A DNA stretch of 64,000 bases from a virus, in the IMG/VR virus record IMGVR_UViG_3300025132_007932, positions 34,425 through 98,424 of that record; one strand, 5' to 3'. Positions 1 to 64,000 of the stretch are shown in pieces. The notes below the pieces were generated by a model. The model was not told the DNA's origin. It did not search any database and saw only the letters and a program-made list of their open reading frames with translations. Position 1 is the stretch's first letter; the number at the start of each line of letters is the position of its first letter. The translations under genes and the position numbers were made by a program.

Positions 1-2
1 CA

Positions 3-407
3 GAGGAATTGAAAGCAGCAATTTTACAAGGTCGCTCAATTTCTCTTTGTTTTTCAAAGTATAGAGTGCTCTCATCTGGTATTGTCACCGGTGTTTTGCC
101 TATTGCTACTGGCATTGCGATGGATATCAAGCGTCAGGGTGGTAAAAACAAGGTCTATTGCTTTATGGGAGAGATGACATCTGAAACAGGTGTGGCTCAT
201 GAATGCATCAAGTATGCCAGAAACCATAAACTTCCAATTCACTTTATTGTTGAGGACAACGGAAAGTCAGTGTGTACTGATACTCGTGCTACTTGGGCAA
301 TGGAAAAGCTTACTTATGAAGATGTAAATGATGAATACATCACATACTACAAATATAACTTAGACAAATACCCGCACGCTGGTGCTGGAAAGAGAGTGCA
401 ATTCTAA
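3..407 (+). CDS. ThDP-dependent E1-alpha/transketolase N-terminal-like subunit (5' truncated)
   Basis: The reading frame is open to the left edge, so the gene begins outside the window; the TTG at 9 is only an internal codon. The visible 130 or so residues resemble the diphosphate-binding half of E1-alpha or the N-terminal half of transketolase: a Gly-rich segment (GIVTGVLPIATGIA), then the cofactor/Mg-binding region ending in LPIHFIVEDN. The usual GDG...N signature is altered to GEM...DN, so Mg-ThDP binding may be atypical. The stop overlaps the start of the companion pyrimidine-domain gene at 407. By family, such pairs form a two-subunit enzyme that moves a two-carbon unit. The sugar-gene surroundings suggest a role in making an unusual sugar rather than in central metabolism, but that is inference. 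Confidence 0.7.
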   Translation, partial: EELKAAILQGRSISLCFSKYRVLSSGIVTGVLPIATGIAMDIKRQGGKNKVYCFMGEMTSETGVAHECIKYARNHKLPIHFIVEDNGKSVCTDTRATWAMEKLTYEDVNDEYITYYKYNLDKYPHAGAGKRVQF

Positions 408-946
408 TGGGAGCTTATTTCGACGAATTAAAAAGAGCAATGACTTACTTAGGCGAACAACAAGACACCTTGTTCATAGGCCAAGCCGTTGCTTATAAAG
501 GCACAGCAATGACCAACACTTTATCAGATGTAGACCGACAAAAGTTGATTGAAATGCCGGTCGATGAAGAGATGCAAATGGGAATGACCACGGGACTAGC
601 AGTCAATGGAACAGTACCAGTTAGCATCTACCCGAGATGGAACTTTCTTTTGTGTGCAGTAAATCAATTAGTAAACCATCTCGATAGAATGAAGGAGTTT
701 TCTCACGGAGAATATGTGCCGAAAGCAATCATTCGTGTTGGGATTGGCTCTGTTCGACCTTTAAATCCTCAAGTGCAGCACACTGGCGATTTTACACAAG
801 TTTTTAGAGGAATGTTGCGAAACACCGAGGTTATTAGATGTGATGAGCCAGAAGATATTTTCCCTGCATACTACAAGGCATACAACAGAACCGATGGTAA
901 AAGCACAATTATTGTAGAATACGGAGACTATTATGGAGAAAAATAA
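407..946 (+). CDS. ThDP-dependent E1-beta/transketolase pyrimidine-binding subunit
   Basis: This 179-residue protein matches the pyrimidine-binding domain of transketolase or E1-beta. The MPVDEEMQMGMTTGLAVNG segment sits where the family keeps the catalytic Glu that contacts the aminopyrimidine ring. The domain VSIYPRWNFLLCAVNQLVNH follows. It is much shorter than a full E1-beta (about 325 residues) and lacks the C-terminal transketolase domain. Its start shares one base with the preceding stop, so the two subunits are probably translated together and form one active site. It overlaps the next glycosyltransferase by 14 bases. Reduction to the two cofactor domains is typical of small carbohydrate-modifying relatives. 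The exact substrate cannot be read from the sequence. Confidence 0.7.
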   Translation: MGAYFDELKRAMTYLGEQQDTLFIGQAVAYKGTAMTNTLSDVDRQKLIEMPVDEEMQMGMTTGLAVNGTVPVSIYPRWNFLLCAVNQLVNHLDRMKEFSHGEYVPKAIIRVGIGSVRPLNPQVQHTGDFTQVFRGMLRNTEVIRCDEPEDIFPAYYKAYNRTDGKSTIIVEYGDYYGEK

Positions 947-1892
947 CCCAAAAGTCCTATTTGTAACCGAGAAGTGGTGTGACGCAGACCCAGCGAAAGG
1001 GTTGACAAACAACTATCACAACTTATTCAAGACATTTTCTACAGTTCTCCCAGATGCAAAGTTTAGTATCATACACTTGGATGAATATTCAGCGGTTAAA
1101 AAGAAGCATATAGATGGATTCTTGCCGATTCTTGTCGATAGGCTTGAGCCAGATGTTGTTGTCTTCTCTCTTTTGGGAAAATCTCACTTAAACCCCACAG
1201 AGAGCAGCTATGAGCATATTAAATCCAAAGGCTGTAAGACAGTTTTTATGTGGCCTGATATGTTTGAGGGCTGGGGAATTCCACAGATAGAAGAATTTAA
1301 TGATGCAGGCTTTGCTGATTTACATGTTTGTTGGGGCTCAGAAAGAAATCTTTCTCAGGAATATGATAATCTGATTTGGCTATGGGCCCCGCAAGATGAA
1401 ACAATGTATTATCCAGTCGAAGATTCTGAGAAGACAATTAATGTTAGTTTTCTGGGATCTCCACGCTATGCCGAGAGACAAAGATACTTGACACACTTAT
1501 TGACTAGTGGAACTGAAGTTAACATTGGCGGCGGTCAGAGAGAAGAAGGATTACCAGCGATTAAATATGCAGAATTGATGAGAAGTTCAAGGATTAATTT
1601 AAATTTTCCCGAAGGGCCTGAAGGTAACGACCAGTGTAAGGGAAGAGTTTGGGAAATTTTAGCCACAAAGTCTCTTCTGCTTGAAAGAGCGAATGAGGCA
1701 ACTAAGAGCTTTCTGGTACCGGGCGAGCACTACGTTGAGTTTAAAGACGAAAATGATTTAATAGATAAAATAAACTATTATCTCGACAACCCAGAAGAAA
1801 GAAGTTATATTGCACAAAACGGATATAACATTTACAAAGAAAAATACAATGCAAGAGTATTCTGGAATACGATTATGGAGAAATTAGGATGA
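933..1892 (+). CDS. CgeB-like glycosyltransferase
   Basis: A 319-residue protein of the CgeB/Glyco_trans_1_2 type (GT-B fold). The C-terminal third is the recognisable part: SSRINLNFPEGPEGNDQCKGR, then a VWEILATKSLLL segment, VPGEHYVEFKDENDLIDKI, and a final YNARVFWNTIME helix. This matches the family pattern of nucleotide-sugar-binding loop, state-of-the-art 'VPGEHYV' loop, and closing helices. It lies between the ThDP pair and a GT-A-like gene, with overlaps at both ends (14 bases upstream, ATGA downstream). It probably transfers a hexose from a nucleotide sugar. The acceptor is unknown. Confidence 0.7.
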   Translation: MEKNNPKVLFVTEKWCDADPAKGLTNNYHNLFKTFSTVLPDAKFSIIHLDEYSAVKKKHIDGFLPILVDRLEPDVVVFSLLGKSHLNPTESSYEHIKSKGCKTVFMWPDMFEGWGIPQIEEFNDAGFADLHVCWGSERNLSQEYDNLIWLWAPQDETMYYPVEDSEKTINVSFLGSPRYAERQRYLTHLLTSGTEVNIGGGQREEGLPAIKYAELMRSSRINLNFPEGPEGNDQCKGRVWEILATKSLLLERANEATKSFLVPGEHYVEFKDENDLIDKINYYLDNPEERSYIAQNGYNIYKEKYNARVFWNTIMEKLG

Positions 1893-2719
1893 GTTATAAA
1901 TATGATGTTTCAATATTGATGCCGGCAATTAGAACACACCAATGGTTGATGATGTATGGTAGCCTTTTTAACGCCTGCAAAGAACACACTTGGGAATTAG
2001 TCTTGGTTAGTCCGTTCGATTTGCCACCGGAAATGCAGCACTTTGACAATGTAAAGCTAATCAAGGATTATGGAGCCCCAACCAGAGCCGCACAAATAGG
2101 TGCCTTGCAATGTGAGGGTGAATATATGTATCACTGCGTTGATGATGCAATCTTTTTACCAGACGCAATAGATACCGCTGTCAATATTTTAAGAACTCAC
2201 GGCACTAGAAAAGATGTGGTCAATATGAGATATCGTGAGGGAGCCATGTATTCGGGCCAAACATTGCCAATGGGCTTTTGGACTGCTCACTTTCACGGAG
2301 AACTACAGCTTCCAGGTATACCCAGAGACTATAAAATTTCTCTACATCATTTTATGAGAATGGATTATTTTAAGGAGCTTGGCGGTTGGGACTGTTCTTA
2401 TGAATATATTAACCACCCTCTGCATGATCTTATGTTTAGAGTTCAAGCCGACGGTGGCCGCCTCTTTGATTCTCCCACAGATGCAACGACGTGCAATCAC
2501 TACGTTAATAAGTCAGTAGACCACGCACCAATCTATGATGCACAAACATTTTCAGATAAGCCCAGGTTTGATGCGATCTACACACAACCTGGAAACCCAG
2601 CATCGACAAGAATTAAAATTGATTTAGATAACTGGCAACAAACGCCACCAATCTGGAAGAGGCGTTTTGAGTTTAAAGATGGTAAGCTTCCACAAAGCTA
2701 TAAGGAGCTTGGATATTAA
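1889..2719 (+). CDS. Family-2-like glycosyltransferase, paralogue 1 of 3
   Basis: The 276-residue product opens with a GT-A type strand (DVSILMPAIRTHQW) and carries an acidic pair in CVDDAIFLPDA, at the position of the metal/nucleotide-binding DXD motif of GT2 enzymes. A GGWDCSYE segment follows near residue 170, and the C-terminus has IWKRRFE. The genes at 5490 and 6278 have the same layout: R-T near the N-terminus, a DD pair, a GG(W/F)DCS(Y/F)E segment, and a terminal WKRRF. The three are therefore one local gene family. The start overlaps the previous stop (ATGA). Donor and acceptor sugars are unknown. Confidence 0.65.
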   Translation: MSYKYDVSILMPAIRTHQWLMMYGSLFNACKEHTWELVLVSPFDLPPEMQHFDNVKLIKDYGAPTRAAQIGALQCEGEYMYHCVDDAIFLPDAIDTAVNILRTHGTRKDVVNMRYREGAMYSGQTLPMGFWTAHFHGELQLPGIPRDYKISLHHFMRMDYFKELGGWDCSYEYINHPLHDLMFRVQADGGRLFDSPTDATTCNHYVNKSVDHAPIYDAQTFSDKPRFDAIYTQPGNPASTRIKIDLDNWQQTPPIWKRRFEFKDGKLPQSYKELGY

Positions 2720-3504
2720 TGGATATAGGTGTTGTAGGGGTTGGAGTAGTTGGAGGAGCCTGTAAATTTGGTTTTGAATTATTAGGGCACGATGTGTCGG
2801 TTCATGATATTAGGTTAGATACAACGCTAACTGATGTAATGGATTCGGAGGTTGTATACATCTGCGTTCCAACCCCCCGAGCAGATGACGGCTCCTGTGA
2901 CATTAGCATCGTGCGGGAAGTAATATTAGAGCTAAAAGAACGCGGATATACCGGAATAGTGGCGATAAAATCAACAGTTGTTCCTGGAACAACAGAATCC
3001 CTCAGAGAAGAGACTGGGTTGAATGTTTGTTTTGTCCCAGAGTTTTTGAGAGAGCGCTGCGCAATAACTGATTTTACTGAAAATCACGATGTCTGCATTA
3101 TAGGATGCAGTGACGATGAAACATATGAGTTATTGAAGGCTTGTCACGGCTCGTTGCCAGAAAAGTTCGTCAGATTGACACACGCCGAAGCGGAGTTTTG
3201 TAAGTATTTCAACAATGTATACAATGCAATGTTGATTATTTTTGCTAACAGCTTCTACGAAGCGTGTAAAATTAGTGGAGTAAATTATACCAATGTTAAG
3301 AATGCAGTTGTTAATCGCAAACATATTCACGGAAACTACCTTGAATGTAATGATAATTTCAGAGGTTTTGGTGGCATGTGTTTACCTAAAGATGTGTCCG
3401 CTATGGCCAAGTTAATGGAAAATAGCGATGTAGATTTTTTTGAAGATCTTTTAGATGAAAATAGCAAATATAAAGTAACTGTTTTCAAGGGTATGCGAAA
3501 ATGA
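2719..3504 (+). CDS. Short UDP-glucose/GDP-mannose dehydrogenase-like protein
   Basis: The N-terminus has a Rossmann loop (GVVGVGVVGGA), and VYICVPTPRADDGSCD matches the NAD-binding region of nucleotide-sugar 6-dehydrogenases. VAIKSTVVPGTT and FVPEFLRE are strongly typical of the UDP-glucose/GDP-mannose dehydrogenase family. The catalytic Cys (Cys221) is in GFGGMCLPKD. At 261 residues it stops about 40 residues after that Cys, whereas usual members run to roughly 390-450 and end with a UDP-sugar-binding domain that is missing here. It may act as a minimal dehydrogenase, use a smaller substrate, or be a decayed form. Overlaps on both sides suggest it is still translated with the operon. Confidence 0.8.
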   Translation: MDIGVVGVGVVGGACKFGFELLGHDVSVHDIRLDTTLTDVMDSEVVYICVPTPRADDGSCDISIVREVILELKERGYTGIVAIKSTVVPGTTESLREETGLNVCFVPEFLRERCAITDFTENHDVCIIGCSDDETYELLKACHGSLPEKFVRLTHAEAEFCKYFNNVYNAMLIIFANSFYEACKISGVNYTNVKNAVVNRKHIHGNYLECNDNFRGFGGMCLPKDVSAMAKLMENSDVDFFEDLLDENSKYKVTVFKGMRK

Positions 3505-4484
3505 TATCGAACAAGTACGGAATTATCTTTATACACCCTCCAAAGACCGGAGGTACGTCTGTACATACAGCGCTACATCGCGATCTTGACCAAGAATGTA
3601 TGATGGCCACTGGAAAAGATTATAAGAATTTTTTTAAAAGCGATAAAAGGTACGGCACCCCCGATCTTCCCGCAGTAGAATACGAAGATGAAGTAACCCA
3701 CGTGGCGCCCTCTGATGTAGATTTTCCTTGGTGGAAACATTGGGTCCAGCTTCAAAGAGACGAAGATGCCTATTTTATGAAAACTGTTCATGCAATTGAA
3801 AAACGTTTTGAATTAGAAGGTCTAAATTTGAATACATACCCAGGGGCAATCAACAACGCATTTGGTACATCTGGATGGCAAGGTAATATAAAACATTTTC
3901 CCTTTTACGTTTGGCATCAGCTTATGACCGATCCAAGGTTTGCAGCATATAAAAGCTTTAATAAATCTTACACACCCGTTGCAACAGTTAGAAATCCTTA
4001 CAAAAGAGAATTTTCAGTGTTCTTATATTCAAAAAATAAATTTTTGCAAAATGAATCTAAAGGGCTTAGAAAAAAAGACATATCAGCATTAATTCAAAGA
4101 GAGTGGTACCATTGGACACGCAGGTGGCAGAGTCTTGGTGAAGAAACATCCCTCTTTATTAATCCTCCATCCAATCCAGACACCTACATATCCAGCCAAA
4201 CTTCATATCTACTTGCAGAGGAGCAGGAACCCGGCGCCGGCGTTCCATTGGTATCATCATTTATTCGAGCAGAAACGCTTGAACAAGATTATAATGATTT
4301 TTGTGATTTAGTGGGAATTAAAGTAAAGGGTCCTGTACCACACCTCTTGAGTAATAGCAGTAACTGGAAACAATATCTGCCAGAAAATATTGTAGACTGG
4401 TACACGGATAAAAATATTGAAGATATCCACAGAATCAGAAAGGAAGATTTTGAACTCTTAGGATATAAAAAGGAGAACAGATGA
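3501..4484 (+). CDS. PAPS-dependent sulfotransferase-like protein
   Basis: The N-terminus carries the 5'-phosphosulfate loop FIHPPKTGGTSV (residues 10-21), the hallmark of carbohydrate sulfotransferases. A second element, TVRNPYKREFSVF at about residues 162-174, matches the 3'-phosphate-binding motif of PAPS-using enzymes. By family, the enzyme would move sulfate from PAPS to a hydroxyl of a sugar. Its place among glycosyltransferases suggests a glycan acceptor. It is 327 residues, a normal size, and overlaps both neighbours by four bases. PAPS would have to come from the host, since no sulfate-activation gene is visible. Confidence 0.75.
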   Translation: MISNKYGIIFIHPPKTGGTSVHTALHRDLDQECMMATGKDYKNFFKSDKRYGTPDLPAVEYEDEVTHVAPSDVDFPWWKHWVQLQRDEDAYFMKTVHAIEKRFELEGLNLNTYPGAINNAFGTSGWQGNIKHFPFYVWHQLMTDPRFAAYKSFNKSYTPVATVRNPYKREFSVFLYSKNKFLQNESKGLRKKDISALIQREWYHWTRRWQSLGEETSLFINPPSNPDTYISSQTSYLLAEEQEPGAGVPLVSSFIRAETLEQDYNDFCDLVGIKVKGPVPHLLSNSSNWKQYLPENIVDWYTDKNIEDIHRIRKEDFELLGYKKENR

Positions 4485-5497
4485 GTAAAGTATTAATCAC
4501 AGGCAGCCAAGGGTTCATAGGCTCATACCTTTGTGCTGAATTTTTAGATAAGGGATACAAAGTTATTGGTATTGATAACTTTTCTAAATACGGCCCTATC
4601 ACACGACCACACGATAGTCATCCAAATTTCGAATTGATTGAGATGGATGTAATTGATTTGGATCCAGAGAATTTACCAGACCAGCTTTTGGACGTTGAAT
4701 ACATTATTGCTGGTGCTGCAATGATTGGAGGCATCACATATTTTCATAAATATGCTTATGATTTATTGGCAACAAATGAAAGGATTATGGCGTCGACTTA
4801 CGACGTCGCAATCAAGCTACATCAGCTTGGAGTCTTGAAAAGAATCCTTGTGGCATCAAGCAGTATGGTGTTTGAGAACACGGAAGTATATCCTACACCC
4901 GAAGAAAATGTCATAGTATGCGCACCACCACTTAGCACCTATGGTTTCCAAAAGCTGGCTGTTGAATATTTTGCAAAAGGCGCCTTCGAGCAGTACGGAG
5001 TGCCTTACACTATCATCCGTCCATTTAATTGTGTTGGTGTAGGTGAAGAAGACGCTATCGGAGAACATGAAGTAAAGTCTGGTAATATTAAATTAATGAT
5101 GAGCCATGTTCTCCCGGACATCATCAACAAGATTTTAAAAGGTCAGGACCCGCTCCACGTTCTCGGTACTGGCGAACAAATTCGTTGCTACACAAACGGA
5201 AAAGACATTGCAAGAGGCGTTAGAATGTGCCTCGAAAGCGAAGCGGCTGTCAATGAAGACTTCAATATATCTACGCCGGTTGCCACGTCTGTCATTGAAT
5301 TGGCACAATTGGTCTGGAACATTTTGAATCCGGACAAAGAGTTTTCAATTGTATCGGACGAAGCCTACGAATATGACGTCCAGAGGCGAATTCCTAATGT
5401 CACCAAGGCAAAAAAGTTGATTGGTTTTGAAGCGGAAATAGGTTTGGAAGAATCTGTCCGAGAAGTAATCGAATATATGAGGCAACAAAGTGAGTAA
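4481..5497 (+). CDS. NAD-dependent nucleotide-sugar epimerase/dehydratase
   Basis: An extended short-chain dehydrogenase of 338 residues. It has the NAD-binding GSQGFIGS loop at residues 8-15, an acidic residue after the second strand (IGIDNF), a catalytic Ser region (VASSSMVF), and the YxxxK motif as YGFQK near residue 155. IIRPFNCVG and the late TNGKDIARG segment are typical of UDP-glucose 4-epimerase and UDP-glucuronate decarboxylase relatives. The substrate cannot be fixed from the sequence. The gene overlaps the sulfotransferase (ATGA) and the next glycosyltransferase by 8 bases. Confidence 0.8.
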   Translation: MSKVLITGSQGFIGSYLCAEFLDKGYKVIGIDNFSKYGPITRPHDSHPNFELIEMDVIDLDPENLPDQLLDVEYIIAGAAMIGGITYFHKYAYDLLATNERIMASTYDVAIKLHQLGVLKRILVASSSMVFENTEVYPTPEENVIVCAPPLSTYGFQKLAVEYFAKGAFEQYGVPYTIIRPFNCVGVGEEDAIGEHEVKSGNIKLMMSHVLPDIINKILKGQDPLHVLGTGEQIRCYTNGKDIARGVRMCLESEAAVNEDFNISTPVATSVIELAQLVWNILNPDKEFSIVSDEAYEYDVQRRIPNVTKAKKLIGFEAEIGLEESVREVIEYMRQQSE

Positions 5498-6278
5498 ACC
5501 AGAAGTATCTTTAATTCTGCCTAGCATCAGGACCGAGAGATTACCAAAATTATATGAAACAATTCTAAAATCTACAAAGAGAGATTTTGAATTAGTAATC
5601 TGCGGGCCAAACCCCCTACCAGAAGAACTAAAAGAGAAGAGAAATGTCAAATACGTAAAAGATTATGGCTCACCAGTACGTGCGTCTAATATAGCTGCGT
5701 CATTATGTGAGGGTAAAGTTTACACCTGGTTAGCAGATGATTGTTTGTTTTTTGATGATTCACTTGACAAATGCTTAGATATGTTTTATGATATGGGTAC
5801 GGCTAAGAACAATGTTCTTGTTGCAAAATATTTCGAAGGACAAGAGGGAAGCACGGAAAGACAAACATTACAGCCAGACAGTTACTTTAGAGTAAACAGC
5901 ACACCCGCGGGTTCTCCACACATACCAAATGAGTGGTGGTTATTCAATATTGGATTTATGTATGCTGATTTCTTTAATTCTCTTGGAGGTTGGGATTGTA
6001 GCTATGAAGGCACTTGGGCCTCTCACGCTGATATGGCAATCCGCGCTCAATACTTGGGAGCAAATGTGAAGATGGCCGACGTTCCGCTTTTTGTCTGTGA
6101 TCATATGCCCGGAGGCACCGGTGATCATATGCCTATATTTATTTGTCAACATCAGCATGATGAACCTCTGCTACAAGAAAAATACAGAGATCCAAATTGG
6201 ACATTGAATGTTAGACCAAAACTTAAATTAGAAAATTGGAAAGAAGCCCCCGCGGTTTGGAAAAGGAGATTTGAATAA
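5490..6278 (+). CDS. Family-2-like glycosyltransferase, paralogue 2 of 3
   Basis: Start chosen at GTG 5490, with GAGG about 8 bases upstream; it overlaps the epimerase stop. The 262-residue protein has the same plan as the 1889 and 6278 genes. It begins VSLILPSIRTERL, has an acidic pair in LADDCLFFDDS at the expected metal site, keeps GGWDCSYEGTW in the second half, and ends in VWKRRFE. It differs from its paralogues in the middle, which suggests a different sugar or acceptor. The three copies are interleaved with sugar-nucleotide genes. Confidence 0.65.
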   Translation: MSKPEVSLILPSIRTERLPKLYETILKSTKRDFELVICGPNPLPEELKEKRNVKYVKDYGSPVRASNIAASLCEGKVYTWLADDCLFFDDSLDKCLDMFYDMGTAKNNVLVAKYFEGQEGSTERQTLQPDSYFRVNSTPAGSPHIPNEWWLFNIGFMYADFFNSLGGWDCSYEGTWASHADMAIRAQYLGANVKMADVPLFVCDHMPGGTGDHMPIFICQHQHDEPLLQEKYRDPNWTLNVRPKLKLENWKEAPAVWKRRFE

Positions 6279-7057
6279 TGAACTACGATTTGTCAATATG
6301 TTTACCCGCACACAGAACACACTTGTGGGAAAGATTATATGAATCTGCAATTGAGGCTATCGGAGATGAGTACACTTGGGAATTAATTATGGTAGGCCCA
6401 AATGACCCCCCAGAGTCTCTAGCCAAAAAAGATAATTTCAAGTTCTTCAAAGATTTTGGACACCCATCACGTTGTGCACAAATTGCCACTTCGTTAGCAG
6501 AGGGCGAACTTATGATGTGGGGTTCTGATGATGGTTATTTTCTTAAAGACTCAATCAAAGAATGCCTAGATATGAGAAAGCAAAAGGGCCTGGGTCAGAG
6601 AGACATTATAATAATAAAGTATGCAGAAGGTAGAGGAATCAGTGGTCAATGTCCAGAGGATAGTTACTGGACTGCTTGGACCCACCCAGATCTTCGTCTT
6701 CCTGGTGTGCCGCAAGATTATAAAATTACGCTATTGGCAATGTATGACTTAAGATACTTTAGGTATTTAGGCGGCTTCGATTGTTCTTTTGAACATTTAA
6801 ACATGAACACTCACGATCTTTCATTTAGAGCACAGAGAGACGGCGCAAGAATACATTTCTCTCCAAATTTGGTGCTAACCTGTGACTGGAATCCGAATGA
6901 AGGAGATCACGTACCGGTGCAAGCTGCATATGAAGAAAATGACGGCCCACTATTTCACGCACTCTACAGTATACCCAGACCTCAAAGAATAAGAATTGAT
7001 TATTTTAATTGGTATAGATCTAGCAGGATCTGGAAGAGGAGATTCGGCGATGGCTAA
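6278..7057 (+). CDS. Family-2-like glycosyltransferase, paralogue 3 of 3
   Basis: Its ATG shares a base with the previous stop (TAATG). The 259-residue protein starts YDLSICLPAHRTH, has the acidic pair in GSDDGYFLKD, a GGFDCSFEHLN segment, and ends IWKRRFGDG. It is closest in layout to the 1889 gene: both have a conserved LPG(I/V)P(R/Q)DYKI segment in the middle, which the 5490 gene lacks. It overlaps the Fcl-like gene by 8 bases. Confidence 0.65.
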   Translation: MNYDLSICLPAHRTHLWERLYESAIEAIGDEYTWELIMVGPNDPPESLAKKDNFKFFKDFGHPSRCAQIATSLAEGELMMWGSDDGYFLKDSIKECLDMRKQKGLGQRDIIIIKYAEGRGISGQCPEDSYWTAWTHPDLRLPGVPQDYKITLLAMYDLRYFRYLGGFDCSFEHLNMNTHDLSFRAQRDGARIHFSPNLVLTCDWNPNEGDHVPVQAAYEENDGPLFHALYSIPRPQRIRIDYFNWYRSSRIWKRRFGDG

Positions 7058-7982
7058 AACTGTATTGGTTACTGGAGGCCGCGGCCTTGTGGGTTCTGCA
7101 ATTAAAGCACTGAAGAACGACTATAAAGATCTAAGCTTTATATTCACAGGTCGTCAAGCTCATGATCTAACTTGTGAAAGCGATGTAAAAGCTTTGTTTG
7201 AAGAAGTAAAGCCAGACTATGTTATCCACACAGCAGCAAGAGTGGGGGGTATCGGAAGAAATCTCGCAACTCCCGCACAACAGTATTACGCCAATATACT
7301 TATGAATGCTTTTGTTATTCATTACGCCCAGTTAAGCGGTGTAGAAAAGCTTCTAGCCTTCTCATCAGTGTGTGCCTTCCCTGCAGGTGCAGAAAGCCTT
7401 CACGAAGACATTCTGCACGATGGTGAGCCATATCCTGCGCATTACTCATATGCGTATTCAAAGAGGATGGTAGATGTCCAAATAAAAGCATATAATCAAC
7501 AATATGGAGTAAATTATTGTTCTGTTATTCCTGGGAATATTTTTGGCGAAAACGATAATTTCAATTTAGAAGATGGTCATGTTGTTCCTTCGCTCGTACA
7601 TAAGTGTTATAAAGCCAAAAAAGAGGGCACCGCTCTGCAAGTATGGGGAGATGGAACACCCTACAGAGAGTTTTTGTACGCAAAAGATGTCGCACGTGCT
7701 TGTGTTGATTTACTGCAATTAGATGGGGAACTTCCACAAAGAGTAATTGTGTCTGGAGAGCGAGAAACACAAATTAAGGATTTAGTAAAATTGGTCTGCG
7801 ATGCTTTCGACTATCATAATGTGGAATGGTTAACAGAAAAGCCAAATGGACAATTAAGAAGGCCAACAAATAAAGAAATATTTGCAAACACACTACCAGA
7901 TTTTCAATACACTAGCTTGGAAAAAGCTATGAAAAACACAGTAAAGTGGTTTGAGAAAAATTACCCCAACGTGAGATTATGA
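7050..7982 (+). CDS. GDP-L-fucose synthase / GDP-L-colitose synthase-like epimerase-reductase
   Basis: The start is set at ATG 7050, because the family begins with KTVLVTGGRGLVGSA; the longer reading from 6996 only adds residues unlike the family. The 310-residue product has the NAD(P)-binding loop, Ser105-Ser106-Val-Cys108 and Tyr134-x-x-x-Lys138. His177 in DGHVVPSLVHK matches the acid/base His of GDP-fucose synthase. The Cys/His pair needed for epimerisation next to the keto group is therefore kept. Gmd lies immediately downstream and a ColD-like dehydratase two genes further on. The enzyme could act on GDP-4-keto-6-deoxymannose (giving GDP-fucose, as Fcl) or on the 3-deoxy product of ColD (giving GDP-colitose, as ColC). 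Sequence alone does not separate the two. Confidence 0.85.
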   Translation: MAKTVLVTGGRGLVGSAIKALKNDYKDLSFIFTGRQAHDLTCESDVKALFEEVKPDYVIHTAARVGGIGRNLATPAQQYYANILMNAFVIHYAQLSGVEKLLAFSSVCAFPAGAESLHEDILHDGEPYPAHYSYAYSKRMVDVQIKAYNQQYGVNYCSVIPGNIFGENDNFNLEDGHVVPSLVHKCYKAKKEGTALQVWGDGTPYREFLYAKDVARACVDLLQLDGELPQRVIVSGERETQIKDLVKLVCDAFDYHNVEWLTEKPNGQLRRPTNKEIFANTLPDFQYTSLEKAMKNTVKWFEKNYPNVRL

Positions 7983-8950
7983 AAACAGCATTAATTACAG
8001 GAATCAATGGTCAAGATGGTTCATACTTGGCTGAGTTTTTATTAGAAAAAGGCTACAATGTACACGGCATTGTAAGAAGAAACTCGATACCAGAAAACCA
8101 AACAGCCAGAATTCAACATATTTATGATGAAATTAAAAACAATATATATCACGCAGATGTCTGTGATATGTCCTCTTTGTTATCTGTAATAAACGACGTC
8201 GAACCCGATGAGATTTACAATTTAGCAGCACAAAGTCATGTTAGAATTAGCTTTGATCAGCCGATATATACGTTAAACTCTATTGGCACGGGCACCTTGA
8301 ATTTACTTGAGGTTGTTCAACTAACTGGTTGTGAAGCAAAGATTTATCAAGCAAGCTCTTCTGAGATGTTTGGGAACTCAATTGACCCAGATGGTTTTCA
8401 AAGAGAATCGACACCGATGAATCCAGTAAGTCCTTATGCTTGCGCAAAATTATTGGCTTACAATCTTATCAAATGTTATCGAGAGTCTTATGATATGTTT
8501 GCTTCGAATGGAATTTTGTTTAATCATGAGTCTCCCCGCCGCGGAGGTAATTTTGTAACAAACAAGGTTGTAATGGGGGCCGTAAGAATAAAGAAGGGGT
8601 TGCAAAAAGAACTGGTTTTAGGAAACTTAGATAGCACCCGTGATTGGGGTCACGCCAAAGATTATGTAAAAATTATGTGGCAGATTCTACAACTAGAAGA
8701 ACCCGACGATTATGTTTGTGCGACAGGTGTATCTCATTCTGTTAGAGAGCTGTGTGAATATACATTTAGTCAACTGGGGATGGATTATCGAGACTACGTG
8801 GTCCAAGACGAGAAGTTCTTTAGACCCACAGAATTGGTTGACCTAAAAGGTGATCCCGCAAAATTAGGAAATGTTATTGATTTAAACTTTGAGTATACTT
8901 TTGATAAAATGATAGACGAAATGATCGAACACTGGATGGAGAGGTTGTAA
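7979..8950 (+). CDS. gmd: GDP-mannose 4,6-dehydratase
   Basis: This enzyme turns GDP-mannose into GDP-4-keto-6-deoxymannose, the branch point for fucose, colitose and perosamine. The 323-residue sequence starts TALITGINGQDGSYLAEFL with the NADP-binding loop, followed by VHGIVRRNS, typical of Gmd. It keeps NLAAQSHVRISFD, the catalytic ASSSEMFG region and YACAKLLAYN (YxxxK), then FNHESPRRGGNFVTNK. Length is close to the bacterial enzyme. It overlaps the Fcl/ColC-like gene by four bases and the methyltransferase by one, so all three are probably co-translated. GDP-mannose must come from the host. Confidence 0.93.
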   Translation: MKTALITGINGQDGSYLAEFLLEKGYNVHGIVRRNSIPENQTARIQHIYDEIKNNIYHADVCDMSSLLSVINDVEPDEIYNLAAQSHVRISFDQPIYTLNSIGTGTLNLLEVVQLTGCEAKIYQASSSEMFGNSIDPDGFQRESTPMNPVSPYACAKLLAYNLIKCYRESYDMFASNGILFNHESPRRGGNFVTNKVVMGAVRIKKGLQKELVLGNLDSTRDWGHAKDYVKIMWQILQLEEPDDYVCATGVSHSVRELCEYTFSQLGMDYRDYVVQDEKFFRPTELVDLKGDPAKLGNVIDLNFEYTFDKMIDEMIEHWMERL

Positions 8951-9501
8951 TGGTAAAGTTAAATTTAGGATGCGGTGATAGAAAAATGCACGGGTTTGTG
9001 AATGTCGACGCTAGAACAGACACCAATCCTGATGTTGTTTGTGATGTGACTCTTATAAATCAAAAATTCAAAGACGTGGATTTAATTTATGCGTGTCACG
9101 TTTTGGAGCACTTCCCTACCAAATCATTTGAATATCAAAAAAGAACTTGGCAAGACGTTTTAGATAATTGGTACGCTACGTTAAAAAAAGGTGGCGTACT
9201 AAGATTGGCGGTACCAGATATAAAGGCAGCGTGTGAGTACTATCTTATGACAAATGATTTTAAATCCGTACAGGCGCTTTTTTATGGTGGCCAAAAATAT
9301 GACTTTGATTTTCATTATCATGCCTGGAGTGAAGACACGCTTACTGAAGCTCTTTTAAATACAGGATTTGAAAAAGTAGAGAGATACGATTGGTCAAAGA
9401 CCGAACATTTTTATGTTGATGATTATAGTCAATCATACCTTCCACATATGGATAAAAAAAATGGCAAACTAATGAGTTTGAACATACAAGCAATTAAATA
9501 A
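8950..9501 (+). CDS. SAM-dependent methyltransferase
   Basis: A class I methyltransferase of 183 residues. Motif I is KLNLGCGDRKMHGFVNVD, with the SAM-binding LGCG loop and an acidic residue at the end of the second strand. LIYACHVLEHFPT is the typical motif after the SAM site, and LKKGGVLRLAVPDIKAA is the usual later strand and loop. Similar proteins occur in sugar clusters, where they methylate sugars or other small molecules. No DNA-binding part is visible. Its position between Gmd and the ColD-like gene points to sugar methylation. Confidence 0.8.
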   Translation: MVKLNLGCGDRKMHGFVNVDARTDTNPDVVCDVTLINQKFKDVDLIYACHVLEHFPTKSFEYQKRTWQDVLDNWYATLKKGGVLRLAVPDIKAACEYYLMTNDFKSVQALFYGGQKYDFDFHYHAWSEDTLTEALLNTGFEKVERYDWSKTEHFYVDDYSQSYLPHMDKKNGKLMSLNIQAIK

Positions 9502-9511
9502 AGGAAAAAAT

Positions 9512-10681
9512 ATGAATATTAAATACCCTCTTGCAAAAGAAACTATTAATGATGAAGATGTTAACGCACTGTGCGATTGGCTCAAAAGTTATCCTCGACT
9601 AACAAAGGGCCAATTGACCTGGGATGTGGAAGCAGATTGGGCTTCATACATCGGTACTGATTATGCAGTGTTTAATAACTCTGGCTCTTCTGCAAACCTG
9701 TTGATGGTAGCAGCCGCAAAGCAGTGCGGAAGAATACCAAATAACAAGATTGTAGTCCCGTCAGTGGGATGGGTTACCACAATCTCTCCAGCAATGCAGC
9801 TTGGGCTCGAACCAATTATGTGTGGGGCAGATCCTGAAACATTTGGAATAGATTTAGATCAATTAGAAGAGATATGTGAAAGAGATAATCCAGACGCTGT
9901 TATATTTGTGCAGGTCCTAGGTGTACCTCACCATGCAGAAAGACTCTTAGCTCTTAAAGAAAAATACGGCTTTATTTTACTTGAAGATGCCTGTGCTGCA
10001 TTGGGTGCCTCGTATGAAGATGGTAGTAAAGTTGGCACTGTTGGCGATATGTCCACATTTTCTTTTTACTTTGGTCACCAATTGTCCACTATCGAAGGTG
10101 GAATGGTAAATACTGATGACAAAGAGCTTTACGATATGCTTTTGATGCTTCGAAGTCATGGTTGGGCAAAAGATTTAGACAAAGAGACTTACGACAAGAT
10201 GATGGCTGATCACGGAATTGATGATTTCCACTCCCCATTTACGTTTTTTATTCCAGGGTACAATCTAAGATCAACGGATCTGCAGGCGTTTCTCGGTATC
10301 AGGCAAGTAAAGAAGGCAGATTGGGCTGCCGAGCAAAGAAATAAAAATCATTGCTTGTACGCCAAGAAATTAGAGGGAGTCGTAGAATTCCAACAGTGGG
10401 GTGAAAATGTCCCAGTATCTATTTCATTTGGGGCCTTAGCAGACAGTACGGAGCACCGCAAAGAAATTGTTACACGCCTTGTAGAAAACGGAATTGAGAC
10501 TAGAATCTTTAGTGCGGGTAATCTCGGTCGTCATCCATTCTGGACAGATCTGTATCCGGAATTTGTCGATGAAGTAAGTGATAAAATTCACTCTCGCGGC
10601 TTCTTTTTGCCGAATTATCCTGAATTAACTGAACAAGAAATAAACTTTATTTGTAATGTTGTAAAGGGTGTAACTATCTAA
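9512..10681 (+). CDS. ColD-like GDP-4-keto-6-deoxymannose 3-dehydratase
   Basis: A 389-residue member of the DegT/DnrJ/EryC1 PLP family, preceded by an AAAGGA ribosome site. In most family members a Lys forms the internal PLP aldimine. Here the same place is FYFGHQLSTIEGG, with His189. GDP-4-keto-6-deoxymannose 3-dehydratase (ColD) is known to use His188 in just this context and removes the C3 hydroxyl instead of transaminating. The PLP-binding LLEDACAALGASY, with its Asp, is kept. The neighbouring Gmd would supply the substrate, so the product would be GDP-4-keto-3,6-dideoxymannose. An ordinary aminotransferase is unlikely without the Lys. A CDP-linked RfbH-like enzyme also uses His, but the family context and Gmd favour the GDP route. 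Confidence 0.82.
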   Translation: MNIKYPLAKETINDEDVNALCDWLKSYPRLTKGQLTWDVEADWASYIGTDYAVFNNSGSSANLLMVAAAKQCGRIPNNKIVVPSVGWVTTISPAMQLGLEPIMCGADPETFGIDLDQLEEICERDNPDAVIFVQVLGVPHHAERLLALKEKYGFILLEDACAALGASYEDGSKVGTVGDMSTFSFYFGHQLSTIEGGMVNTDDKELYDMLLMLRSHGWAKDLDKETYDKMMADHGIDDFHSPFTFFIPGYNLRSTDLQAFLGIRQVKKADWAAEQRNKNHCLYAKKLEGVVEFQQWGENVPVSISFGALADSTEHRKEIVTRLVENGIETRIFSAGNLGRHPFWTDLYPEFVDEVSDKIHSRGFFLPNYPELTEQEINFICNVVKGVTI

Positions 10682-11421
10682 TGCGTATTCTGGTTGTCGG
10701 AGAGAGTTGCAGGGATGTGTATCAGTACGGAGATTGCGTACGTCTGTGTCCAGAAGCCCCTGTTCCTGTATTCAAGGCAACCGATAAGAAAACAGAAAAT
10801 CCAGGCATGGCTTTAAATGTATGGAGAAATATATTAAAAATGCATAGCGATGCCAAGGTAGATATAAAAACTAATGATAACTGGTCTGACATAAGAAAGA
10901 CTAGATTCGTAGATAATAGAACAAACTATATCATCGTGAGGATTGATGAAAACGAAGAGATGTACGGTAGATTTGAAATAGATTCAGTGGACTATGGTGA
11001 GTACGATGCGGTTGTTATCTCGGACTATAATAAAGGCTTTCTATCTGAAGACGATATAAGGGCGATATCAGAAAAACATCCTGTGACATTTCTAGATACT
11101 AAAAAGATTCTTGGAAACTGGTGTAAAAAAATAAAATTTATAAAAATAAATGAGTTTGAATACGAAAGAACAAAACACAAACTAACTCCCGAATTGATTG
11201 ACAAAATGATAATCACCCTTGGGCCAAAAGGTGCCAGACACAGGGATGTTGAGTTTCCAGTTCCAAAGGTGGAAATTAAGGACACCTCCGGCGCCGGCGA
11301 TACCTTTATCGCTTCTTTAGCGGCCAATTATGTTAAATTTAAAGATATATTTAAGGCCATTGAAAGTGCTAATGATAGTGCAACAAAGGTTGTACAAAAG
11401 AAGGGTGTAAGCACTGTATGA
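10681..11421 (+). CDS. HldE/RfaE1-like PfkB sugar kinase
   Basis: This 246-residue protein resembles the kinase half of HldE (heptose-7-phosphate kinase). The N-terminus ILVVGESCRDVYQYG and CPEAPVPVFK are characteristic of that kinase. The C-terminus carries the PfkB signature DTSGAGDTF with its catalytic Asp. It is shorter than the about 315-residue HldE kinase domain, so internal segments are missing. The gene overlaps the nucleotidylyltransferase gene by four bases (ATGA). In bacteria the two activities are often fused in one HldE chain, but here they are separate. By family, it phosphorylates a sugar at C1; the exact sugar is not certain. Confidence 0.78.
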   Translation: MRILVVGESCRDVYQYGDCVRLCPEAPVPVFKATDKKTENPGMALNVWRNILKMHSDAKVDIKTNDNWSDIRKTRFVDNRTNYIIVRIDENEEMYGRFEIDSVDYGEYDAVVISDYNKGFLSEDDIRAISEKHPVTFLDTKKILGNWCKKIKFIKINEFEYERTKHKLTPELIDKMIITLGPKGARHRDVEFPVPKVEIKDTSGAGDTFIASLAANYVKFKDIFKAIESANDSATKVVQKKGVSTV

Positions 11422-11810
11422 ACAAAGTAGTATGGACTAATGGTTGTTTTGATGTATTGCACCGCGGCCATGTAGAAATGCTTAATTATGCAAAATCATT
11501 GGGCGATTATCTTATTGTTGGTATTGATTCTGATGAGAAAGTTTCTAAAGACAAGGGCCCAACTCGACCACATAATAATTCAACGGATAGAAAATTTTTG
11601 TTAAAATCTCTAAAATCAGTTGATGAGGTGGTAATATTTAAATCTGCTGATCATCTTGAGACAATTATAAAAAGTATATCGCCACATTTTATGGTTATTG
11701 GTTCTGATTGGAAAGGGAAATCAGTTGTTGGTGGGGAATTTTGTGGCGAATTGAAGTTTTTCGATCGAATTGGCGACTACTCAACAACTAAAATTTTGGA
11801 GACAAATTAA
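11418..11810 (+). CDS. HldE/RfaE2-like sugar-phosphate nucleotidylyltransferase
   Basis: The 130-residue protein matches the nucleotidylyltransferase half of HldE. It has the family signature TNGCFDVLHRGHVEML (HxGH-type as HRGH), then GDYLIVGIDSDEKV and the RPHNNSTDRKFLL region. The C-terminus STTKILETN matches the STTxI end of RfaE2-type enzymes. By family, it joins a sugar 1-phosphate to a nucleotide to give an activated sugar. With the kinase just upstream and the HAD phosphatase just downstream, it forms a compact activation set like that for ADP-heptose. Confidence 0.82.
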   Translation: MNKVVWTNGCFDVLHRGHVEMLNYAKSLGDYLIVGIDSDEKVSKDKGPTRPHNNSTDRKFLLKSLKSVDEVVIFKSADHLETIIKSISPHFMVIGSDWKGKSVVGGEFCGELKFFDRIGDYSTTKILETN

Positions 11811-12145
11811 TGACATATGTTTTTGATATAGATGGGACACTTTGTACAAAGGTCAAAGACGGCGACTACTCCACAGCAGAGCCAATAATAGACAGAATAG
11901 ATACTGTAAACCACCTATACGAACAGGGAAACACTATTATTATGCAGACCGCCAGAGGAATGGGCCGTCATGATAATAACCCACAAAGAGCAATTGAAGA
12001 TTTTTATGCATTAACTGCAAAACAACTTAAAAGCTGGGGCGTGAAATACCACATGTTATTTCTCGGTAAACCTGCCGGCGATATATATGTCGATGACAAA
12101 GGAATGAGAGATGAAAACTTCTTTAGAAATGAATTTCGTCCCTAA
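11810..12145 (+). CDS. Small HAD-family phosphatase
   Basis: A 111-residue HAD hydrolase. VFDIDGTLC holds the nucleophile Asp6 and the acid/base Asp8. MQTARGMG is motif II, and GKPAGDIYVDDKGM provides the Lys and the acidic pair that hold Mg. There is no large cap domain. Small HADs of this type are common in capsule and LPS clusters. Directly after a HldE-like kinase and nucleotidylyltransferase, it could do the GmhB step (removing the 7-phosphate), though GmhB proper is longer. It overlaps the previous stop (TAATG) and the cupin by 35 bases. Confidence 0.75.
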   Translation: MTYVFDIDGTLCTKVKDGDYSTAEPIIDRIDTVNHLYEQGNTIIMQTARGMGRHDNNPQRAIEDFYALTAKQLKSWGVKYHMLFLGKPAGDIYVDDKGMRDENFFRNEFRP

Positions 12146-12470
12146 AGGATGGGGATTTGAAAAATGGATTGTCAACAATGAGGAATATTGTGGCAAATTA
12201 TTGTATTTTGTTAAGGGCAAGAAATGCTCTTGGCATTATCATAAACTGAAGGATGAAGTGTTTTATATACAATCCGGAAAAATTCTGGTAAAATATTCAG
12301 ATAATGACGATTTAGAAACAGCAAAAGAATTAGTACTTGGTAGGGGGGATAATTTTCACGTATACCGAGGCTTACGACACAGAATGATTGCGCTTGAAGA
12401 TACGGAGCTTTTTGAATTTTCAACGCAACACTTTGATAGCGACAGCTATAGATTAGAAAAAGGAGATTAA
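12111..12470 (+). CDS. Cupin-domain protein (mannose-6-phosphate isomerase-like fold)
   Basis: A single cupin of 119 residues. Motif 1 is CSWHYHKLKDEVFYIQSG, with His-x-His and a Glu spaced as in metal-binding cupins. Motif 2 holds the His in DNFHVYRGLRHRM. The start at 12111 has AAAGGA about 7 bases upstream and overlaps the HAD gene; a later ATG at 12129 lacks such a site. Stand-alone cupins in sugar clusters are often isomerases or epimerases, or bind sugars. No more specific role can be shown. It closes the sugar cassette. Confidence 0.72.
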   Translation: MKTSLEMNFVPKGWGFEKWIVNNEEYCGKLLYFVKGKKCSWHYHKLKDEVFYIQSGKILVKYSDNDDLETAKELVLGRGDNFHVYRGLRHRMIALEDTELFEFSTQHFDSDSYRLEKGD

Positions 12471-12472
12471 AA

Positions 12473-12700
12473 ATGAATAAAAACGAAGCAGAAGGACATA
12501 AACTATCGAACCAGGCTCTTGGTGCTATAATGATGGCGCTTCAAGAGTCTCTTTTAAATGAGCTTGACATCGTGCCCATTTTAAAAGGATTTGAACTTTT
12601 GGAAACAGAAGATGGGTTGGTGGTGACAAATCCGCCAACTGTTCGTGTTACTAATGAACAGAAGATCACTAATGAAGATTTAAAAAATATGGTAAAATAA
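12473..12700 (+). CDS. Small unknown protein
   Basis: A 75-residue protein with an AAAAGGAG ribosome site. It has a predicted amphipathic helix (SNQALGAIMMALQESLLN), then a short strand-rich part ending in a charged tail. I recognise no family. It is next to an FmdB-like zinc-ribbon gene (TAATG overlap) and ahead of the late sigma factor. Confidence 0.6.
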   Translation: MNKNEAEGHKLSNQALGAIMMALQESLLNELDIVPILKGFELLETEDGLVVTNPPTVRVTNEQKITNEDLKNMVK

Positions 12701-12972
12701 TGCCACGTTACAAGTACAGCTGTAAGGCTTGTGAAAATACTGTAAACGTGTTTCATACACTAGAGGAAATCTACACTGATTGTGAAGAGTGTGAAACTAC
12801 GGGCTCTATGGAGAGAATATTGTCTAACGTACATATTTTCAAGGTAGGAACAAAAAACAGTAACCAAGGGTCAAAAGTTGGAGAGATAACGAAAAAATAT
12901 ATTGAGGAAAACAGAGAGTTGTTAAAAAAAGAAAAAGAAGATTTAAGGAACAAAACACATGAGCCGACTTGA
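12700..12972 (+). CDS. FmdB-like zinc-ribbon protein
   Basis: A 90-residue protein whose first half is a zinc ribbon: YKYSCKACENTVNVFHTLEEI, then CEECETTGSMERI. This is the layout of FmdB-type regulatory proteins, although the second pair is spaced CEEC rather than CPxC. The second half is a charged helix. Proteins of this type occur in many large phages; their role is unknown. It overlaps the next gene by 14 bases. Confidence 0.7.
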   Translation: MPRYKYSCKACENTVNVFHTLEEIYTDCEECETTGSMERILSNVHIFKVGTKNSNQGSKVGEITKKYIEENRELLKKEKEDLRNKTHEPT

Positions 12973-13303
12973 AATAGTTTTGTCGGCGATAACCACAATT
13001 TCTATACTTTTGAATATTGGATTAGTTTTATATTCTAGAGGTGTTGTTGTTAGGTTGTTATCTGTTTCTGAAGAACTCGGAGATCTACAGGACATGATTA
13101 ATGCATTTGCTGCGCACCTGCAGTCAGTGTATGAATTAGATTCTTTTTATGGAGATGAGACACTTAGGTCACTATTAAATCATGCTATATCTTTTAATGA
13201 ACAATTAGAAACTTTTGAATACATCTATTCTTTAACGGCTCCAGAAACTGAAGAAGGAGCAGAAACGGATGACACAGAAGAATCCGCAGAAGAAGAGACG
13301 TAA
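12959..13303 (+). CDS. Small membrane-anchored acidic protein
   Basis: A 114-residue protein with one hydrophobic segment at residues 5-25 (IVLSAITTISILLNIGLVLY), predicted as an N-terminal transmembrane anchor. A helical middle and a very acidic tail rich in Glu, Thr and Asp follow. No family is recognised. It overlaps the FmdB-like gene and, by 35 bases, the sigma factor gene, so it is probably co-translated with them. Confidence 0.6.
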   Translation: MSRLEIVLSAITTISILLNIGLVLYSRGVVVRLLSVSEELGDLQDMINAFAAHLQSVYELDSFYGDETLRSLLNHAISFNEQLETFEYIYSLTAPETEEGAETDDTEESAEEET

Positions 13304-13970
13304 GAAGAATCATTACTTCACAAAAGATCACGAAAACGCAATAATTCAATACACCAAAAGCAACTGTATTCGGGAAAGAACAGAGCTTTACGTTAACTGG
13401 ATAGAACCAGCATTTAACGAGATGGTTGATAAGATAGTTTTTACTTATAAATTTACTAATTTGCCAAACATCGATTATCTAAGAGATGAGTGCAAAATTT
13501 GGCTGATGACGGTTGTTGACAAGTTTGATGCCTCCAAGGGCTCAAAAGCCTTTTCGTATTTTAGTGTTATAACAAAAAACTGGTTTATACATAAAGTCAA
13601 GAGACAACAGAAAAGAAACAAGAGAGAAATTGATTATGACAACCTATCAAAAAGTTACGAGGAAAAATATCTATCCACGGACGAATCTTACATAACAGAA
13701 AGAGAGGAATTGGAATTTTGGAATTCCTTCTATAAAGAATTAAAATCTTGGGATTCTTCCCAGATGAAAGACAACGATTTAAAGGTCTATAAAGCTATAA
13801 ATATTCTATTCGAATCAAAAGAAGATATCGAAATTTTTAATAAAAAAGCTATTTACCTATATCTTCGAGAGATAACTGGTCTCAATACAAAGCAAATTGT
13901 AAATTCTCTAAAAAAATTTAGAAAAAAATATTACAATTTTAAAAGCGACTGGGAGAAAGGTGGATTATGA
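13269..13970 (+). CDS. T4 gp55-like late sigma factor
   Basis: The 233-residue protein resembles the T4 gp55 sigma factor, a short sigma70-family protein that directs host RNA polymerase to late phage promoters. The best part is residues 81-120: DKFDASKGSKAFSYFSVITK, then NWFIHKVKRQQKRNKREIDYD, which matches the region-2-like part of gp55. The N-terminus is strongly basic (KNPQKKRRKKNH). AAGGAG lies about 10 bases upstream of the start. Its place directly before the tail genes fits a late-gene regulator. No gp33 homologue can be identified. Confidence 0.72.
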   Translation: MTQKNPQKKRRKKNHYFTKDHENAIIQYTKSNCIRERTELYVNWIEPAFNEMVDKIVFTYKFTNLPNIDYLRDECKIWLMTVVDKFDASKGSKAFSYFSVITKNWFIHKVKRQQKRNKREIDYDNLSKSYEEKYLSTDESYITEREELEFWNSFYKELKSWDSSQMKDNDLKVYKAINILFESKEDIEIFNKKAIYLYLREITGLNTKQIVNSLKKFRKKYYNFKSDWEKGGL

Positions 13971-14263
13971 GCAATAACAAAGATTTAGATTTATTGATGG
14001 ATGAGGCGTTGATCAATATAAGAAGCGATCGAAAGGCCGCCCGAGAATTTTTAAATGAAATTGCTAATCAAATTGCAAACGACGCTGATCAGAATAAATA
14101 TCTTAGCCCAGTAGCGGCAAAGCATATTGAGACAATGCAACGTTCTAACGAACAACTTGTAAAACTTATAAGTCTTAGGCACAAGAATACAAATAATTCA
14201 GTGGAATTATCAGAAGATGATAAGAACAGTTTATTTGATTTGATACAGGGGGAAGCTAACTAA
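13967..14263 (+). CDS. Small unknown protein following the sigma factor
   Basis: A 98-residue, helix-rich protein overlapping the sigma factor stop (ATGA). It is acidic at both ends. I see no motif. In T4 the late sigma works with a small coactivator, gp33. The position here would suit such a protein, but I cannot match the sequence to gp33, so this is only a contextual guess. Confidence 0.6.
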   Translation: MSNNKDLDLLMDEALINIRSDRKAAREFLNEIANQIANDADQNKYLSPVAAKHIETMQRSNEQLVKLISLRHKNTNNSVELSEDDKNSLFDLIQGEAN

Positions 14264-14264
14264 A

Positions 14265-15554
14265 ATGTCTTACGGTATTGATTTTGATGATTTGACTGGA
14301 ATGGACATCATGGCTAAGGCCTTTGGTGATTCGATGAAAAGCAACCATCTTCAAGATCGAGTTGCAACCTACAAGCTAGTTCAAGTTTTAACAGATCCGG
14401 TGCCCTTAGACGCCCGCGCCGCAGCCGCAATAGAGGGAAGAATACCAAACCCAGCGGAGGGCGCGGGAGCAATAGGAAAATTTCAATTTTATGGAAGAAT
14501 AAGGGACCGCCGAGCGCCTGTGCAGCCGGCCGATCCTTGTAACCCAACTTACGCAACTAATACAAAATTAAATAATCAATTAGTTGGTGGTCATATACTT
14601 TTTGTAACCGAAGAAGGTCTCAGGCCTAAAAAGTTTGGGTATGTGACTGCTCAAGTGCCAATTAGACTAATCGGTGGCGAAGAAGTTCCCAATGGTTTTG
14701 GAACAGTAATAGCTATTACGCCGAACGCGTCCATAACTCCGTCAGATTATACGCCAGGAGGAGCTTGTCCAGATATACAGCAGATAACCGCAAATGGTGG
14801 TGTTGGTAATGCCGGCGGCCCAGCGTGCCCGGGAAGTGGCCCAACACCGGCACTAGATCCAGGTCCAATGACCGCAATCTATCAAGGCGCTTACGGCCCA
14901 GGAGCCGGCGCCGTTGTTGAAAACGGAAATTACCCACAAAATATATTAAAAAAAGTATCAACAGAACATAGCACAGCACCAATTAAATTACTGGCAGATG
15001 TTGTTGATGACTTCAATCGTTTAGCTAAAGCATTTCACGATGAGTTTGGCGAACCATTACGCCCAACTGGCGGGTTTAGATGTTATAGTGGCGGAACATA
15101 TTGCCAAGTAGAGTTAAAATGTAGGAAAGGTGTTGAAGCGTCAGTTCCTGGCCAGTCTCAACATGGTTGGGGTTTGGCATTTGATTACGACACCAAAGGC
15201 GGTTTTAATAGCAAGTTTTATAAATGGATGACATCCAATTCACATAAATATAACTGGGTACATCCAGCTTGGGCAAAACCCAATGGTTCAAAGCCAGAAG
15301 CATGGCATATGGAACACAGAAATACGAACACTTTAATTACCGCAAGAAAAAAAGCGGGCCTACGTCCAAGACCCTCTGCTGCCACTGCAAAAGCTACTAC
15401 ACCAGACAAATATCAAATGGGAACAACTCGTACCGATGAAGGCCTAGGCGAAGATGGTCCAGGACCAGTCGGTGGCGGTGAGTGGGTAGAAGGCAAGAAT
15501 TTTGTTTGGGTCAATAAGTCAAAAGGCCAGTGGAAAGAAATACCTGTAACATAA
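14265..15554 (+). CDS. Baseplate hub/spike-like protein with M15 (VanY-type) peptidase domain
   Basis: The 429-residue protein has an N-terminal part of beta and loop segments (about residues 40-160), a Gly/Pro-rich linker (about 165-215), and a C-terminal peptidase domain (about 230-370). The latter has the M15 zinc motif SQHGWGLAFDYD (His300, Asp307) and EAWHMEH (Glu345, His348), as in D-Ala-D-Ala carboxypeptidases and phage endopeptidases. It would cut the peptide stems of host peptidoglycan as the tail penetrates. T4 gp5 does this job with a lysozyme domain. The gene lies at the start of the tail module, just before gp25/gp6, which supports a hub role; an OB-fold N-terminus is only inferred. 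Confidence 0.78.
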   Translation: MSYGIDFDDLTGMDIMAKAFGDSMKSNHLQDRVATYKLVQVLTDPVPLDARAAAAIEGRIPNPAEGAGAIGKFQFYGRIRDRRAPVQPADPCNPTYATNTKLNNQLVGGHILFVTEEGLRPKKFGYVTAQVPIRLIGGEEVPNGFGTVIAITPNASITPSDYTPGGACPDIQQITANGGVGNAGGPACPGSGPTPALDPGPMTAIYQGAYGPGAGAVVENGNYPQNILKKVSTEHSTAPIKLLADVVDDFNRLAKAFHDEFGEPLRPTGGFRCYSGGTYCQVELKCRKGVEASVPGQSQHGWGLAFDYDTKGGFNSKFYKWMTSNSHKYNWVHPAWAKPNGSKPEAWHMEHRNTNTLITARKKAGLRPRPSAATAKATTPDKYQMGTTRTDEGLGEDGPGPVGGGEWVEGKNFVWVNKSKGQWKEIPVT

Positions 15555-15563
15555 GAAGGATTT

Positions 15564-16604
15564 ATGAGAAAAAAGACAAAACTTATAGATGATAAGTTTA
15601 TTAATAAAAGTCGTAAAGAGTTTATAGATAACGCGGCTAAAAATTTTGAAGGAGTTGCCGACAAAGACTGGCCAAATCAAATGCCATTCCAAAGCGGTCT
15701 TTATAACTCTGATGTCCCAGAGCCGTTGCTAGAGTTTAAGTTAGCCCCAGGCGCTTCTCTAATAGACTCGCAGGGAATCAGAAACGGTAAACACAATGCG
15801 TTTATCATACTTGGTTCTGATCGACCAGATTCTTTAAAGTCTGGCTATGGAGGCAAAGGGGCTAACAGAGCAAACACAATTGATTTAGTTGTTGGCAGAA
15901 TGTCTTGTGCGAGAAATGGAAAAGGACCAAAAGACGGTTCACATGTAGACAATATGTTTGGATGTGATGCTGCCCGAGTGTATATTAGTCAGCTGACAGA
16001 TATAGATAACAATTTTGGGTTAGCATCCGGCAAAATCGGTAGCGCTATGGCTCGCTCTGGGATAGGAATCAAAGCCGACGGCGTTAGGATTATTGGTAGA
16101 GAAGGCGTAAAAATTGTCACTGGTAAATGCGACGGATGTAAATATGGATTTATGAAAGGAGAGCAAAACTCTCTAGGAGGCAAAATTGTTAGGCCCGCCC
16201 CGGGAATTGAGTTTCTGGCTGGTAATAATACCGGTACGAGAAAGGTCTGGGGAGGATTTAGAAAGCCAGGATTTGAGTATATCCCCTATATGCAGCCGGT
16301 CCCCTTGGGCTTCCAAACCAGAGATGCATTTAGGGAACTTAGTTTTTTAGTAGATAAGCTTTGGGCTGCAGTTTTTAATTTTATGTTTATTCAGGGTATT
16401 TATAACTCTATAATTGGAATTACTTCCTGGCCATTCGACTCAGCATCACATGGTATAGGCGCCTCATTTGCAGCCGCTATGTTTATACCTTGGGTTGCGG
16501 AACCGCTCTATAGTATGAGAACTCAAAAGTTAGAGTGGGAAGTCAACTACTTACAGCCGTTTGGTTACAAATATATCTGCAGTAGAAACGTTAGAACAAC
16601 GTAA
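15564..16604 (+). CDS. Probable tail/baseplate protein, function unknown
   Basis: A 346-residue protein, preceded by AAGGA, between the peptidase hub gene and the 2329-residue protein. The middle holds many Gly-rich turns (GLASGKIGSAMARSGIGIKA, IIGREGVKIVTG) that suggest repeated beta strands, and one Cys pair (KCDGCKYG). Near residue 270-310 there are moderately hydrophobic segments (LWAAVFNFMFIQGIYNSIIG, IGASFAAAMFIPWVAEPLY). The repeating short beta pattern may be a small spike or beta-helix-like domain. I recognise no named family. Confidence 0.6.
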   Translation: MRKKTKLIDDKFINKSRKEFIDNAAKNFEGVADKDWPNQMPFQSGLYNSDVPEPLLEFKLAPGASLIDSQGIRNGKHNAFIILGSDRPDSLKSGYGGKGANRANTIDLVVGRMSCARNGKGPKDGSHVDNMFGCDAARVYISQLTDIDNNFGLASGKIGSAMARSGIGIKADGVRIIGREGVKIVTGKCDGCKYGFMKGEQNSLGGKIVRPAPGIEFLAGNNTGTRKVWGGFRKPGFEYIPYMQPVPLGFQTRDAFRELSFLVDKLWAAVFNFMFIQGIYNSIIGITSWPFDSASHGIGASFAAAMFIPWVAEPLYSMRTQKLEWEVNYLQPFGYKYICSRNVRTT

Positions 16605-16621
16605 TTATAAGAGAGGTTAAT

Positions 16622-19600
16622 ATGGCAGAATCTACATTCTTACCTTATCAAGATAGCAACAATGATGGTATACATAATGATTGTCCAGTAGACATAGTAC
16701 TGGAGCCGAATGTTTGTCCGGATTGCGCTCCTAATCCAAAAGCTTTGGTACCAAGATGGAAAAAAAGAGGCATTACTGAGCCTTTTTTAAACGAAAAAAG
16801 TTGTAAGTTTCAGGTAACAAAGGTAACCCCACACACAGAAATTGTAGATCGTTCTACTATAATAGCTTATGAAAACAACGGCAATGAAGTTCCAGCCGAC
16901 ATACAAGATACGCAGTTAAATAAAAAATTTGAAGAGTATCTTGATGAAGTAATTGATACGTTTTTAACAGAATACGACAAACTGGTTACAACTCCAAACA
17001 TTGAAACCTTGCGTGAGGCGATAGAGTTTACTGCATTTGATTTAGATCCTCGCCCACACTCAAAATTAAAGTTATTATATTCTGTTCCTTTCACTGTTTT
17101 GAATAATTTAGAAGAAGACGAGGAAGAAGAAGAAACAGAAGAGCCAAAATTAGACGATATTACTGTAAAGTATAATGCAACTGATATGGCAATTAAACTA
17201 ATAAGAGTAAGAAAAGGCTTAGGTTTATACAATAGGTACCTGAAAGTTTATAGAGCTATCGAAGGTGGTAATATATGGTACGAAGAAACTGGCTCTCTTT
17301 TCAACTTAGAAGTTTACGGAGATATAGGATTTTTCCCTGATTGTGAAATGGCGGATCTATTAACACAACTAGATTCGTTTCTAAACCAAAAAGGGTATAA
17401 TATTCCCGGCGCTGGCGTAGCAGGATATTTTGCAAAAAAAGTTACGAAGCTACAATTTACATTCACAGGAAAGAGAAAATTAAAGAAGCTTCGCGCTTGG
17501 ACCGCTGGATGCCCACATACACCCAAAACATGGGGCCCCAAAAAACTTAAATCTCTCAACAATAGATCCGCCTGGAAAAACCCAACAGCAGTTGGCTATC
17601 TAATTAAATTATTTGAAATGGAAAGGGATCTGACCGCTCGTAGGCCAAAGCCATGGCTGGAGTTTTTAGAAGAGCACACTTATCCAAAAATTTACTCAAC
17701 CGATTCAACAATAGACGAAGACGAAGATCCAGAAAGCCCTTCGAAAAAATCCAAGAAAAAGAAAAAAACTGCACTTAGCTGTGTTGGTGACAGCTTGATG
17801 GGTGAAGCAAAACAACTCGGCCAAGATATTATGGATGAAGTCTTTAGTATCGGTGACGCTATCGCATATCAATTCCACAAAAATCTTTGTAGAGAAAACT
17901 TATCTGAAGTCATCGATGACTGGGCTGATACAATTGGAGAAAATGGAAACTTTGGCGATGTTGCCTCAATGGGAGCAGAGCAAGCTTACAAAGAACTCAT
18001 AGCTAGTGACGATGTGTTTGTTAGAATGTGCGCTAATTTTATTGGCTCCTCGATTGGTGTTGGAGGAAGTCCCGTAGGAAGCTTGGACGATGTTTGGTAC
18101 CACGGGTTCGATGAGATTAAAATTTGTGGATTGTTCGATTTAATTTTGGACATGCTTAAATGTCTCTTAAACGGTCTCACTCTTGAAGAAGCACTGGCCG
18201 GAATGATCAGATCTGCATTAAATGCTATGGGTGTTGAGAACTTCGGTTCATTGTTTGTCGGATTGCCACCAGAAAAACAAGCAGAGCTTGACGCTTTGGT
18301 TCAAAGAAAATTAAACAGCGGCGATATTTTTGCTGCAGGCTCTGATCTTCAAAAACTCAGTGATGCAATCGAAGGCGGTGGTACCGGCTCAAGAAATGAT
18401 CCTCAAAACCGAGGCCAGGTAACGTATACCAAGCCTTGGGAAAAGGAAGAAGTGGTACAAGCGGAAAGAGACAATAAGCGTACCGGTGGAGGAGATGCGG
18501 AAGTTCCGGGTGTTCCTAAGAACGAAAACGCAATCACTGGCCAAAGAAACGAAAGAACTCTTGCGCAACAATTTGGATCAATATCAGAGAATGCCAATAA
18601 TGAATTAAGCGACGATAATATTATGGAAGCTTATATCAAGGCTTTGATTGAGGTTTATTCTCAAGACCTTATGAGCTTGTTGGATGAACTTAATAAATTT
18701 CCCGGCGCTCAATTTGTAGCTAAAATATTTGCTACATTAGATTGTCCAATGCCTCCAATTTTCAATCCCGGATTATTTGATTGGCTTAAAGATCTGACTT
18801 TGCCCTTCTGTCGAAACATGTCAGATTTGACATTTCCAAGATTTGAAAACCCGTTTGCTGAAATAGCCAACTTAAAAGATATTTTGTATCTACTTTGGCT
18901 TATTGCACTGTGGGTGATCCAGCAGCTTATTATGAAAATTATTATGATGATTTTGATTAGGCTTTGTGAATTATTCTCAGATATCATATGTAAAGCTTTG
19001 GCAACCGTTGGAAATCTGGCTGCATCCTTACCTGATATTATTAGTGGTAAGGAGACATTTGCCAGTGTTATCCGAGAGTCTATCTGCGGCCCAGATGCCT
19101 CAGACGAACAAGTTAACGATACAATTGTTGATATGATGGAGAGCCTTGGGGCTACGTCAATTTCACCAGACGGCGCGGCCGCAATGGGCAATAGAGAGAG
19201 ATTGATCCAGTTTGCAGAGGATATATCTTCTGCAACCACACGCTCTGAATTAATGGAATCTTTCCTTGGGGAACCAAGCGATCAGGTTCTCAGTGTTGTC
19301 GATCAGCTGATTGATTTTGAATATCCAGAGCTTCGCGAAGGATTACCAAACAAAAGAGCAATTGGTTCTTTACTTGGCAATTGCGGTAATCTTATGCCGG
19401 CAGAATTTAAAGAAGATATGAGAAATTTCTTGGAGGGCCTGCCCCCTGATGATGAAATGCCGGCCAACCCGTCACTCTGTGCCACACCTGGGCAAATAGA
19501 GCAATTCAAAGAATTAAGATGTAGTCTTCTTGAAGGGAGAGCTACTAAAGAACAGTGTGACACTATGTTTGATGCCCTCAGAGGGAACGATCCAGATAAC

Positions 19601-22600
19601 CCCGGGTTCTTATCTGACTTGGAAGATTTGACACAGATGATGCAAGACGGAATTCCAAAATATATGGAAGATATGATGCCTCCGTTGGTTTCCGATCCTG
19701 GGTGTGATAATGGATTATTGCCGTTCGAGCCGGCAGAAATAACAGAATTATCTCAAAATGGATTTGGAGGAAGTTGGGAACAACTAAAGATAGCATATTC
19801 AACAGATATGCTTGGAAACGGAAATTTCCGAAATTCAGATTCAAACTGGGGATTGTTAAACATGGTTATGTCTGATACGATGGGTAATCCATTGTCGGTC
19901 CACCACAGGAAGGTTTTTGCGCAAGAAAACTACGTTGACTATTATATTGATACCACAGAATTGCCTGCCGCAGCAAACCAAGAGCCGCTTTCAATTTTAG
20001 GTATACAAATTTTTGGTAGCCCTTTTGAAAAAGCGCCAAGCGTCGAACCAATTCAACAACAAAGAGGGGCTTACCCGCTTTATGTGGCAGAGCACCTATA
20101 CATACAATTGAAGGATATTAGAAATCAAGTAAGCGGAGAAGGCGCCACTGATCCAAAGCACAATCTTGCAACGTTTAGATCAACAAACGCAAGTATGAGA
20201 GATAGACAGATCATTAAATCGTTTAAAGACCTGGGATTTGATGGCCCATATGGTCCTGATCCCGACCCTCTTTCTATGCCTGATTTGGGTTATAATGTAA
20301 CGTCCTTAATAAAAATGGATCCATCTAAATCAGGTGGAGGTTATGTTAGGTTTATTAGAAATGCAAGAAAAGCAGATCCAGACATGACATTGTCATTCTT
20401 TGATAACGGCTATGGATTAAGAAGAGATTTAGCCGGCGCCCGGGCATCCCTGGCGCCAGAACTCAATCCGGAGACGCAAGCTCGACCATCTACAGGTAAA
20501 GGCGATACGATTCAAGGTTATACACTCGGCAGTGAGATAAATATATTCTTATCTGATATTGTCAACCCAAGACCAGTACCACCACCTCCCCCGGGCCCGG
20601 GTGAAGGAGCAGTGACTACCGACGACCCACCAGATCCAGTGCCCTTTAACCTGCCAACAGATAATATTAGATTGCAAATATTTGATTTAGTAAACTTGAA
20701 TTCTGACGCCGCCGGCGCAGCAGCAGCAGGCGTTAAAGAAAGAGAGGCGGACCGTGAAGGAGATGATCTTAGTGAAGTTTCCCAACTTAAGAGCCTTAAG
20801 TATGAATTTATGGGAGTTGATGACAACCTAAAAGACGTCGACGCTTCCCAGTTCCCACAGTTCTATGACTCGTTTGTTTCAGAGCAAAGTCAAATACCAC
20901 AAGCAAGATTACTTTCAGATTTAACGGGAATTCCAGTTGGAGAATGCGTAACGCTACACAATGATGTAATGAACTCAGTTTACAGAGCACTTTTAGATAC
21001 AATTCTAGACACAGACGCTTCACTGGTTGAAAGCTTGGATGAACGGGAAGTCGGCGAAGGCCACCCTGGATACAATGTGCCTCCGTCATTTATATATGGA
21101 GCAGAACTAGATGCAATAACCCCAGATATGTTCGATTATGTTGTCCCACAATCAATTAGGGATGATTCCGAATACAGAGATTCTGGGGATGAAAATCTTA
21201 TGAAAGATCTTGAAATCAAAGACTATGATAAAGATGGAATCGAATTCGATTGGCGCTCCATCAGAAATGGAGATTTAGTCTTGGGAGTTAGTAGAGACGC
21301 CTTCAATAATGAAACAGCAGGTACCCCGGAATTAACTCGCGTTGTATATTTAGATCCCAAGAAGTTTGGAGGCAGATATCTACGACCCAAGGTCACGGTC
21401 AAGCCACAAGTAAATATGGGGTGGATGGGCTTCGCTGATGCATTATTCCCTCAAATTAGCCCCTGCAAGCCACAGCGCACTGATATGGTCGATTTTGGAG
21501 ACATTAGTGATACTATAAATGATGAGCTAATGTTCATCTCTCATGATCAAAGACTTAAAGAAAGTAAAGAGTGCGCCATAGAAAAGCCATTCAACAGGAT
21601 TCTAGAGCGCTCAGGAAAGGCGGGAGTTCACGGAGTCATTAGAGCAGCTTGTAGAATCTTTGGTTCTACGTATATGATTTTAGGTATGCCGGTGTTTAGT
21701 AAAATTGCACCAAGATTCCCAGATAATTTTAGTAACGTTTATGCTGCATATATTGTTGAAATAATGGAACAAGCGTGTAAAGATGCTCAAAATGGAGCTT
21801 GGTCTTGGTTTAATCCATTCAAGGACAACGATTTTTGGTATTCATTCCTTGAGCAAGCTGTGCAAACTTATGGGCGACTAGTGGATGATGGAAAAATAGC
21901 AGATCCTCCCAAGTATATTTTAGACATCTTATGGGACTTAACACCGCGCGGATCACTTGGAGACATGAGCAGTGGTTTAGGCAACGGGCTCTCACTCAAC
22001 TCTGCGCAAGTTTACTACGACTATCCTTGGAGAAGTGATTGGTGGGAATCGGTATTTTCTGGAGAAATAAGTATTTTCAAAAGTTTAAGCAAATACAGAA
22101 AAGAAACGGCTCTTGCAACTGTTGCCAAGTACGAAGAAGCTTGCAAGATTATTTTGCAAGAGTTCATAAGAAATGAATTAAACTGGACTGGCGAAAACTT
22201 TATGAAGAACTTAAAGACCACTGGGCTTACTCCAAAGCACTATGATCTTGATTACTTCCTTTTAGAGCAGATGACTGCCGGCGGAATACCACCGAGAGAT
22301 GTTCCCGGTAGAGAGTACACCGGTCCGTCTGGATCTAACAGGCCCGAAGCTGATGTTCCTGGTTTAGATTTAGAGTGGCCTGTTAAAGAAGTGTTATTAG
22401 GTGGAAGCAAAGTACAAGGCCAGGACTACTATACAAACGGTGGGGAATTGATGTATTTGGACGGCGGAAAAGAATATGTCGGACCGTACCACATAGCTTT
22501 AGACTCTGAGGGCGAAGAAGTCTTCAAAGCCGGAGATGCATCGGCTCCAGTAGACAGCGCAAATCATGATCCAGATCAGCCAACATTGAAAGTATTGGCC

Positions 22601-23611
22601 AATTCCACTGTCGTCCCGATTGGCTCTGTAGAGACTTGGACTGGCACCCGGCCGCTTAGCTTTACCGCTGACCAGCCATTCGCAATACAAATGTACACAT
22701 CTATTAATGGCACCAAATATGCCCCGAGTGATGCAATTAGTCTTATAAGATCTCACCCGGATCAGTCACAATTAATCTCGGAAGTTTATCCAGGTACGAT
22801 GAAGAACCTTAAAGATGAAGAAGGTAATATAATTGGTATAGAAGGTGAACTGGGAGTTAGGCATGGTATAACATTCTGGATTGGCTCAGAGTCAACTGCA
22901 GCAGAAATCGTCTCAGTTGAAATAGATGCTCTAGACTATACACTAGATAGGGCGACAAAATTTGAAGGAAATAGTCCTATTTTGTGGTGCCTGCTGAGGA
23001 ATCTAAAAAATCATAAAAAGTTTAAATTAATATCACACTATGTGTTTCCGTTAAACAAGGTTGCTGCGACATTGGCAATCTACTGCACTGAAAACTTTAT
23101 TAATTCAATAGGTCAAATTTCTGTAGGAAATAATTCTACTTATGGATTCTTCTCGTTCAACAAGTATAGCCCTTGGGGATACGCAGATAAAGAATATACT
23201 GGTAAACCTGGCTCCCGCGCCAGCATAGACACAGAGCTTGTTGAATCAGGCAGTAGAAAGTATCTGAAAGTAGATTTCACACAAGAAGGAAATCCAGGCT
23301 GGGCTTCTTTTGCTGATCGAAACCCCGGTTTTTGGGCTGGCCTGTGGGTTAAGCACTGGGATAAGTGGGATAGAATATTGCTTAGAAAGTCGACTTCTAA
23401 ATTGAAAATTTTATTTAACGCATATTATAACAATAGGAATTTTGGAGGTCCAAAAATGAAAGCACCGAAGGGATCACAAATTTGGGCCCAAGGTCTTAGC
23501 GAGGCTCTTAAGCCGGCCCCAGGAGCGAGCTACAAGCCTGACTGGGCGAAGTTTGTTGGTAATGCTTGGAACGCAGAAGGTGGATTGTGCGACAAATTTG
23601 ATTCAGATTAG
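16622..23611 (+). CDS. Giant tail-associated protein (2329 residues)
   Basis: The gene has a GAGAGG ribosome site and one uninterrupted frame of almost 7 kb. The N-terminus contains a Ca-binding-like loop (DSNNDGIHND) and a Cys cluster. An acidic run lies near residue 165, a Lys-rich run near 375, and a Pro-rich linker (VPPPPPGPG) near 1320. Around residues 755-790 is a strongly hydrophobic helical stretch (LYLLWLIALWVIQQLIMKII, then MMILIRL), unusual for a tail protein. Located between the hub-like gene and gp25, it is probably a baseplate-hub or central-spike component, possibly one that enters the host membrane. I do not recognise a family, so this role is inferred from position. Confidence 0.7.
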   Translation: MAESTFLPYQDSNNDGIHNDCPVDIVLEPNVCPDCAPNPKALVPRWKKRGITEPFLNEKSCKFQVTKVTPHTEIVDRSTIIAYENNGNEVPADIQDTQLNKKFEEYLDEVIDTFLTEYDKLVTTPNIETLREAIEFTAFDLDPRPHSKLKLLYSVPFTVLNNLEEDEEEEETEEPKLDDITVKYNATDMAIKLIRVRKGLGLYNRYLKVYRAIEGGNIWYEETGSLFNLEVYGDIGFFPDCEMADLLTQLDSFLNQKGYNIPGAGVAGYFAKKVTKLQFTFTGKRKLKKLRAWTAGCPHTPKTWGPKKLKSLNNRSAWKNPTAVGYLIKLFEMERDLTARRPKPWLEFLEEHTYPKIYSTDSTIDEDEDPESPSKKSKKKKKTALSCVGDSLMGEAKQLGQDIMDEVFSIGDAIAYQFHKNLCRENLSEVIDDWADTIGENGNFGDVASMGAEQAYKELIASDDVFVRMCANFIGSSIGVGGSPVGSLDDVWYHGFDEIKICGLFDLILDMLKCLLNGLTLEEALAGMIRSALNAMGVENFGSLFVGLPPEKQAELDALVQRKLNSGDIFAAGSDLQKLSDAIEGGGTGSRNDPQNRGQVTYTKPWEKEEVVQAERDNKRTGGGDAEVPGVPKNENAITGQRNERTLAQQFGSISENANNELSDDNIMEAYIKALIEVYSQDLMSLLDELNKFPGAQFVAKIFATLDCPMPPIFNPGLFDWLKDLTLPFCRNMSDLTFPRFENPFAEIANLKDILYLLWLIALWVIQQLIMKIIMMILIRLCELFSDIICKALATVGNLAASLPDIISGKETFASVIRESICGPDASDEQVNDTIVDMMESLGATSISPDGAAAMGNRERLIQFAEDISSATTRSELMESFLGEPSDQVLSVVDQLIDFEYPELREGLPNKRAIGSLLGNCGNLMPAEFKEDMRNFLEGLPPDDEMPANPSLCATPGQIEQFKELRCSLLEGRATKEQCDTMFDALRGNDPDNPGFLSDLEDLTQMMQDGIPKYMEDMMPPLVSDPGCDNGLLPFEPAEITELSQNGFGGSWEQLKIAYSTDMLGNGNFRNSDSNWGLLNMVMSDTMGNPLSVHHRKVFAQENYVDYYIDTTELPAAANQEPLSILGIQIFGSPFEKAPSVEPIQQQRGAYPLYVAEHLYIQLKDIRNQVSGEGATDPKHNLATFRSTNASMRDRQIIKSFKDLGFDGPYGPDPDPLSMPDLGYNVTSLIKMDPSKSGGGYVRFIRNARKADPDMTLSFFDNGYGLRRDLAGARASLAPELNPETQARPSTGKGDTIQGYTLGSEINIFLSDIVNPRPVPPPPPGPGEGAVTTDDPPDPVPFNLPTDNIRLQIFDLVNLNSDAAGAAAAGVKEREADREGDDLSEVSQLKSLKYEFMGVDDNLKDVDASQFPQFYDSFVSEQSQIPQARLLSDLTGIPVGECVTLHNDVMNSVYRALLDTILDTDASLVESLDEREVGEGHPGYNVPPSFIYGAELDAITPDMFDYVVPQSIRDDSEYRDSGDENLMKDLEIKDYDKDGIEFDWRSIRNGDLVLGVSRDAFNNETAGTPELTRVVYLDPKKFGGRYLRPKVTVKPQVNMGWMGFADALFPQISPCKPQRTDMVDFGDISDTINDELMFISHDQRLKESKECAIEKPFNRILERSGKAGVHGVIRAACRIFGSTYMILGMPVFSKIAPRFPDNFSNVYAAYIVEIMEQACKDAQNGAWSWFNPFKDNDFWYSFLEQAVQTYGRLVDDGKIADPPKYILDILWDLTPRGSLGDMSSGLGNGLSLNSAQVYYDYPWRSDWWESVFSGEISIFKSLSKYRKETALATVAKYEEACKIILQEFIRNELNWTGENFMKNLKTTGLTPKHYDLDYFLLEQMTAGGIPPRDVPGREYTGPSGSNRPEADVPGLDLEWPVKEVLLGGSKVQGQDYYTNGGELMYLDGGKEYVGPYHIALDSEGEEVFKAGDASAPVDSANHDPDQPTLKVLANSTVVPIGSVETWTGTRPLSFTADQPFAIQMYTSINGTKYAPSDAISLIRSHPDQSQLISEVYPGTMKNLKDEEGNIIGIEGELGVRHGITFWIGSESTAAEIVSVEIDALDYTLDRATKFEGNSPILWCLLRNLKNHKKFKLISHYVFPLNKVAATLAIYCTENFINSIGQISVGNNSTYGFFSFNKYSPWGYADKEYTGKPGSRASIDTELVESGSRKYLKVDFTQEGNPGWASFADRNPGFWAGLWVKHWDKWDRILLRKSTSKLKILFNAYYNNRNFGGPKMKAPKGSQIWAQGLSEALKPAPGASYKPDWAKFVGNAWNAEGGLCDKFDSD

Positions 23612-23643
23612 CAATGACGTCTAATTAAATAAGGAGGTAGTTT

Positions 23644-24012
23644 ATGGCTTCACTAGGTGTGGCATTACCATTGACTCTTGATTCGGGCGATGGATTTACA
23701 ATGCTAAAAGATTTTAAAAAAACAATCAGGCAAAATTTAAAGATGTTAATACTGACAAACCCAGGGGAAAGAATAATGGAACCCAATTTTGGAGTTGGTA
23801 TGAGAACTTATTTATTTGAAAATTATCATGAGGATGTCACGACAAGGATAGAAACAAAAATCAAGCAACAAGTCGAGATTTATATGCCAAGCATCCGGAT
23901 TAGAGCGGTCCAGTTTGATACTTCAAATATAGACTCAAACAAATTAGGTGTAACTATAAAGTATGAAGTACCGCAAATTGCAGTAAGAGATTTGCTACAA
24001 TTCACTATTTAA
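23644..24012 (+). CDS. Baseplate wedge protein, gp25/GPW family
   Basis: This 122-residue protein has the usual size and features of gp25. ILTNPGERIMEPNFGVGMRTYLFE is the family core, with the EPNFG turn. The C-terminal half (IRIRAVQFD, then IKYEVPQIAVRDLLQF) matches the mixed strands of the family. In T4, gp25 forms part of the inner baseplate wedge and helps start sheath assembly. A strong AAGGAGG ribosome site precedes it, and it is followed directly by gp6. Confidence 0.9.
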   Translation: MASLGVALPLTLDSGDGFTMLKDFKKTIRQNLKMLILTNPGERIMEPNFGVGMRTYLFENYHEDVTTRIETKIKQQVEIYMPSIRIRAVQFDTSNIDSNKLGVTIKYEVPQIAVRDLLQFTI

Positions 24013-24027
24013 AAAAGAGGATTTTTT

Positions 24028-25824
24028 ATGGCAGATCAACAAAAAAAGATTTTACCTATCAACTACACCAATAGGGACTACGAAAGTATTCGAGACGATC
24101 TGCTGGAAATAGCAGAAAGATTTTACCCCGATACTTTTCAAGATTTTAGTGAGGCTTCCTTTGGTTCTCTGATGTTAGACGCGGTTGCTTATGTCGGTGA
24201 TCAGTTATCATTTTATTTGGATTATAATATCAATGAGTCGTTTATGGATACCTCGTATCAATATAACAATATCTTACGACACGGAAGGATCCTAGGCTAT
24301 AAAAACACTGGACGACCCTCAACCTATGGCAAAGTGGCCCTTTACGTTCTTGTGCCGGCATCTCCAACCGGTATTGGCCCTGACACCAGATACACTCCGG
24401 TAATAAAAAGAGGAAGCACATTTTCAAGTGATACAGGCTTGGCGTTCATGCTCACAGAGAATGTAGACTTTAGCAGACCTGGAACCGTTGTGGTTGTTGG
24501 TAAGGTAGACACCGACACCGGTGCCCCAACTCATTATGCCATCAAGGCCTATGGGCACGTTGTATCTGGAGAGATGGCATCAGAAAAAATTGAAACTGGG
24601 CCATTTGAAAGATTTAAAAGACTCAAGCTCGGCGGATCGAATATTTCAGAAATTATATCTGTGGTCGATGAAAACGGTGATGAGTATTACGAAGTTGACT
24701 ATCTCTCACAAGACATTGTTTACAAAGAGATCCCTAATTTAAATTATCAAAATGATAACGTTGCATCAATACTTAAGCCGTTTCTTGTGAGCAGAAAATT
24801 TGTTCTCGAAAGAGATAGGTTTAGTGCATATCTACAGTTTGGGAGTGGTAAATCGGGAGAAACAAATGTTGTTGCAGATCCTCAAAGGGTCGCACTAGAT
24901 ATTTTTGGAAAAGATTATGTAACAGACACAACCTTCGATCCCTCTAGATTGACAAGAAATGAAAATCTTGGAATTGGCCCATCTAATACATCATTAACAG
25001 TGACTTACCGTGCAACAAATCCAACAAACTCTAATATCGGAGTAGCAGGAATAAACTCGTTATCGTCAGTAGATGTAGATTTTGCGGATAGATCAGTATT
25101 GGCTGCTAGCACTATGCAGGAAGTTTTGGATTCTATAGAGGTCTCAAATGAAACACCAATCGTTGGAGACGTATCAAATGCTTCCAGCGCGGAACTTAAA
25201 AGAAGAGTCTTCGATACTTTTGCAACTCAAAACAGGGCTGTAACCCAATCTGATTATGAAAATTTGGTTTACAGAATGCCGGCAAAATTCGGCGCCATAA
25301 AAAGATGCTCAACTCAGAAGGATCCAAATTCTGCGAAAAGAAACCTAAACATGTATGTGATTTCAGTTGATGATTTTGGAAATTTAACGATGCCAAATAA
25401 TACTATAAAAAATAACTTAAAAACTTGGCTAAATCGTCATAGAATGATAAATGACACTGTTGATATACTTGAGCCCTATCTTATTAACATCGGTATTGAT
25501 TTTATTGTAAGGGCTGCTAGTAATGTTGATAAATTTGATTTATTAGAAAAGTGTGTACAAACTCTATCAAGAAAATATTCGGATCATTTTTACATTGGCG
25601 AACACCTCTATGTAAGTGATATTTATGCTGAATTAAAAAATGTAGAAGGAGTGTTAGACGTCGTAAAGGTAAAGATAAATAACAGAACCGGTGCAGCGTA
25701 TTCTAGTACAAAGATTGACATCAACAAAAATATGTCACCAGATGGAAACTATCTGATTGTACCGAAAAATGCAATTTTAGAATTAAAATATCCAGATGTT
25801 GACATTAAAGGAAAGATTAGATAA
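24028..25824 (+). CDS. Baseplate wedge protein, gp6 / baseplate J-like
   Basis: A 598-residue homologue of T4 gp6. The N-terminus has INYTNRDYESIRDDLLEIAE followed by FPDTFQDF-like residues and FGSLMLDAVAYVGDQLSFYLD, a strong family signature. The middle holds the RVALDIFGKDYV region, and ELKRRVFDTFATQNRAVTQSDYE starts the baseplate J-like half. In T4, gp6 dimers form the ring holding the wedges together. It sits 16 bases after gp25, has an AAAGAGGA ribosome site, and shares one base with the next gene, which is the expected gene order. Confidence 0.88.
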   Translation: MADQQKKILPINYTNRDYESIRDDLLEIAERFYPDTFQDFSEASFGSLMLDAVAYVGDQLSFYLDYNINESFMDTSYQYNNILRHGRILGYKNTGRPSTYGKVALYVLVPASPTGIGPDTRYTPVIKRGSTFSSDTGLAFMLTENVDFSRPGTVVVVGKVDTDTGAPTHYAIKAYGHVVSGEMASEKIETGPFERFKRLKLGGSNISEIISVVDENGDEYYEVDYLSQDIVYKEIPNLNYQNDNVASILKPFLVSRKFVLERDRFSAYLQFGSGKSGETNVVADPQRVALDIFGKDYVTDTTFDPSRLTRNENLGIGPSNTSLTVTYRATNPTNSNIGVAGINSLSSVDVDFADRSVLAASTMQEVLDSIEVSNETPIVGDVSNASSAELKRRVFDTFATQNRAVTQSDYENLVYRMPAKFGAIKRCSTQKDPNSAKRNLNMYVISVDDFGNLTMPNNTIKNNLKTWLNRHRMINDTVDILEPYLINIGIDFIVRAASNVDKFDLLEKCVQTLSRKYSDHFYIGEHLYVSDIYAELKNVEGVLDVVKVKINNRTGAAYSSTKIDINKNMSPDGNYLIVPKNAILELKYPDVDIKGKIR

Positions 25825-27458
25825 TGGCCATAAAAAAATATGTAGCCAACGCAGACACAACAATTACAAATGCATTCCAGCCAAATTTAAATACTAGGGC
25901 TACGGGAGCAAACGCCGGCGCATCTGATGTTTTAGAGACGTTTTCTATTTATGGAAGACAAGCATCTAGCTCGGCTGAGCTTTCAAGAATACTCATAAAA
26001 TTTCCTATTGACCAGATAACCACGGATCGAAACAATGGCGTAATACCAGGTTCTGGGAGTGTTAGTTTTTACTTACGCATGTTTAATGCAAAGCACTCAA
26101 AGACAGTTCCTTCTGGAAGCTACCTTATGGTTGCGGAGCCTTTGTCCCGAGATTGGCAAGAAGGCTTCGGCTTGGACCTGGAAACTTACAAAGACAAAAC
26201 CAACGGAAACGTTGGCTCTAATTGGATGAGCGCCAGCGCAACAACACCCTGGACAAAAACAGGCGGAGATTATATCACAGCAGCCAATGCTGCATATCCT
26301 TGGAGATGGTTTAGTCAAAGAATGACAACCGGACTGGAAGACATTGAAATTGATATCACACAAATGGTGGAATTATGGTCTGCCGGTACGGTAAATAACT
26401 ACGGCTTTGGTGTGCATCTTACGGGCGCAGCAGAAGCCTACTATGACGTTGCGCAAGATGGAACATATGATGGCTGGAATCAAAACACTACGGGCTCCAC
26501 AACGTCTTTTTATACTAAAAGATTTTTCGCAAGAGGAACCCAATACTTTTACAAAAAACCAGTTATTGAGGCACGATGGAATTCTAGCAGAAAAGATGAC
26601 AGAGGAGATATGTTTTACAGCAGCTCTCTTGCTGGAGTTAATGACAATTTAAATACAATCTTTCTCTACAACTACGTCCGCGGCAGGCTTTCAAACATTC
26701 CTTCCGTAAACAAAGGAGCAATTTACGTCAGCTTCTATTCCGGCTCTAATGACGACTCTAAGTCAAGTGGCCACAGCAAGGCAACCGGTACCGAAACAGG
26801 ACGAGAAGACAGAATGGCGATTACACTACCAACAACATTGCCGTATACGCATGTTTCAGCTTTAAACCCGTACGTCGTAACTGGAGGTTGGATATCAACA
26901 GGGATTTATACGGCTTCGTTTGCAATAACAGGCGCCACTCCGCCATTAACAAAAATATTCGATGTGTGGCATGATGGCTCTGGTAAAAATCGTCCTTGGT
27001 CTGGTATAGAATTTGCAACGTCTTCGTTCCGGCCTTTAAATATGAGCGCTAGTGTTTCTGTAAACAAGCCGTTTTATTTCTTAAACATCACAAACCTGAG
27101 AAACAGCTACGATGCTGCTGAAACCGCAAGATTCAACTTGTTTGTTAGGCCAAAATATTGGAATCCAACAGTTTACACGATTGCAAATGCAGATGTAGAG
27201 AACACATCACAAGCTAGCGCGTCATATATGGTGTACAGGGTATTAGATGGCCACGCCGCAGTTCCATATGGCACAGGATCAAATGGAGAAACAATGCTGT
27301 CGTATGATATGTCAGGAAATTATTTTGACTTTGATATGAGACTCTTGGAGCCTGGCTACACATATGCATTTAAATTTTCCTTCTATGATAATGATATCGG
27401 CAGTTGGACAGAACAAAAAGACTCTTTCAAGTTTAGAGTAGAAGACTATGAGTATTAA
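25824..27458 (+). CDS. Tail protein with DNRLRE-like domain
   Basis: A 544-residue beta-rich protein. The first 250 residues resemble DNRLRE/CBM96-type domains: VANADTTITNAFQPNLNTR, ELSRILIKFPID, IEIDITQMVELWSAG, NNYGFGVHL and a final EARWNS strand. These domains usually stabilise surface proteins or bind sugars. The second half has further beta segments with no match. It shares a base with gp6 and overlaps the 3974-residue gene by 11 bases. Its place after gp6 suggests a baseplate-periphery or adhesin role, but I cannot assign a T4 number. Confidence 0.6.
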   Translation: MAIKKYVANADTTITNAFQPNLNTRATGANAGASDVLETFSIYGRQASSSAELSRILIKFPIDQITTDRNNGVIPGSGSVSFYLRMFNAKHSKTVPSGSYLMVAEPLSRDWQEGFGLDLETYKDKTNGNVGSNWMSASATTPWTKTGGDYITAANAAYPWRWFSQRMTTGLEDIEIDITQMVELWSAGTVNNYGFGVHLTGAAEAYYDVAQDGTYDGWNQNTTGSTTSFYTKRFFARGTQYFYKKPVIEARWNSSRKDDRGDMFYSSSLAGVNDNLNTIFLYNYVRGRLSNIPSVNKGAIYVSFYSGSNDDSKSSGHSKATGTETGREDRMAITLPTTLPYTHVSALNPYVVTGGWISTGIYTASFAITGATPPLTKIFDVWHDGSGKNRPWSGIEFATSSFRPLNMSASVSVNKPFYFLNITNLRNSYDAAETARFNLFVRPKYWNPTVYTIANADVENTSQASASYMVYRVLDGHAAVPYGTGSNGETMLSYDMSGNYFDFDMRLLEPGYTYAFKFSFYDNDIGSWTEQKDSFKFRVEDYEY

Positions 27459-30400
27459 GAAACTTTTCGAATCAACAGACAAATCAAAAAATTATTTAAC
27501 AAGTAAAAATAGAAAAGACGCCTTTAAAAATGTCGAGTCTGGCAGAAATGTGTCTGCTCTGCGCGAAAAACAACAAACGTTCGTCCCGCAGGTAGACTAT
27601 TCAAACCCAGAAAATTTTGCTAGATATGGCTCAGCTTATTTGTATTACGAAAGCTCAATTGATCGAATTATCGATTACTACCCTTATGATGGCTCTGATG
27701 CGGAAATAAATGAATATTACAACAAATCCTTAGATATAGAAAAATATGTCTTTAATAACTTGTATCCGCGCACCAATGGTTATATTATTTTGTGTGCAGA
27801 CGGATATGGAAGCTCCACTGCGGGTGTTGATGGATATGATGTTCCAGCAACTCAAGAACATATTACATTTTACGGCGGCCCCGGCACCGCATCGGCAACA
27901 ACAAACAAGAAAGATCTGTTCAATAATCCAAAAGACAGTAAATTTCAGTATTCAAACGTATATGACACAGACATATACACAACTGAAGGATTGCCATCTG
28001 ATTATGGATCCGGTTCTCGCGAATCAAACTTAAAGGCAGATTTTGAGCGCGGAGTCACTGTTGAGTTCTGGATGAAGTCTGGCTCTATGGCCCCAAGCGC
28101 GACAACAACTAGAAAGCAAGTCATCTTTGACATGTGGAACAATAACTCTTCTGCTAGTAGTGATTATGCAAGACTTAGAATAATGATGACAGGTACTGCG
28201 GGCGCAGGAGAATGGTTAACAGCCACAGGAGACTCCGACGCAGATACACCATTCTACATCACAGCTTTATCTGGCGCCGCTACTACCACCGCCCCAGAGA
28301 CGATAAATATAAGCAGTATTAGCGGAAAAGGAATTAGTAATTACAAAATCGGTAAGAGCTTGGTGGCTGATAATGCTTGGCATCATTATGCATTTGTTTT
28401 GTACAATTCCGGCAGCGATGCAAAATTGAGTCTTTATGTTGATGGAAGACACAACGATACGAGAACCATAACAAGCGCAGCAATAGACAATTTAAATTCA
28501 AAGAACATGGTTGGGAGAATTGGCGCCCTTGTGACTGCTCCAGAAAAAAGCAATGCTGCTACTGGATCTGCAAAACTAAACGCATCTTTAGACGAGTTCC
28601 GTTTCTGGAAAGTCCGTCGTTCTGCAGAAGAAATTGGAAGAAACTATTTTACACAAATCCGCGGAGGTGTCAACACAGATATTTCCAATACAACACTTGG
28701 CTTGTATTATAAGTTTAATGAAGGTATAACTGGTGAGTCTGCAACCGACTCCGTTGTTCTTGACTATTCTGGTCGAGTAGTTAATGGGGTCTGGTCTGGG
28801 TATGGTTCAGACTCTAGAAACACAGGCTCTGCTATTATCTCGGCTAGCGCAGCGACTAGCGAGTATGAAGACCCGATCATATACTCAAACCACCCACAAG
28901 TGGTGTCGTTAAAAGCTGACTTGCTCTACACTGGTTCATATCATGATGATCAAAACAACGCTTCAATGAAAAATATGGTCCCTGGCTGGATTTTGGACGA
29001 TGAAGACGGAGCAAGGGATACAAACTTAAACAAGGTATCCCACGTTATGGGCGCGTACTTTGATAAACTATATCTGCAGATTCAAGCAGTTCCTTCGTTT
29101 AGGAACTTGGAATATACCAGTGCTTCCTTCACGCCGCTTCCGTTTGCTCAACATCTTCCGCAGTCTTTAGGGCTCTATAGTCCAGATTTGTTTATTGATT
29201 CGAATGTGGTTGAGAGATTTAAAAATAGAGATGAAAATTCAGTATTTGAGTCAGATCTTGCAGAAACAAAAAATCTAATTTACCTTAATCTTTATAACAA
29301 CTTAGCAAATATATTTAAATCCAAAGGTACGGAAAAATCTATTAGAAACGTTTTCAGATGTATGAATATCGATGACCGTTTGGTAAGATTTAACACATAC
29401 TTCCGGAACCAAACCTACAAACTAGACAATACGATGCAACAAACGTTGGTTGAGAAATCTTTCTTGAACCTTCACGAAAGCAACAGTATCGGCGGCGTTG
29501 TATACCAGAGGTCAAGTTCGTACCCACACGAAGCCAACAACAGACACGATGGATCAGGGTTTGTAAGGGGTCATGAGGCTCAACAAAAATATGGTATGAC
29601 ATTAGAAGCTGATGTTGTATTTCCCTCTGTCTACAAACAGTCTCCAAAAATACATAGAACGTATCATACGGCTTCTATTTTTGGTATGGTTGAGGCATAT
29701 ACAGGCTCTTCGACAGTTAACACAGCAGATGGTCACGTTTTAACAGGTTCTTTGCTTTCGATGACAGGCTCCAGAACTACTTGGCTAGCATCGGATAAGG
29801 CAAACTTTCAAGTATACGCAGTTAGACCAGATTTACGTAGAGATGATGCATATTTTGCTATTAGTTCATCAATTGATCCGTGGCCTTTCCCAACTCTTAC
29901 CAGTAGCATTTTTCCAAATGTTTATGATAATGAAAACTGGAATATATCCGTAAGACTGAAGCCGATGGCAGTTCCAAAAGAAGGAAGCCGCGTGCACATG
30001 GGTCAAGCCGTAGCACCATCAATTGTCAGTGGATCTGATTTTTACGACTATCAACTTGAATTCCGAGGTGTTAACGCAGAATTAGGCGTTATTAAAAACA
30101 GCTTCTTGCTGACTGCTTCACTTGGCCAAAGAAGCGGCTCGCAAGTTATTGTTGCCGGTAAAAGAATTCAAGCCGGCGCATACAGATTTAACACAACAGG
30201 CACTGTAATACACCCGTCCGATGTTCAAGTCGCCGGCGTTAGGTACTGGACAAAGTATGTCGATGATATCGCTCTCGATCAACATGTTTACGATGTATAT
30301 AATCAGGGTGTATCTGGCTCTTATTTCCAACTTTCTCCTCTTGATGGAGGCCAATCTTCGGATAAATACGGAAACTTTGAAAACTATAACTATGGTTCAT

Positions 30401-33400
30401 TGGCATTAAGCTGGGACTTCGCAGGAGTTACAGGGTCCAATGATGCAGGTAACTTTGAAATTGTTGATATAAGCTCGGGTTCCGCAGAAATGAGTGCAAG
30501 TTACGGATGGATTGGCCTTGTAGCGGGCCAGCAGCACCCCGGCGAAGCATATGGTTTTGATACGAGTGCAGCAAACGTAACGTTAAATAAAAAAATTAAC
30601 GCATTCCAATTTGTAGATCCAGAATTTGCAGTGTCATCTGATATGATTAATATTCTTTCGGATGATGACAAGATTTATGGCATCGTTGAAGATGTTCCAG
30701 ATTATTTCTTCTCGCTAGAAAAAAGTATGTACAGAGCAATTTCAGACGAAATGCTTACATTTTTTGCTGGCATAGTTGATTTCAATAATATTATTGGTGA
30801 AGCGGTTAATCGTTACAGAATGAATTACAAAGCTTTAGAGAAACTTCGCCAAGTATTTTTCGAAAAAGTTAACGATATTAAGAGAGTAGAACAGTATATT
30901 GAATACTACAAGTGGTTCGACGATGCAATATCAGATATCGTAGAACAATTGGTTCCTGCTTCTGCGAAATTTAATTCTGACGTGATGAATGTAGTGGAGA
31001 GCCACGTACTTGAAAGAAATAAGTATCAGAACAAATATCCTACTTTTGAATTCAAAGAAGACAACCTAGAAGCATCGATGAATAGCGTGTTCGATAGGAA
31101 CTTACCTTATCATCGTGCCAGCCCTCCTATTGGCGAGGACTTCCTCATCCCGGGGATTCTTGCCCTACGCGATATTTGGTATCAAATTTTAGCTACTGGC
31201 GATGAAAAACTGATTGATGACTTGTCGTCCGGTGAACTGGAAGTTGATAAGGCACGAAGGTTTATCGCTCATATCAAAGCACGTGCTACGCCCGGTATTC
31301 TCCGAGCGCTCGAAGGATTTTCAAGCTTTCTCAGCTCCCCGGATGGAACAATTTATAGTAAGGCCATGAAAATTAAAGGCGTGGGTATGCCGGCAGCAAT
31401 TTTAAGTCTTTCGCAAGTTGCCTCGGCGGAGGGCCGCGAAGGTGGTCCTGGTGATTATGGTGCGACAGAATACTCAACAAGCCCACAAGGTCAACAGGCC
31501 GGCGGAAGATGGTTGGCAATCCATGGCGGCATAAATTTCCCGCCAAGTAAAAATATTGCATTTACAGATAATGCGCTGCGACCCTTTGGTCCGGTAAACA
31601 GAGAGAACAAAGTTTTTGTTCCGACTAACGTTCTATTTTCTCCAATAGAAGATTTTACGAAATTCAATTTTGTACGTAAAGGTGGTGGGCCAGAAATAAA
31701 AGAAAAAAGAATTATTAAAGTGCACCACGGTCGCGAATGGGAGAATGGTGAGGGAATCTACAATCTCAAGTCTACCATGGCTTATCCATTCAATATCATA
31801 AGCTCTTCAGTTAAAACTGGCTTCAACAAAGAGGTTGTAGAAAAAGTAACTGGAGCTATTGAAATAACAAACTTGCACTTTGATGCTTATGGTGATGACC
31901 TTGAAGTTCCAATGCAAGGAGCGTATACGCAAAGACATGTTGGTGGCCATCAATCTAGACATGTTCCGTTAAACACCAACGCAACAGATAGTTATTTGGA
32001 TCGTCCTGAAAGATGGAAAATTCTTCTTGGTAAATGTCCTGGCGTGACTGGAGCGCTTGGTATGGTCGGCGCAGACTACCCATATCCAGAAACAAACGAT
32101 CAACAGTATCACGTAGAAACTATAACTGGCGAGTATCTTACAAACAACCAAACAATCCTTTGGCCCGATCCCGGTACTGTCGCCGGTAACTGTTTGGTTG
32201 TACAGGCAACTAGTTCTGCCGGCCAAAACGCCGCTAAAGCCTTAATATTTGATAACAACCTTGTAGGAGCAGCAAATGAGTTCCCAGTCTGGACATTTTC
32301 CGCTTGGATTAATCCATCTGCCTCTAATAGCGCGAGAACTGTCTGGCAAGCTGGTAGAACTAATGGTGGCAACTATGGTATGCACACAATTACAATTGAA
32401 GGCGACGAGTCTTTAAGATACAACGTAGTGACTTCTGTAAATGCCGGCGCCGGTAGCGAAAGAAATATATTCTGGGAAACAGCAGCCAATACCATAGCAA
32501 ATGGATCCTGGAATCATATTGTTGTTAAAGTCACCGGAACCATAGGGGCCTTGTCTACAACGCTGCAGCCAACATTTTATATCAATGGCGTAAGCAGATC
32601 CTTTGATGGGGGAACAAGTCCGTCTAACACTCCATACAACAATCTAGCAAATGGTAATACCGGTAAAAGCAGCTTCCGAAGCCACTCTGGCTGGACATTA
32701 ACACCACCTGTTATTATTGGTGGCAATTTAGACAATGGAAACTTTGAAGAGTACTATGGAACAATTGACGAAGTAGCGGTCTGGAATTCACACTTAACAA
32801 ATGCACAAGTAACAAGTTTATATAATTCTGGTGCACCCAGCAATCTAACTGCTAGTGATGGTCCTGCATCTGGCTCTTTGATTGCTTGGTGGAGAATGGG
32901 CGAAGGACCTCGTTTCGGCAATGCTGACGGCCTGAATCCTGGTAGTACAGCCACGGATGCAATTAGTGCGACAAACATTGTTAGAGATCTGGTTGGCTCT
33001 GCATCTCTGATGGCTACCGCTGTGGATAGCAACGACATGAACTTAAGGATCGTACCTACTAGTTTGGCAGATTCTGATAATCGGGTTTCCTCTTTTAGAC
33101 TAGTTGGTCCACTGCCATATCCAATCACAGGCGCACAAAACGCCGTATATTACAGGGATAAGGTTGCTAAAAGACCAGTTAGTTTGAGAAATATTTTAGT
33201 CTCAACTGCGTCTGAAGGCACAAGACTAGCAGGAATCAAGCACCACTCACCCATTGGAAACTACAGAGGAAATTATGAAGTACTTCAAATTGGTACTGCT
33301 TACGAACACCCTAGAAAGCTAGCCATTTCTTCTAGTCAAGTAATATATCCGCAGGCTGTACAAGATATTGCTGCATTACATGCAAAACCAAGAGGTAAGA

Positions 33401-36400
33401 GAGTAAGGCAGTACACAGTTAACACGACAAACATAAATAACTTTTTAAATATTCGCCGAAATGCTGCAGCGTTTGACGGAGCAACAAATAGTTCCGACAA
33501 ATATTTTAACTGGGATCTTGAATACACTCCACTGCAAACAACTGGCTCGACAAACAAATCGATTGTTATACAGAAATTCTCACACGGCGCCGGCGGAGCA
33601 GAAGTAAAATCCAGAGGATTCCTGGACATCAGGGGAGGACAATTTAGCCCTTATAGTGCGCTAACAAATAGGAACTTGTCTGTTCTTAAGCCATCGCAAG
33701 GCCCAAGTGGAACTTTATCTTCTCCTGGGTTTGTTGGTGTCGGAAACGAGAGTGTAGCAGGAATGAGGGTTGAAGATATACATAAATTAGATTATGGTCT
33801 TCGTTCTCATTTGGCACGTCATACTGCAAGGTTTGGCCGCGATTCCTTAGCCAGACCATTGGTTGATTATGATCTTAAGACAGATATTACTGCCCGCAAT
33901 CATACACAATATACATACAATAAAGCCTCTGGACTACAAGGTTGGTGGAGATTAAATGAAAATGTTTCATCCACCGGAGATGTAACAGATGAAAGCGGCA
34001 ATTCTAGAGATGGAACATTTGATGCAGGCGGTGATAGGCCAGCGTACTCTACTTTGAGTCCGTCTCCCCGGATTCAAACACATACCGCACAATTTGATGC
34101 CAGTGACGACGCAACTAATATTTTAGCTGCTAGCACATGGGATGATATTATCGGAAATGATGTTGCTGCCGGCTCAACTCAACAGATGACTTTTACTGCT
34201 TGGGTTTATAAAACAGGAGATGGCGGTGGAAACTTCGGCCGAATAATAGATTTTGGAAATCAAGACATTGCCTTATTTACAACCTCTACCGAAGAAATAG
34301 TTTTCTCTGCCAAATGGAACGGCGCCAATCTTGTTAATTGGAAGACAGGCGCATCTAGTTTTTCACTTAACAAGTGGCACCATATCGCGCTAACTTATGA
34401 TGCAAATAGTTCGTCCAATGATCCTAAAATGTATGTAGATGGAGTCGAGCAGGCGGTAAGCCTTTCCAGTGGCACAAAGACAGGCGCATTCTACGGAATA
34501 GTAAATCAAGATTGCTATATTGGTAACGGCTCTAGCGGTGCCAGGTCGTGGCAAGGAAATCTGGCAGACGTTGCGGTGTGGAACTCTATCCTCACAGAAT
34601 CTGACATAAAAGCATTAGTTCAAGCGGCTGACATGTCAGCAGTAGTCTTATCTGGAGACGTACCCGAGCCTGGAAAAACATATGATCAATTGCCTGGGTT
34701 CCATAAAACACACAGAAATAACATACCTAGGCTGGTTCAAAAAACGTTTTGGCCATTCCCGGAAACGTTTGAAAACGTACAACAAAACGATAACTTCTTT
34801 GTACAACACCCAATCCCCCGCTCAGACCGTCAGTATGCCTGGGTTACTAATTCGTTAGATAAAAACCCAACGGCCCTCGGCCAAACAACTCCAGACGACT
34901 TGAGATACTATGGATATGCTCCTGTGTATGGTTTAGATGCTGGTCTCCACTCAAGTTCTGCCGGCGGCTGGGTATCTTACTTTAGCTATCTAACTGCTAG
35001 CAGTGTGACTGAAAATCTCAAAAACAGCAGCGATCAATTTTCAAGAATAACAAATCAGATACAGCCAACCTATCCGCTCAATATATTCACTGTTGATCCT
35101 TTCAGTGGTTCAACGAATACACTTGGACAACCTCTCGGCAATGCTTCATCGAGTTTAAATGGCTGGTATGTCAATAACGAGTTAATTAACAAACTTGGAG
35201 TCCCGCTTCACAATAATCAAGAATTGTTTAATTCTCATTATCTCAATTTGTTGTTAACTAGAAGAGGGCTGTCAAACGGCTGGGACTGGAAGAAAACAAG
35301 ACTATATGATCACCCAGTCATGTTGAAAGAAAGAAAGAGTAATGAGCTTACATTAGTTAACAGTAGAGATGAGTCGCTTTCAAGATATATCTTAAGGCCT
35401 ATTTCAACCCGCGGCAGATCAGCGCTAATAAACTTCGAAAATGATACAGTTAATTCCACAATAAGAATTGTATCAAACAATGAGGAAGTTTACTTTAACG
35501 AAGCGGAATTAGATAATGTAACAAATATAGATCTGAGAAGGGTCAAGACACCATTCGAACAGGTTTCGGCATTATTAAGACCAAAAACAAACTGGATTCT
35601 TTATACAGAAAATATTTTCCCATCATTGAGGAACGAGTTTTCTTCCGGCACAACACAAAGGCTTAATTATGATAATAAGTTCTGGGCTGACTCAGTTGAC
35701 TTGAGGGCAGACATAGGCTCTGCATCTGGTTCTTTCCCTGTTCCTTTGCAATCTGCCTTCAGTTCTAGCTTCAGAATGCGTTTAGGATTTAACTCTCAAG
35801 CGATTCGTGTTTCACAAAGCTGTTGGCCGTTGGATGCCCCGAAAAACTTTTTGACAAGAACCGGCACAATAGAGGCGGGAGTAAGCGGTCAAGACAATGT
35901 CGCCGGCCAATTAAGAGATTCTGGCTCTGCAGGAGAACTACAAAATGAATATACAATCACGATGATTGGTGCCCGCGCATCGCAAGTCGGAAGCTTACCT
36001 AGTATCGGCGCCCAAATTTTGGGAATTTCTGGTAAATTTGCGAGACCACACTTGCTGTCCAGCCCTTGGTCCATCGTCGCAAGAAGCGGTATGAGAATTT
36101 ATGAATCCGGATCAGGCGATACGGTAAATCCTGGATACCGATTACCGGCCGGATCTAGAATTCCTGGCTCTGGTGACGAAAGCGGAATTGCACAACAAGG
36201 AACAACAACTGCAGATCCAGCATTTGATACTAGATATCAAATCGATATGTATGGTGGAGATGCGCTCTGGGAGGCAAATAGCAAAGCTGGGATTATCGTT
36301 AAGGAAGGTTCTGGTGAAAGCTCAAAATTTGTGTTCGAATCACACCCTTCCGATCCTTGGTTCAACAGTTACGATGATTTTAAGTATGAGCTTGGCTTGA

Positions 36401-39372
36401 TTGCGAAAGACTATTCAATTGTCCCAGAGTTTAGAATAAGTGAACATGTTGAAGACTATATCAAAGGAGGACTATTCAATCCAGGGAAGCAAGATTGGTT
36501 AGAAATTCCTGGAGCCAAAGATTTTGCCAATGCTGATATCAACAGTTCAACTGCCTCTTTCTACCGAGATTATTCAAACTCTGAGTTTATTAAAGATTTT
36601 GTTAAAGTTGCAAAATCAAGTAAATCCACCCCGCGTGAATTTATGTTGGTGGTCACAGCCGCGATTAGATTCAATCCATATAATGGCTTCTACCCGGCAC
36701 AGAGATCATTAGATTTAGTATCGCAATTTTCCAAATCTTATGGCGAGAGCCTTGTGGTCAAAACTCAAGGTGGTACCTCAAACTTCTACTTCCCCGATGG
36801 TATAATTCAGGGAGAAACGGCTATTAACCGGGCCCCCGGCGCATTAAGACCTTTATATCAGGCTATGTTTGCTCCGGGCATTCTATACAATTCTATTAAG
36901 TCAGGTATGGCAGTAGACTATCCTATTATAATGGATCCATTTAAGGTCGCTATTAAATATTTTTCTGGGTCTGCTGAGTGGGCTATGAGTGGAACTACCG
37001 ATCAAGACGGAAACACAGTTGTTCGCTACGGAGGTACCGGAGGGTATCCAGCAATTCCAGGGCCTTACCGTTGGGATGCAATGGTTACCCAGCAGGGCAG
37101 AAACAATACAGGCAACTGGGCCTTGACAAATCATCTTTCTAGTCGGACTTCCGGCGACGGTACCAAACCTCTTCTTGGTTATCCAGGTGGGCCATGGTTT
37201 GATAAGAGAATTCCATTCGAGGCTATTATAAGACCGGAAGATCATATAAGGGGCGTGGATTTTGTTGATGTTGAACCACACCCAAGTGCATCACTTAGAA
37301 GCTCATTTGGAATCCCTGGTTCTGGTCCCTCTGCAGCATCGGTACCGCTGACTGCATCACTTGGTGGTGCCGGCGATAGAATATATACACTAATGGCTAG
37401 AAACTTCTTTGGAGAAATGGGCAAGTTCTTCCTGAAGGAAGAAACATATTCTTCACTGCGATCAGCGGTGGTGCCAAACGATCTTAGGTTCCCGTCAGGT
37501 AGTATTTTTGGCTCTCGATTTAAAACATACCGAAGCACAACTGCTAGAATTTATACCCGTGATTCTGGCTCTGGTGGTGATGGTGGTGGTTTCTCCGAAA
37601 GAGGCGCCACTGTTGTTAGTGGTGGTGCATACGTACCAGGAGCTTGGCATCCAATTCCGCAAGATCCAAAGGTTGGATGTCATGAAACATATACAATGTA
37701 TAGTAGGCCCACTGCCTTTGGTCCGCCAATAGCCGGCCGCCCAGACTTTAGAATAATGTCGGGTACTATTAACTTACATGGAGTTATGGACAAAGCAGGC
37801 GCCCATTTAAACCCTCTTTCTATGAGTTATTCAGGAGCGATGGATTGCTTCAGCGGTTATAACTGGGCTTACACGCCTCCTTATTACCACGGAGAATCTT
37901 GGTGTGACTTTATATTTGTTCCAGACCCGGCGAAAAGCTACGACCTTGAACAGATTCTTGCTGAAACAAAAACTGTTTATACGCGAGTTGATCCTGGCCC
38001 CCTTAGTGGGATAAACACCGGTGGCAAAAAGAATACTGCTGGTGACGAAGTTATTGGAATATCGCCCACCTTGATTATTGGAAGTCCAGATGTATGGTCC
38101 CTAACCGCATCTTATACAACACCAAGTGCAAACCCGGCCACCCGCCCAGCGGAAGGCAACCACAGGCCACCATACGCTGGAGATAACGTAAATGCGAATG
38201 CGATGCAGGTAAGCGCCAGCTTCAATTTATTCGGCGTCGAGCGCGTCACAACAGACGATATTGATCCAGATACCAAAGAGGTCCGCGAAACCGGATTAGA
38301 CCCCATTGGCAAACGTTGGGTAATTAAACCTAAATTCGAAACTCCAATGTTTAACTTTAATAATGCAGATGGAACCCCTCGGCCAATTAGTGCGGAAGAG
38401 GGCTCTTTAACGTTACCGGAAAATTTTGCCTCTGCATCAGTTTCTAAAGGAATATGGCACCAATACGGAATAATAGAGCCAGATCCAGCAAAAGGAATTT
38501 TTATGGAAATTGGACCTATCCCAGAACAATGGGTAAAGAATCACTATAATGTAACTACCACAGCTAGCGTATACAATAATTTCAATGCCAGCGCCGGCGC
38601 TAGTGGCGAAATATTTGAAAAAATGCAGTCACTGACAGATATCGTTGGTTTCCCGCGCACAGAGCAGCGGGCCAGACTAGGAGAACTAAAAGAATATCAA
38701 ACGCTAAGAGAGGCGATTGTTGCTGTCCCTTACACCATAAAAGCTGAACCATTTCACGACGCAACCGCCACTTATAGCGACGAAGAACTTTCGACAAGAA
38801 AGGAATTTTTCACAATACCAAGAGAAATGATAGATGCCGCTAGAGATGATTTAACTACAGGCGCCGGCGATAAAAGCCTACTTTCTGCCGGTCGCTCAAT
38901 CAGAAGCCTTGTTAAGAAGATGAAAAGATATGCACTACCGCCTTGGCTAGACTTTTTAAACATTGAGGATATAGACCCGATTGTAATGTATATGATAGAA
39001 TTTGAGTATGAATTGGACAGAGACGATCTCGCATATATTGCACAGAACATTGCTCCGAAAGACTCAAAGAAGATAACTATAGAAAGTCGCTCAACTGCCC
39101 ATGCAATAAAAACGAACGAATTAATGGGCATTAACGATATTTTAACCAGTGATGAACTTAGGTGGATGGTTTTCAAGGTTAAGCAAAGATCACAGTCTGA
39201 TTACTATGATCATGTTATACCACAAGTTGGTGAAGGTGGCTCAAAATCTTTTGAATTGGGAACGATGAAGAAGCCGCATTACAACTTAGCATATAACTGG
39301 CCATACGATTATGTTTCTTTTGTTGAAATGATCAAACTCGATGCTCAGGTTTTATTAAAGAAAAAGAAGTAA
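27448..39372 (+). CDS. Giant LamG-domain tail adhesin/structural protein (3974 residues)
   Basis: A single frame of nearly 12 kb. The first 100 residues have a conserved head (NVSALREKQQTFVPQVDYS and YPYDGSDAEI). Three LamG/concanavalin-A-like domains are visible, at about residues 200-400, 1595-1795 and 2210-2390. Each has the pattern of a strand (FWMKSG / FSAWINPS / FTAWVYKT), a WHHYAF / WNHIVV / WHHIAL turn, and a closing DEFRFWK / DEVAVWN / ADVAVWN strand. Other parts include a helical block near 1080-1230 and a C-terminal helical block (about 3780-3974) ending in Lys residues. LamG domains bind glycans, so the protein probably combines baseplate attachment with host recognition. Confidence 0.75.
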   Translation: MSIKKLFESTDKSKNYLTSKNRKDAFKNVESGRNVSALREKQQTFVPQVDYSNPENFARYGSAYLYYESSIDRIIDYYPYDGSDAEINEYYNKSLDIEKYVFNNLYPRTNGYIILCADGYGSSTAGVDGYDVPATQEHITFYGGPGTASATTNKKDLFNNPKDSKFQYSNVYDTDIYTTEGLPSDYGSGSRESNLKADFERGVTVEFWMKSGSMAPSATTTRKQVIFDMWNNNSSASSDYARLRIMMTGTAGAGEWLTATGDSDADTPFYITALSGAATTTAPETINISSISGKGISNYKIGKSLVADNAWHHYAFVLYNSGSDAKLSLYVDGRHNDTRTITSAAIDNLNSKNMVGRIGALVTAPEKSNAATGSAKLNASLDEFRFWKVRRSAEEIGRNYFTQIRGGVNTDISNTTLGLYYKFNEGITGESATDSVVLDYSGRVVNGVWSGYGSDSRNTGSAIISASAATSEYEDPIIYSNHPQVVSLKADLLYTGSYHDDQNNASMKNMVPGWILDDEDGARDTNLNKVSHVMGAYFDKLYLQIQAVPSFRNLEYTSASFTPLPFAQHLPQSLGLYSPDLFIDSNVVERFKNRDENSVFESDLAETKNLIYLNLYNNLANIFKSKGTEKSIRNVFRCMNIDDRLVRFNTYFRNQTYKLDNTMQQTLVEKSFLNLHESNSIGGVVYQRSSSYPHEANNRHDGSGFVRGHEAQQKYGMTLEADVVFPSVYKQSPKIHRTYHTASIFGMVEAYTGSSTVNTADGHVLTGSLLSMTGSRTTWLASDKANFQVYAVRPDLRRDDAYFAISSSIDPWPFPTLTSSIFPNVYDNENWNISVRLKPMAVPKEGSRVHMGQAVAPSIVSGSDFYDYQLEFRGVNAELGVIKNSFLLTASLGQRSGSQVIVAGKRIQAGAYRFNTTGTVIHPSDVQVAGVRYWTKYVDDIALDQHVYDVYNQGVSGSYFQLSPLDGGQSSDKYGNFENYNYGSLALSWDFAGVTGSNDAGNFEIVDISSGSAEMSASYGWIGLVAGQQHPGEAYGFDTSAANVTLNKKINAFQFVDPEFAVSSDMINILSDDDKIYGIVEDVPDYFFSLEKSMYRAISDEMLTFFAGIVDFNNIIGEAVNRYRMNYKALEKLRQVFFEKVNDIKRVEQYIEYYKWFDDAISDIVEQLVPASAKFNSDVMNVVESHVLERNKYQNKYPTFEFKEDNLEASMNSVFDRNLPYHRASPPIGEDFLIPGILALRDIWYQILATGDEKLIDDLSSGELEVDKARRFIAHIKARATPGILRALEGFSSFLSSPDGTIYSKAMKIKGVGMPAAILSLSQVASAEGREGGPGDYGATEYSTSPQGQQAGGRWLAIHGGINFPPSKNIAFTDNALRPFGPVNRENKVFVPTNVLFSPIEDFTKFNFVRKGGGPEIKEKRIIKVHHGREWENGEGIYNLKSTMAYPFNIISSSVKTGFNKEVVEKVTGAIEITNLHFDAYGDDLEVPMQGAYTQRHVGGHQSRHVPLNTNATDSYLDRPERWKILLGKCPGVTGALGMVGADYPYPETNDQQYHVETITGEYLTNNQTILWPDPGTVAGNCLVVQATSSAGQNAAKALIFDNNLVGAANEFPVWTFSAWINPSASNSARTVWQAGRTNGGNYGMHTITIEGDESLRYNVVTSVNAGAGSERNIFWETAANTIANGSWNHIVVKVTGTIGALSTTLQPTFYINGVSRSFDGGTSPSNTPYNNLANGNTGKSSFRSHSGWTLTPPVIIGGNLDNGNFEEYYGTIDEVAVWNSHLTNAQVTSLYNSGAPSNLTASDGPASGSLIAWWRMGEGPRFGNADGLNPGSTATDAISATNIVRDLVGSASLMATAVDSNDMNLRIVPTSLADSDNRVSSFRLVGPLPYPITGAQNAVYYRDKVAKRPVSLRNILVSTASEGTRLAGIKHHSPIGNYRGNYEVLQIGTAYEHPRKLAISSSQVIYPQAVQDIAALHAKPRGKRVRQYTVNTTNINNFLNIRRNAAAFDGATNSSDKYFNWDLEYTPLQTTGSTNKSIVIQKFSHGAGGAEVKSRGFLDIRGGQFSPYSALTNRNLSVLKPSQGPSGTLSSPGFVGVGNESVAGMRVEDIHKLDYGLRSHLARHTARFGRDSLARPLVDYDLKTDITARNHTQYTYNKASGLQGWWRLNENVSSTGDVTDESGNSRDGTFDAGGDRPAYSTLSPSPRIQTHTAQFDASDDATNILAASTWDDIIGNDVAAGSTQQMTFTAWVYKTGDGGGNFGRIIDFGNQDIALFTTSTEEIVFSAKWNGANLVNWKTGASSFSLNKWHHIALTYDANSSSNDPKMYVDGVEQAVSLSSGTKTGAFYGIVNQDCYIGNGSSGARSWQGNLADVAVWNSILTESDIKALVQAADMSAVVLSGDVPEPGKTYDQLPGFHKTHRNNIPRLVQKTFWPFPETFENVQQNDNFFVQHPIPRSDRQYAWVTNSLDKNPTALGQTTPDDLRYYGYAPVYGLDAGLHSSSAGGWVSYFSYLTASSVTENLKNSSDQFSRITNQIQPTYPLNIFTVDPFSGSTNTLGQPLGNASSSLNGWYVNNELINKLGVPLHNNQELFNSHYLNLLLTRRGLSNGWDWKKTRLYDHPVMLKERKSNELTLVNSRDESLSRYILRPISTRGRSALINFENDTVNSTIRIVSNNEEVYFNEAELDNVTNIDLRRVKTPFEQVSALLRPKTNWILYTENIFPSLRNEFSSGTTQRLNYDNKFWADSVDLRADIGSASGSFPVPLQSAFSSSFRMRLGFNSQAIRVSQSCWPLDAPKNFLTRTGTIEAGVSGQDNVAGQLRDSGSAGELQNEYTITMIGARASQVGSLPSIGAQILGISGKFARPHLLSSPWSIVARSGMRIYESGSGDTVNPGYRLPAGSRIPGSGDESGIAQQGTTTADPAFDTRYQIDMYGGDALWEANSKAGIIVKEGSGESSKFVFESHPSDPWFNSYDDFKYELGLIAKDYSIVPEFRISEHVEDYIKGGLFNPGKQDWLEIPGAKDFANADINSSTASFYRDYSNSEFIKDFVKVAKSSKSTPREFMLVVTAAIRFNPYNGFYPAQRSLDLVSQFSKSYGESLVVKTQGGTSNFYFPDGIIQGETAINRAPGALRPLYQAMFAPGILYNSIKSGMAVDYPIIMDPFKVAIKYFSGSAEWAMSGTTDQDGNTVVRYGGTGGYPAIPGPYRWDAMVTQQGRNNTGNWALTNHLSSRTSGDGTKPLLGYPGGPWFDKRIPFEAIIRPEDHIRGVDFVDVEPHPSASLRSSFGIPGSGPSAASVPLTASLGGAGDRIYTLMARNFFGEMGKFFLKEETYSSLRSAVVPNDLRFPSGSIFGSRFKTYRSTTARIYTRDSGSGGDGGGFSERGATVVSGGAYVPGAWHPIPQDPKVGCHETYTMYSRPTAFGPPIAGRPDFRIMSGTINLHGVMDKAGAHLNPLSMSYSGAMDCFSGYNWAYTPPYYHGESWCDFIFVPDPAKSYDLEQILAETKTVYTRVDPGPLSGINTGGKKNTAGDEVIGISPTLIIGSPDVWSLTASYTTPSANPATRPAEGNHRPPYAGDNVNANAMQVSASFNLFGVERVTTDDIDPDTKEVRETGLDPIGKRWVIKPKFETPMFNFNNADGTPRPISAEEGSLTLPENFASASVSKGIWHQYGIIEPDPAKGIFMEIGPIPEQWVKNHYNVTTTASVYNNFNASAGASGEIFEKMQSLTDIVGFPRTEQRARLGELKEYQTLREAIVAVPYTIKAEPFHDATATYSDEELSTRKEFFTIPREMIDAARDDLTTGAGDKSLLSAGRSIRSLVKKMKRYALPPWLDFLNIEDIDPIVMYMIEFEYELDRDDLAYIAQNIAPKDSKKITIESRSTAHAIKTNELMGINDILTSDELRWMVFKVKQRSQSDYYDHVIPQVGEGGSKSFELGTMKKPHYNLAYNWPYDYVSFVEMIKLDAQVLLKKKK

Positions 39373-39412
39373 ATATAAAAATCTGGAAGATATTTATTAA
39401 GAGAACAAAAAA

Positions 39413-40894
39413 ATGGCAAAATTTATCAACAAGAAAGAGCAAGTCTACGATCTTAGACTGACTGCATATGGAAGATATCTAATATCAATAGGCAACTTTA
39501 CGCCAGAATATTATGCATTTTTTGACGATAACGTTCTTTACGACTCAAATTATGCCGGATTTCCAGAACAACAAAATCACACTGAGGAAAGAATATTAAA
39601 CGAAACTCAATATCTAGAAAGTTTAGTCTTGTTTGAAGATGTAGATTCTATGCTGAATGTCGAAGAGATTATAGATTTAAATAATCTTGACCTAACTCCA
39701 ACAAGAATGATACCTAGAAAAGATATTTTTAGGTTTTCTGAACCAATTGGAGATGCTTACTTGGATGGCGAAAGCCAATCAGCCCCTGCTTGGAAAGTTG
39801 TGGCACTGAATGGGTTTATAAGTTCGTCACACCATGAAGACTCTCAAAACAACACTAAGATTCCACAGCTCAACGTTGAGTTAAATTACAGAAAAGTTGT
39901 GATTGATTTCGAGACTGACCCAGACGATCAAACAAACACAATTGAAAATCCTAAAGATATATTTGATGTTGTAAATTCAACATCTACGTTTGTGGATAGT
40001 AAAGTTGTAAAATTAAGAACAGATAATGGAATGTTTTATGTTGATGAGGTTAACACTGAAATATTAAATGAGAATTTTGAAATAGAAGTTTTCAAAAAAG
40101 TAATGATTCCTTGCAAAAAAGCAAAGGTTGATTTAATAATTGTTTTTGATTATGTAAGGTCCGCAGCCACCTCGCGATATCTTAGTGATTCAGACAATAT
40201 AACCTTGTCCGCCCCGAGCACCGACGGCGTAACCATCGCCACCCGAACATATACCTGGTTAAATTCACCAGATGCCGCAGATGCTTGTCAACTTCGGCTG
40301 ACTGACGCTGCAGCTTGCGGTGACGTGCTTGACATAGAATGCCTCAAAGAGGCCGCTGAGCTTAACCTCATGGCCTTAAGAGCTGCAATTCTAAGTGATG
40401 AGTGTGGCCTGAACCTCACCGTGGGGGATATCTCGCTTACATACAGCAGTGCGCAGACTGCCGTAATTGGGCGATTGCCTTTGGAACAAAATGTATGCGG
40501 AGAGGCTGGCAATACTCCCATAATAGACGGCAGCCAAGACAGCGTATTTTATCCAACACCAGACAGTTTCGTTGGTGGGAGATCAGAATTACAGCAATTA
40601 GAAAAGAAATATTTTCAAAAAGAAATACCCCAAGTAGTAGACGGCTTTATGGTTTCTAACGAACCAGAAGTAAATTCGTTACAATATTACACCACATCTA
40701 GTGTAGAATATTATTTCAACGTACTGATAGACTCCCAAGTACCAGAAGATGAAGCCTGCAAAGCTTCAGAATTGTTTAACAAGCAATCTTATTATGTGGA
40801 TCTGGATTTTGATTGTCAGAAGTTGGCACAAGAGAACATATTTTTTGATATTTATGGCCCTGCAACAAATCCAGATATATGCGAGACAAGTTAA
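39413..40894 (+). CDS. Tail/virion structural protein with inserted beta domain
   Basis: The 493-residue protein starts KFINKKEQVYDLRLTAYGRY. The rest is acidic, with many short strands. Residues about 260-360 look like an inserted beta domain (ITLSAPSTDGVTIATRTYTW, GLNLTVGDISLTYSS) with four or more Cys. That part uses more GC-rich codons than its flanks. After the insert the sequence returns to the earlier style and ends in a Cys-containing tail. I recognise no named family. The 40-base gap upstream holds a TATTTAT element but no clear ribosome site beyond AAGAGAA. Confidence 0.6.
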   Translation: MAKFINKKEQVYDLRLTAYGRYLISIGNFTPEYYAFFDDNVLYDSNYAGFPEQQNHTEERILNETQYLESLVLFEDVDSMLNVEEIIDLNNLDLTPTRMIPRKDIFRFSEPIGDAYLDGESQSAPAWKVVALNGFISSSHHEDSQNNTKIPQLNVELNYRKVVIDFETDPDDQTNTIENPKDIFDVVNSTSTFVDSKVVKLRTDNGMFYVDEVNTEILNENFEIEVFKKVMIPCKKAKVDLIIVFDYVRSAATSRYLSDSDNITLSAPSTDGVTIATRTYTWLNSPDAADACQLRLTDAAACGDVLDIECLKEAAELNLMALRAAILSDECGLNLTVGDISLTYSSAQTAVIGRLPLEQNVCGEAGNTPIIDGSQDSVFYPTPDSFVGGRSELQQLEKKYFQKEIPQVVDGFMVSNEPEVNSLQYYTTSSVEYYFNVLIDSQVPEDEACKASELFNKQSYYVDLDFDCQKLAQENIFFDIYGPATNPDICETS

Positions 40895-40912
40895 AAATAG
40901 GAAATTTATTTA

Positions 40913-43900
40913 ATGGCAACCAAATTAATTTATAAAGGCGATCTCATTGAGAACTTCGGAGAGTTTCTTCCGAGTCCGTACATAGAACAAATAAGACTTT
41001 ACAATGAGAGAATGGAGGTCGATGTTTCTCTTTTCTTGACGGACAAGCAGTACGGAAGAGTTGTAGATACAACAGCATATGGTGCCCCAACTCCTCAAGA
41101 TTTCGGCGCTAGCCCGAGTTCAGACATGGGCAAGTTTTTACAGAATTATACAAACGCATCACAAGGGAAAAATTTAGCCCAACCATCTTCCAAGCCAGAA
41201 AGAAGGTTGATGGTATATATGTCATTTGAGTTTTGTATTAAACAAGGACAATGCCGTGGTGACGGCGCCGTCCGTGATCAAATTATAAAAAAGATTTTAA
41301 ATCCAGCCCGAGAACGCCCGTTGTATGATTTTCTTATTGAGACCGAAGATGCCGACGGAAATACGCCCACTTTAGAAGTTCCATTCACAGATTTTGTTGA
41401 ATCAGATAATCTTTTATTTGCAGAAGATGGCACAAGAATTGTACAATATAAATACACATACACATTCTACAACCCAGTTCTTTCATTCACCGGTGGAGTA
41501 TTCGGCGCAACTTCGACGGCAACATTAAAGAAATCTGGAGGCGATGAAGCTGCGGACTTTGATAGTGGCAACTTAGTTTTATATGGGTTTAGTTCCTACA
41601 TCCCTAAAGAAACTTTTGAGCAAATGTACGGATCCGGGTACCGCTCCGGAATATACCCTGCCACACATAAAAGGGGAAGCGATGCCGCTATACCACTATA
41701 TCAATTGGCAAAAGGTCAATTTAGTGATGTGTCTTATGAGGTAATACTGGAAGGCGGCAATGATTCATCGGGAACTCCGCAGACATTTGGAAATTTAAGA
41801 GACGAGCTTATAACTTGGGTTGACGATCAGGGCGCAGTTTACCCGAGAGCGCCAATAAGAGATATATCGGGCCGCCATAGAAAAGTAGGTGTGCTTTCGG
41901 GTGAGGAGATAAAAACTGAATTCGAATCAATGATCAAGGAATTCAGGCAAGTAACCACATTAGATGAAGAGGCCGATAATGCAGCTAATGAAATAATGTC
42001 AATCTTGCAAACTTATACGACTGAGCCAAAAAGTGAAATACCGGGAACCAATGATAACGACATTTCAGCAGGCCCCGCTATCCTTGTTATGGAGAAGCTA
42101 CAAACTCTCAGAAAAATGTGGCCAAACAAAGCACAGGGAACAACGGCCGGTAAGCTTTATTATTTATTTAAAGCTCTTATAGGAAATGTACAAGCTAGAC
42201 TTGCAAAACAGGAGCCTGTATACAAAAGAAAGCAAAAAAATCTTAAGATTTTCGACTTGAGATATGATGATCCAGACAGTTCGTACACACCAGGAGTATC
42301 TGACCTCTCCGTCGACGCCTCAGATTATACTATTATACATACCCGCGGACTTGAAGGGAGTATGGTAAAATTTGAATCTCAAGCAATCGGCGCTTCAAGC
42401 ATGAGTGGGAAAGATATACTTGATTTTGAATTTGCACCAGAGGGTATTCTTCAGGGAGAACCCGATGAAGGTTCAGCAAAACCTTATACCGTTTTCAGAC
42501 GAGGATATTTTTTCGTTGATTTTGAAGTAGGCTTGTACATCCACTCTATTATAAATAAAACATTTAATGTTCCTGTTCTTGAACGTTGGTTTGGAAAATC
42601 AATGATACAGTCAAAATTCATAATTTCAGATGTAAAACTAGAAAAATACATATCTAGGCTTGATGATCTTAGTGGGGTTGATGAACACATAAGAACTTGG
42701 GGCGTTGAGATGTATAGCTCCACAATTACGAATAGATCTAGTGCACCCGCCTCACTGCGCTGGCCAGCCAATAGCGTTGCAAAGAATTCATCAACGCTCC
42801 CTGATATTGGTGGAGTCTACTACGACACCAAATATATGGACGGCCGAAGATATTTTGGGCACTTAGTAGACTTCGATGAATCCGAATGGGGTGTCAATCC
42901 CACCTACACCAGAGCTTCTGGTAACGGTCAAATTTATGTGACGCCAAGTCCCTTCCCCACGCATGGTGTGGAAAATTCTCTTACAACAAACAGAATCAAA
43001 GGTCTTGCCCTGGAGGATCCAGACAAGCTGCTATACGTTGCAACGCCTCCGCTGCCACTTCCAAAGAGAGTGTATACAGACCACCATGGACACGAAGCTA
43101 ATTTGATCCAAGTTCCTAACAACGGTCGCGGCGTTTTCCCGGGAATATATAATCGCCAAAACTCAATGCAAACAAACTGGACATACTCCATGATGTTCCC
43201 CAGAAATATTGCTGGAATTGGCGGTCAAAATGCTTTTAACGGAGATGTAGGTCTGGAGACCGATGGCTATATGAATCGTGCGCACGCTACAGAATATATG
43301 GATTTTCTCGATGAAACAGAAACAACAGCCGATGATGAGACCTATTCTTTTAAAACATTCTCCCCAGTTTATAATAAAGTAGGCGCCTCAACGGTATCCC
43401 CAAGTATAGCTCCTTATGGATATAGATTAATGGCATTTGAATTTTTGGACATATATGCAGGAGAAACCAATCATTGGTTAATGATGGAAACTGGCCAACA
43501 CGCTTCAAAAACAATGAAATATCGTGCCGATGTTACGGCTAGAGACTATACCGCGGCCATTGCACGCGGCATTATGGACAGTTATGATGATGTTGTAAAT
43601 GGAGCTTTTCTTGAATATGTTGAAATGGCTACAGAGTACTGTGCGTATAACCAAATCGATGATGCATTTACAGCGTATTTTGCTGATGCTATAACAGATT
43701 TTTATAGAGAACATTATGTTTGGGAGACCCCTTGGTTTAAAGCTCCTTTTGTATTTTTCTTGCATAGAGATTTGTTATTCCAACAATTTGGTGGTGGCAC
43801 AAAAGCCGCCAAGGAAGAAGTCATCACTAGTGCACTTAACTTGGCAGAGAAAATTAGTCCATATACAGGAACTCTTTCTGCATTGTTGGCTTTTCAAGCA

Positions 43901-45334
43901 GAAATGCAAGAGCTGTATGATGGTTACTATGGCCCTGGTGGGATAATAGCCGATCGATTGGAAACTCTAGAAGAGTACGGCGAAGGCCTGGGTGGCACCG
44001 GTGACGGTGTCGAACTCAATTGGAGAAATAAGATTAGATTCCACACAGGTGACGACGATGATGTTATTTTGGACACTACTAGTAGTGATGCAGTCCCTTG
44101 GCCAGTTGACGTTACACAGCAAGGTGATGTAGAAGAGTTTGCCGAGTGGGATGTGGTAATTAATGAATTTGATCATGATCCTGTGTGTATGGATGGAGTG
44201 GGCCCTGGATCTGTAACGGATGGCTCCACATATGAATCATACTTAGGCGCCTGCACAAAGGACAACGGCCTTGTCCCAATTGAATACGGGGAAGGAGACG
44301 ATATGGATTACACCATGATAAGCCCGGGCGATGGCATCGATAACGACAAAAGATACTTCTTCCCAGGCGTTTTAGGCTGGCTCAGTGGCGACGGTCCCGA
44401 AGGCTCTGTTACAGGAAACACTCATGATTTCACTAACAGAGACGATTTCGGGCTCGATGGTACAACACATGTTGGAGATCGTTTGCCGCATTACTCGTAT
44501 CTGGGTGATATAGAAGCAGGAGATATATCTGCCGAATCACGCTGGGCCGAATGTTACTGCCATTGTTTGGAGTGCACCGCCGGGTATCCTGTATACTGTC
44601 AAGACGGCGGCTGGATTAATGTTGTGAGAATTGTTTGCCCAGAGGACGATCGCGCCTGGCCAGTTACCGCTACAGAAAATATGCGAAACCACATAATAGT
44701 CCCGGGTTCCTCCGGTGGCCTCGGCTATGATAGCCCTTACGGTATCTCTGCGGACGTCCTCTCCGGCCCAGAAGGAGCTTGCTATGCATTAGCAGCTGTC
44801 GATACCAACTTAAATGATAAAAGTATAAATTCAAAATTCCTCGATAGCTACAAACGCCATTACGCGGGAATAAAAGTTTATGAAGGTACCGCGTTGGACA
44901 CCCTTGATGGCGCCGCCGAGATCACAGGCGTCGTGTCGATTACCGAAGGAGACTACGAGGGCCTTGATGTCAGGCTTTACACAGAACTAACAAGACACCC
45001 TTCCGGAGGTAGTGCAAGATCTAATCCAGACGGAGGGAGAGCAACAGAAGGCGATAATGGACAAAAGGCTTTGGGATTTTGTATTATGTGCCGCGGCGAC
45101 GAAACCTCAATGCCGCTGAATTGGTTACCCCGCGATGGGATGACCGCGGCAGACACCGGCGGCCCACGGATCGATTGCAGGGATGCAGATGTCATCGATG
45201 AAGAGGACCTCCCGGGTGAAAACGACCCCCCGGGGATCGTAGGAGCAGAGCAATCTTTCGATGGCGATGGCGCGACCGGCATGGGCGTCGACTCGACTGG
45301 CACTGGCACAGACATCCCGGACAAAATATTTTGA
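40913..45334 (+). CDS. Large tail protein with Cys-rich C-terminal part (1473 residues)
   Basis: An acidic 1473-residue protein. The N-terminal half is mainly beta (LIYKGDLIENFGEFLPSPYI start). A helical block at about residues 890-1030 includes VNGAFLEYVEMATEYCAY. The last 400 residues are very acidic and Gly-rich, with a Ca-binding-like loop (SPGDGIDNDKRY) and a Cys cluster at about residues 1213-1230 (ECYCHCLECTAG) that could bind a metal or form disulfides. The DNA of the C-terminal 1.1 kb is visibly more GC-rich than earlier parts. No family is recognised. Position implies a tail or fibre component. Confidence 0.62.
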   Translation: MATKLIYKGDLIENFGEFLPSPYIEQIRLYNERMEVDVSLFLTDKQYGRVVDTTAYGAPTPQDFGASPSSDMGKFLQNYTNASQGKNLAQPSSKPERRLMVYMSFEFCIKQGQCRGDGAVRDQIIKKILNPARERPLYDFLIETEDADGNTPTLEVPFTDFVESDNLLFAEDGTRIVQYKYTYTFYNPVLSFTGGVFGATSTATLKKSGGDEAADFDSGNLVLYGFSSYIPKETFEQMYGSGYRSGIYPATHKRGSDAAIPLYQLAKGQFSDVSYEVILEGGNDSSGTPQTFGNLRDELITWVDDQGAVYPRAPIRDISGRHRKVGVLSGEEIKTEFESMIKEFRQVTTLDEEADNAANEIMSILQTYTTEPKSEIPGTNDNDISAGPAILVMEKLQTLRKMWPNKAQGTTAGKLYYLFKALIGNVQARLAKQEPVYKRKQKNLKIFDLRYDDPDSSYTPGVSDLSVDASDYTIIHTRGLEGSMVKFESQAIGASSMSGKDILDFEFAPEGILQGEPDEGSAKPYTVFRRGYFFVDFEVGLYIHSIINKTFNVPVLERWFGKSMIQSKFIISDVKLEKYISRLDDLSGVDEHIRTWGVEMYSSTITNRSSAPASLRWPANSVAKNSSTLPDIGGVYYDTKYMDGRRYFGHLVDFDESEWGVNPTYTRASGNGQIYVTPSPFPTHGVENSLTTNRIKGLALEDPDKLLYVATPPLPLPKRVYTDHHGHEANLIQVPNNGRGVFPGIYNRQNSMQTNWTYSMMFPRNIAGIGGQNAFNGDVGLETDGYMNRAHATEYMDFLDETETTADDETYSFKTFSPVYNKVGASTVSPSIAPYGYRLMAFEFLDIYAGETNHWLMMETGQHASKTMKYRADVTARDYTAAIARGIMDSYDDVVNGAFLEYVEMATEYCAYNQIDDAFTAYFADAITDFYREHYVWETPWFKAPFVFFLHRDLLFQQFGGGTKAAKEEVITSALNLAEKISPYTGTLSALLAFQAEMQELYDGYYGPGGIIADRLETLEEYGEGLGGTGDGVELNWRNKIRFHTGDDDDVILDTTSSDAVPWPVDVTQQGDVEEFAEWDVVINEFDHDPVCMDGVGPGSVTDGSTYESYLGACTKDNGLVPIEYGEGDDMDYTMISPGDGIDNDKRYFFPGVLGWLSGDGPEGSVTGNTHDFTNRDDFGLDGTTHVGDRLPHYSYLGDIEAGDISAESRWAECYCHCLECTAGYPVYCQDGGWINVVRIVCPEDDRAWPVTATENMRNHIIVPGSSGGLGYDSPYGISADVLSGPEGACYALAAVDTNLNDKSINSKFLDSYKRHYAGIKVYEGTALDTLDGAAEITGVVSITEGDYEGLDVRLYTELTRHPSGGSARSNPDGGRATEGDNGQKALGFCIMCRGDETSMPLNWLPRDGMTAADTGGPRIDCRDADVIDEEDLPGENDPPGIVGAEQSFDGDGATGMGVDSTGTGTDIPDKIF

Positions 45335-45399
45335 TTAACAGGCTCCACACACCATGACAGATTTTTTAATAAGATTATATTTAATGAAGAGGATAAAAA

Positions 45400-46089
45400 A
45401 TGGCAAATAACTCGAACCGCTCCCTGCAACTTAGACGAAGAAGAACTGCAATTGTAAGAAATCAGGCTTTAAAGCAAGTAAAAAAGCAAAAAAAGGCTAG
45501 CTCCACTGTTAATAGCAGCAACTCTATACTGGTGAAAACCGGCGCTGTAAGCAAAAAAGATGCTAGCAAGAAAAGCTTGAAACACAGATCTATTTCTATG
45601 TTGGGCGCTTGCGGCATAGATGTGTCTTTATTGGGGTTAGATAAGGATTTTAAAAGTGCGAGGTTTTCTCTTTTGAAAGAAGAAACCGGAACTGAAATAC
45701 TGAGAAACCTCGACGACAACGTAGCCAGAGAAGAACAATACAAATTATTAAAAAAGAGAAGAAAAACTCTCGACGTAAAGAAAATTGCACTCAATGATGC
45801 AATAAGACAGTTAGATGATCGCCTGGGAGATTCAAGAGTTATGATGGAAAGGCTCGTAAACAGTGACCATCGCGACGACTTTAATTTGCTAGCAAGGAAA
45901 ATAGCAGTAATAAATACAGCGCCAGGGGAAGAGTTTTTAAAGTATTTTAGACAATATGAATTTGATTTTGACCCTAGGGATACTCCGATGATACTAGCAG
46001 ACACAACAAGTATAGTAAAAGATCTTGAAGTGAATTACGACGGAATAAGCACGCTTACACCATCTGAATTGTATAGAGGGGGCATCTAA
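45400..46089 (+). CDS. Basic helical protein of the tail module, unknown
   Basis: A 229-residue protein with a GAAGAGGA ribosome site. The first 70 residues are very basic (LRRRRTAI, VKKQKKASS), and residues 90-160 are predicted helical with alternating charges, including KKRRKTLDVKKIALNDAIRQ. The remaining part is mixed. This contrasts with the acidic proteins on either side, so it may bridge them. I recognise no family. The upstream 65-base gap holds a run of T residues and TTATATTTAAT, but no clear terminator. Confidence 0.6.
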   Translation: MANNSNRSLQLRRRRTAIVRNQALKQVKKQKKASSTVNSSNSILVKTGAVSKKDASKKSLKHRSISMLGACGIDVSLLGLDKDFKSARFSLLKEETGTEILRNLDDNVAREEQYKLLKKRRKTLDVKKIALNDAIRQLDDRLGDSRVMMERLVNSDHRDDFNLLARKIAVINTAPGEEFLKYFRQYEFDFDPRDTPMILADTTSIVKDLEVNYDGISTLTPSELYRGGI

Positions 46090-48017
46090 TGTCAGGTGAT
46101 GACTCACGCTTCGATGATGTGCCGGAAGGCGGATACGACTGGGCAGGTACCTGGACTGCTGTTGATGTTGTCCCGCAATGCGGCCCAGACCACCCCGCCG
46201 GAGATTGTATATGTCTCAGGCTTGTTAGGTTAAACTCTGATGGTACTTTTGAAACAGATTCGAGTTTAAGTTGGGATACGTTTACTCCAATATATAGGTG
46301 GGACCAACACGGCGGATATTCGTCTGAAGGCATGCTAGAGCCATACTCGGAGACCGGCTCACCGGACTCTTCCCCTTACTATCATCCGCTTTATGAACGA
46401 GATGAGCGATACGATGATGCGAGCGCCGTCGGAGATTCCAAACCAGTGTACGTTGTACCCGTTAATGTATACTCCACAGGGCTCGATGGTGTTCCTGGTG
46501 ATATGAGTGCGTATAGCTGCGAAACATGTCGTAAATTGTCTCCAACATACAACGGTTGGCAAACTGAAGGCCCCATGTACGGTGTTGACGACGATTGGGA
46601 CCCAGACGTCGTCGATGATGGCGCTGTAGATGTAGAGCGCGGAGAAACTGATTGTCGGGGCCTTAGTTGGTACTTGGCTTGGCTTGAGGAATATGAAACG
46701 TTTCATGTGGCCGGCGGCAGCGAGTGGGCAATTAGTTCTTTATTCCAAAAAGAAGAGTTTGATTATTTGAACATAAATAATATAAAAAACGATGCCACAG
46801 ATTGGGCCGGCTATACTGCGCATGGTATTAACAATTCTGTACAATGGAGATATGCTTGGTTTATGCCATACTATGCAAAGTTTTTCGAATCTATTGAGAT
46901 GGAATCATACAAAATTAGATTTTATTTATTTAACGGGTGGACAAACGGCGATACTAAAGCAAATGGGCGCAAAACAGTACTGGATTATACGTTTTTAAAC
47001 CGACCAGCACCAACAGCAAATACTTGGAATGCAACCCAGATTACAGGAGAAGGCGACGATCCTGGCTATTGGCTAAACTTCAGCACGATGGCTCACCCAT
47101 CTACCCCGGACACCTCCATCAGTCTCGTCGACGAAACTTATACCGGCGAGGAAACGTCGTTGATGTACGCCCCCCAAGCTTATGACCAGACTCAGTTTAT
47201 GGCTGCGGAAAATTATGAAGCAAGTTGGGATAATCCGAGAACTTACCTGATAAGTTCAATGAAGCACATCGTCGATTCCCCCATTTGGGAAGCAAATAAT
47301 GGAAAACACATGTTTATATCTAAAACTACGTTTTATGATGACTTAAGGAAAGAGGACGATGAAGCAACCCACCATAGAATGCTTTGGCCTTTATGTTGGT
47401 ATGATTCAAAATATGGACAGCACAATGAAACCGACGACGACTATGCCTGTTGGGTCGGATTAGGCCCCAACTCCGAAAGTAGATACCCCGCATCCTCCGG
47501 CGGGAATGAGAGAAAAAGGCAACTCGGCGCCTCAAACCCAAAAATGAGAGCGACCCGCACGGCCGACGGAAAAACTAATATTTATGTGGAATATAACCCT
47601 AACGAAAGAGAGGGGCTTATTGAGAGATTTGGGCCCTACCATTATTTAGACGACGAGCACAAGGACTGGAATGTAAGTTTTCCAGGTTACAATGAAACTT
47701 GGGAATGGGGCTTTGAAGCAGATCGCAGAACTATATCACAAATTAAAACTTGGTATAATTATTATACTGATGTTGTTCACCAAAGATGGCTATATGATGA
47801 AAATAGAGAAGAAGGTAGAAACAGAAGAGATTCAGATCTTGGTTTCTTGAAGGTTAAAGCGACCAAATATGATATGAGTAAAATATACACGATTGAAGAT
47901 GAAATACAGCCAGAAATAGAAGTATCAGAATTTGAAATAACAAGCCCGGCCGCTCCTGGTATGATTACTGCTGGACCCACCAGTGGGTTTACCGGCGGCG
48001 GGGGAGGTAGTTATTAG
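46089..48017 (+). CDS. Acidic tail-module protein (642 residues), unknown
   Basis: The start shares a base with the preceding stop (TAATG). The first 200 residues are unusually acidic and Cys-containing (VVPQCGPDHPAGDCICLR; SCETCRK). Aromatic-rich segments follow, for example NNSVQWRYAWFMPYYAKFFE. The C-terminus ends in Gly and Pro residues. The Asp-rich, GC-richer first part resembles in style the C-terminal part of the 1473-residue protein, which may reflect a shared origin. No family is recognised. The downstream gene begins at a GTG overlapping the stop (TAGTG). Confidence 0.6.
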   Translation: MSGDDSRFDDVPEGGYDWAGTWTAVDVVPQCGPDHPAGDCICLRLVRLNSDGTFETDSSLSWDTFTPIYRWDQHGGYSSEGMLEPYSETGSPDSSPYYHPLYERDERYDDASAVGDSKPVYVVPVNVYSTGLDGVPGDMSAYSCETCRKLSPTYNGWQTEGPMYGVDDDWDPDVVDDGAVDVERGETDCRGLSWYLAWLEEYETFHVAGGSEWAISSLFQKEEFDYLNINNIKNDATDWAGYTAHGINNSVQWRYAWFMPYYAKFFESIEMESYKIRFYLFNGWTNGDTKANGRKTVLDYTFLNRPAPTANTWNATQITGEGDDPGYWLNFSTMAHPSTPDTSISLVDETYTGEETSLMYAPQAYDQTQFMAAENYEASWDNPRTYLISSMKHIVDSPIWEANNGKHMFISKTTFYDDLRKEDDEATHHRMLWPLCWYDSKYGQHNETDDDYACWVGLGPNSESRYPASSGGNERKRQLGASNPKMRATRTADGKTNIYVEYNPNEREGLIERFGPYHYLDDEHKDWNVSFPGYNETWEWGFEADRRTISQIKTWYNYYTDVVHQRWLYDENREEGRNRRDSDLGFLKVKATKYDMSKIYTIEDEIQPEIEVSEFEITSPAAPGMITAGPTSGFTGGGGGSY

Positions 48018-51000
48018 TGCCAATTAAATATTTAATCGATCAAAGTTTATTTTCGGGCTCTGCAGACAGTTTACGAACTGCAGTTGGAGGCTTTTACAAT
48101 CCCTCCGGAGATCTGTCAGCAGGTAGTAAACCAGCAGACTATTATGGTGAAGTACCAGCCGGTACAGCTTATGACGTCGATACCGATGGAGGAGCAGAAG
48201 GAATAGAGGAGGCCGACTTTGAAGTTTCCGCAGCGGTATCAGAAAGATTATCATATGTGCTATCTAGAACCGCAGACTCGCTTGGTGATACGACCCCCAT
48301 ACAAACTACCTTGTCGAAAGATTCAATCATGATTAATAAAAGAATACCGGTAAGATTAATCGGAAATCAAGAGCATGTATTTAGTGATGAACACTGGGAA
48401 AAAATACTTGTAGGTGGACAATGGGCCGGAAGTCAAATGGAGCCTATGATAAAACAAAATGTTGTATTTGATGATCAACATATGGAATCAATCTATCCGA
48501 TAGACGCAAAGATTGTAAAAAGATTGACAGACTTAAATTATTCACCAGAATCCTACAGCGGTTTTTTCGCCGTTAGAGGAGACTATGTTCAAATAAAGCC
48601 AGAAGTAAATCACTATATACCATTTTATCAAGACTATGTTAAAAAGCTTGGGTCAGAATTAGTAATTCCGAATGCCTATTTGATGACTTCAATAGAATTA
48701 TTTGGAGACTCAATTGCGCTTCCAGTGACGCCTTATAAATATTCTGAATATAATCAAAACTATTGGAACCAGCATTTTATTAATTTTGTATCAAGAGAAA
48801 AATCATTACCAGAAGTGGATTACTTTGATATAAACGAAGGCGAGCTGTATTATGATTACACTGCCGGCACTCCAGGCTATGAATCACCTTACGCAGTTCT
48901 TTTAGATGATATGGATCCGTCTGAGGACTATACGAAGGAATTTTTATCAAGAAAATATTCCGGAATGGTAACAAAATATTTGCCAATATCAGTACCGAAC
49001 ACTCCGCTTTCAAGTTCAACTGTATCGGCCATCCAAGAGAGAATGCAAAACATTATATTTGATCAATATTCTGGACTTGGATATGATAGCGACAAAGAGA
49101 AAAAAACCGACTCAGTGCTTCCATCTGTCTCTGATGAGACAAAAACATTTTTCCCATACTACATTAATATTGATTTTTATTCTGAGCGGGCTTATAAATT
49201 TGCAAATAATATAAATTTTCACAGCTATAGCAGCAAGTTTTTAAAACTTCTAAAAGAAGTCTTTTTAAATGAAATAGAAATTCAACCAAAAACGGTATCT
49301 TATGAGTGCAGCTACAACAGAACAGAGCCTTCGTTTGAAACTGCAGAAGTTACTGAAGAATACGTTAGAGAAACTAGACAATTACGTTATGTAGATTTTC
49401 TAGAATTTTTATTACACTCTTACAACAATTATATTTCTGAAACAAGCAATTGCACCTTTATAGGTAATCCAATTTCCAATCCAAGCTCGCTTGGAGATTT
49501 AGATGGATTTGCAACGTTTCAAAGAAAAGCAGCCATGGATGATATTGGAGATTATAGATACTTCAATACCATATCTACCTACGATGTTCTACATGCAACA
49601 ATGAGAATGTTTGGTTATCAAGGAACCGCAGCCGATCCAGAAGAACACATTACATCCTTACATGAGCTTTTTGGTTGTTCAAAAGATTTTCCTATGAGCG
49701 AGTATCTTATGGATCCGGATGACGATGAGACAACACCAGACGAATATGGTATGTCGTCAAGCGACACGTCTGGGTTAAAAGCAGTAATTGCCGGCGGCAC
49801 TACAGACGCAGTAGATGAAAATATATTTGGGTATCATGAAGTTGTGGCCTACAGAGTAGAAAAAATAGCTTCGGACGCTTCAGCAGAAGAGTTAAATACG
49901 AGACCAATTCAAAACTTCTGGTTTATCAATACAGAACAAAGAGAAGATATAAACTTGATTGACACACAAATAAAATATGACACCAACTACACGTACAATA
50001 TTTATTCATACTCTATTTGTGTTGGGATTAAATATAAGACCACGGATCTGGCTATTACCAAATTCACTTCCAATGTAGCTGATGACGAAGATACTGCCGA
50101 TGAGGATGAAAGTGAACTTTTTTGCTTAGAATTTTTTGATCCCAATACAGGAGAGCCAACAGCAGAGCTGTTTGGAAACTTAGATGAAAGTGCTTTACTC
50201 GAAGAAATGTCAGGCGTGACAGAAGATGGAGAAAGGATTTACTTTCTCTCCAGGGCGTCAGTTCGAACAAGAGCTAGGTACTTGGCAGACTTTCATCTCC
50301 ATCTTGAGCCGACAGTAAGAATAGTAGAAAACAAAATGTATTCAAAAACGCTGAAAGCCTTAGACCACCCAGCGAATAAATTAGATATAGAACCTTACCA
50401 ACTTTTGGACGAATCTCACACAATAGGATATAGAATTTCTTATGAGCCATTTGTACCGAGAGAATTTCCTCAAACGATTTCTGCACAAGATGTTCAAATA
50501 AAAGAAGATTATATGAACGCATATGATTTTTTGGAAGGAGAAAAAATATCTGGCATTAGTAAAGGCTCTAGCACAGACTGGACTGCCAGGCAAAATCCAA
50601 ACGAATCAATCTCTAGACCAAGGTATATAGAAGTGTATAGGCTAACAGATAAGCCCACCAAGTATGAAGATTTTGATAATAATCTATACGAGACTATAGA
50701 CTTGAAACTTTTAAATCAAAAAACTGCAACATATTCGGATCAAACAAATGAAATTGAATTTTTCAATGATAAAATCGATTACAACAAAAAATATTATTAC
50801 ATGTTTAGAATGTTAACTGAACAAAGAATGTTTGGTGATGTTAGTGAGATTTATGAAGCTGAGTTGGTATATGACGGAAATGCCCCATATGCTATTTTTA
50901 ATACATTCTTTAAAGAAGATTTAAAAGAAAAAGTATTCGTCAACCCATCAAAAAGTGTAAAAAAGATATTTCAAATTAGACCTAATTTACAACAAATAAG

Positions 51001-51190
51001 TTTTGATGATTCTAACGTGGATTATACAAATCGAGCAATTGACGAAATAGAAAACTTGGAAGTTGGAAATTTAATAGAAAGTCACCCTGAAGAATCAATT
51101 TGGACAAATGAATTCAAATTAAGGCTAACATCTAAAAAGACAAACAAAAAAATAGACTTAAATCTAACCTTCAACTTGGATAGCGACTAA
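48017..51190 (+). CDS. Large tail protein with fibronectin-III-like segments (1057 residues)
   Basis: The start is GTG at 48017, which overlaps the previous TAG; GGGAGG lies about 13 bases upstream, a rather long spacing. The first 550 residues have mixed strands and many aromatic residues. Two segments, at about residues 630-690 and 860-950, look like fibronectin-III-type domains: YDTNYTYNIYSYSICVGIKY and DYNKKYYYMFRMLTEQRMFG are typical of the F-strand/G-strand turn. Such domains are common in tail fibres and baseplate arms. No T4 counterpart is evident. Confidence 0.6.
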   Translation: MPIKYLIDQSLFSGSADSLRTAVGGFYNPSGDLSAGSKPADYYGEVPAGTAYDVDTDGGAEGIEEADFEVSAAVSERLSYVLSRTADSLGDTTPIQTTLSKDSIMINKRIPVRLIGNQEHVFSDEHWEKILVGGQWAGSQMEPMIKQNVVFDDQHMESIYPIDAKIVKRLTDLNYSPESYSGFFAVRGDYVQIKPEVNHYIPFYQDYVKKLGSELVIPNAYLMTSIELFGDSIALPVTPYKYSEYNQNYWNQHFINFVSREKSLPEVDYFDINEGELYYDYTAGTPGYESPYAVLLDDMDPSEDYTKEFLSRKYSGMVTKYLPISVPNTPLSSSTVSAIQERMQNIIFDQYSGLGYDSDKEKKTDSVLPSVSDETKTFFPYYINIDFYSERAYKFANNINFHSYSSKFLKLLKEVFLNEIEIQPKTVSYECSYNRTEPSFETAEVTEEYVRETRQLRYVDFLEFLLHSYNNYISETSNCTFIGNPISNPSSLGDLDGFATFQRKAAMDDIGDYRYFNTISTYDVLHATMRMFGYQGTAADPEEHITSLHELFGCSKDFPMSEYLMDPDDDETTPDEYGMSSSDTSGLKAVIAGGTTDAVDENIFGYHEVVAYRVEKIASDASAEELNTRPIQNFWFINTEQREDINLIDTQIKYDTNYTYNIYSYSICVGIKYKTTDLAITKFTSNVADDEDTADEDESELFCLEFFDPNTGEPTAELFGNLDESALLEEMSGVTEDGERIYFLSRASVRTRARYLADFHLHLEPTVRIVENKMYSKTLKALDHPANKLDIEPYQLLDESHTIGYRISYEPFVPREFPQTISAQDVQIKEDYMNAYDFLEGEKISGISKGSSTDWTARQNPNESISRPRYIEVYRLTDKPTKYEDFDNNLYETIDLKLLNQKTATYSDQTNEIEFFNDKIDYNKKYYYMFRMLTEQRMFGDVSEIYEAELVYDGNAPYAIFNTFFKEDLKEKVFVNPSKSVKKIFQIRPNLQQISFDDSNVDYTNRAIDEIENLEVGNLIESHPEESIWTNEFKLRLTSKKTNKKIDLNLTFNLDSD

Positions 51191-51202
51191 TAAAAACGTA
51201 GA

Positions 51203-51213
51203 AACTATTTATA
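51203..51213 (+). promoter_or_regulatory. AACTATTTATA element, copy 1
   Basis: An 11-base element in the 39-base gap before fibre gene A1, repeated exactly at 52359. A related GATATTTATTA is at 39389-39399. It may be a late promoter or an element inherited by duplication. The sequence alone does not decide. Confidence 0.35.
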
Positions 51214-51229
51214 CTAAAGAGGAAAATAT

Positions 51230-52321
51230 ATGGCTTTTTTGGACACAACCGGCTCCACAATAAGAATTGATGCAGTACTGACCGATGAAGGCAGAAAAAG
51301 AATAACCCAAGGAACATTTAAAGTTACAAAGTTTTCTTTAGGAGACGATGAGATAGACTACTCTATGTACATCAAAGGCGAAGTAGTCGATGCGGCTGAA
51401 CAGCCGGCTATTATTTCAACACCTATTTTTGAAGCATTCGAGAATCGAACAGCAAATATTTACAGTGGATTGGTGTCATATGGCAATAAAGATTTATTAT
51501 GGCTACCTATTTTAAAAATCAATGATCGAGCACCAACAGCAGCCAAACAATATACAATGCCGGCAGGCCGAGCTAAACCGACAGTAGGTAATTCATATCT
51601 AAGCGGAACGTTTTTTTACATGGCTGCCAACGAAGAAACTGCCGAAAAGATAGTAGATTATTTTAACTCAACAGTTGGAGAAGGTAACAATTATGTTCTT
51701 AGGGATTCAGAAACATCGGACACGAAAATTATAATTGAATCAGGAATAGATACTGGCATACCCGAGGATGCCGGCGCAAAATGGCAAGGAAGCCGCTCAA
51801 ATCAAACTGTTCATTTAATTGAAAATGCTCTGGTTGACAATTATTACTACGTCACAACAGACCCCAGATTTATACGAAGCCTATATAGCCTGAATAAAGA
51901 ATCTTATTTTAGGACAAGACCCGCAGGGGAGCCCGATGTAAAACTAGGGCCGCTGCTTAGAACTAAATATACTACCCTGGCACCTCCCGTTAAAGACAAG
52001 CAAAACTTTATTTCTAAAGGAATATTAAATCAAGTTTATTATCGCGGTTCTGCTACTTTATATCCTTGCGAAGACGTATCAATGTTTAGTGGGCCTCGGG
52101 GATCAGTCACCGCATTCAATTTCGAAATTGACCCAGAGCTAACAACAACATCTTTGGGAGAAAGAAGTTATAAATACTCTACTTATGGTCAAATCAATCA
52201 ATATATTACAAATACTACAGACAAATATGATATCATAGATATTCCAGTAACTGTCGAGGGCGTAAACTCTGCGAGATCGATCAATTTACATGTTAGACTA
52301 GTGAGATATTCCGGCACTTAA
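51230..52321 (+). CDS. Fibre-like structural protein, paralogue A1
   Basis: A 363-residue protein with an AAAGAGGAAAA ribosome site. Its N-terminus (MAFLDTTGSTIRIDAVLTDEG, then RKRITQGTFKVTKFSLGDDEIDY) is very similar to that of the next gene. Both end with a similar beta segment: LHVRLVRYSGT here, LRIIRYAGT there. The pair therefore comes from a duplication. An AACTATTTATA element precedes both. Proteins with this N-terminus are probably tail fibre or fibre-connecting proteins, but I cannot name a family. Confidence 0.68.
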   Translation: MAFLDTTGSTIRIDAVLTDEGRKRITQGTFKVTKFSLGDDEIDYSMYIKGEVVDAAEQPAIISTPIFEAFENRTANIYSGLVSYGNKDLLWLPILKINDRAPTAAKQYTMPAGRAKPTVGNSYLSGTFFYMAANEETAEKIVDYFNSTVGEGNNYVLRDSETSDTKIIIESGIDTGIPEDAGAKWQGSRSNQTVHLIENALVDNYYYVTTDPRFIRSLYSLNKESYFRTRPAGEPDVKLGPLLRTKYTTLAPPVKDKQNFISKGILNQVYYRGSATLYPCEDVSMFSGPRGSVTAFNFEIDPELTTTSLGERSYKYSTYGQINQYITNTTDKYDIIDIPVTVEGVNSARSINLHVRLVRYSGT

Positions 52322-52337
52322 CACTATAAAATAAATC

Positions 52338-52349
52338 TTTGCCGGCAAA
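52338..52349. repeat. Intergenic palindrome TTTGCCGGCAAA
   Basis: A perfect 12-base palindrome in the 64-base gap between fibre genes A1 and A2. It is one of the few intergenic copies of GCCGGC. It might act as a protein-binding site or weak hairpin. It lacks a T-run terminator tail. Confidence 0.5.
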
Positions 52350-52358
52350 TTTAAATGC

Positions 52359-52369
52359 AACTATTTATA
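52359..52369 (+). promoter_or_regulatory. AACTATTTATA element, copy 2
   Basis: The exact second copy of the element at 51203, here 16 bases before the ATG of fibre gene A2 and directly followed by GAGGAG. The matching position before both paralogues suggests a shared control role or common descent. Confidence 0.35.
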
Positions 52370-52385
52370 TACGAGGAGAAAATAA

Positions 52386-53408
52386 ATGGCTTTTTTGGAC
52401 AACTCAGGCGACATTATCTTAGACGCCACATTAACCGATACCGGTAGGCGACGAATGGCGCAAGGAAGATTTAGAATCGCTAAGTATGCGCTGGGTGATG
52501 ATGAGATAGATTATTCTTTATATAACAAAGAACATCCCTCTGGTTCTGCTTATTACGACCTTAAAATATTACAAACACCTGTTTTTGAAGCATTCTCCAA
52601 ACACTCAGCCAATATTAAATACGGCCTTCTTTCGAATACTAGAATGGATTTGCTTTACCTACCACAGCTAATACCAAACCACAAAATTCCGAGGTCAATA
52701 GGTCTTAGCGGTAGTGTTTACTATTGCGCAACAAACAATGAGACTTTCGAAAAAATTAAAACGACCTGGAGTTCCGATAGTGTTGACGCAGCCAAGTTTC
52801 TTTTACAAAGTGGAGACCGCTCCAAAAACTTTATTGCAATCGAATCGGGCTTGAATACATCAGACTTTTTGGGAACAAGCACTACAAGAAACAATTTCCT
52901 TATAAACACTAACTTAAAAGACAGTGAGTATAATGTTTATTGTGATCGAAGATTTGTCGCCGGCGTTATGGGCACGAAAGGCGGTGGAATTTTCTCAAAC
53001 ACGGCCGATGGCACTTTAACTCAAGATCTCTTGCCACTCGCGAGTCCTTCATATGGCGGCGGGGGAAGAAGAAAGTCTGGCTACGCTTACTATAAGACTG
53101 CGATGATCAATGCCGCCGACAATACCGTATATTTCTATCCGGGCGCAACCGCCGACACAACGCACTCAGTGCTAGCGGGCCCGCGCGGCTCTATTGGCGT
53201 AATGGGGTTTGCGGTTAAAGCTGAACTAACATCGCTAGCAACCGGAGTACGCAGTGCGCTTTGGGAGCAATACGGAACAAAAGCCCAGGCAATATTTGGA
53301 GGTTCAAACTTGTATGATTATATTGACACAACTGTATACGTCCAAGGAGCTTCCTCCACATCAAGAACGCAATTTCAACTGAGGATTATTAGATATGCAG
53401 GCACATGA
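52386..53408 (+). CDS. Fibre-like structural protein, paralogue A2
   Basis: A 340-residue paralogue of the 51230 gene. Shared features are MAFLDNSGDIILDATLTDTG, RRRMAQGRFRIAKYALGDDEIDY, the FEAF segment near residue 65, the AGPRGS / SGPRGS motif in the last quarter, and the terminal IRYAGT. The middle parts differ, for example at SYGGGGRRKSGYAYYK, as expected for a binding or exposed surface. A GAGGAGAAAA ribosome site precedes it. Confidence 0.68.
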   Translation: MAFLDNSGDIILDATLTDTGRRRMAQGRFRIAKYALGDDEIDYSLYNKEHPSGSAYYDLKILQTPVFEAFSKHSANIKYGLLSNTRMDLLYLPQLIPNHKIPRSIGLSGSVYYCATNNETFEKIKTTWSSDSVDAAKFLLQSGDRSKNFIAIESGLNTSDFLGTSTTRNNFLINTNLKDSEYNVYCDRRFVAGVMGTKGGGIFSNTADGTLTQDLLPLASPSYGGGGRRKSGYAYYKTAMINAADNTVYFYPGATADTTHSVLAGPRGSIGVMGFAVKAELTSLATGVRSALWEQYGTKAQAIFGGSNLYDYIDTTVYVQGASSTSRTQFQLRIIRYAGT

Positions 53409-53426
53409 TATATTTGGAGTTAACAA

Positions 53427-54569
53427 ATGCCAATTTTAAATTACGAACCAATTAACCCGTCAACAGACGTCACATTAACCAAAACTTTACTACACGAAGC
53501 GGTACCCTTAACAGGGGCAATAGTATCTGGAACTTACGGCACTTACCCGAATGGTGGAAACATCAAGAACTACAGCCACGGCCAGTTTCAATCAGTTTAC
53601 GATTACCCATATCTAAGCTCTTCGGCTAACCATATTTTTGACATAACTATGGGATACGATGAGTCGTCAGTATTATCTTCTTCTACGCTTTCCAGACCAC
53701 AACAGACTAAAAAGATAAACATGTATAATCAGTTTTCACAAGTCTTGCTTGGTTTTACTGGTAGCAACAATCAGGTAGAAATTTTTGAGAGTGATTTGAA
53801 TATTTCAGATAATGACAATCAAATGAAAGAAGTATTCTTCCTTAGTATGTCTCGTCTATTGATGAAGGACCAAATTAAGAAAGGTACGTTCAGCATCTCC
53901 TTGGGTACTGGCTCAGTGCAGAAAGTCGGAATAGCAAATGCAAATCCGTTTATCAACGCATCTGGCACCAATACAACAATGACCCTAACAGATGCGTCAG
54001 CGTCCGCAGATGACACAGGAACGGCGGTTAGTAACGGCGGTCAATATGGCGTGCTCTATCATGCTGATGGCACAGCAACTGGTACACCTTACGGAGTTGT
54101 GTTTTATCAAGCTGGCATAATAGCCCTAAGTGCTTCTATATGGCCCACCGGCGCCGCTGGTGCCGCCGGCGATAACCAGAATATATTTTACCACGATGCT
54201 ACAAGAGGCGCCTCTGGAACAAACTATACTGTCACAGCTTGTATGGCTTCGGCTAGTATCAGTGGTGCTTGTGATGCTATCAGAAGAAGAGTACAGAATA
54301 TTTCCTTCAACAACACAACTGAAATTAATTCTACGGTCTACTTCTGTCGAGTACCCTTTAATAAGTTCAATTACAGTTCAAATAACACATATATTTCTGG
54401 AAGTAAGATCCGAGTTAAAAACTTTGCCTCTGACCCACCTGTAACGTATATTACTACAGTCGGATTGTATAGTGCGACTAATGAATTGTTAGCTGTTGCA
54501 AAGCTTTCTGAGCCGTTAAGGAAATCAATCACAACTGATATGACGTTGCGAGTAAGACTTGACTACTAG
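53427..54569 (+). CDS. Fibre-like structural protein, paralogue B1
   Basis: A 380-residue protein with a GGAG ribosome site. It starts PILNYEPINPSTDVTLTKTLLHE and contains KGTFSISLGTGS, VVFYQAGIIALSASIWPTG and a C-terminus of VGLYSATNELLAVAKLSEPLR ending in RVRLDY. The next gene has matching segments in the same order (VVLYDEGFIILTGSWPL; VALYDSNKNLIGLATLSNPI; KLKLDI). The two are therefore a second paralogous pair. No named family. Position suggests tail fibres. Confidence 0.66.
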   Translation: MPILNYEPINPSTDVTLTKTLLHEAVPLTGAIVSGTYGTYPNGGNIKNYSHGQFQSVYDYPYLSSSANHIFDITMGYDESSVLSSSTLSRPQQTKKINMYNQFSQVLLGFTGSNNQVEIFESDLNISDNDNQMKEVFFLSMSRLLMKDQIKKGTFSISLGTGSVQKVGIANANPFINASGTNTTMTLTDASASADDTGTAVSNGGQYGVLYHADGTATGTPYGVVFYQAGIIALSASIWPTGAAGAAGDNQNIFYHDATRGASGTNYTVTACMASASISGACDAIRRRVQNISFNNTTEINSTVYFCRVPFNKFNYSSNNTYISGSKIRVKNFASDPPVTYITTVGLYSATNELLAVAKLSEPLRKSITTDMTLRVRLDY

Positions 54570-54581
54570 AAATGATGCGAT

Positions 54582-56072
54582 ATGGCCCTAAAAAAATTCA
54601 AACAAAACGATATTATTGTAAACACAATGGAAGCTCACCCCAGGTGTGAGTTTTTCATTTATAATGGTTCTGTATACTACAACAATATAGGCTATAATTC
54701 TGGGTCATTTTCTCAACATTCTAAAAATTCACCAACCGGTAATGTCAATTTATATGAATATAATGTTGATAGGCTGAGCGGCGCCGTTGATTATGCGCTG
54801 AGTGGTCCGGGAGAAAACTTACCGGCCTTCCCTACGACACCAAGACCCCGACCCACTGCCGGCACCAACCCGTTCATATTTCCATTTATCACGAAAGACT
54901 CACATCGCATATTCTTTAACACGGTAACAGGCGGAACAGATTCTTTTTTTGATGCAGCGACCGGAGATATTCTATATGGTGAATATCCAATGTCAGCATC
55001 AATATCAAAAGAACTTATCGTAAATGATGTATCCGGAACGGCAATGGGCCTTGGGAGATTTAAGGATAATCCACATTACCGAGCACTTCGAAGTAAATTA
55101 AATTATTTGGGATCGGTAAGTGAACATTACAAAATCTCTTCACCTGATGACGGGTTTCAACCAGGTGATCCTGGAGCTGCAGCAGAATATCAATGGCACA
55201 AAGATCATCAAAGAATGTCTATCGTTCATATACCGTCAATTTTTTATGGTTCTCAAATAAAGCCCGGATCGGTTTCCTTGAAGTGGTATATCACCGGTGC
55301 TCTGGCGGCAGAAGTGCGCGACATAAACCAGAACGGAGAACTAATTCAAGTTTCAGGCGGCCACGGTACCCCTGGGTTTAGCGCCGGCGGCACTGCCACG
55401 AGCGCAAAAAACAAAACCGATGCTTTTGCTTGCTCAACTGGTTCTGTTGCTGGTGTTGTTTTGTACGATGAAGGGTTCATTATTTTAACTGGTTCTTGGC
55501 CACTTTCGAAAGAAAGCATAATATTGGTTCCCGGCCGCATCACCGCATCTGGCCCGCACCCAGGAAATTCAAATAATTATCTTCCCAGATGGTGGAATTG
55601 GGGCGCTGGAATGAACGACGGAGCAAACAGTTCATCAATGGACGGCATGTTTAAGCTGGCCCCAGACGGTACACAAGCTATAGGTAGTGACTATGCTAAT
55701 AGCCAATTTAGTTCCGCATCGTTTGGATTATCCTTTCAGGGCACTACCAATACGCAAGTGGTTACGATGTTTGCAAACGCAAGACGCGGCGAGGTAAATT
55801 ACTCCAATAATCCAACATTTCTTCAGTATAACCAACCTTTGCTAAGAAAAACTTCATCATTTGTTTATGAAGAAAATCCAAATAGATTAATAAAAAATAC
55901 GGTTAGTTCGAGTTTTTCAGATCATTCGGCGTCGTTCGAGCGACAGGTATATATATCAAGAGTTGCATTATATGATAGTAATAAAAACCTAATCGGCTTG
56001 GCTACCTTAAGTAATCCAATCAGAAAAAAAGAAGACGAAGATATAACCTTTAAATTGAAACTGGATATATAG
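54582..56072 (+). CDS. Fibre-like structural protein, paralogue B2
   Basis: A 496-residue protein sharing its middle and C-terminal motifs with the 53427 gene but longer by about 115 residues. The N-terminus (LKKFKQNDIIVNTMEAHPR) is different. The additional part contains Gly- and Ser-rich segments. No good ribosome site is visible, and the start is 13 bases after the previous stop, so it may depend on re-initiation. It is the last gene of the tail module. Confidence 0.66.
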   Translation: MALKKFKQNDIIVNTMEAHPRCEFFIYNGSVYYNNIGYNSGSFSQHSKNSPTGNVNLYEYNVDRLSGAVDYALSGPGENLPAFPTTPRPRPTAGTNPFIFPFITKDSHRIFFNTVTGGTDSFFDAATGDILYGEYPMSASISKELIVNDVSGTAMGLGRFKDNPHYRALRSKLNYLGSVSEHYKISSPDDGFQPGDPGAAAEYQWHKDHQRMSIVHIPSIFYGSQIKPGSVSLKWYITGALAAEVRDINQNGELIQVSGGHGTPGFSAGGTATSAKNKTDAFACSTGSVAGVVLYDEGFIILTGSWPLSKESIILVPGRITASGPHPGNSNNYLPRWWNWGAGMNDGANSSSMDGMFKLAPDGTQAIGSDYANSQFSSASFGLSFQGTTNTQVVTMFANARRGEVNYSNNPTFLQYNQPLLRKTSSFVYEENPNRLIKNTVSSSFSDHSASFERQVYISRVALYDSNKNLIGLATLSNPIRKKEDEDITFKLKLDI

Positions 56073-56078
56073 TATAAT
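56049..56078 (+). promoter_or_regulatory. Candidate sigma70 promoter of the RuvC-like gene
   Basis: A perfect TATAAT (56073-56078) lies 8 bases before the ATG at 56086, and a weak -35 (TTTAAA, 56049-56054) is 18 bases upstream. Transcription from here would begin almost at the ATG, giving a leaderless message. This is consistent with the lack of a ribosome site. It overlaps the 3' end of the previous gene. Confidence 0.45.
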
Positions 56079-56085
56079 ACAGACC

Positions 56086-56655
56086 ATGGTTTTGGGAATA
56101 GACATATCTACCAGTATTACCGGTTTTGCCGTTGTCGGCGACGGGCAACTGTTACATTATAGCTCTGTTGATTTACGTAAACAAAAAGGTATATTTGCAA
56201 AGGCTAATTTTCTAAAAGAATATATTGAAGATTTATTTGAAAATTATCAATTAGATCAAGAAGGAAATTGGGGAGTATCAAAGCACCCAATAAAACACAT
56301 ATACATAGAGCAGCCTTTACACATGTTCATGAAAGGAAAATCTTCAGCAAAGACTCTTTCTGCTTTGATGACATTTAACGGGGTAGTCTCTTGGCTTGTT
56401 TATGAAATGTTTGACATTGAGCCGAAGTATATAGCAGCAACGAGCGCTAGGAAACATTGTGGAATTAAAGTTAAACGCGGCGAAAAATCGAAAGAGGTCG
56501 TACTACAACATCTTTTGAATAATGAGCCGGCTTTTAAAATAGCATATACAAAGTATGATAATCCAAAAGCAGAGTCTTATGATCAGGCAGATGCAATAGT
56601 GGTGGCAAAAGCGGGCGATATAATTGAAAAAGACATAGAAACAACCGAAGGATAA
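56086..56655 (+). CDS. RuvC-like Holliday-junction resolvase / RNase H-fold nuclease
   Basis: A 189-residue RNase H-fold protein. The first strand VLGIDISTSITGFAV holds the first catalytic Asp (Asp6). Glu75 in IYIEQPLH and the Asp pair in DQADAIVVAKAG (Asp166 and Asp169) are the other acidic residues expected of RuvC-type enzymes. In phages such enzymes resolve recombination and replication branches before packaging; T4 uses the unrelated gp49. The start must be here, since the catalytic strand begins at residue 3. There is no ribosome site; a TATAAT lies directly upstream. Confidence 0.8.
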   Translation: MVLGIDISTSITGFAVVGDGQLLHYSSVDLRKQKGIFAKANFLKEYIEDLFENYQLDQEGNWGVSKHPIKHIYIEQPLHMFMKGKSSAKTLSALMTFNGVVSWLVYEMFDIEPKYIAATSARKHCGIKVKRGEKSKEVVLQHLLNNEPAFKIAYTKYDNPKAESYDQADAIVVAKAGDIIEKDIETTEG

Positions 56656-56666
56656 TATATATTTAT

Positions 56667-56912
56667 GTGGATAAGGAATATCAACAAAAAATTATCTTCG
56701 GAATCGGAGATATAGTTGAAGAATCTACGCTACTAGTCCCACCGGGAAGAAGACCGTGGAAAGGCATAGTGGTAAAAGTAGAGACAGACGATTATTTCTC
56801 AGATATAGACGGTACGTTTCCGGGATGTTCAGTAGAAGTATATTGGCCATCCCAAGGATACTCAGAGCATCTGCCATCAGATGTGGTAAAATTAATAGAG
56901 AAAAAATCTTGA
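56667..56912 (+). CDS. Small unknown protein
   Basis: An 81-residue protein read from GTG 56667; no in-frame ATG exists near the start. AAGGA is about 15 bases upstream, too far to be ideal. The sequence is beta-rich: IIFGIGDIVEE, RPWKGIVVKVE, VEVYWPSQGYSEHL, VKLIEKKS. This looks like a small SH3-like barrel but has no named match. It lies between the resolvase and the FKBP gene. Confidence 0.58.
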   Translation: MDKEYQQKIIFGIGDIVEESTLLVPPGRRPWKGIVVKVETDDYFSDIDGTFPGCSVEVYWPSQGYSEHLPSDVVKLIEKKS

Positions 56913-56937
56913 CACTTGTTGTCAAATAGAATATACT
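56909..56937 (+). promoter_or_regulatory. Near-consensus sigma70 promoter with overlapping inverted repeat
   Basis: TTGACA (56909-56914), a 17-base spacer and TATACT (56932-56937) form a near-perfect sigma70 promoter for the FKBP gene at 56972. TGTCAA at 56920-56925 makes an inverted repeat with the -35 (TTGACA-N5-TGTCAA, 56909-56925), which could be an operator. Start of transcription would be near 56944, giving a leader of about 28 bases with TAGGAG. The promoter begins inside the last codons of the preceding gene. Confidence 0.75.
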
Positions 56938-56971
56938 AGTTAAGTTGATTTCATTAACAATAGGAGAAAAA

Positions 56972-57556
56972 ATGAAAGTAGAATTAGGGCACCGAGTAAA
57001 GGTGCATTATGTCGGTAGACTAAATGATGGAACTGAATTTGATAATTCTTATGTCCGCGGTGCACCAATAGAATTCGAGGCTGGCTCCGGACAGATGATA
57101 ATTGGATTCGAAAGAGCCGTTATAGGTATGGAAGTAGGAGAAACTAAGAATCATGTGACTATCCCTTGTCATCAGGGCTATGGTGATAGAAACGAGAATG
57201 CAATCCAAGAAGTGCCACGCGCAGCATTCCGACCTGATTTCGAATTTGAGACTGGGGGAGTAATCCAAGGAAATGGACCCCATGGACCCTTCATTGCTAC
57301 AATTAAGGAACACAATGATGAATCGGTGTTTTTGGATATGAATCATCCATTAGCCGGCGAAATTTTGTTTTTCGATATTAACGTTGTCTCATCTGAAGAT
57401 CCCAACGAGTCAGCAAGTGAACAAGAAGAGCCTGTTCTTGCAGAATGGAGCAAGTCAATGAAAAAGGCTGAACTACTTGAGGTAGCGAAGACTCGCGGCC
57501 TAGGCGTCAATACTCGTTCTACAAAAGCTCAAATCATTGAAGCTCTTGAAGCTTAA
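56972..57556 (+). CDS. SlyD-like FKBP prolyl isomerase with SAP-like C-terminal domain
   Basis: The start is ATG 56972 with TAGGAGAAAAA upstream; the longer reading from 56945 adds residues unlike the family. The 194-residue protein begins VKVHYVGRLNDGTEFDNSY, and residues 40-60 include IIGFERAVIGMEVGE, both diagnostic of FKBP-type isomerases. A middle segment (about residues 65-120) corresponds to the insert-in-flap chaperone domain of SlyD. The last 37 residues (KSMKKAELLEVAKTRGLGVN, then TRSTKAQIIEALEA) form a SAP/Rho-N-like helix-extended loop-helix, a nucleic-acid-binding fold. It may help fold phage proteins, perhaps while attached to DNA. It has its own strong promoter. Confidence 0.85.
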   Translation: MKVELGHRVKVHYVGRLNDGTEFDNSYVRGAPIEFEAGSGQMIIGFERAVIGMEVGETKNHVTIPCHQGYGDRNENAIQEVPRAAFRPDFEFETGGVIQGNGPHGPFIATIKEHNDESVFLDMNHPLAGEILFFDINVVSSEDPNESASEQEEPVLAEWSKSMKKAELLEVAKTRGLGVNTRSTKAQIIEALEA

Positions 57557-57619
57557 ATCTTAAACTCTATCTTATCACATTTACCACAATGTTGTGTTAT
57601 GTTGCTGATAGGAGATTAA

Positions 57620-58558
57620 GTGAACAAAAAAGAAGCCAAAAAGATTCTACATGAAACTCTTGGGTACTACTCAGACAAGGGTAACGAGTTACTTTTCACG
57701 TGCCCTTCGTGCAATCATCACAAGCGTAAGTTCTCTATTAACTTGGATAAAAATGCTTATAAGTGTTGGGTTTGTGATTATCGCGGTCGTAGTATTAGGC
57801 GCCTTATTAGACGTTTTGGTACGTATACACAACTACAGAAATGGGACGCAATATCGCACAGGACAGATCTTGAAAGGTTTGCTGACCTCTTTATGGATCC
57901 AGTCGTACGAGAGGGCAAGGAAAAAGTACAACTCCCAGAAGAATTCATAAGCTTGTCTTCTGAAAAAGTACCAGCTACAGGCCTTTATGCAATCAAGTAT
58001 TTACAATCTAGAGGTATTACAAAAGCCGACATCCTTAAGTGGAAGATCGGCTTCTGTTTTAGTGGAGAATACCGCAACAGAATCATTATTCCATCTTTCG
58101 ACGATGATGGCGATTGTAGCTACTTTATCGCGAGATCCTATAGTGGAGACTCCTATAAGTATAAAAATCCAAGAGCGTCAAAGGATATAGTGTTTAATGA
58201 GCTATTTATTGACTGGAATTCAGACTTAGTATTAGTCGAAGGAGTATTTGATGCACTTGTCGCCGGAAATGCTGTTCCTATATTGGGTTCAACCTTACGG
58301 TCCGGGTCCGAATTATTACGAAAGATTGTATGGAACGACACCCCAATCTACATCGCACTCGATCCCGACGCTGCGGAAAAAGAACGTCGGATTATTAAGA
58401 TGTTGTTGGAATATGATATTGAACTTTATAAAATAGATATATCTGGATACGAGGATGTAGGTTCAATGTCAAAAGACATGTTCGAGAAGCGTAAAAACAA
58501 CGCGGCATTAATCGATAGAGATAACTATTTATTGCTAGATTTACTATCAGCAGTATAA
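57620..58558 (+). CDS. DNA primase, gp61/DnaG-like
   Basis: Start GTG at 57620 with GGAG upstream. The 312-residue protein has an N-terminal zinc finger: CPSCNHHKRKF, then CWVCDYRGRS. The TOPRIM domain shows LVLVEGVFDALVAG (catalytic Glu) and YIALDPDAAEK (Asp-x-Asp), at about residues 200-260. It would make RNA primers for the lagging strand with the phage helicase, which is not in this window. Size and layout match T4-type gp61. The 63-base gap upstream holds no strong promoter. Confidence 0.88.
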   Translation: MNKKEAKKILHETLGYYSDKGNELLFTCPSCNHHKRKFSINLDKNAYKCWVCDYRGRSIRRLIRRFGTYTQLQKWDAISHRTDLERFADLFMDPVVREGKEKVQLPEEFISLSSEKVPATGLYAIKYLQSRGITKADILKWKIGFCFSGEYRNRIIIPSFDDDGDCSYFIARSYSGDSYKYKNPRASKDIVFNELFIDWNSDLVLVEGVFDALVAGNAVPILGSTLRSGSELLRKIVWNDTPIYIALDPDAAEKERRIIKMLLEYDIELYKIDISGYEDVGSMSKDMFEKRKNNAALIDRDNYLLLDLLSAV

Positions 58559-58568
58559 GGATTATCAA

Positions 58569-58940
58569 ATGAAAATTACAAAGAAGCAACTAAAAGATCT
58601 TATAGCAGAGGAGATTGAAGCAACCATCGACGAGGGCGCCGAGCTAAAGATTCCAGTCGAAAAATACGATGCCTTCAAAAGAAAGATCGAACAATGGGCT
58701 ATGTTGTTCAACAAATTTACCGCGTATACAAGAGATATTCATCGTCAGGACTTTGATCGAAAAACTGACGGAAAAAGAATAGCTAGAATGGCTTACAAGC
58801 TTGAAAGCGAACTTAGAAAAATTATGCAAGAATTTGATTTTGACGCCAAGGTTTATGATGATGAGCGCTACGCAATGCGCCAGAAGCTTGATAGGTTTGA
58901 TGGCGATAGTGAATTTTTCTTAGAAAAAGATAACGACTGA
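58569..58940 (+). CDS. Unknown protein with capsid-targeting-like N-terminus
   Basis: A 123-residue charged, helical protein whose N-terminus KITKKQLKDLIAEEIE closely resembles that of the next gene (RITKKQLKQIVAEEVA). The segment I-A-E (or V-A-E) followed by Glu matches the (I/L)-x-E cleavage pattern of T4-type prohead proteases and the capsid-targeting peptides of T4 internal proteins. If that holds, this would be an internal head protein injected with the DNA. This is inference from a short motif. The 3' base is shared with the next start. Confidence 0.6.
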   Translation: MKITKKQLKDLIAEEIEATIDEGAELKIPVEKYDAFKRKIEQWAMLFNKFTAYTRDIHRQDFDRKTDGKRIARMAYKLESELRKIMQEFDFDAKVYDDERYAMRQKLDRFDGDSEFFLEKDND

Positions 58941-59884
58941 TGAGAATAACCAAAAAACAATTAAAGCAGATTGTTGCGGAAGAGGTAGCTCATAGGTTGC
59001 TAGATCAAATTATCGAAGAACAACTTGAAGCATACCTAGTAGAGAATGGCGATCTTGCAGCATACAAGAAGGCCAAAAAGAGAGACTTAGTTTCTAAGGT
59101 CAAGAAGGGCCTTCTTTCAACGGCCGCCGTCGGTGCTCTTTTTGGATTACTAAATCAAAAAACGACTGACTACGCAGATATCAAAGCGGCAGAACGTGAG
59201 ATGGTCCAGCAAGCAAATGTTGAAAAAGCAAACACTGACGAAGCCCAACTAGAGCAATTTGCAGATCAGCTAAACAATACTGCCCGATATATGTGGGGTG
59301 TTGGAGATCAAGGAGCAATGCCTGTGCCCGGCACCGATGGCAAGATAACAGTGCTACCTCCGAGCTACAGCTTAGCTGTTCGCGCATTCTTGGATAAAAA
59401 AGAAAATGTAAAAAGAGCAGCCGAGGGTGAAGAGCCAATTATGAGATATGGCGAAATTGATTTAGAGAACATTCCCCAGGTTAGCGGAGAAAACTACAAA
59501 GGGTCATATGAAGAAAACGTAGAAGAGTTTTTCAATGTCTATTCCGGCAAAGACATGGTGGACGCTATCAACGTTGTTCAGAAGGTGCCGGAACTCGATG
59601 TGGTTTCTGGCACAGGAACCGAACAGATGATTGTTATGGTAAACCCAAATAAAATAGATCCTAACTATATCTTGCCTGAACTTGGTATGACTGCAGCAGA
59701 TTATTACAATTCTCAGTATGGGACATTTTTGGGCTCCGGAGAGAAAGAGGCATTAGACACGGGCGCCCCAGACACAGACTTAGATGCTGAGTTGATTCAA
59801 AAAACAAAAGAAAGAGCGGGTAACTTGAAAGAAAGTAAGATTACTTGGAAAAATTACAAAAACCGAAAGAAAAAGCTTGCATAG
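58940..59884 (+). CDS. Unknown protein with capsid-targeting-like N-terminus and hydrophobic segment
   Basis: A 314-residue protein that shares its first 16 residues, in pattern, with the 58569 gene. A moderately hydrophobic segment lies around residues 59-71 (LLSTAAVGALFGL). After that come charged helices and an acidic C-terminal half. As with its neighbour, the N-terminus resembles a prohead-protease-cleaved leader. No named family is recognised. The stop codon overlaps a perfect 12-base palindrome at 59884-59895. Confidence 0.6.
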   Translation: MRITKKQLKQIVAEEVAHRLLDQIIEEQLEAYLVENGDLAAYKKAKKRDLVSKVKKGLLSTAAVGALFGLLNQKTTDYADIKAAEREMVQQANVEKANTDEAQLEQFADQLNNTARYMWGVGDQGAMPVPGTDGKITVLPPSYSLAVRAFLDKKENVKRAAEGEEPIMRYGEIDLENIPQVSGENYKGSYEENVEEFFNVYSGKDMVDAINVVQKVPELDVVSGTGTEQMIVMVNPNKIDPNYILPELGMTAADYYNSQYGTFLGSGEKEALDTGAPDTDLDAELIQKTKERAGNLKESKITWKNYKNRKKKLA

Positions 59885-59905
59885 TCAATATTGACGTGGT
59901 ATATT
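59877..59905 (+). promoter_or_regulatory. Candidate promoter with 12-base palindrome in the spacer
   Basis: A weak -35 (TTGCAT, 59877-59882), 17 bases, and an extended -10 (TGG followed by TATATT, 59897-59905) precede the mini-gene at 59922. The spacer contains GTCAATATTGAC (59884-59895), a perfect palindrome placed where a repressor would block polymerase. Its half-site TTGAC also occurs in the 56909 promoter's inverted repeat, although with opposite arm orientation. Confidence 0.45.
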
Positions 59906-59921
59906 AATAGTTGAGGGCACA

Positions 59922-60041
59922 ATGGTTTTTGTATTAAACACTATTCTTAGAGCAGTATGTTTTGAGATCGGCTGGGTTTTTGGCACATTTATTATGCCAA
60001 TCCTGCTACATTCTTGCTTTGGGATGTCCTATATTAATTAA
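59922..60041 (+). CDS. Mini membrane protein (39 residues)
   Basis: This small frame starts at ATG 59922 with GAGGG five bases upstream and ends in TAA at 60039-60041. Nearly the whole protein is hydrophobic: VFVLNTILRAVCFEIGWVFG followed by TFIMPILLHSCFG, which would span a membrane. It fills the only gap above 100 bases in this part of the window. A good ribosome site, a candidate promoter and tight spacing (12 bases to the next gene) support it. Its function is unknown. Confidence 0.5.
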   Translation: MVFVLNTILRAVCFEIGWVFGTFIMPILLHSCFGMSYIN

Positions 60042-60053
60042 ACCGGAGGATAT

Positions 60054-63000
60054 GTGAAATTTGCTCATATTAGTGATACTCACATTAAAAATTTAAAATA
60101 TCATTACGAATATCGAGTCATCTTTGAGCAGCTATACGAAAAGCTGCGAGAAGAAAATGTTGATTACATAGTTCATACGGGTGACGTCGCCCACACAAAG
60201 ACTCAGATTTCCCCAGAGTATGTGGAGTTGTGCGCACAATTTTTTGAGAATCTTGCGAACATTGCACCGACGTATGCTATTCTAGGTAATCATGATGGCA
60301 ACCTGAAGAACAGTAGTCGTCAAGATGCTTTGACGCCGATCTTTAATGCATTGGACCATCCGAACCTGCATCTGTTGAAGGATTCGGGAGAGACAAATAT
60401 TGGCGACAAGTTCTGCTTTAACGTACTTTCAGTATTCGATCGCGATAACTGGATCAAGCCAACAAACGCAGACAAGATCAATATAGCCCTATATCACGGC
60501 TCAATCAGTAATTGTAAGACAGATGTTGGCTGGGTAATGCTTAACGGCGAAGATACAATGGAGATCTTCGATGGATTTGATTTTGCGATGCTTGGAGATA
60601 TTCACCGCCGTCAGATCCTTGACAAGACCGGCCGCATTTGGTACGCCGGCAGCACCGTACAGCAGAATCACGGCGAAACCAACGATAAGGGTATCCTTAT
60701 TTGGGATATCAAATCAAAGGATGAATGGGATGTTGAGCCTGTTGTATTCAATAATCCGAAGCCGTTCATTACTTTAGAGCTTACGCCAAAGGGTCGTATG
60801 CCAAAGGGCGCAAGTGTCCCAGAGGGAGCTAGGCTTCGTATTGTGAGTAATAACAATTTGCCGCTCAATACCATGAAGCGTGCAATGGACATTGCAAAAC
60901 ATCGGTTTAAGCCGGAAGTGGTGACGTTTCTTAACCGGGCTGCCGGCGAACGCGGAGATGTCACCGAACTCACGGATAACCTGAAGACGGAAAACCTCCG
61001 AGACATCAACATTCAAGAAGAGTTGATGGATGAATATCTAAAAGAATATCAAGTTGAGACTTCGACATTGGAAAAAATATATGAACTTAACCGTAAATAT
61101 AAGAAAATGGTCGAAGATGAAAATGATATCTCTAGAAATGTTAACTGGAAATTAGCCAATTTTGAGTTTGACAACTTATTTAATTATGGGGAAAACAACA
61201 ATGTCGGCTTTGATGAGCTTAACGGGATTACAGGGATCTTTGGCAAGAACTTTTCTGGGAAGAGTAGTATTATTGATGCTGTGCTTTGGACTCTTTTTAA
61301 CACAACCTCGAAAAATGAGCGCAAGAATCTCAATGTTATTAACCAGAATAAAGAATTCTGTCGAGGTAAGTTGACGATTGTTGTTGGCCACAAAACTTAT
61401 ACAGTCGAAAGAACTGCTGAAAAATATATTAAACGCTTAAAGGGCGAAGAAACGCAGGAGGCGAAAACTGACCTCAATTTTGAAGTATACGATGAAGTTC
61501 TGGGTGATACAACATCATTAAACGGTTTAAGTCGGATACACACGGATGCAATTATTAGAAAACACTTTGGAGAATGTGAAGACTTTTTGATTTCATCAAT
61601 GGCATCTCAACATGGCGCCCTGGCTTTCATTGATGAGGGCTCCACACGACGTAAAGAGATTATTGCCAAGTTTCTTGATTTAGAAATTTTTGAAAAGAAA
61701 TTTAAGCTTGCAAAAGAAGATAGCACCGATTTGAAGGGTGCAATCCGGCGCCTAGGTGAACGAGATTATGACGAAGAAATAGAAGAAGCAGTCCAAAACT
61801 TATCTACTAAGAAAAAACAGCTTGATGCACATGAGGAACAATGCACCTATCTTAAAACAGAGATGGATAATATGGCTCGCGACTGTGAGGATTTGAGGGT
61901 TAGCATAGAGGCTATCCCAGAAGAGGTGATCAACGTTGCAGATACGACACGTCAGATTCAAAAGAAGCAGATGCAAGTATCCTCATATGAAGCAGAAAAT
62001 AAGCAAAATGTCATATACTTAAACGAAAAGCGTTTGGTGGCGCAAAAGATCGATGATTATTTAGGGCAGATAGATGCTGTCACGCTCGCTAAACAAAGTG
62101 ATGCCATCGAAGCTTTGAGAAATCAACACGCAGAACAGATAAATACTGTAGATTCTTTATTGAAAAAGGTAGAACAGATAGAAAAGAAGTCAAAGCTTCT
62201 TCAAGGTCACAAATATGATCCTAACTGTGAATATTGCTGTGAAAATGAATTTGTTAAGGAAGCCCACGATGCTGTAAACAGTTTGCCGAAAATCAGAAAT
62301 GAACAAGCTTCTGAGCAGTCACAATTAAGAATGATCGACGCAAAGCTTCAGAGCTTACGTCCGAAGTTGATTCAAGAAAAGTTATCCAAGTACAACAAGG
62401 TTGCTGACAAGAAAAATATAGTTACTCATGAAATAGCAGATCTTAATTTGTCGATTGAGAAAAATCAAGCATCCATTGAGCGTATAGGTTATGAATTAAG
62501 AGAGCTGGAAGAAAAGAAGCAAAAGTACGAAGAAAATAAAGATGTTATCGAGAATTTTGAAGAATTTACAAATGAATTGGCCTCCTGTACTGCGAAGCTG
62601 GAAAAAGCCAACAACAGTTACAAAAAATGTCAAAACCAAACTTTAACTCTTTACAAAGAGGTCGGCTCGCTAGAAAAGAACGTAGAAAACATCAAAGAAC
62701 AAAAACAGGAGTATTTAAACTTACAAGAGGAATTCTCGGCCTATGATCTTTATATGCGTTGTATGCACACATCTGGCATTGCTTACGATATTATTAAACG
62801 CAAACTTCCAGTTATCAACCAAGAGGTCGCAAAAGTCTTAGCAAACATTGTTGACTTTGAAATCTTCTTTGAAGATTCTGGTAAGAAATTCGATATTTTC
62901 ATTAAACACCCCAAACATGAACCTCGTCCTATCGAGATGGCTTCTGGTGCCGAAAAGACTATGGGTGCAATGGCAATTAGATTAGCGCTCTTAAGTGTTT

Positions 63001-63212
63001 CTTCTTTGCCTAAGAGTGATTTATTTATTCTTGACGAACCTGGCACAGCTCTGGATGAGGAAAATATGGAGGGTTTTATTCGGATTTTGGAACTAATTAA
63101 GGTATATTTCAAGAACGTTTTGTTGATCTCTCATCTTGATTCACTCAAAGATTGTGTTGACATGCAAATCGTGATTGAAAAAAAATTAGGATATGCAAAG
63201 GTTAACCAATAA
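60054..63212 (+). CDS. Fused SbcD-SbcC (Mre11-Rad50; T4 gp47-gp46) recombination nuclease
   Basis: Start GTG at 60054 with GGAGG upstream. Residues 1 to about 330 are an Mre11/SbcD metallophosphatase: HISDTHI, HTGDVAHT, LGNHDGN, and LGDIHRR. Residues about 365-1052 are a Rad50/SbcC ATPase: Walker A GKNFSGKSS (397-405), a long coiled coil with a zinc hook Cys725-x-x-Cys728, the signature ASGAEKT (963-969), and Walker B FILDEPGTALDEE (Asp994, Glu995). In T4 these are two proteins, gp47 and gp46. Here one chain carries both. Together they would resect DNA ends for recombination-dependent replication. It overlaps the tubulin-like gene by one base. Confidence 0.93.
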   Translation: MKFAHISDTHIKNLKYHYEYRVIFEQLYEKLREENVDYIVHTGDVAHTKTQISPEYVELCAQFFENLANIAPTYAILGNHDGNLKNSSRQDALTPIFNALDHPNLHLLKDSGETNIGDKFCFNVLSVFDRDNWIKPTNADKINIALYHGSISNCKTDVGWVMLNGEDTMEIFDGFDFAMLGDIHRRQILDKTGRIWYAGSTVQQNHGETNDKGILIWDIKSKDEWDVEPVVFNNPKPFITLELTPKGRMPKGASVPEGARLRIVSNNNLPLNTMKRAMDIAKHRFKPEVVTFLNRAAGERGDVTELTDNLKTENLRDINIQEELMDEYLKEYQVETSTLEKIYELNRKYKKMVEDENDISRNVNWKLANFEFDNLFNYGENNNVGFDELNGITGIFGKNFSGKSSIIDAVLWTLFNTTSKNERKNLNVINQNKEFCRGKLTIVVGHKTYTVERTAEKYIKRLKGEETQEAKTDLNFEVYDEVLGDTTSLNGLSRIHTDAIIRKHFGECEDFLISSMASQHGALAFIDEGSTRRKEIIAKFLDLEIFEKKFKLAKEDSTDLKGAIRRLGERDYDEEIEEAVQNLSTKKKQLDAHEEQCTYLKTEMDNMARDCEDLRVSIEAIPEEVINVADTTRQIQKKQMQVSSYEAENKQNVIYLNEKRLVAQKIDDYLGQIDAVTLAKQSDAIEALRNQHAEQINTVDSLLKKVEQIEKKSKLLQGHKYDPNCEYCCENEFVKEAHDAVNSLPKIRNEQASEQSQLRMIDAKLQSLRPKLIQEKLSKYNKVADKKNIVTHEIADLNLSIEKNQASIERIGYELRELEEKKQKYEENKDVIENFEEFTNELASCTAKLEKANNSYKKCQNQTLTLYKEVGSLEKNVENIKEQKQEYLNLQEEFSAYDLYMRCMHTSGIAYDIIKRKLPVINQEVAKVLANIVDFEIFFEDSGKKFDIFIKHPKHEPRPIEMASGAEKTMGAMAIRLALLSVSSLPKSDLFILDEPGTALDEENMEGFIRILELIKVYFKNVLLISHLDSLKDCVDMQIVIEKKLGYAKVNQ

Positions 63213-64000
63213 TGTCTAACGATAACGATAATAATGAGTTCGATTTTCTGCCTCCCGCAGAGCCACCCCCAGCGTTTGTGCAAGAAAAGGATAGTTTTCA
63301 CGAAGAAGTAGAAGCAGAAGATTTTGGAATGGTTGAGGATTTCGGATTACAGATGGAATACTCTGATGAAGATTTACTCCCAGAGAATACTGCGCCCTCA
63401 TCTATTAATGTCGGCTTTGTCGGTGTCGGCGGTGGAGGCAACAAAATGGCGAATGCGTTTATTGAACTTGGTTTTAATAAAACACTGCTTGTGAATACAA
63501 CAGGCAAAGACATTCCAAAGAATGTCGAAGAGGATCACGTTGTCCTTATACCAGATGCAGATGGCATCGGAAAAAACGTAGATTATGGAAAAGAGGTTTT
63601 AAGTCAAAATGGTGCAATTGTTGAAGATGCTCTCCGCATCAAGCTCGGTAAAGTTGATTGGTTATTCGTCCTTGCTGGCGGTGGTGGTGGTACCGGTAGT
63701 TCTGTTACCGCTCTGCACCCTGTCTTTGAGCGTTACTTACGTTCTATTCAGGCAAGCGGCAAAGTCGTTTATATAGTTTCATGGCCGACAGCACAAGAAA
63801 GTCTTAATCCTACAATCGCTCGTAATGCGTTGACGCTGGCAAATGATGTCACCAAGCATCCGCATATCATTCTCGATAATGAACGAGCCACTCGCTTACT
63901 TCGCGGCAGAATCGGCATGCTTGGCATGTATCCTGTCGCCAACACACAATTTGCTAAGTCATTAGCCCAAGTGTTAAAACTCTCCACTGAGGATTCACCG
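63212..64000 (+). CDS. FtsZ/tubulin-like GTPase (3' truncated by the window)
   Basis: The visible 263 residues begin with about 65 acidic, Pro-containing residues, likely a disordered extension. The GTPase fold starts at INVGFVGVGGGGNKMANAF, with the nucleotide-binding Gly-rich loop, and continues with the tubulin signature AGGGGGTGSS (residues 155-164). LNPTIARNAL and the following helix also fit the fold. In some large phages (PhuZ-type), such a protein forms filaments that centre the replicating DNA or carry capsids. FtsZ-like and TubZ-like alternatives cannot be excluded. The start shares one base with the recombination gene's stop. The T7 loop and C-terminus lie outside the window. Confidence 0.88.
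   Translation, partial: MSNDNDNNEFDFLPPAEPPPAFVQEKDSFHEEVEAEDFGMVEDFGLQMEYSDEDLLPENTAPSSINVGFVGVGGGGNKMANAFIELGFNKTLLVNTTGKDIPKNVEEDHVVLIPDADGIGKNVDYGKEVLSQNGAIVEDALRIKLGKVDWLFVLAGGGGGTGSSVTALHPVFERYLRSIQASGKVVYIVSWPTAQESLNPTIARNALTLANDVTKHPHIILDNERATRLLRGRIGMLGMYPVANTQFAKSLAQVLKLSTEDSP

Follow-up and report, generated by a model that had tools for sequence, protein, structure and literature searches.

An FtsZ/tubulin-like GTPase family of large T4-type marine phages that may act late in virion assembly

The window analysed here is a 64,000-nucleotide stretch (G000:C1:34425-98424) of a virus record of 98,424 bases. It ends where the record ends, and therefore the gene with which it closes is truncated in the source. 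This gene starts with an ATG at 63212 and its frame stays open on the plus strand to the end of window and contig (63212..64000, 263 codons, 263 aa). A first-pass annotation had read it as a phage FtsZ/tubulin-like GTPase, and this is borne out by a match of the window protein to the Pfam model PF00091 (Tubulin/FtsZ GTPase; 36.2 bits, E 1e-8, against a curated cut-off of 33 bits) and by a phmmer match to the FtsZ of S. aureus (E 1e-8). The two sequence elements on which that reading relied, a glycine-rich loop and AGGGGGTGSS, are both present. The first nucleotide-binding loop, FVGVGGGGN (63416..63442, plus strand, aa 69-77, with GVGGGG at aa 71-76), was placed by alignment with E. coli FtsZ, and the tubulin/FtsZ signature loop AGGGGGTGSS (63674..63703, plus strand, aa 155-164) aligns with GMGGGTGTG of FtsZ. 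A chance frame is excluded because 212 non-redundant homologous loci have the same frame and motifs, and because in the most distant genome pair compared the protein is 88.5% identical with 4-fold sites near saturation.

The upstream neighbour (60054..63212, plus strand) encodes a 1052-aa SbcD (Mre11)-SbcC (Rad50) fusion, recognised by phrog_100 and phrog_77 and by Pfam Metallophos and AAA_23/SMC_N. Its stop codon (63210-63212) overlaps the ATG of the FtsZ-like gene (63212-63214) by the one shared base, 63212, that had been noted before. The fusion of Mre11 and Rad50 in one frame is common to the relatives, at 57-65% identity; in T4 the counterparts are separate genes, 47 and 46. An FKBP-type peptidyl-prolyl isomerase (56945-57556, Pfam 78 bits) lies further upstream, beside RuvC-like and primase genes. 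Between these come a small gene starting MKITKKQLKDLIAEE (58569..58940, plus strand), possibly a capsid-targeting N-terminus, and a gene starting MRITKKQLKQIVAEE (58940..59884, plus strand), with an N-terminus of the same type and the same putative role. The N-terminus MKITKxQLKxIIxEE is common to small proteins in these phages, and a further group carries MKLLxENWRxYLNE; the sites listed with shared N-termini are the two in the window, positions 9496, 12220 and 12465 of L007, and 9613 and 12406 of L077. In three genomes (G000, G001 and G009) every MKITKxQLKxIIxEE start is no more than 7 kb away from the FtsZ-like gene; in G002 this holds for two of five. Both types of start are reminiscent of the capsid-targeting sequences of T4, with a protease site of the (L/I)xE type, and the MKITK type resembles them in position and length, the T4 propeptides having 10-20 residues (PMC5694885); by their sequence they are candidates for this role. 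The T4-type late promoter motif was not significantly enriched in the window, its count being reached by 7 of 100 shuffles.

Because the gene is cut by the contig end, its missing 3' part was taken from relatives. A search of IMG/VR gave 80 loci with about 88-96% identity to the window protein over the part matched, and 76 of these hold a complete frame of 340-384 aa, the full length in close relatives being about 379 aa. More distant members were found by a DNA-pattern scan of the signature loop followed by a profile search, and two more scans added members. Our working alignment, A5, has 29 members, 51-97% identical to L002, a full-length relative that itself matches the window protein at 96% identity where the two overlap. 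The relatives have a complete FtsZ-type core and then a stop, with neither a linker nor a C-terminal conserved peptide. Since the window copy ends at aa 263, the T7-loop residues were read in the relatives. Throughout the 29 members AGGGGGTGS is invariant, and so are F267, D268, D271 and L272 of the T7 loop; by alignment D268 and D271 correspond to D209 and D212 of E. coli FtsZ, and the position of FtsZ N207 holds S, T or A. The pattern FD(S/T)(K/N/R)DL was found in 117 of the 119 longer sequences. Even the distant member L240, whose PF00091 score of 23.7 bits is below the cut-off, still aligns throughout with the family. The loss of the GTPase-activating loop, which the annotation had named as telling against its reading, is thus not what the relatives have, for both catalytic aspartates are kept. 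Because the residues of the nucleotide loop and of the T7 loop are invariant, we argue that the phage protein would be an active GTPase, and presumably a polymerising one.

An AlphaFold2 model of L002 built with A5 (29 relatives) reached a mean pLDDT of 85.7 and a pTM of 0.82, and superseded an earlier, poor model from a shallow alignment (pTM 0.54); only residues 1-9 and 13-49 fall below 50. Foldseek against the PDB returned CetZ as the best match (E 4e-20), many FtsZ structures with TM scores up to 0.80 by target length (S. aureus FtsZ, 0.80), and TubZ at 0.68-0.70. With these values (pTM 0.82, TM to 0.80) the model has the two-domain tubulin/FtsZ fold. Among predicted viral proteins the best matches were metagenomic phage FtsZ-like proteins at 15-17% identity.

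The acidic N-terminal extension of 65 residues that had been pointed out as unusual (aa 1-66, 63212..63409, plus strand) is real, as judged from the AlphaFold2 model of the closest full-length relative and from a charge count, and it is also conserved across the family with an acidic-aromatic motif. About 65-66 residues precede the first core strand, with a net charge of -16 to -18 in close relatives, and residues 1-49 are mostly predicted to be disordered in the closest full-length relative. The length of the tail varies; a motif of the DFDFV type, followed by LLPENxAxS, sits ahead of the core. In A5 the family-wide form is (D/E)F(D/G)(F/M)(V/I)...LLP(E/D)NxAxS (aa 36-64, 63317..63403, plus strand); 110 of the 119 longer sequences hold the strict pattern and the remaining nine are near-variants. 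Because the tail motif is present and the C-terminal tail of FtsZ is absent, the sequences suggest that partner docking may have moved from the C-terminus, as in FtsZ, to the N-terminus of the phage protein.

In IMG/VR the family, large and uncultured, has 212 non-redundant loci in T4-type marine phages, the longest contig reaching 293 kb. It scores 49.3 bits with the FtsZ equivalog model TIGR00065, against a cut-off of 295.2 and 471.7 for E. coli FtsZ. There was no match to FtsZ_C (PF12327), which the E. coli FtsZ control matches, or to the C-terminal domain of PhuZ (PF22334, TubZ_C_2), to which phiKZ PhuZ scores 128 bits; the main family did not match TubZ-like_C, and the PHROG of tubulin PhuZ (4733) gave only E 0.042 with the truncated window protein as query. 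In a maximum-likelihood tree with 19 cellular FtsZ, five PhuZ and gp138 of phage G, the family forms a single clade with support of 100 on a long stem, outside the cellular FtsZ. The nearest clade is that of PhuZ and phage G (nodes 86 and 100), with very long stems and hence possible long-branch attraction; because all phage stems are very long, the deeper order of the tree is unreliable. Over the trimmed alignment, identity is about 16-21% to nearly all sampled cellular FtsZ (24.5% to one fragment of 170 aa), 13-18% to PhuZ and 19.8% to phage G gp138. Tblastn searches gave no match in plasmids, and among 50,697 phage records (INPHARED) the sole match was phage G (E 0.01). A scan of GTDB contigs with the A1 alignment found none, this being a narrow scan with patterns from two N-terminal peptides only. 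Placement with recent host FtsZ, the other outcome named beforehand as damaging, was thus not found, and recent capture from the host is rejected on the family's own clade, its low identity, its failure with FtsZ models and these searches, the one of GTDB being narrow.

The same annotation had remarked that this tubulin sits in a T4-type rather than a phiKZ-like genome, and this is what we find. PHROGs recognise a portal, a head maturation protease, a major head protein and a head-tail adaptor, as in T4-type phages. For TerL, identity is 47% to the protein of Flavobacterium phage immuto and 44% to that of Microcystis phage Mel-JY01; neither of these phages has a PF00091 match. In 13 contigs of 191-293 kb, perhaps incomplete, neither chimallin (phrog_4795) nor the RNA polymerase beta family of nucleus phages (phrog_2987) was detected, phiKZ being positive for both. 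Ten of these contigs were searched with A5, and in every one the FtsZ-like gene is present as a single copy. Of 18 contigs picked for having a related TerL, all of them fragments, two gave a match, one of these being a distant cousin, and universal presence of the gene in the wider clade is therefore unsupported. On the same contig as the window but beyond its bounds, ARAGORN predicts a tmRNA with the tag ANNNLHFEQRLAA (G000:C1:18761-19096, locus L181), which might point to the host; tRNAs were uninformative in this respect.

The cousin (L662:9044-10186, genome G022) lies on a contig chosen by TerL and not by the FtsZ-like gene. It scores 128 bits with the A5 profile, is 26% identical to a group-1 protein by blastp, passes the Pfam cut-off for TubZ-like_C, has an acidic N-terminus starting MEDLDIPSLD, and has no match in the phage records. 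With so divergent a cousin, the FtsZ/tubulin genes of this phage group span more diversity than the main family alone. As separate observations, genome G001 encodes an enzyme of the IMP dehydrogenase/GMP reductase family (L157:454-1554, Pfam 335 bits) and a GroEL chaperonin (L156:14548-16125); IMP dehydrogenase would feed GTP synthesis, and a link to the FtsZ-like GTPase is only a thought. Its replicative polymerase (L157:6778-10248, 1156 aa) has matches among the DNA polymerase families of PHROGs, and by its start it would seem to be of the DnaE/PHP type rather than like T4 gp43.

Conservation was examined in four genome pairs, made up of near-complete genomes with each other and of the window contig with them. 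The FtsZ-like protein ranks first in identity among all reciprocal best hits in all four, with 88.5, 95.0, 93.9 and 89.6% against protein medians of 54, 59, 56 and 52%. In the most distant pair its 4-fold identity is 0.415 against a genome median of 0.31, near saturation, and because these sites are near the genome level we ascribe the conservation there to purifying selection on the protein. In two closer pairs the 4-fold identity is raised, to 0.69-0.73 against genome medians of 0.33-0.38, and recent recombination therefore adds to the identity. An account of the extreme conservation by selection alone has to be qualified accordingly, since recent exchange is seen at the synonymous sites of two pairs out of three. 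Among random pairs drawn from the whole set, the FtsZ-like protein was more conserved than TerL in 123 of 150, than the portal in 108 of 149, than the neck protein in 105 of 146 and than the sheath in 147 of 149; it was also above PhoH, primase and the Mre11-Rad50 fusion in most pairs, and about level with MCP and head protease.

The surroundings of the gene were tabulated for the 212 non-redundant loci, nine of which were too short to place, with markers scored within 6 kb. Among the 203 placeable loci the gene is downstream of the Mre11-Rad50 fusion in 57 and upstream of p209/TerL with no fusion scored in 34 (some of which do have an overlapping one), so that 91 in total are downstream of the fusion and/or upstream of p209/TerL. 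In another 50 it occupies one of three slots of the head module: portal to protease (15), protease to scaffold/MCP (3) or MCP to neck (32). In 27 it adjoins PhoH, and 35 have no marker gene within 6 kb. For scale, the head block with 6 kb on either side makes up about 17% of genome G001, as estimated from gene coordinates. In most placeable loci, then, the FtsZ-like gene belongs to the block of head and packaging genes or comes shortly before it. The link between DNA handling and a filament that the shared base with the nuclease gene had hinted at proved weak. A same-strand fusion is present at 70 loci; it is directly upstream in only 18 of them and separated by more than 400 bp in 42, and other lineages have the gene in the head-assembly module; as a general feature the link is rejected.

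We suggest that the protein is a GTP-binding filament-former of a third lineage that would work late in infection, on the positioning or delivery of proheads or on packaging sites, and we put the probability of this reading at roughly one half; the polymerisation, timing and cargo in it are inferred. GTP would bind the N-terminal domain of the subunit. Subunits would probably polymerise head to tail, the T7-loop aspartates of the next subunit triggering GTP hydrolysis, and the acidic, mostly disordered N-terminal tail with its motif would probably replace the C-terminal tail of FtsZ as the docking site for phage partners. The filament would most likely act late, positioning or delivering proheads or organising packaging sites, in the way that PhuZ carries capsids but with no nucleus. 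Late action on proheads is suggested by the gene position, with its repeated association with head genes, and by the conservation, and the MKITK-type proteins near the gene fit it. Several results tell against the proposal: the 35 placeable loci with no marker nearby and the 27 beside PhoH, the T4-type late promoter motif with no clear enrichment, the S, T or A in place of FtsZ N207, the share that recombination has in the identity, and the two matches among the 18 contigs picked by TerL. Prohead assembly in T4 starts with the portal, at the inner membrane (PMC9958956), and in the Pseudomonas nucleus phages capsids are carried by PhuZ (PMC10299810); a filament that moves or holds proheads is therefore a plausible analogue.

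Perhaps the protein is instead a host-takeover factor that mimics FtsZ and jams or redirects the division ring, leaving infected cells to grow but not divide. The FtsZ-like fold with both catalytic aspartates would fit, and DLDIP in the acidic N-terminus of the cousin resembles the C-terminal peptide of FtsZ, a likeness that may be due to chance; small phage proteins that bind FtsZ, such as T7 Gp0.4, are also known (PMC13423816). However, the C-terminal tail is absent, co-assembly with host FtsZ is unlikely at only about 16-24% identity to the sampled cellular proteins, and a gene conserved far above the genome average usually keeps company with late head and packaging genes, so that we consider this role unlikely.

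A TubZ-like DNA-partition motor, segregating phage genomes in a plasmid-like or pseudolysogenic state or during replication, is suggested by the TM scores of 0.68-0.70 to TubZ, by the TubZ-like_C match of the cousin and by the recombination nuclease gene adjoining the window copy. TubZ systems have a TubR-tubC partner, whereas no partner of this type was recognised beside the FtsZ-like gene on reading our neighbourhood tables; the main family does not match TubZ-like_C, and the gene content is that of lytic T4-type phages. Partition is thus an improbable function. We give little credence, too, to a structural or scaffolding part of prohead or virion in which the FtsZ fold serves as an assembly switch rather than a cytoplasmic filament: many lineages have the gene flanked by head protease and scaffold/MCP or by MCP and neck, and identity is about as high as that of MCP, but a static part would not need the invariant catalytic T7 residues, the protein has no recognisable capsid-targeting N-terminus, and the gene is found away from the head module too.

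What is known of phage tubulins comes mostly from jumbo phages that form a nucleus; their PhuZ is an accessory motor that can be dispensed with (PMC10299810). Two types of FtsZ/tubulin were named in a 2021 survey of jumbo phages, which also tied tubulin to the RNA polymerases of phages (PMC7824862). The tubulin lineage described here is a separate one and counts among the most conserved proteins of its T4-type phages, where searches for the chimallin and RNA polymerase families gave no match. In the open-access literature no description of this family was met with, subscription papers and preprints lying outside that search. If filaments form, cytoskeletal organisation of virus assembly in bacteria would be broader than the nucleus model implies, and whether filaments move capsids, a question usually asked of nucleus phages only, would become testable in a simpler system. 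More tentatively, and with the odds somewhat against it, a widespread and uncultured group of large T4-type marine phages may build a dynamic tubulin-like cytoskeleton for virion assembly with no nucleus, on which proheads or packaging machinery would dock via the acidic-aromatic N-terminal motif. If so, viral cytoskeletal transport arose independently of nucleus formation.

The phage tubulins described so far comprise PhuZ, TubZ and gp138 of phage G. With cellular FtsZ the family shares a complete core of GTPase and C-terminal domains, the signature loop and the two aspartates of the T7 loop, but it is only about 16-24% identical, has no C-terminal linker or peptide, and carries an acidic N-terminal tail with a motif of its own. 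Like PhuZ, it is a phage-encoded GTPase of the tubulin superfamily and a candidate to work in a similar way in capsid transport; unlike PhuZ, whose signature loop is GG(A/G)SGS, it has GGGGGTGS, no TubZ_C_2 domain and 13-18% identity, and the 13 contigs gave no match to chimallin or to the RNA polymerase family of nucleus phages. The fold is also like that of TubZ (TM 0.68-0.70), whereas the main family is without TubZ-like_C, is set among head genes of lytic T4-type phages, and has no TubR-like partner recognised in its neighbourhood tables. The putative FtsZ-like gp138 of Bacillus phage G has a similar T7 loop, FDxNDL, but it stands on a very long branch, comes from an unrelated phage and matches locally over about half the length. 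The best match among predicted viral structures, A0A6J5RW92 (FtsZ Cell division GTPase, uncultured Caudovirales phage; E 1.5e-21), is only 15% identical and by sequence belongs to a different family. The best reading of these comparisons is that the family is a third phage tubulin lineage beside PhuZ and TubZ, and what is new here is the family itself, which is large, stands apart from the known phage tubulins, and has a motif of its own and a genomic setting unlike theirs.
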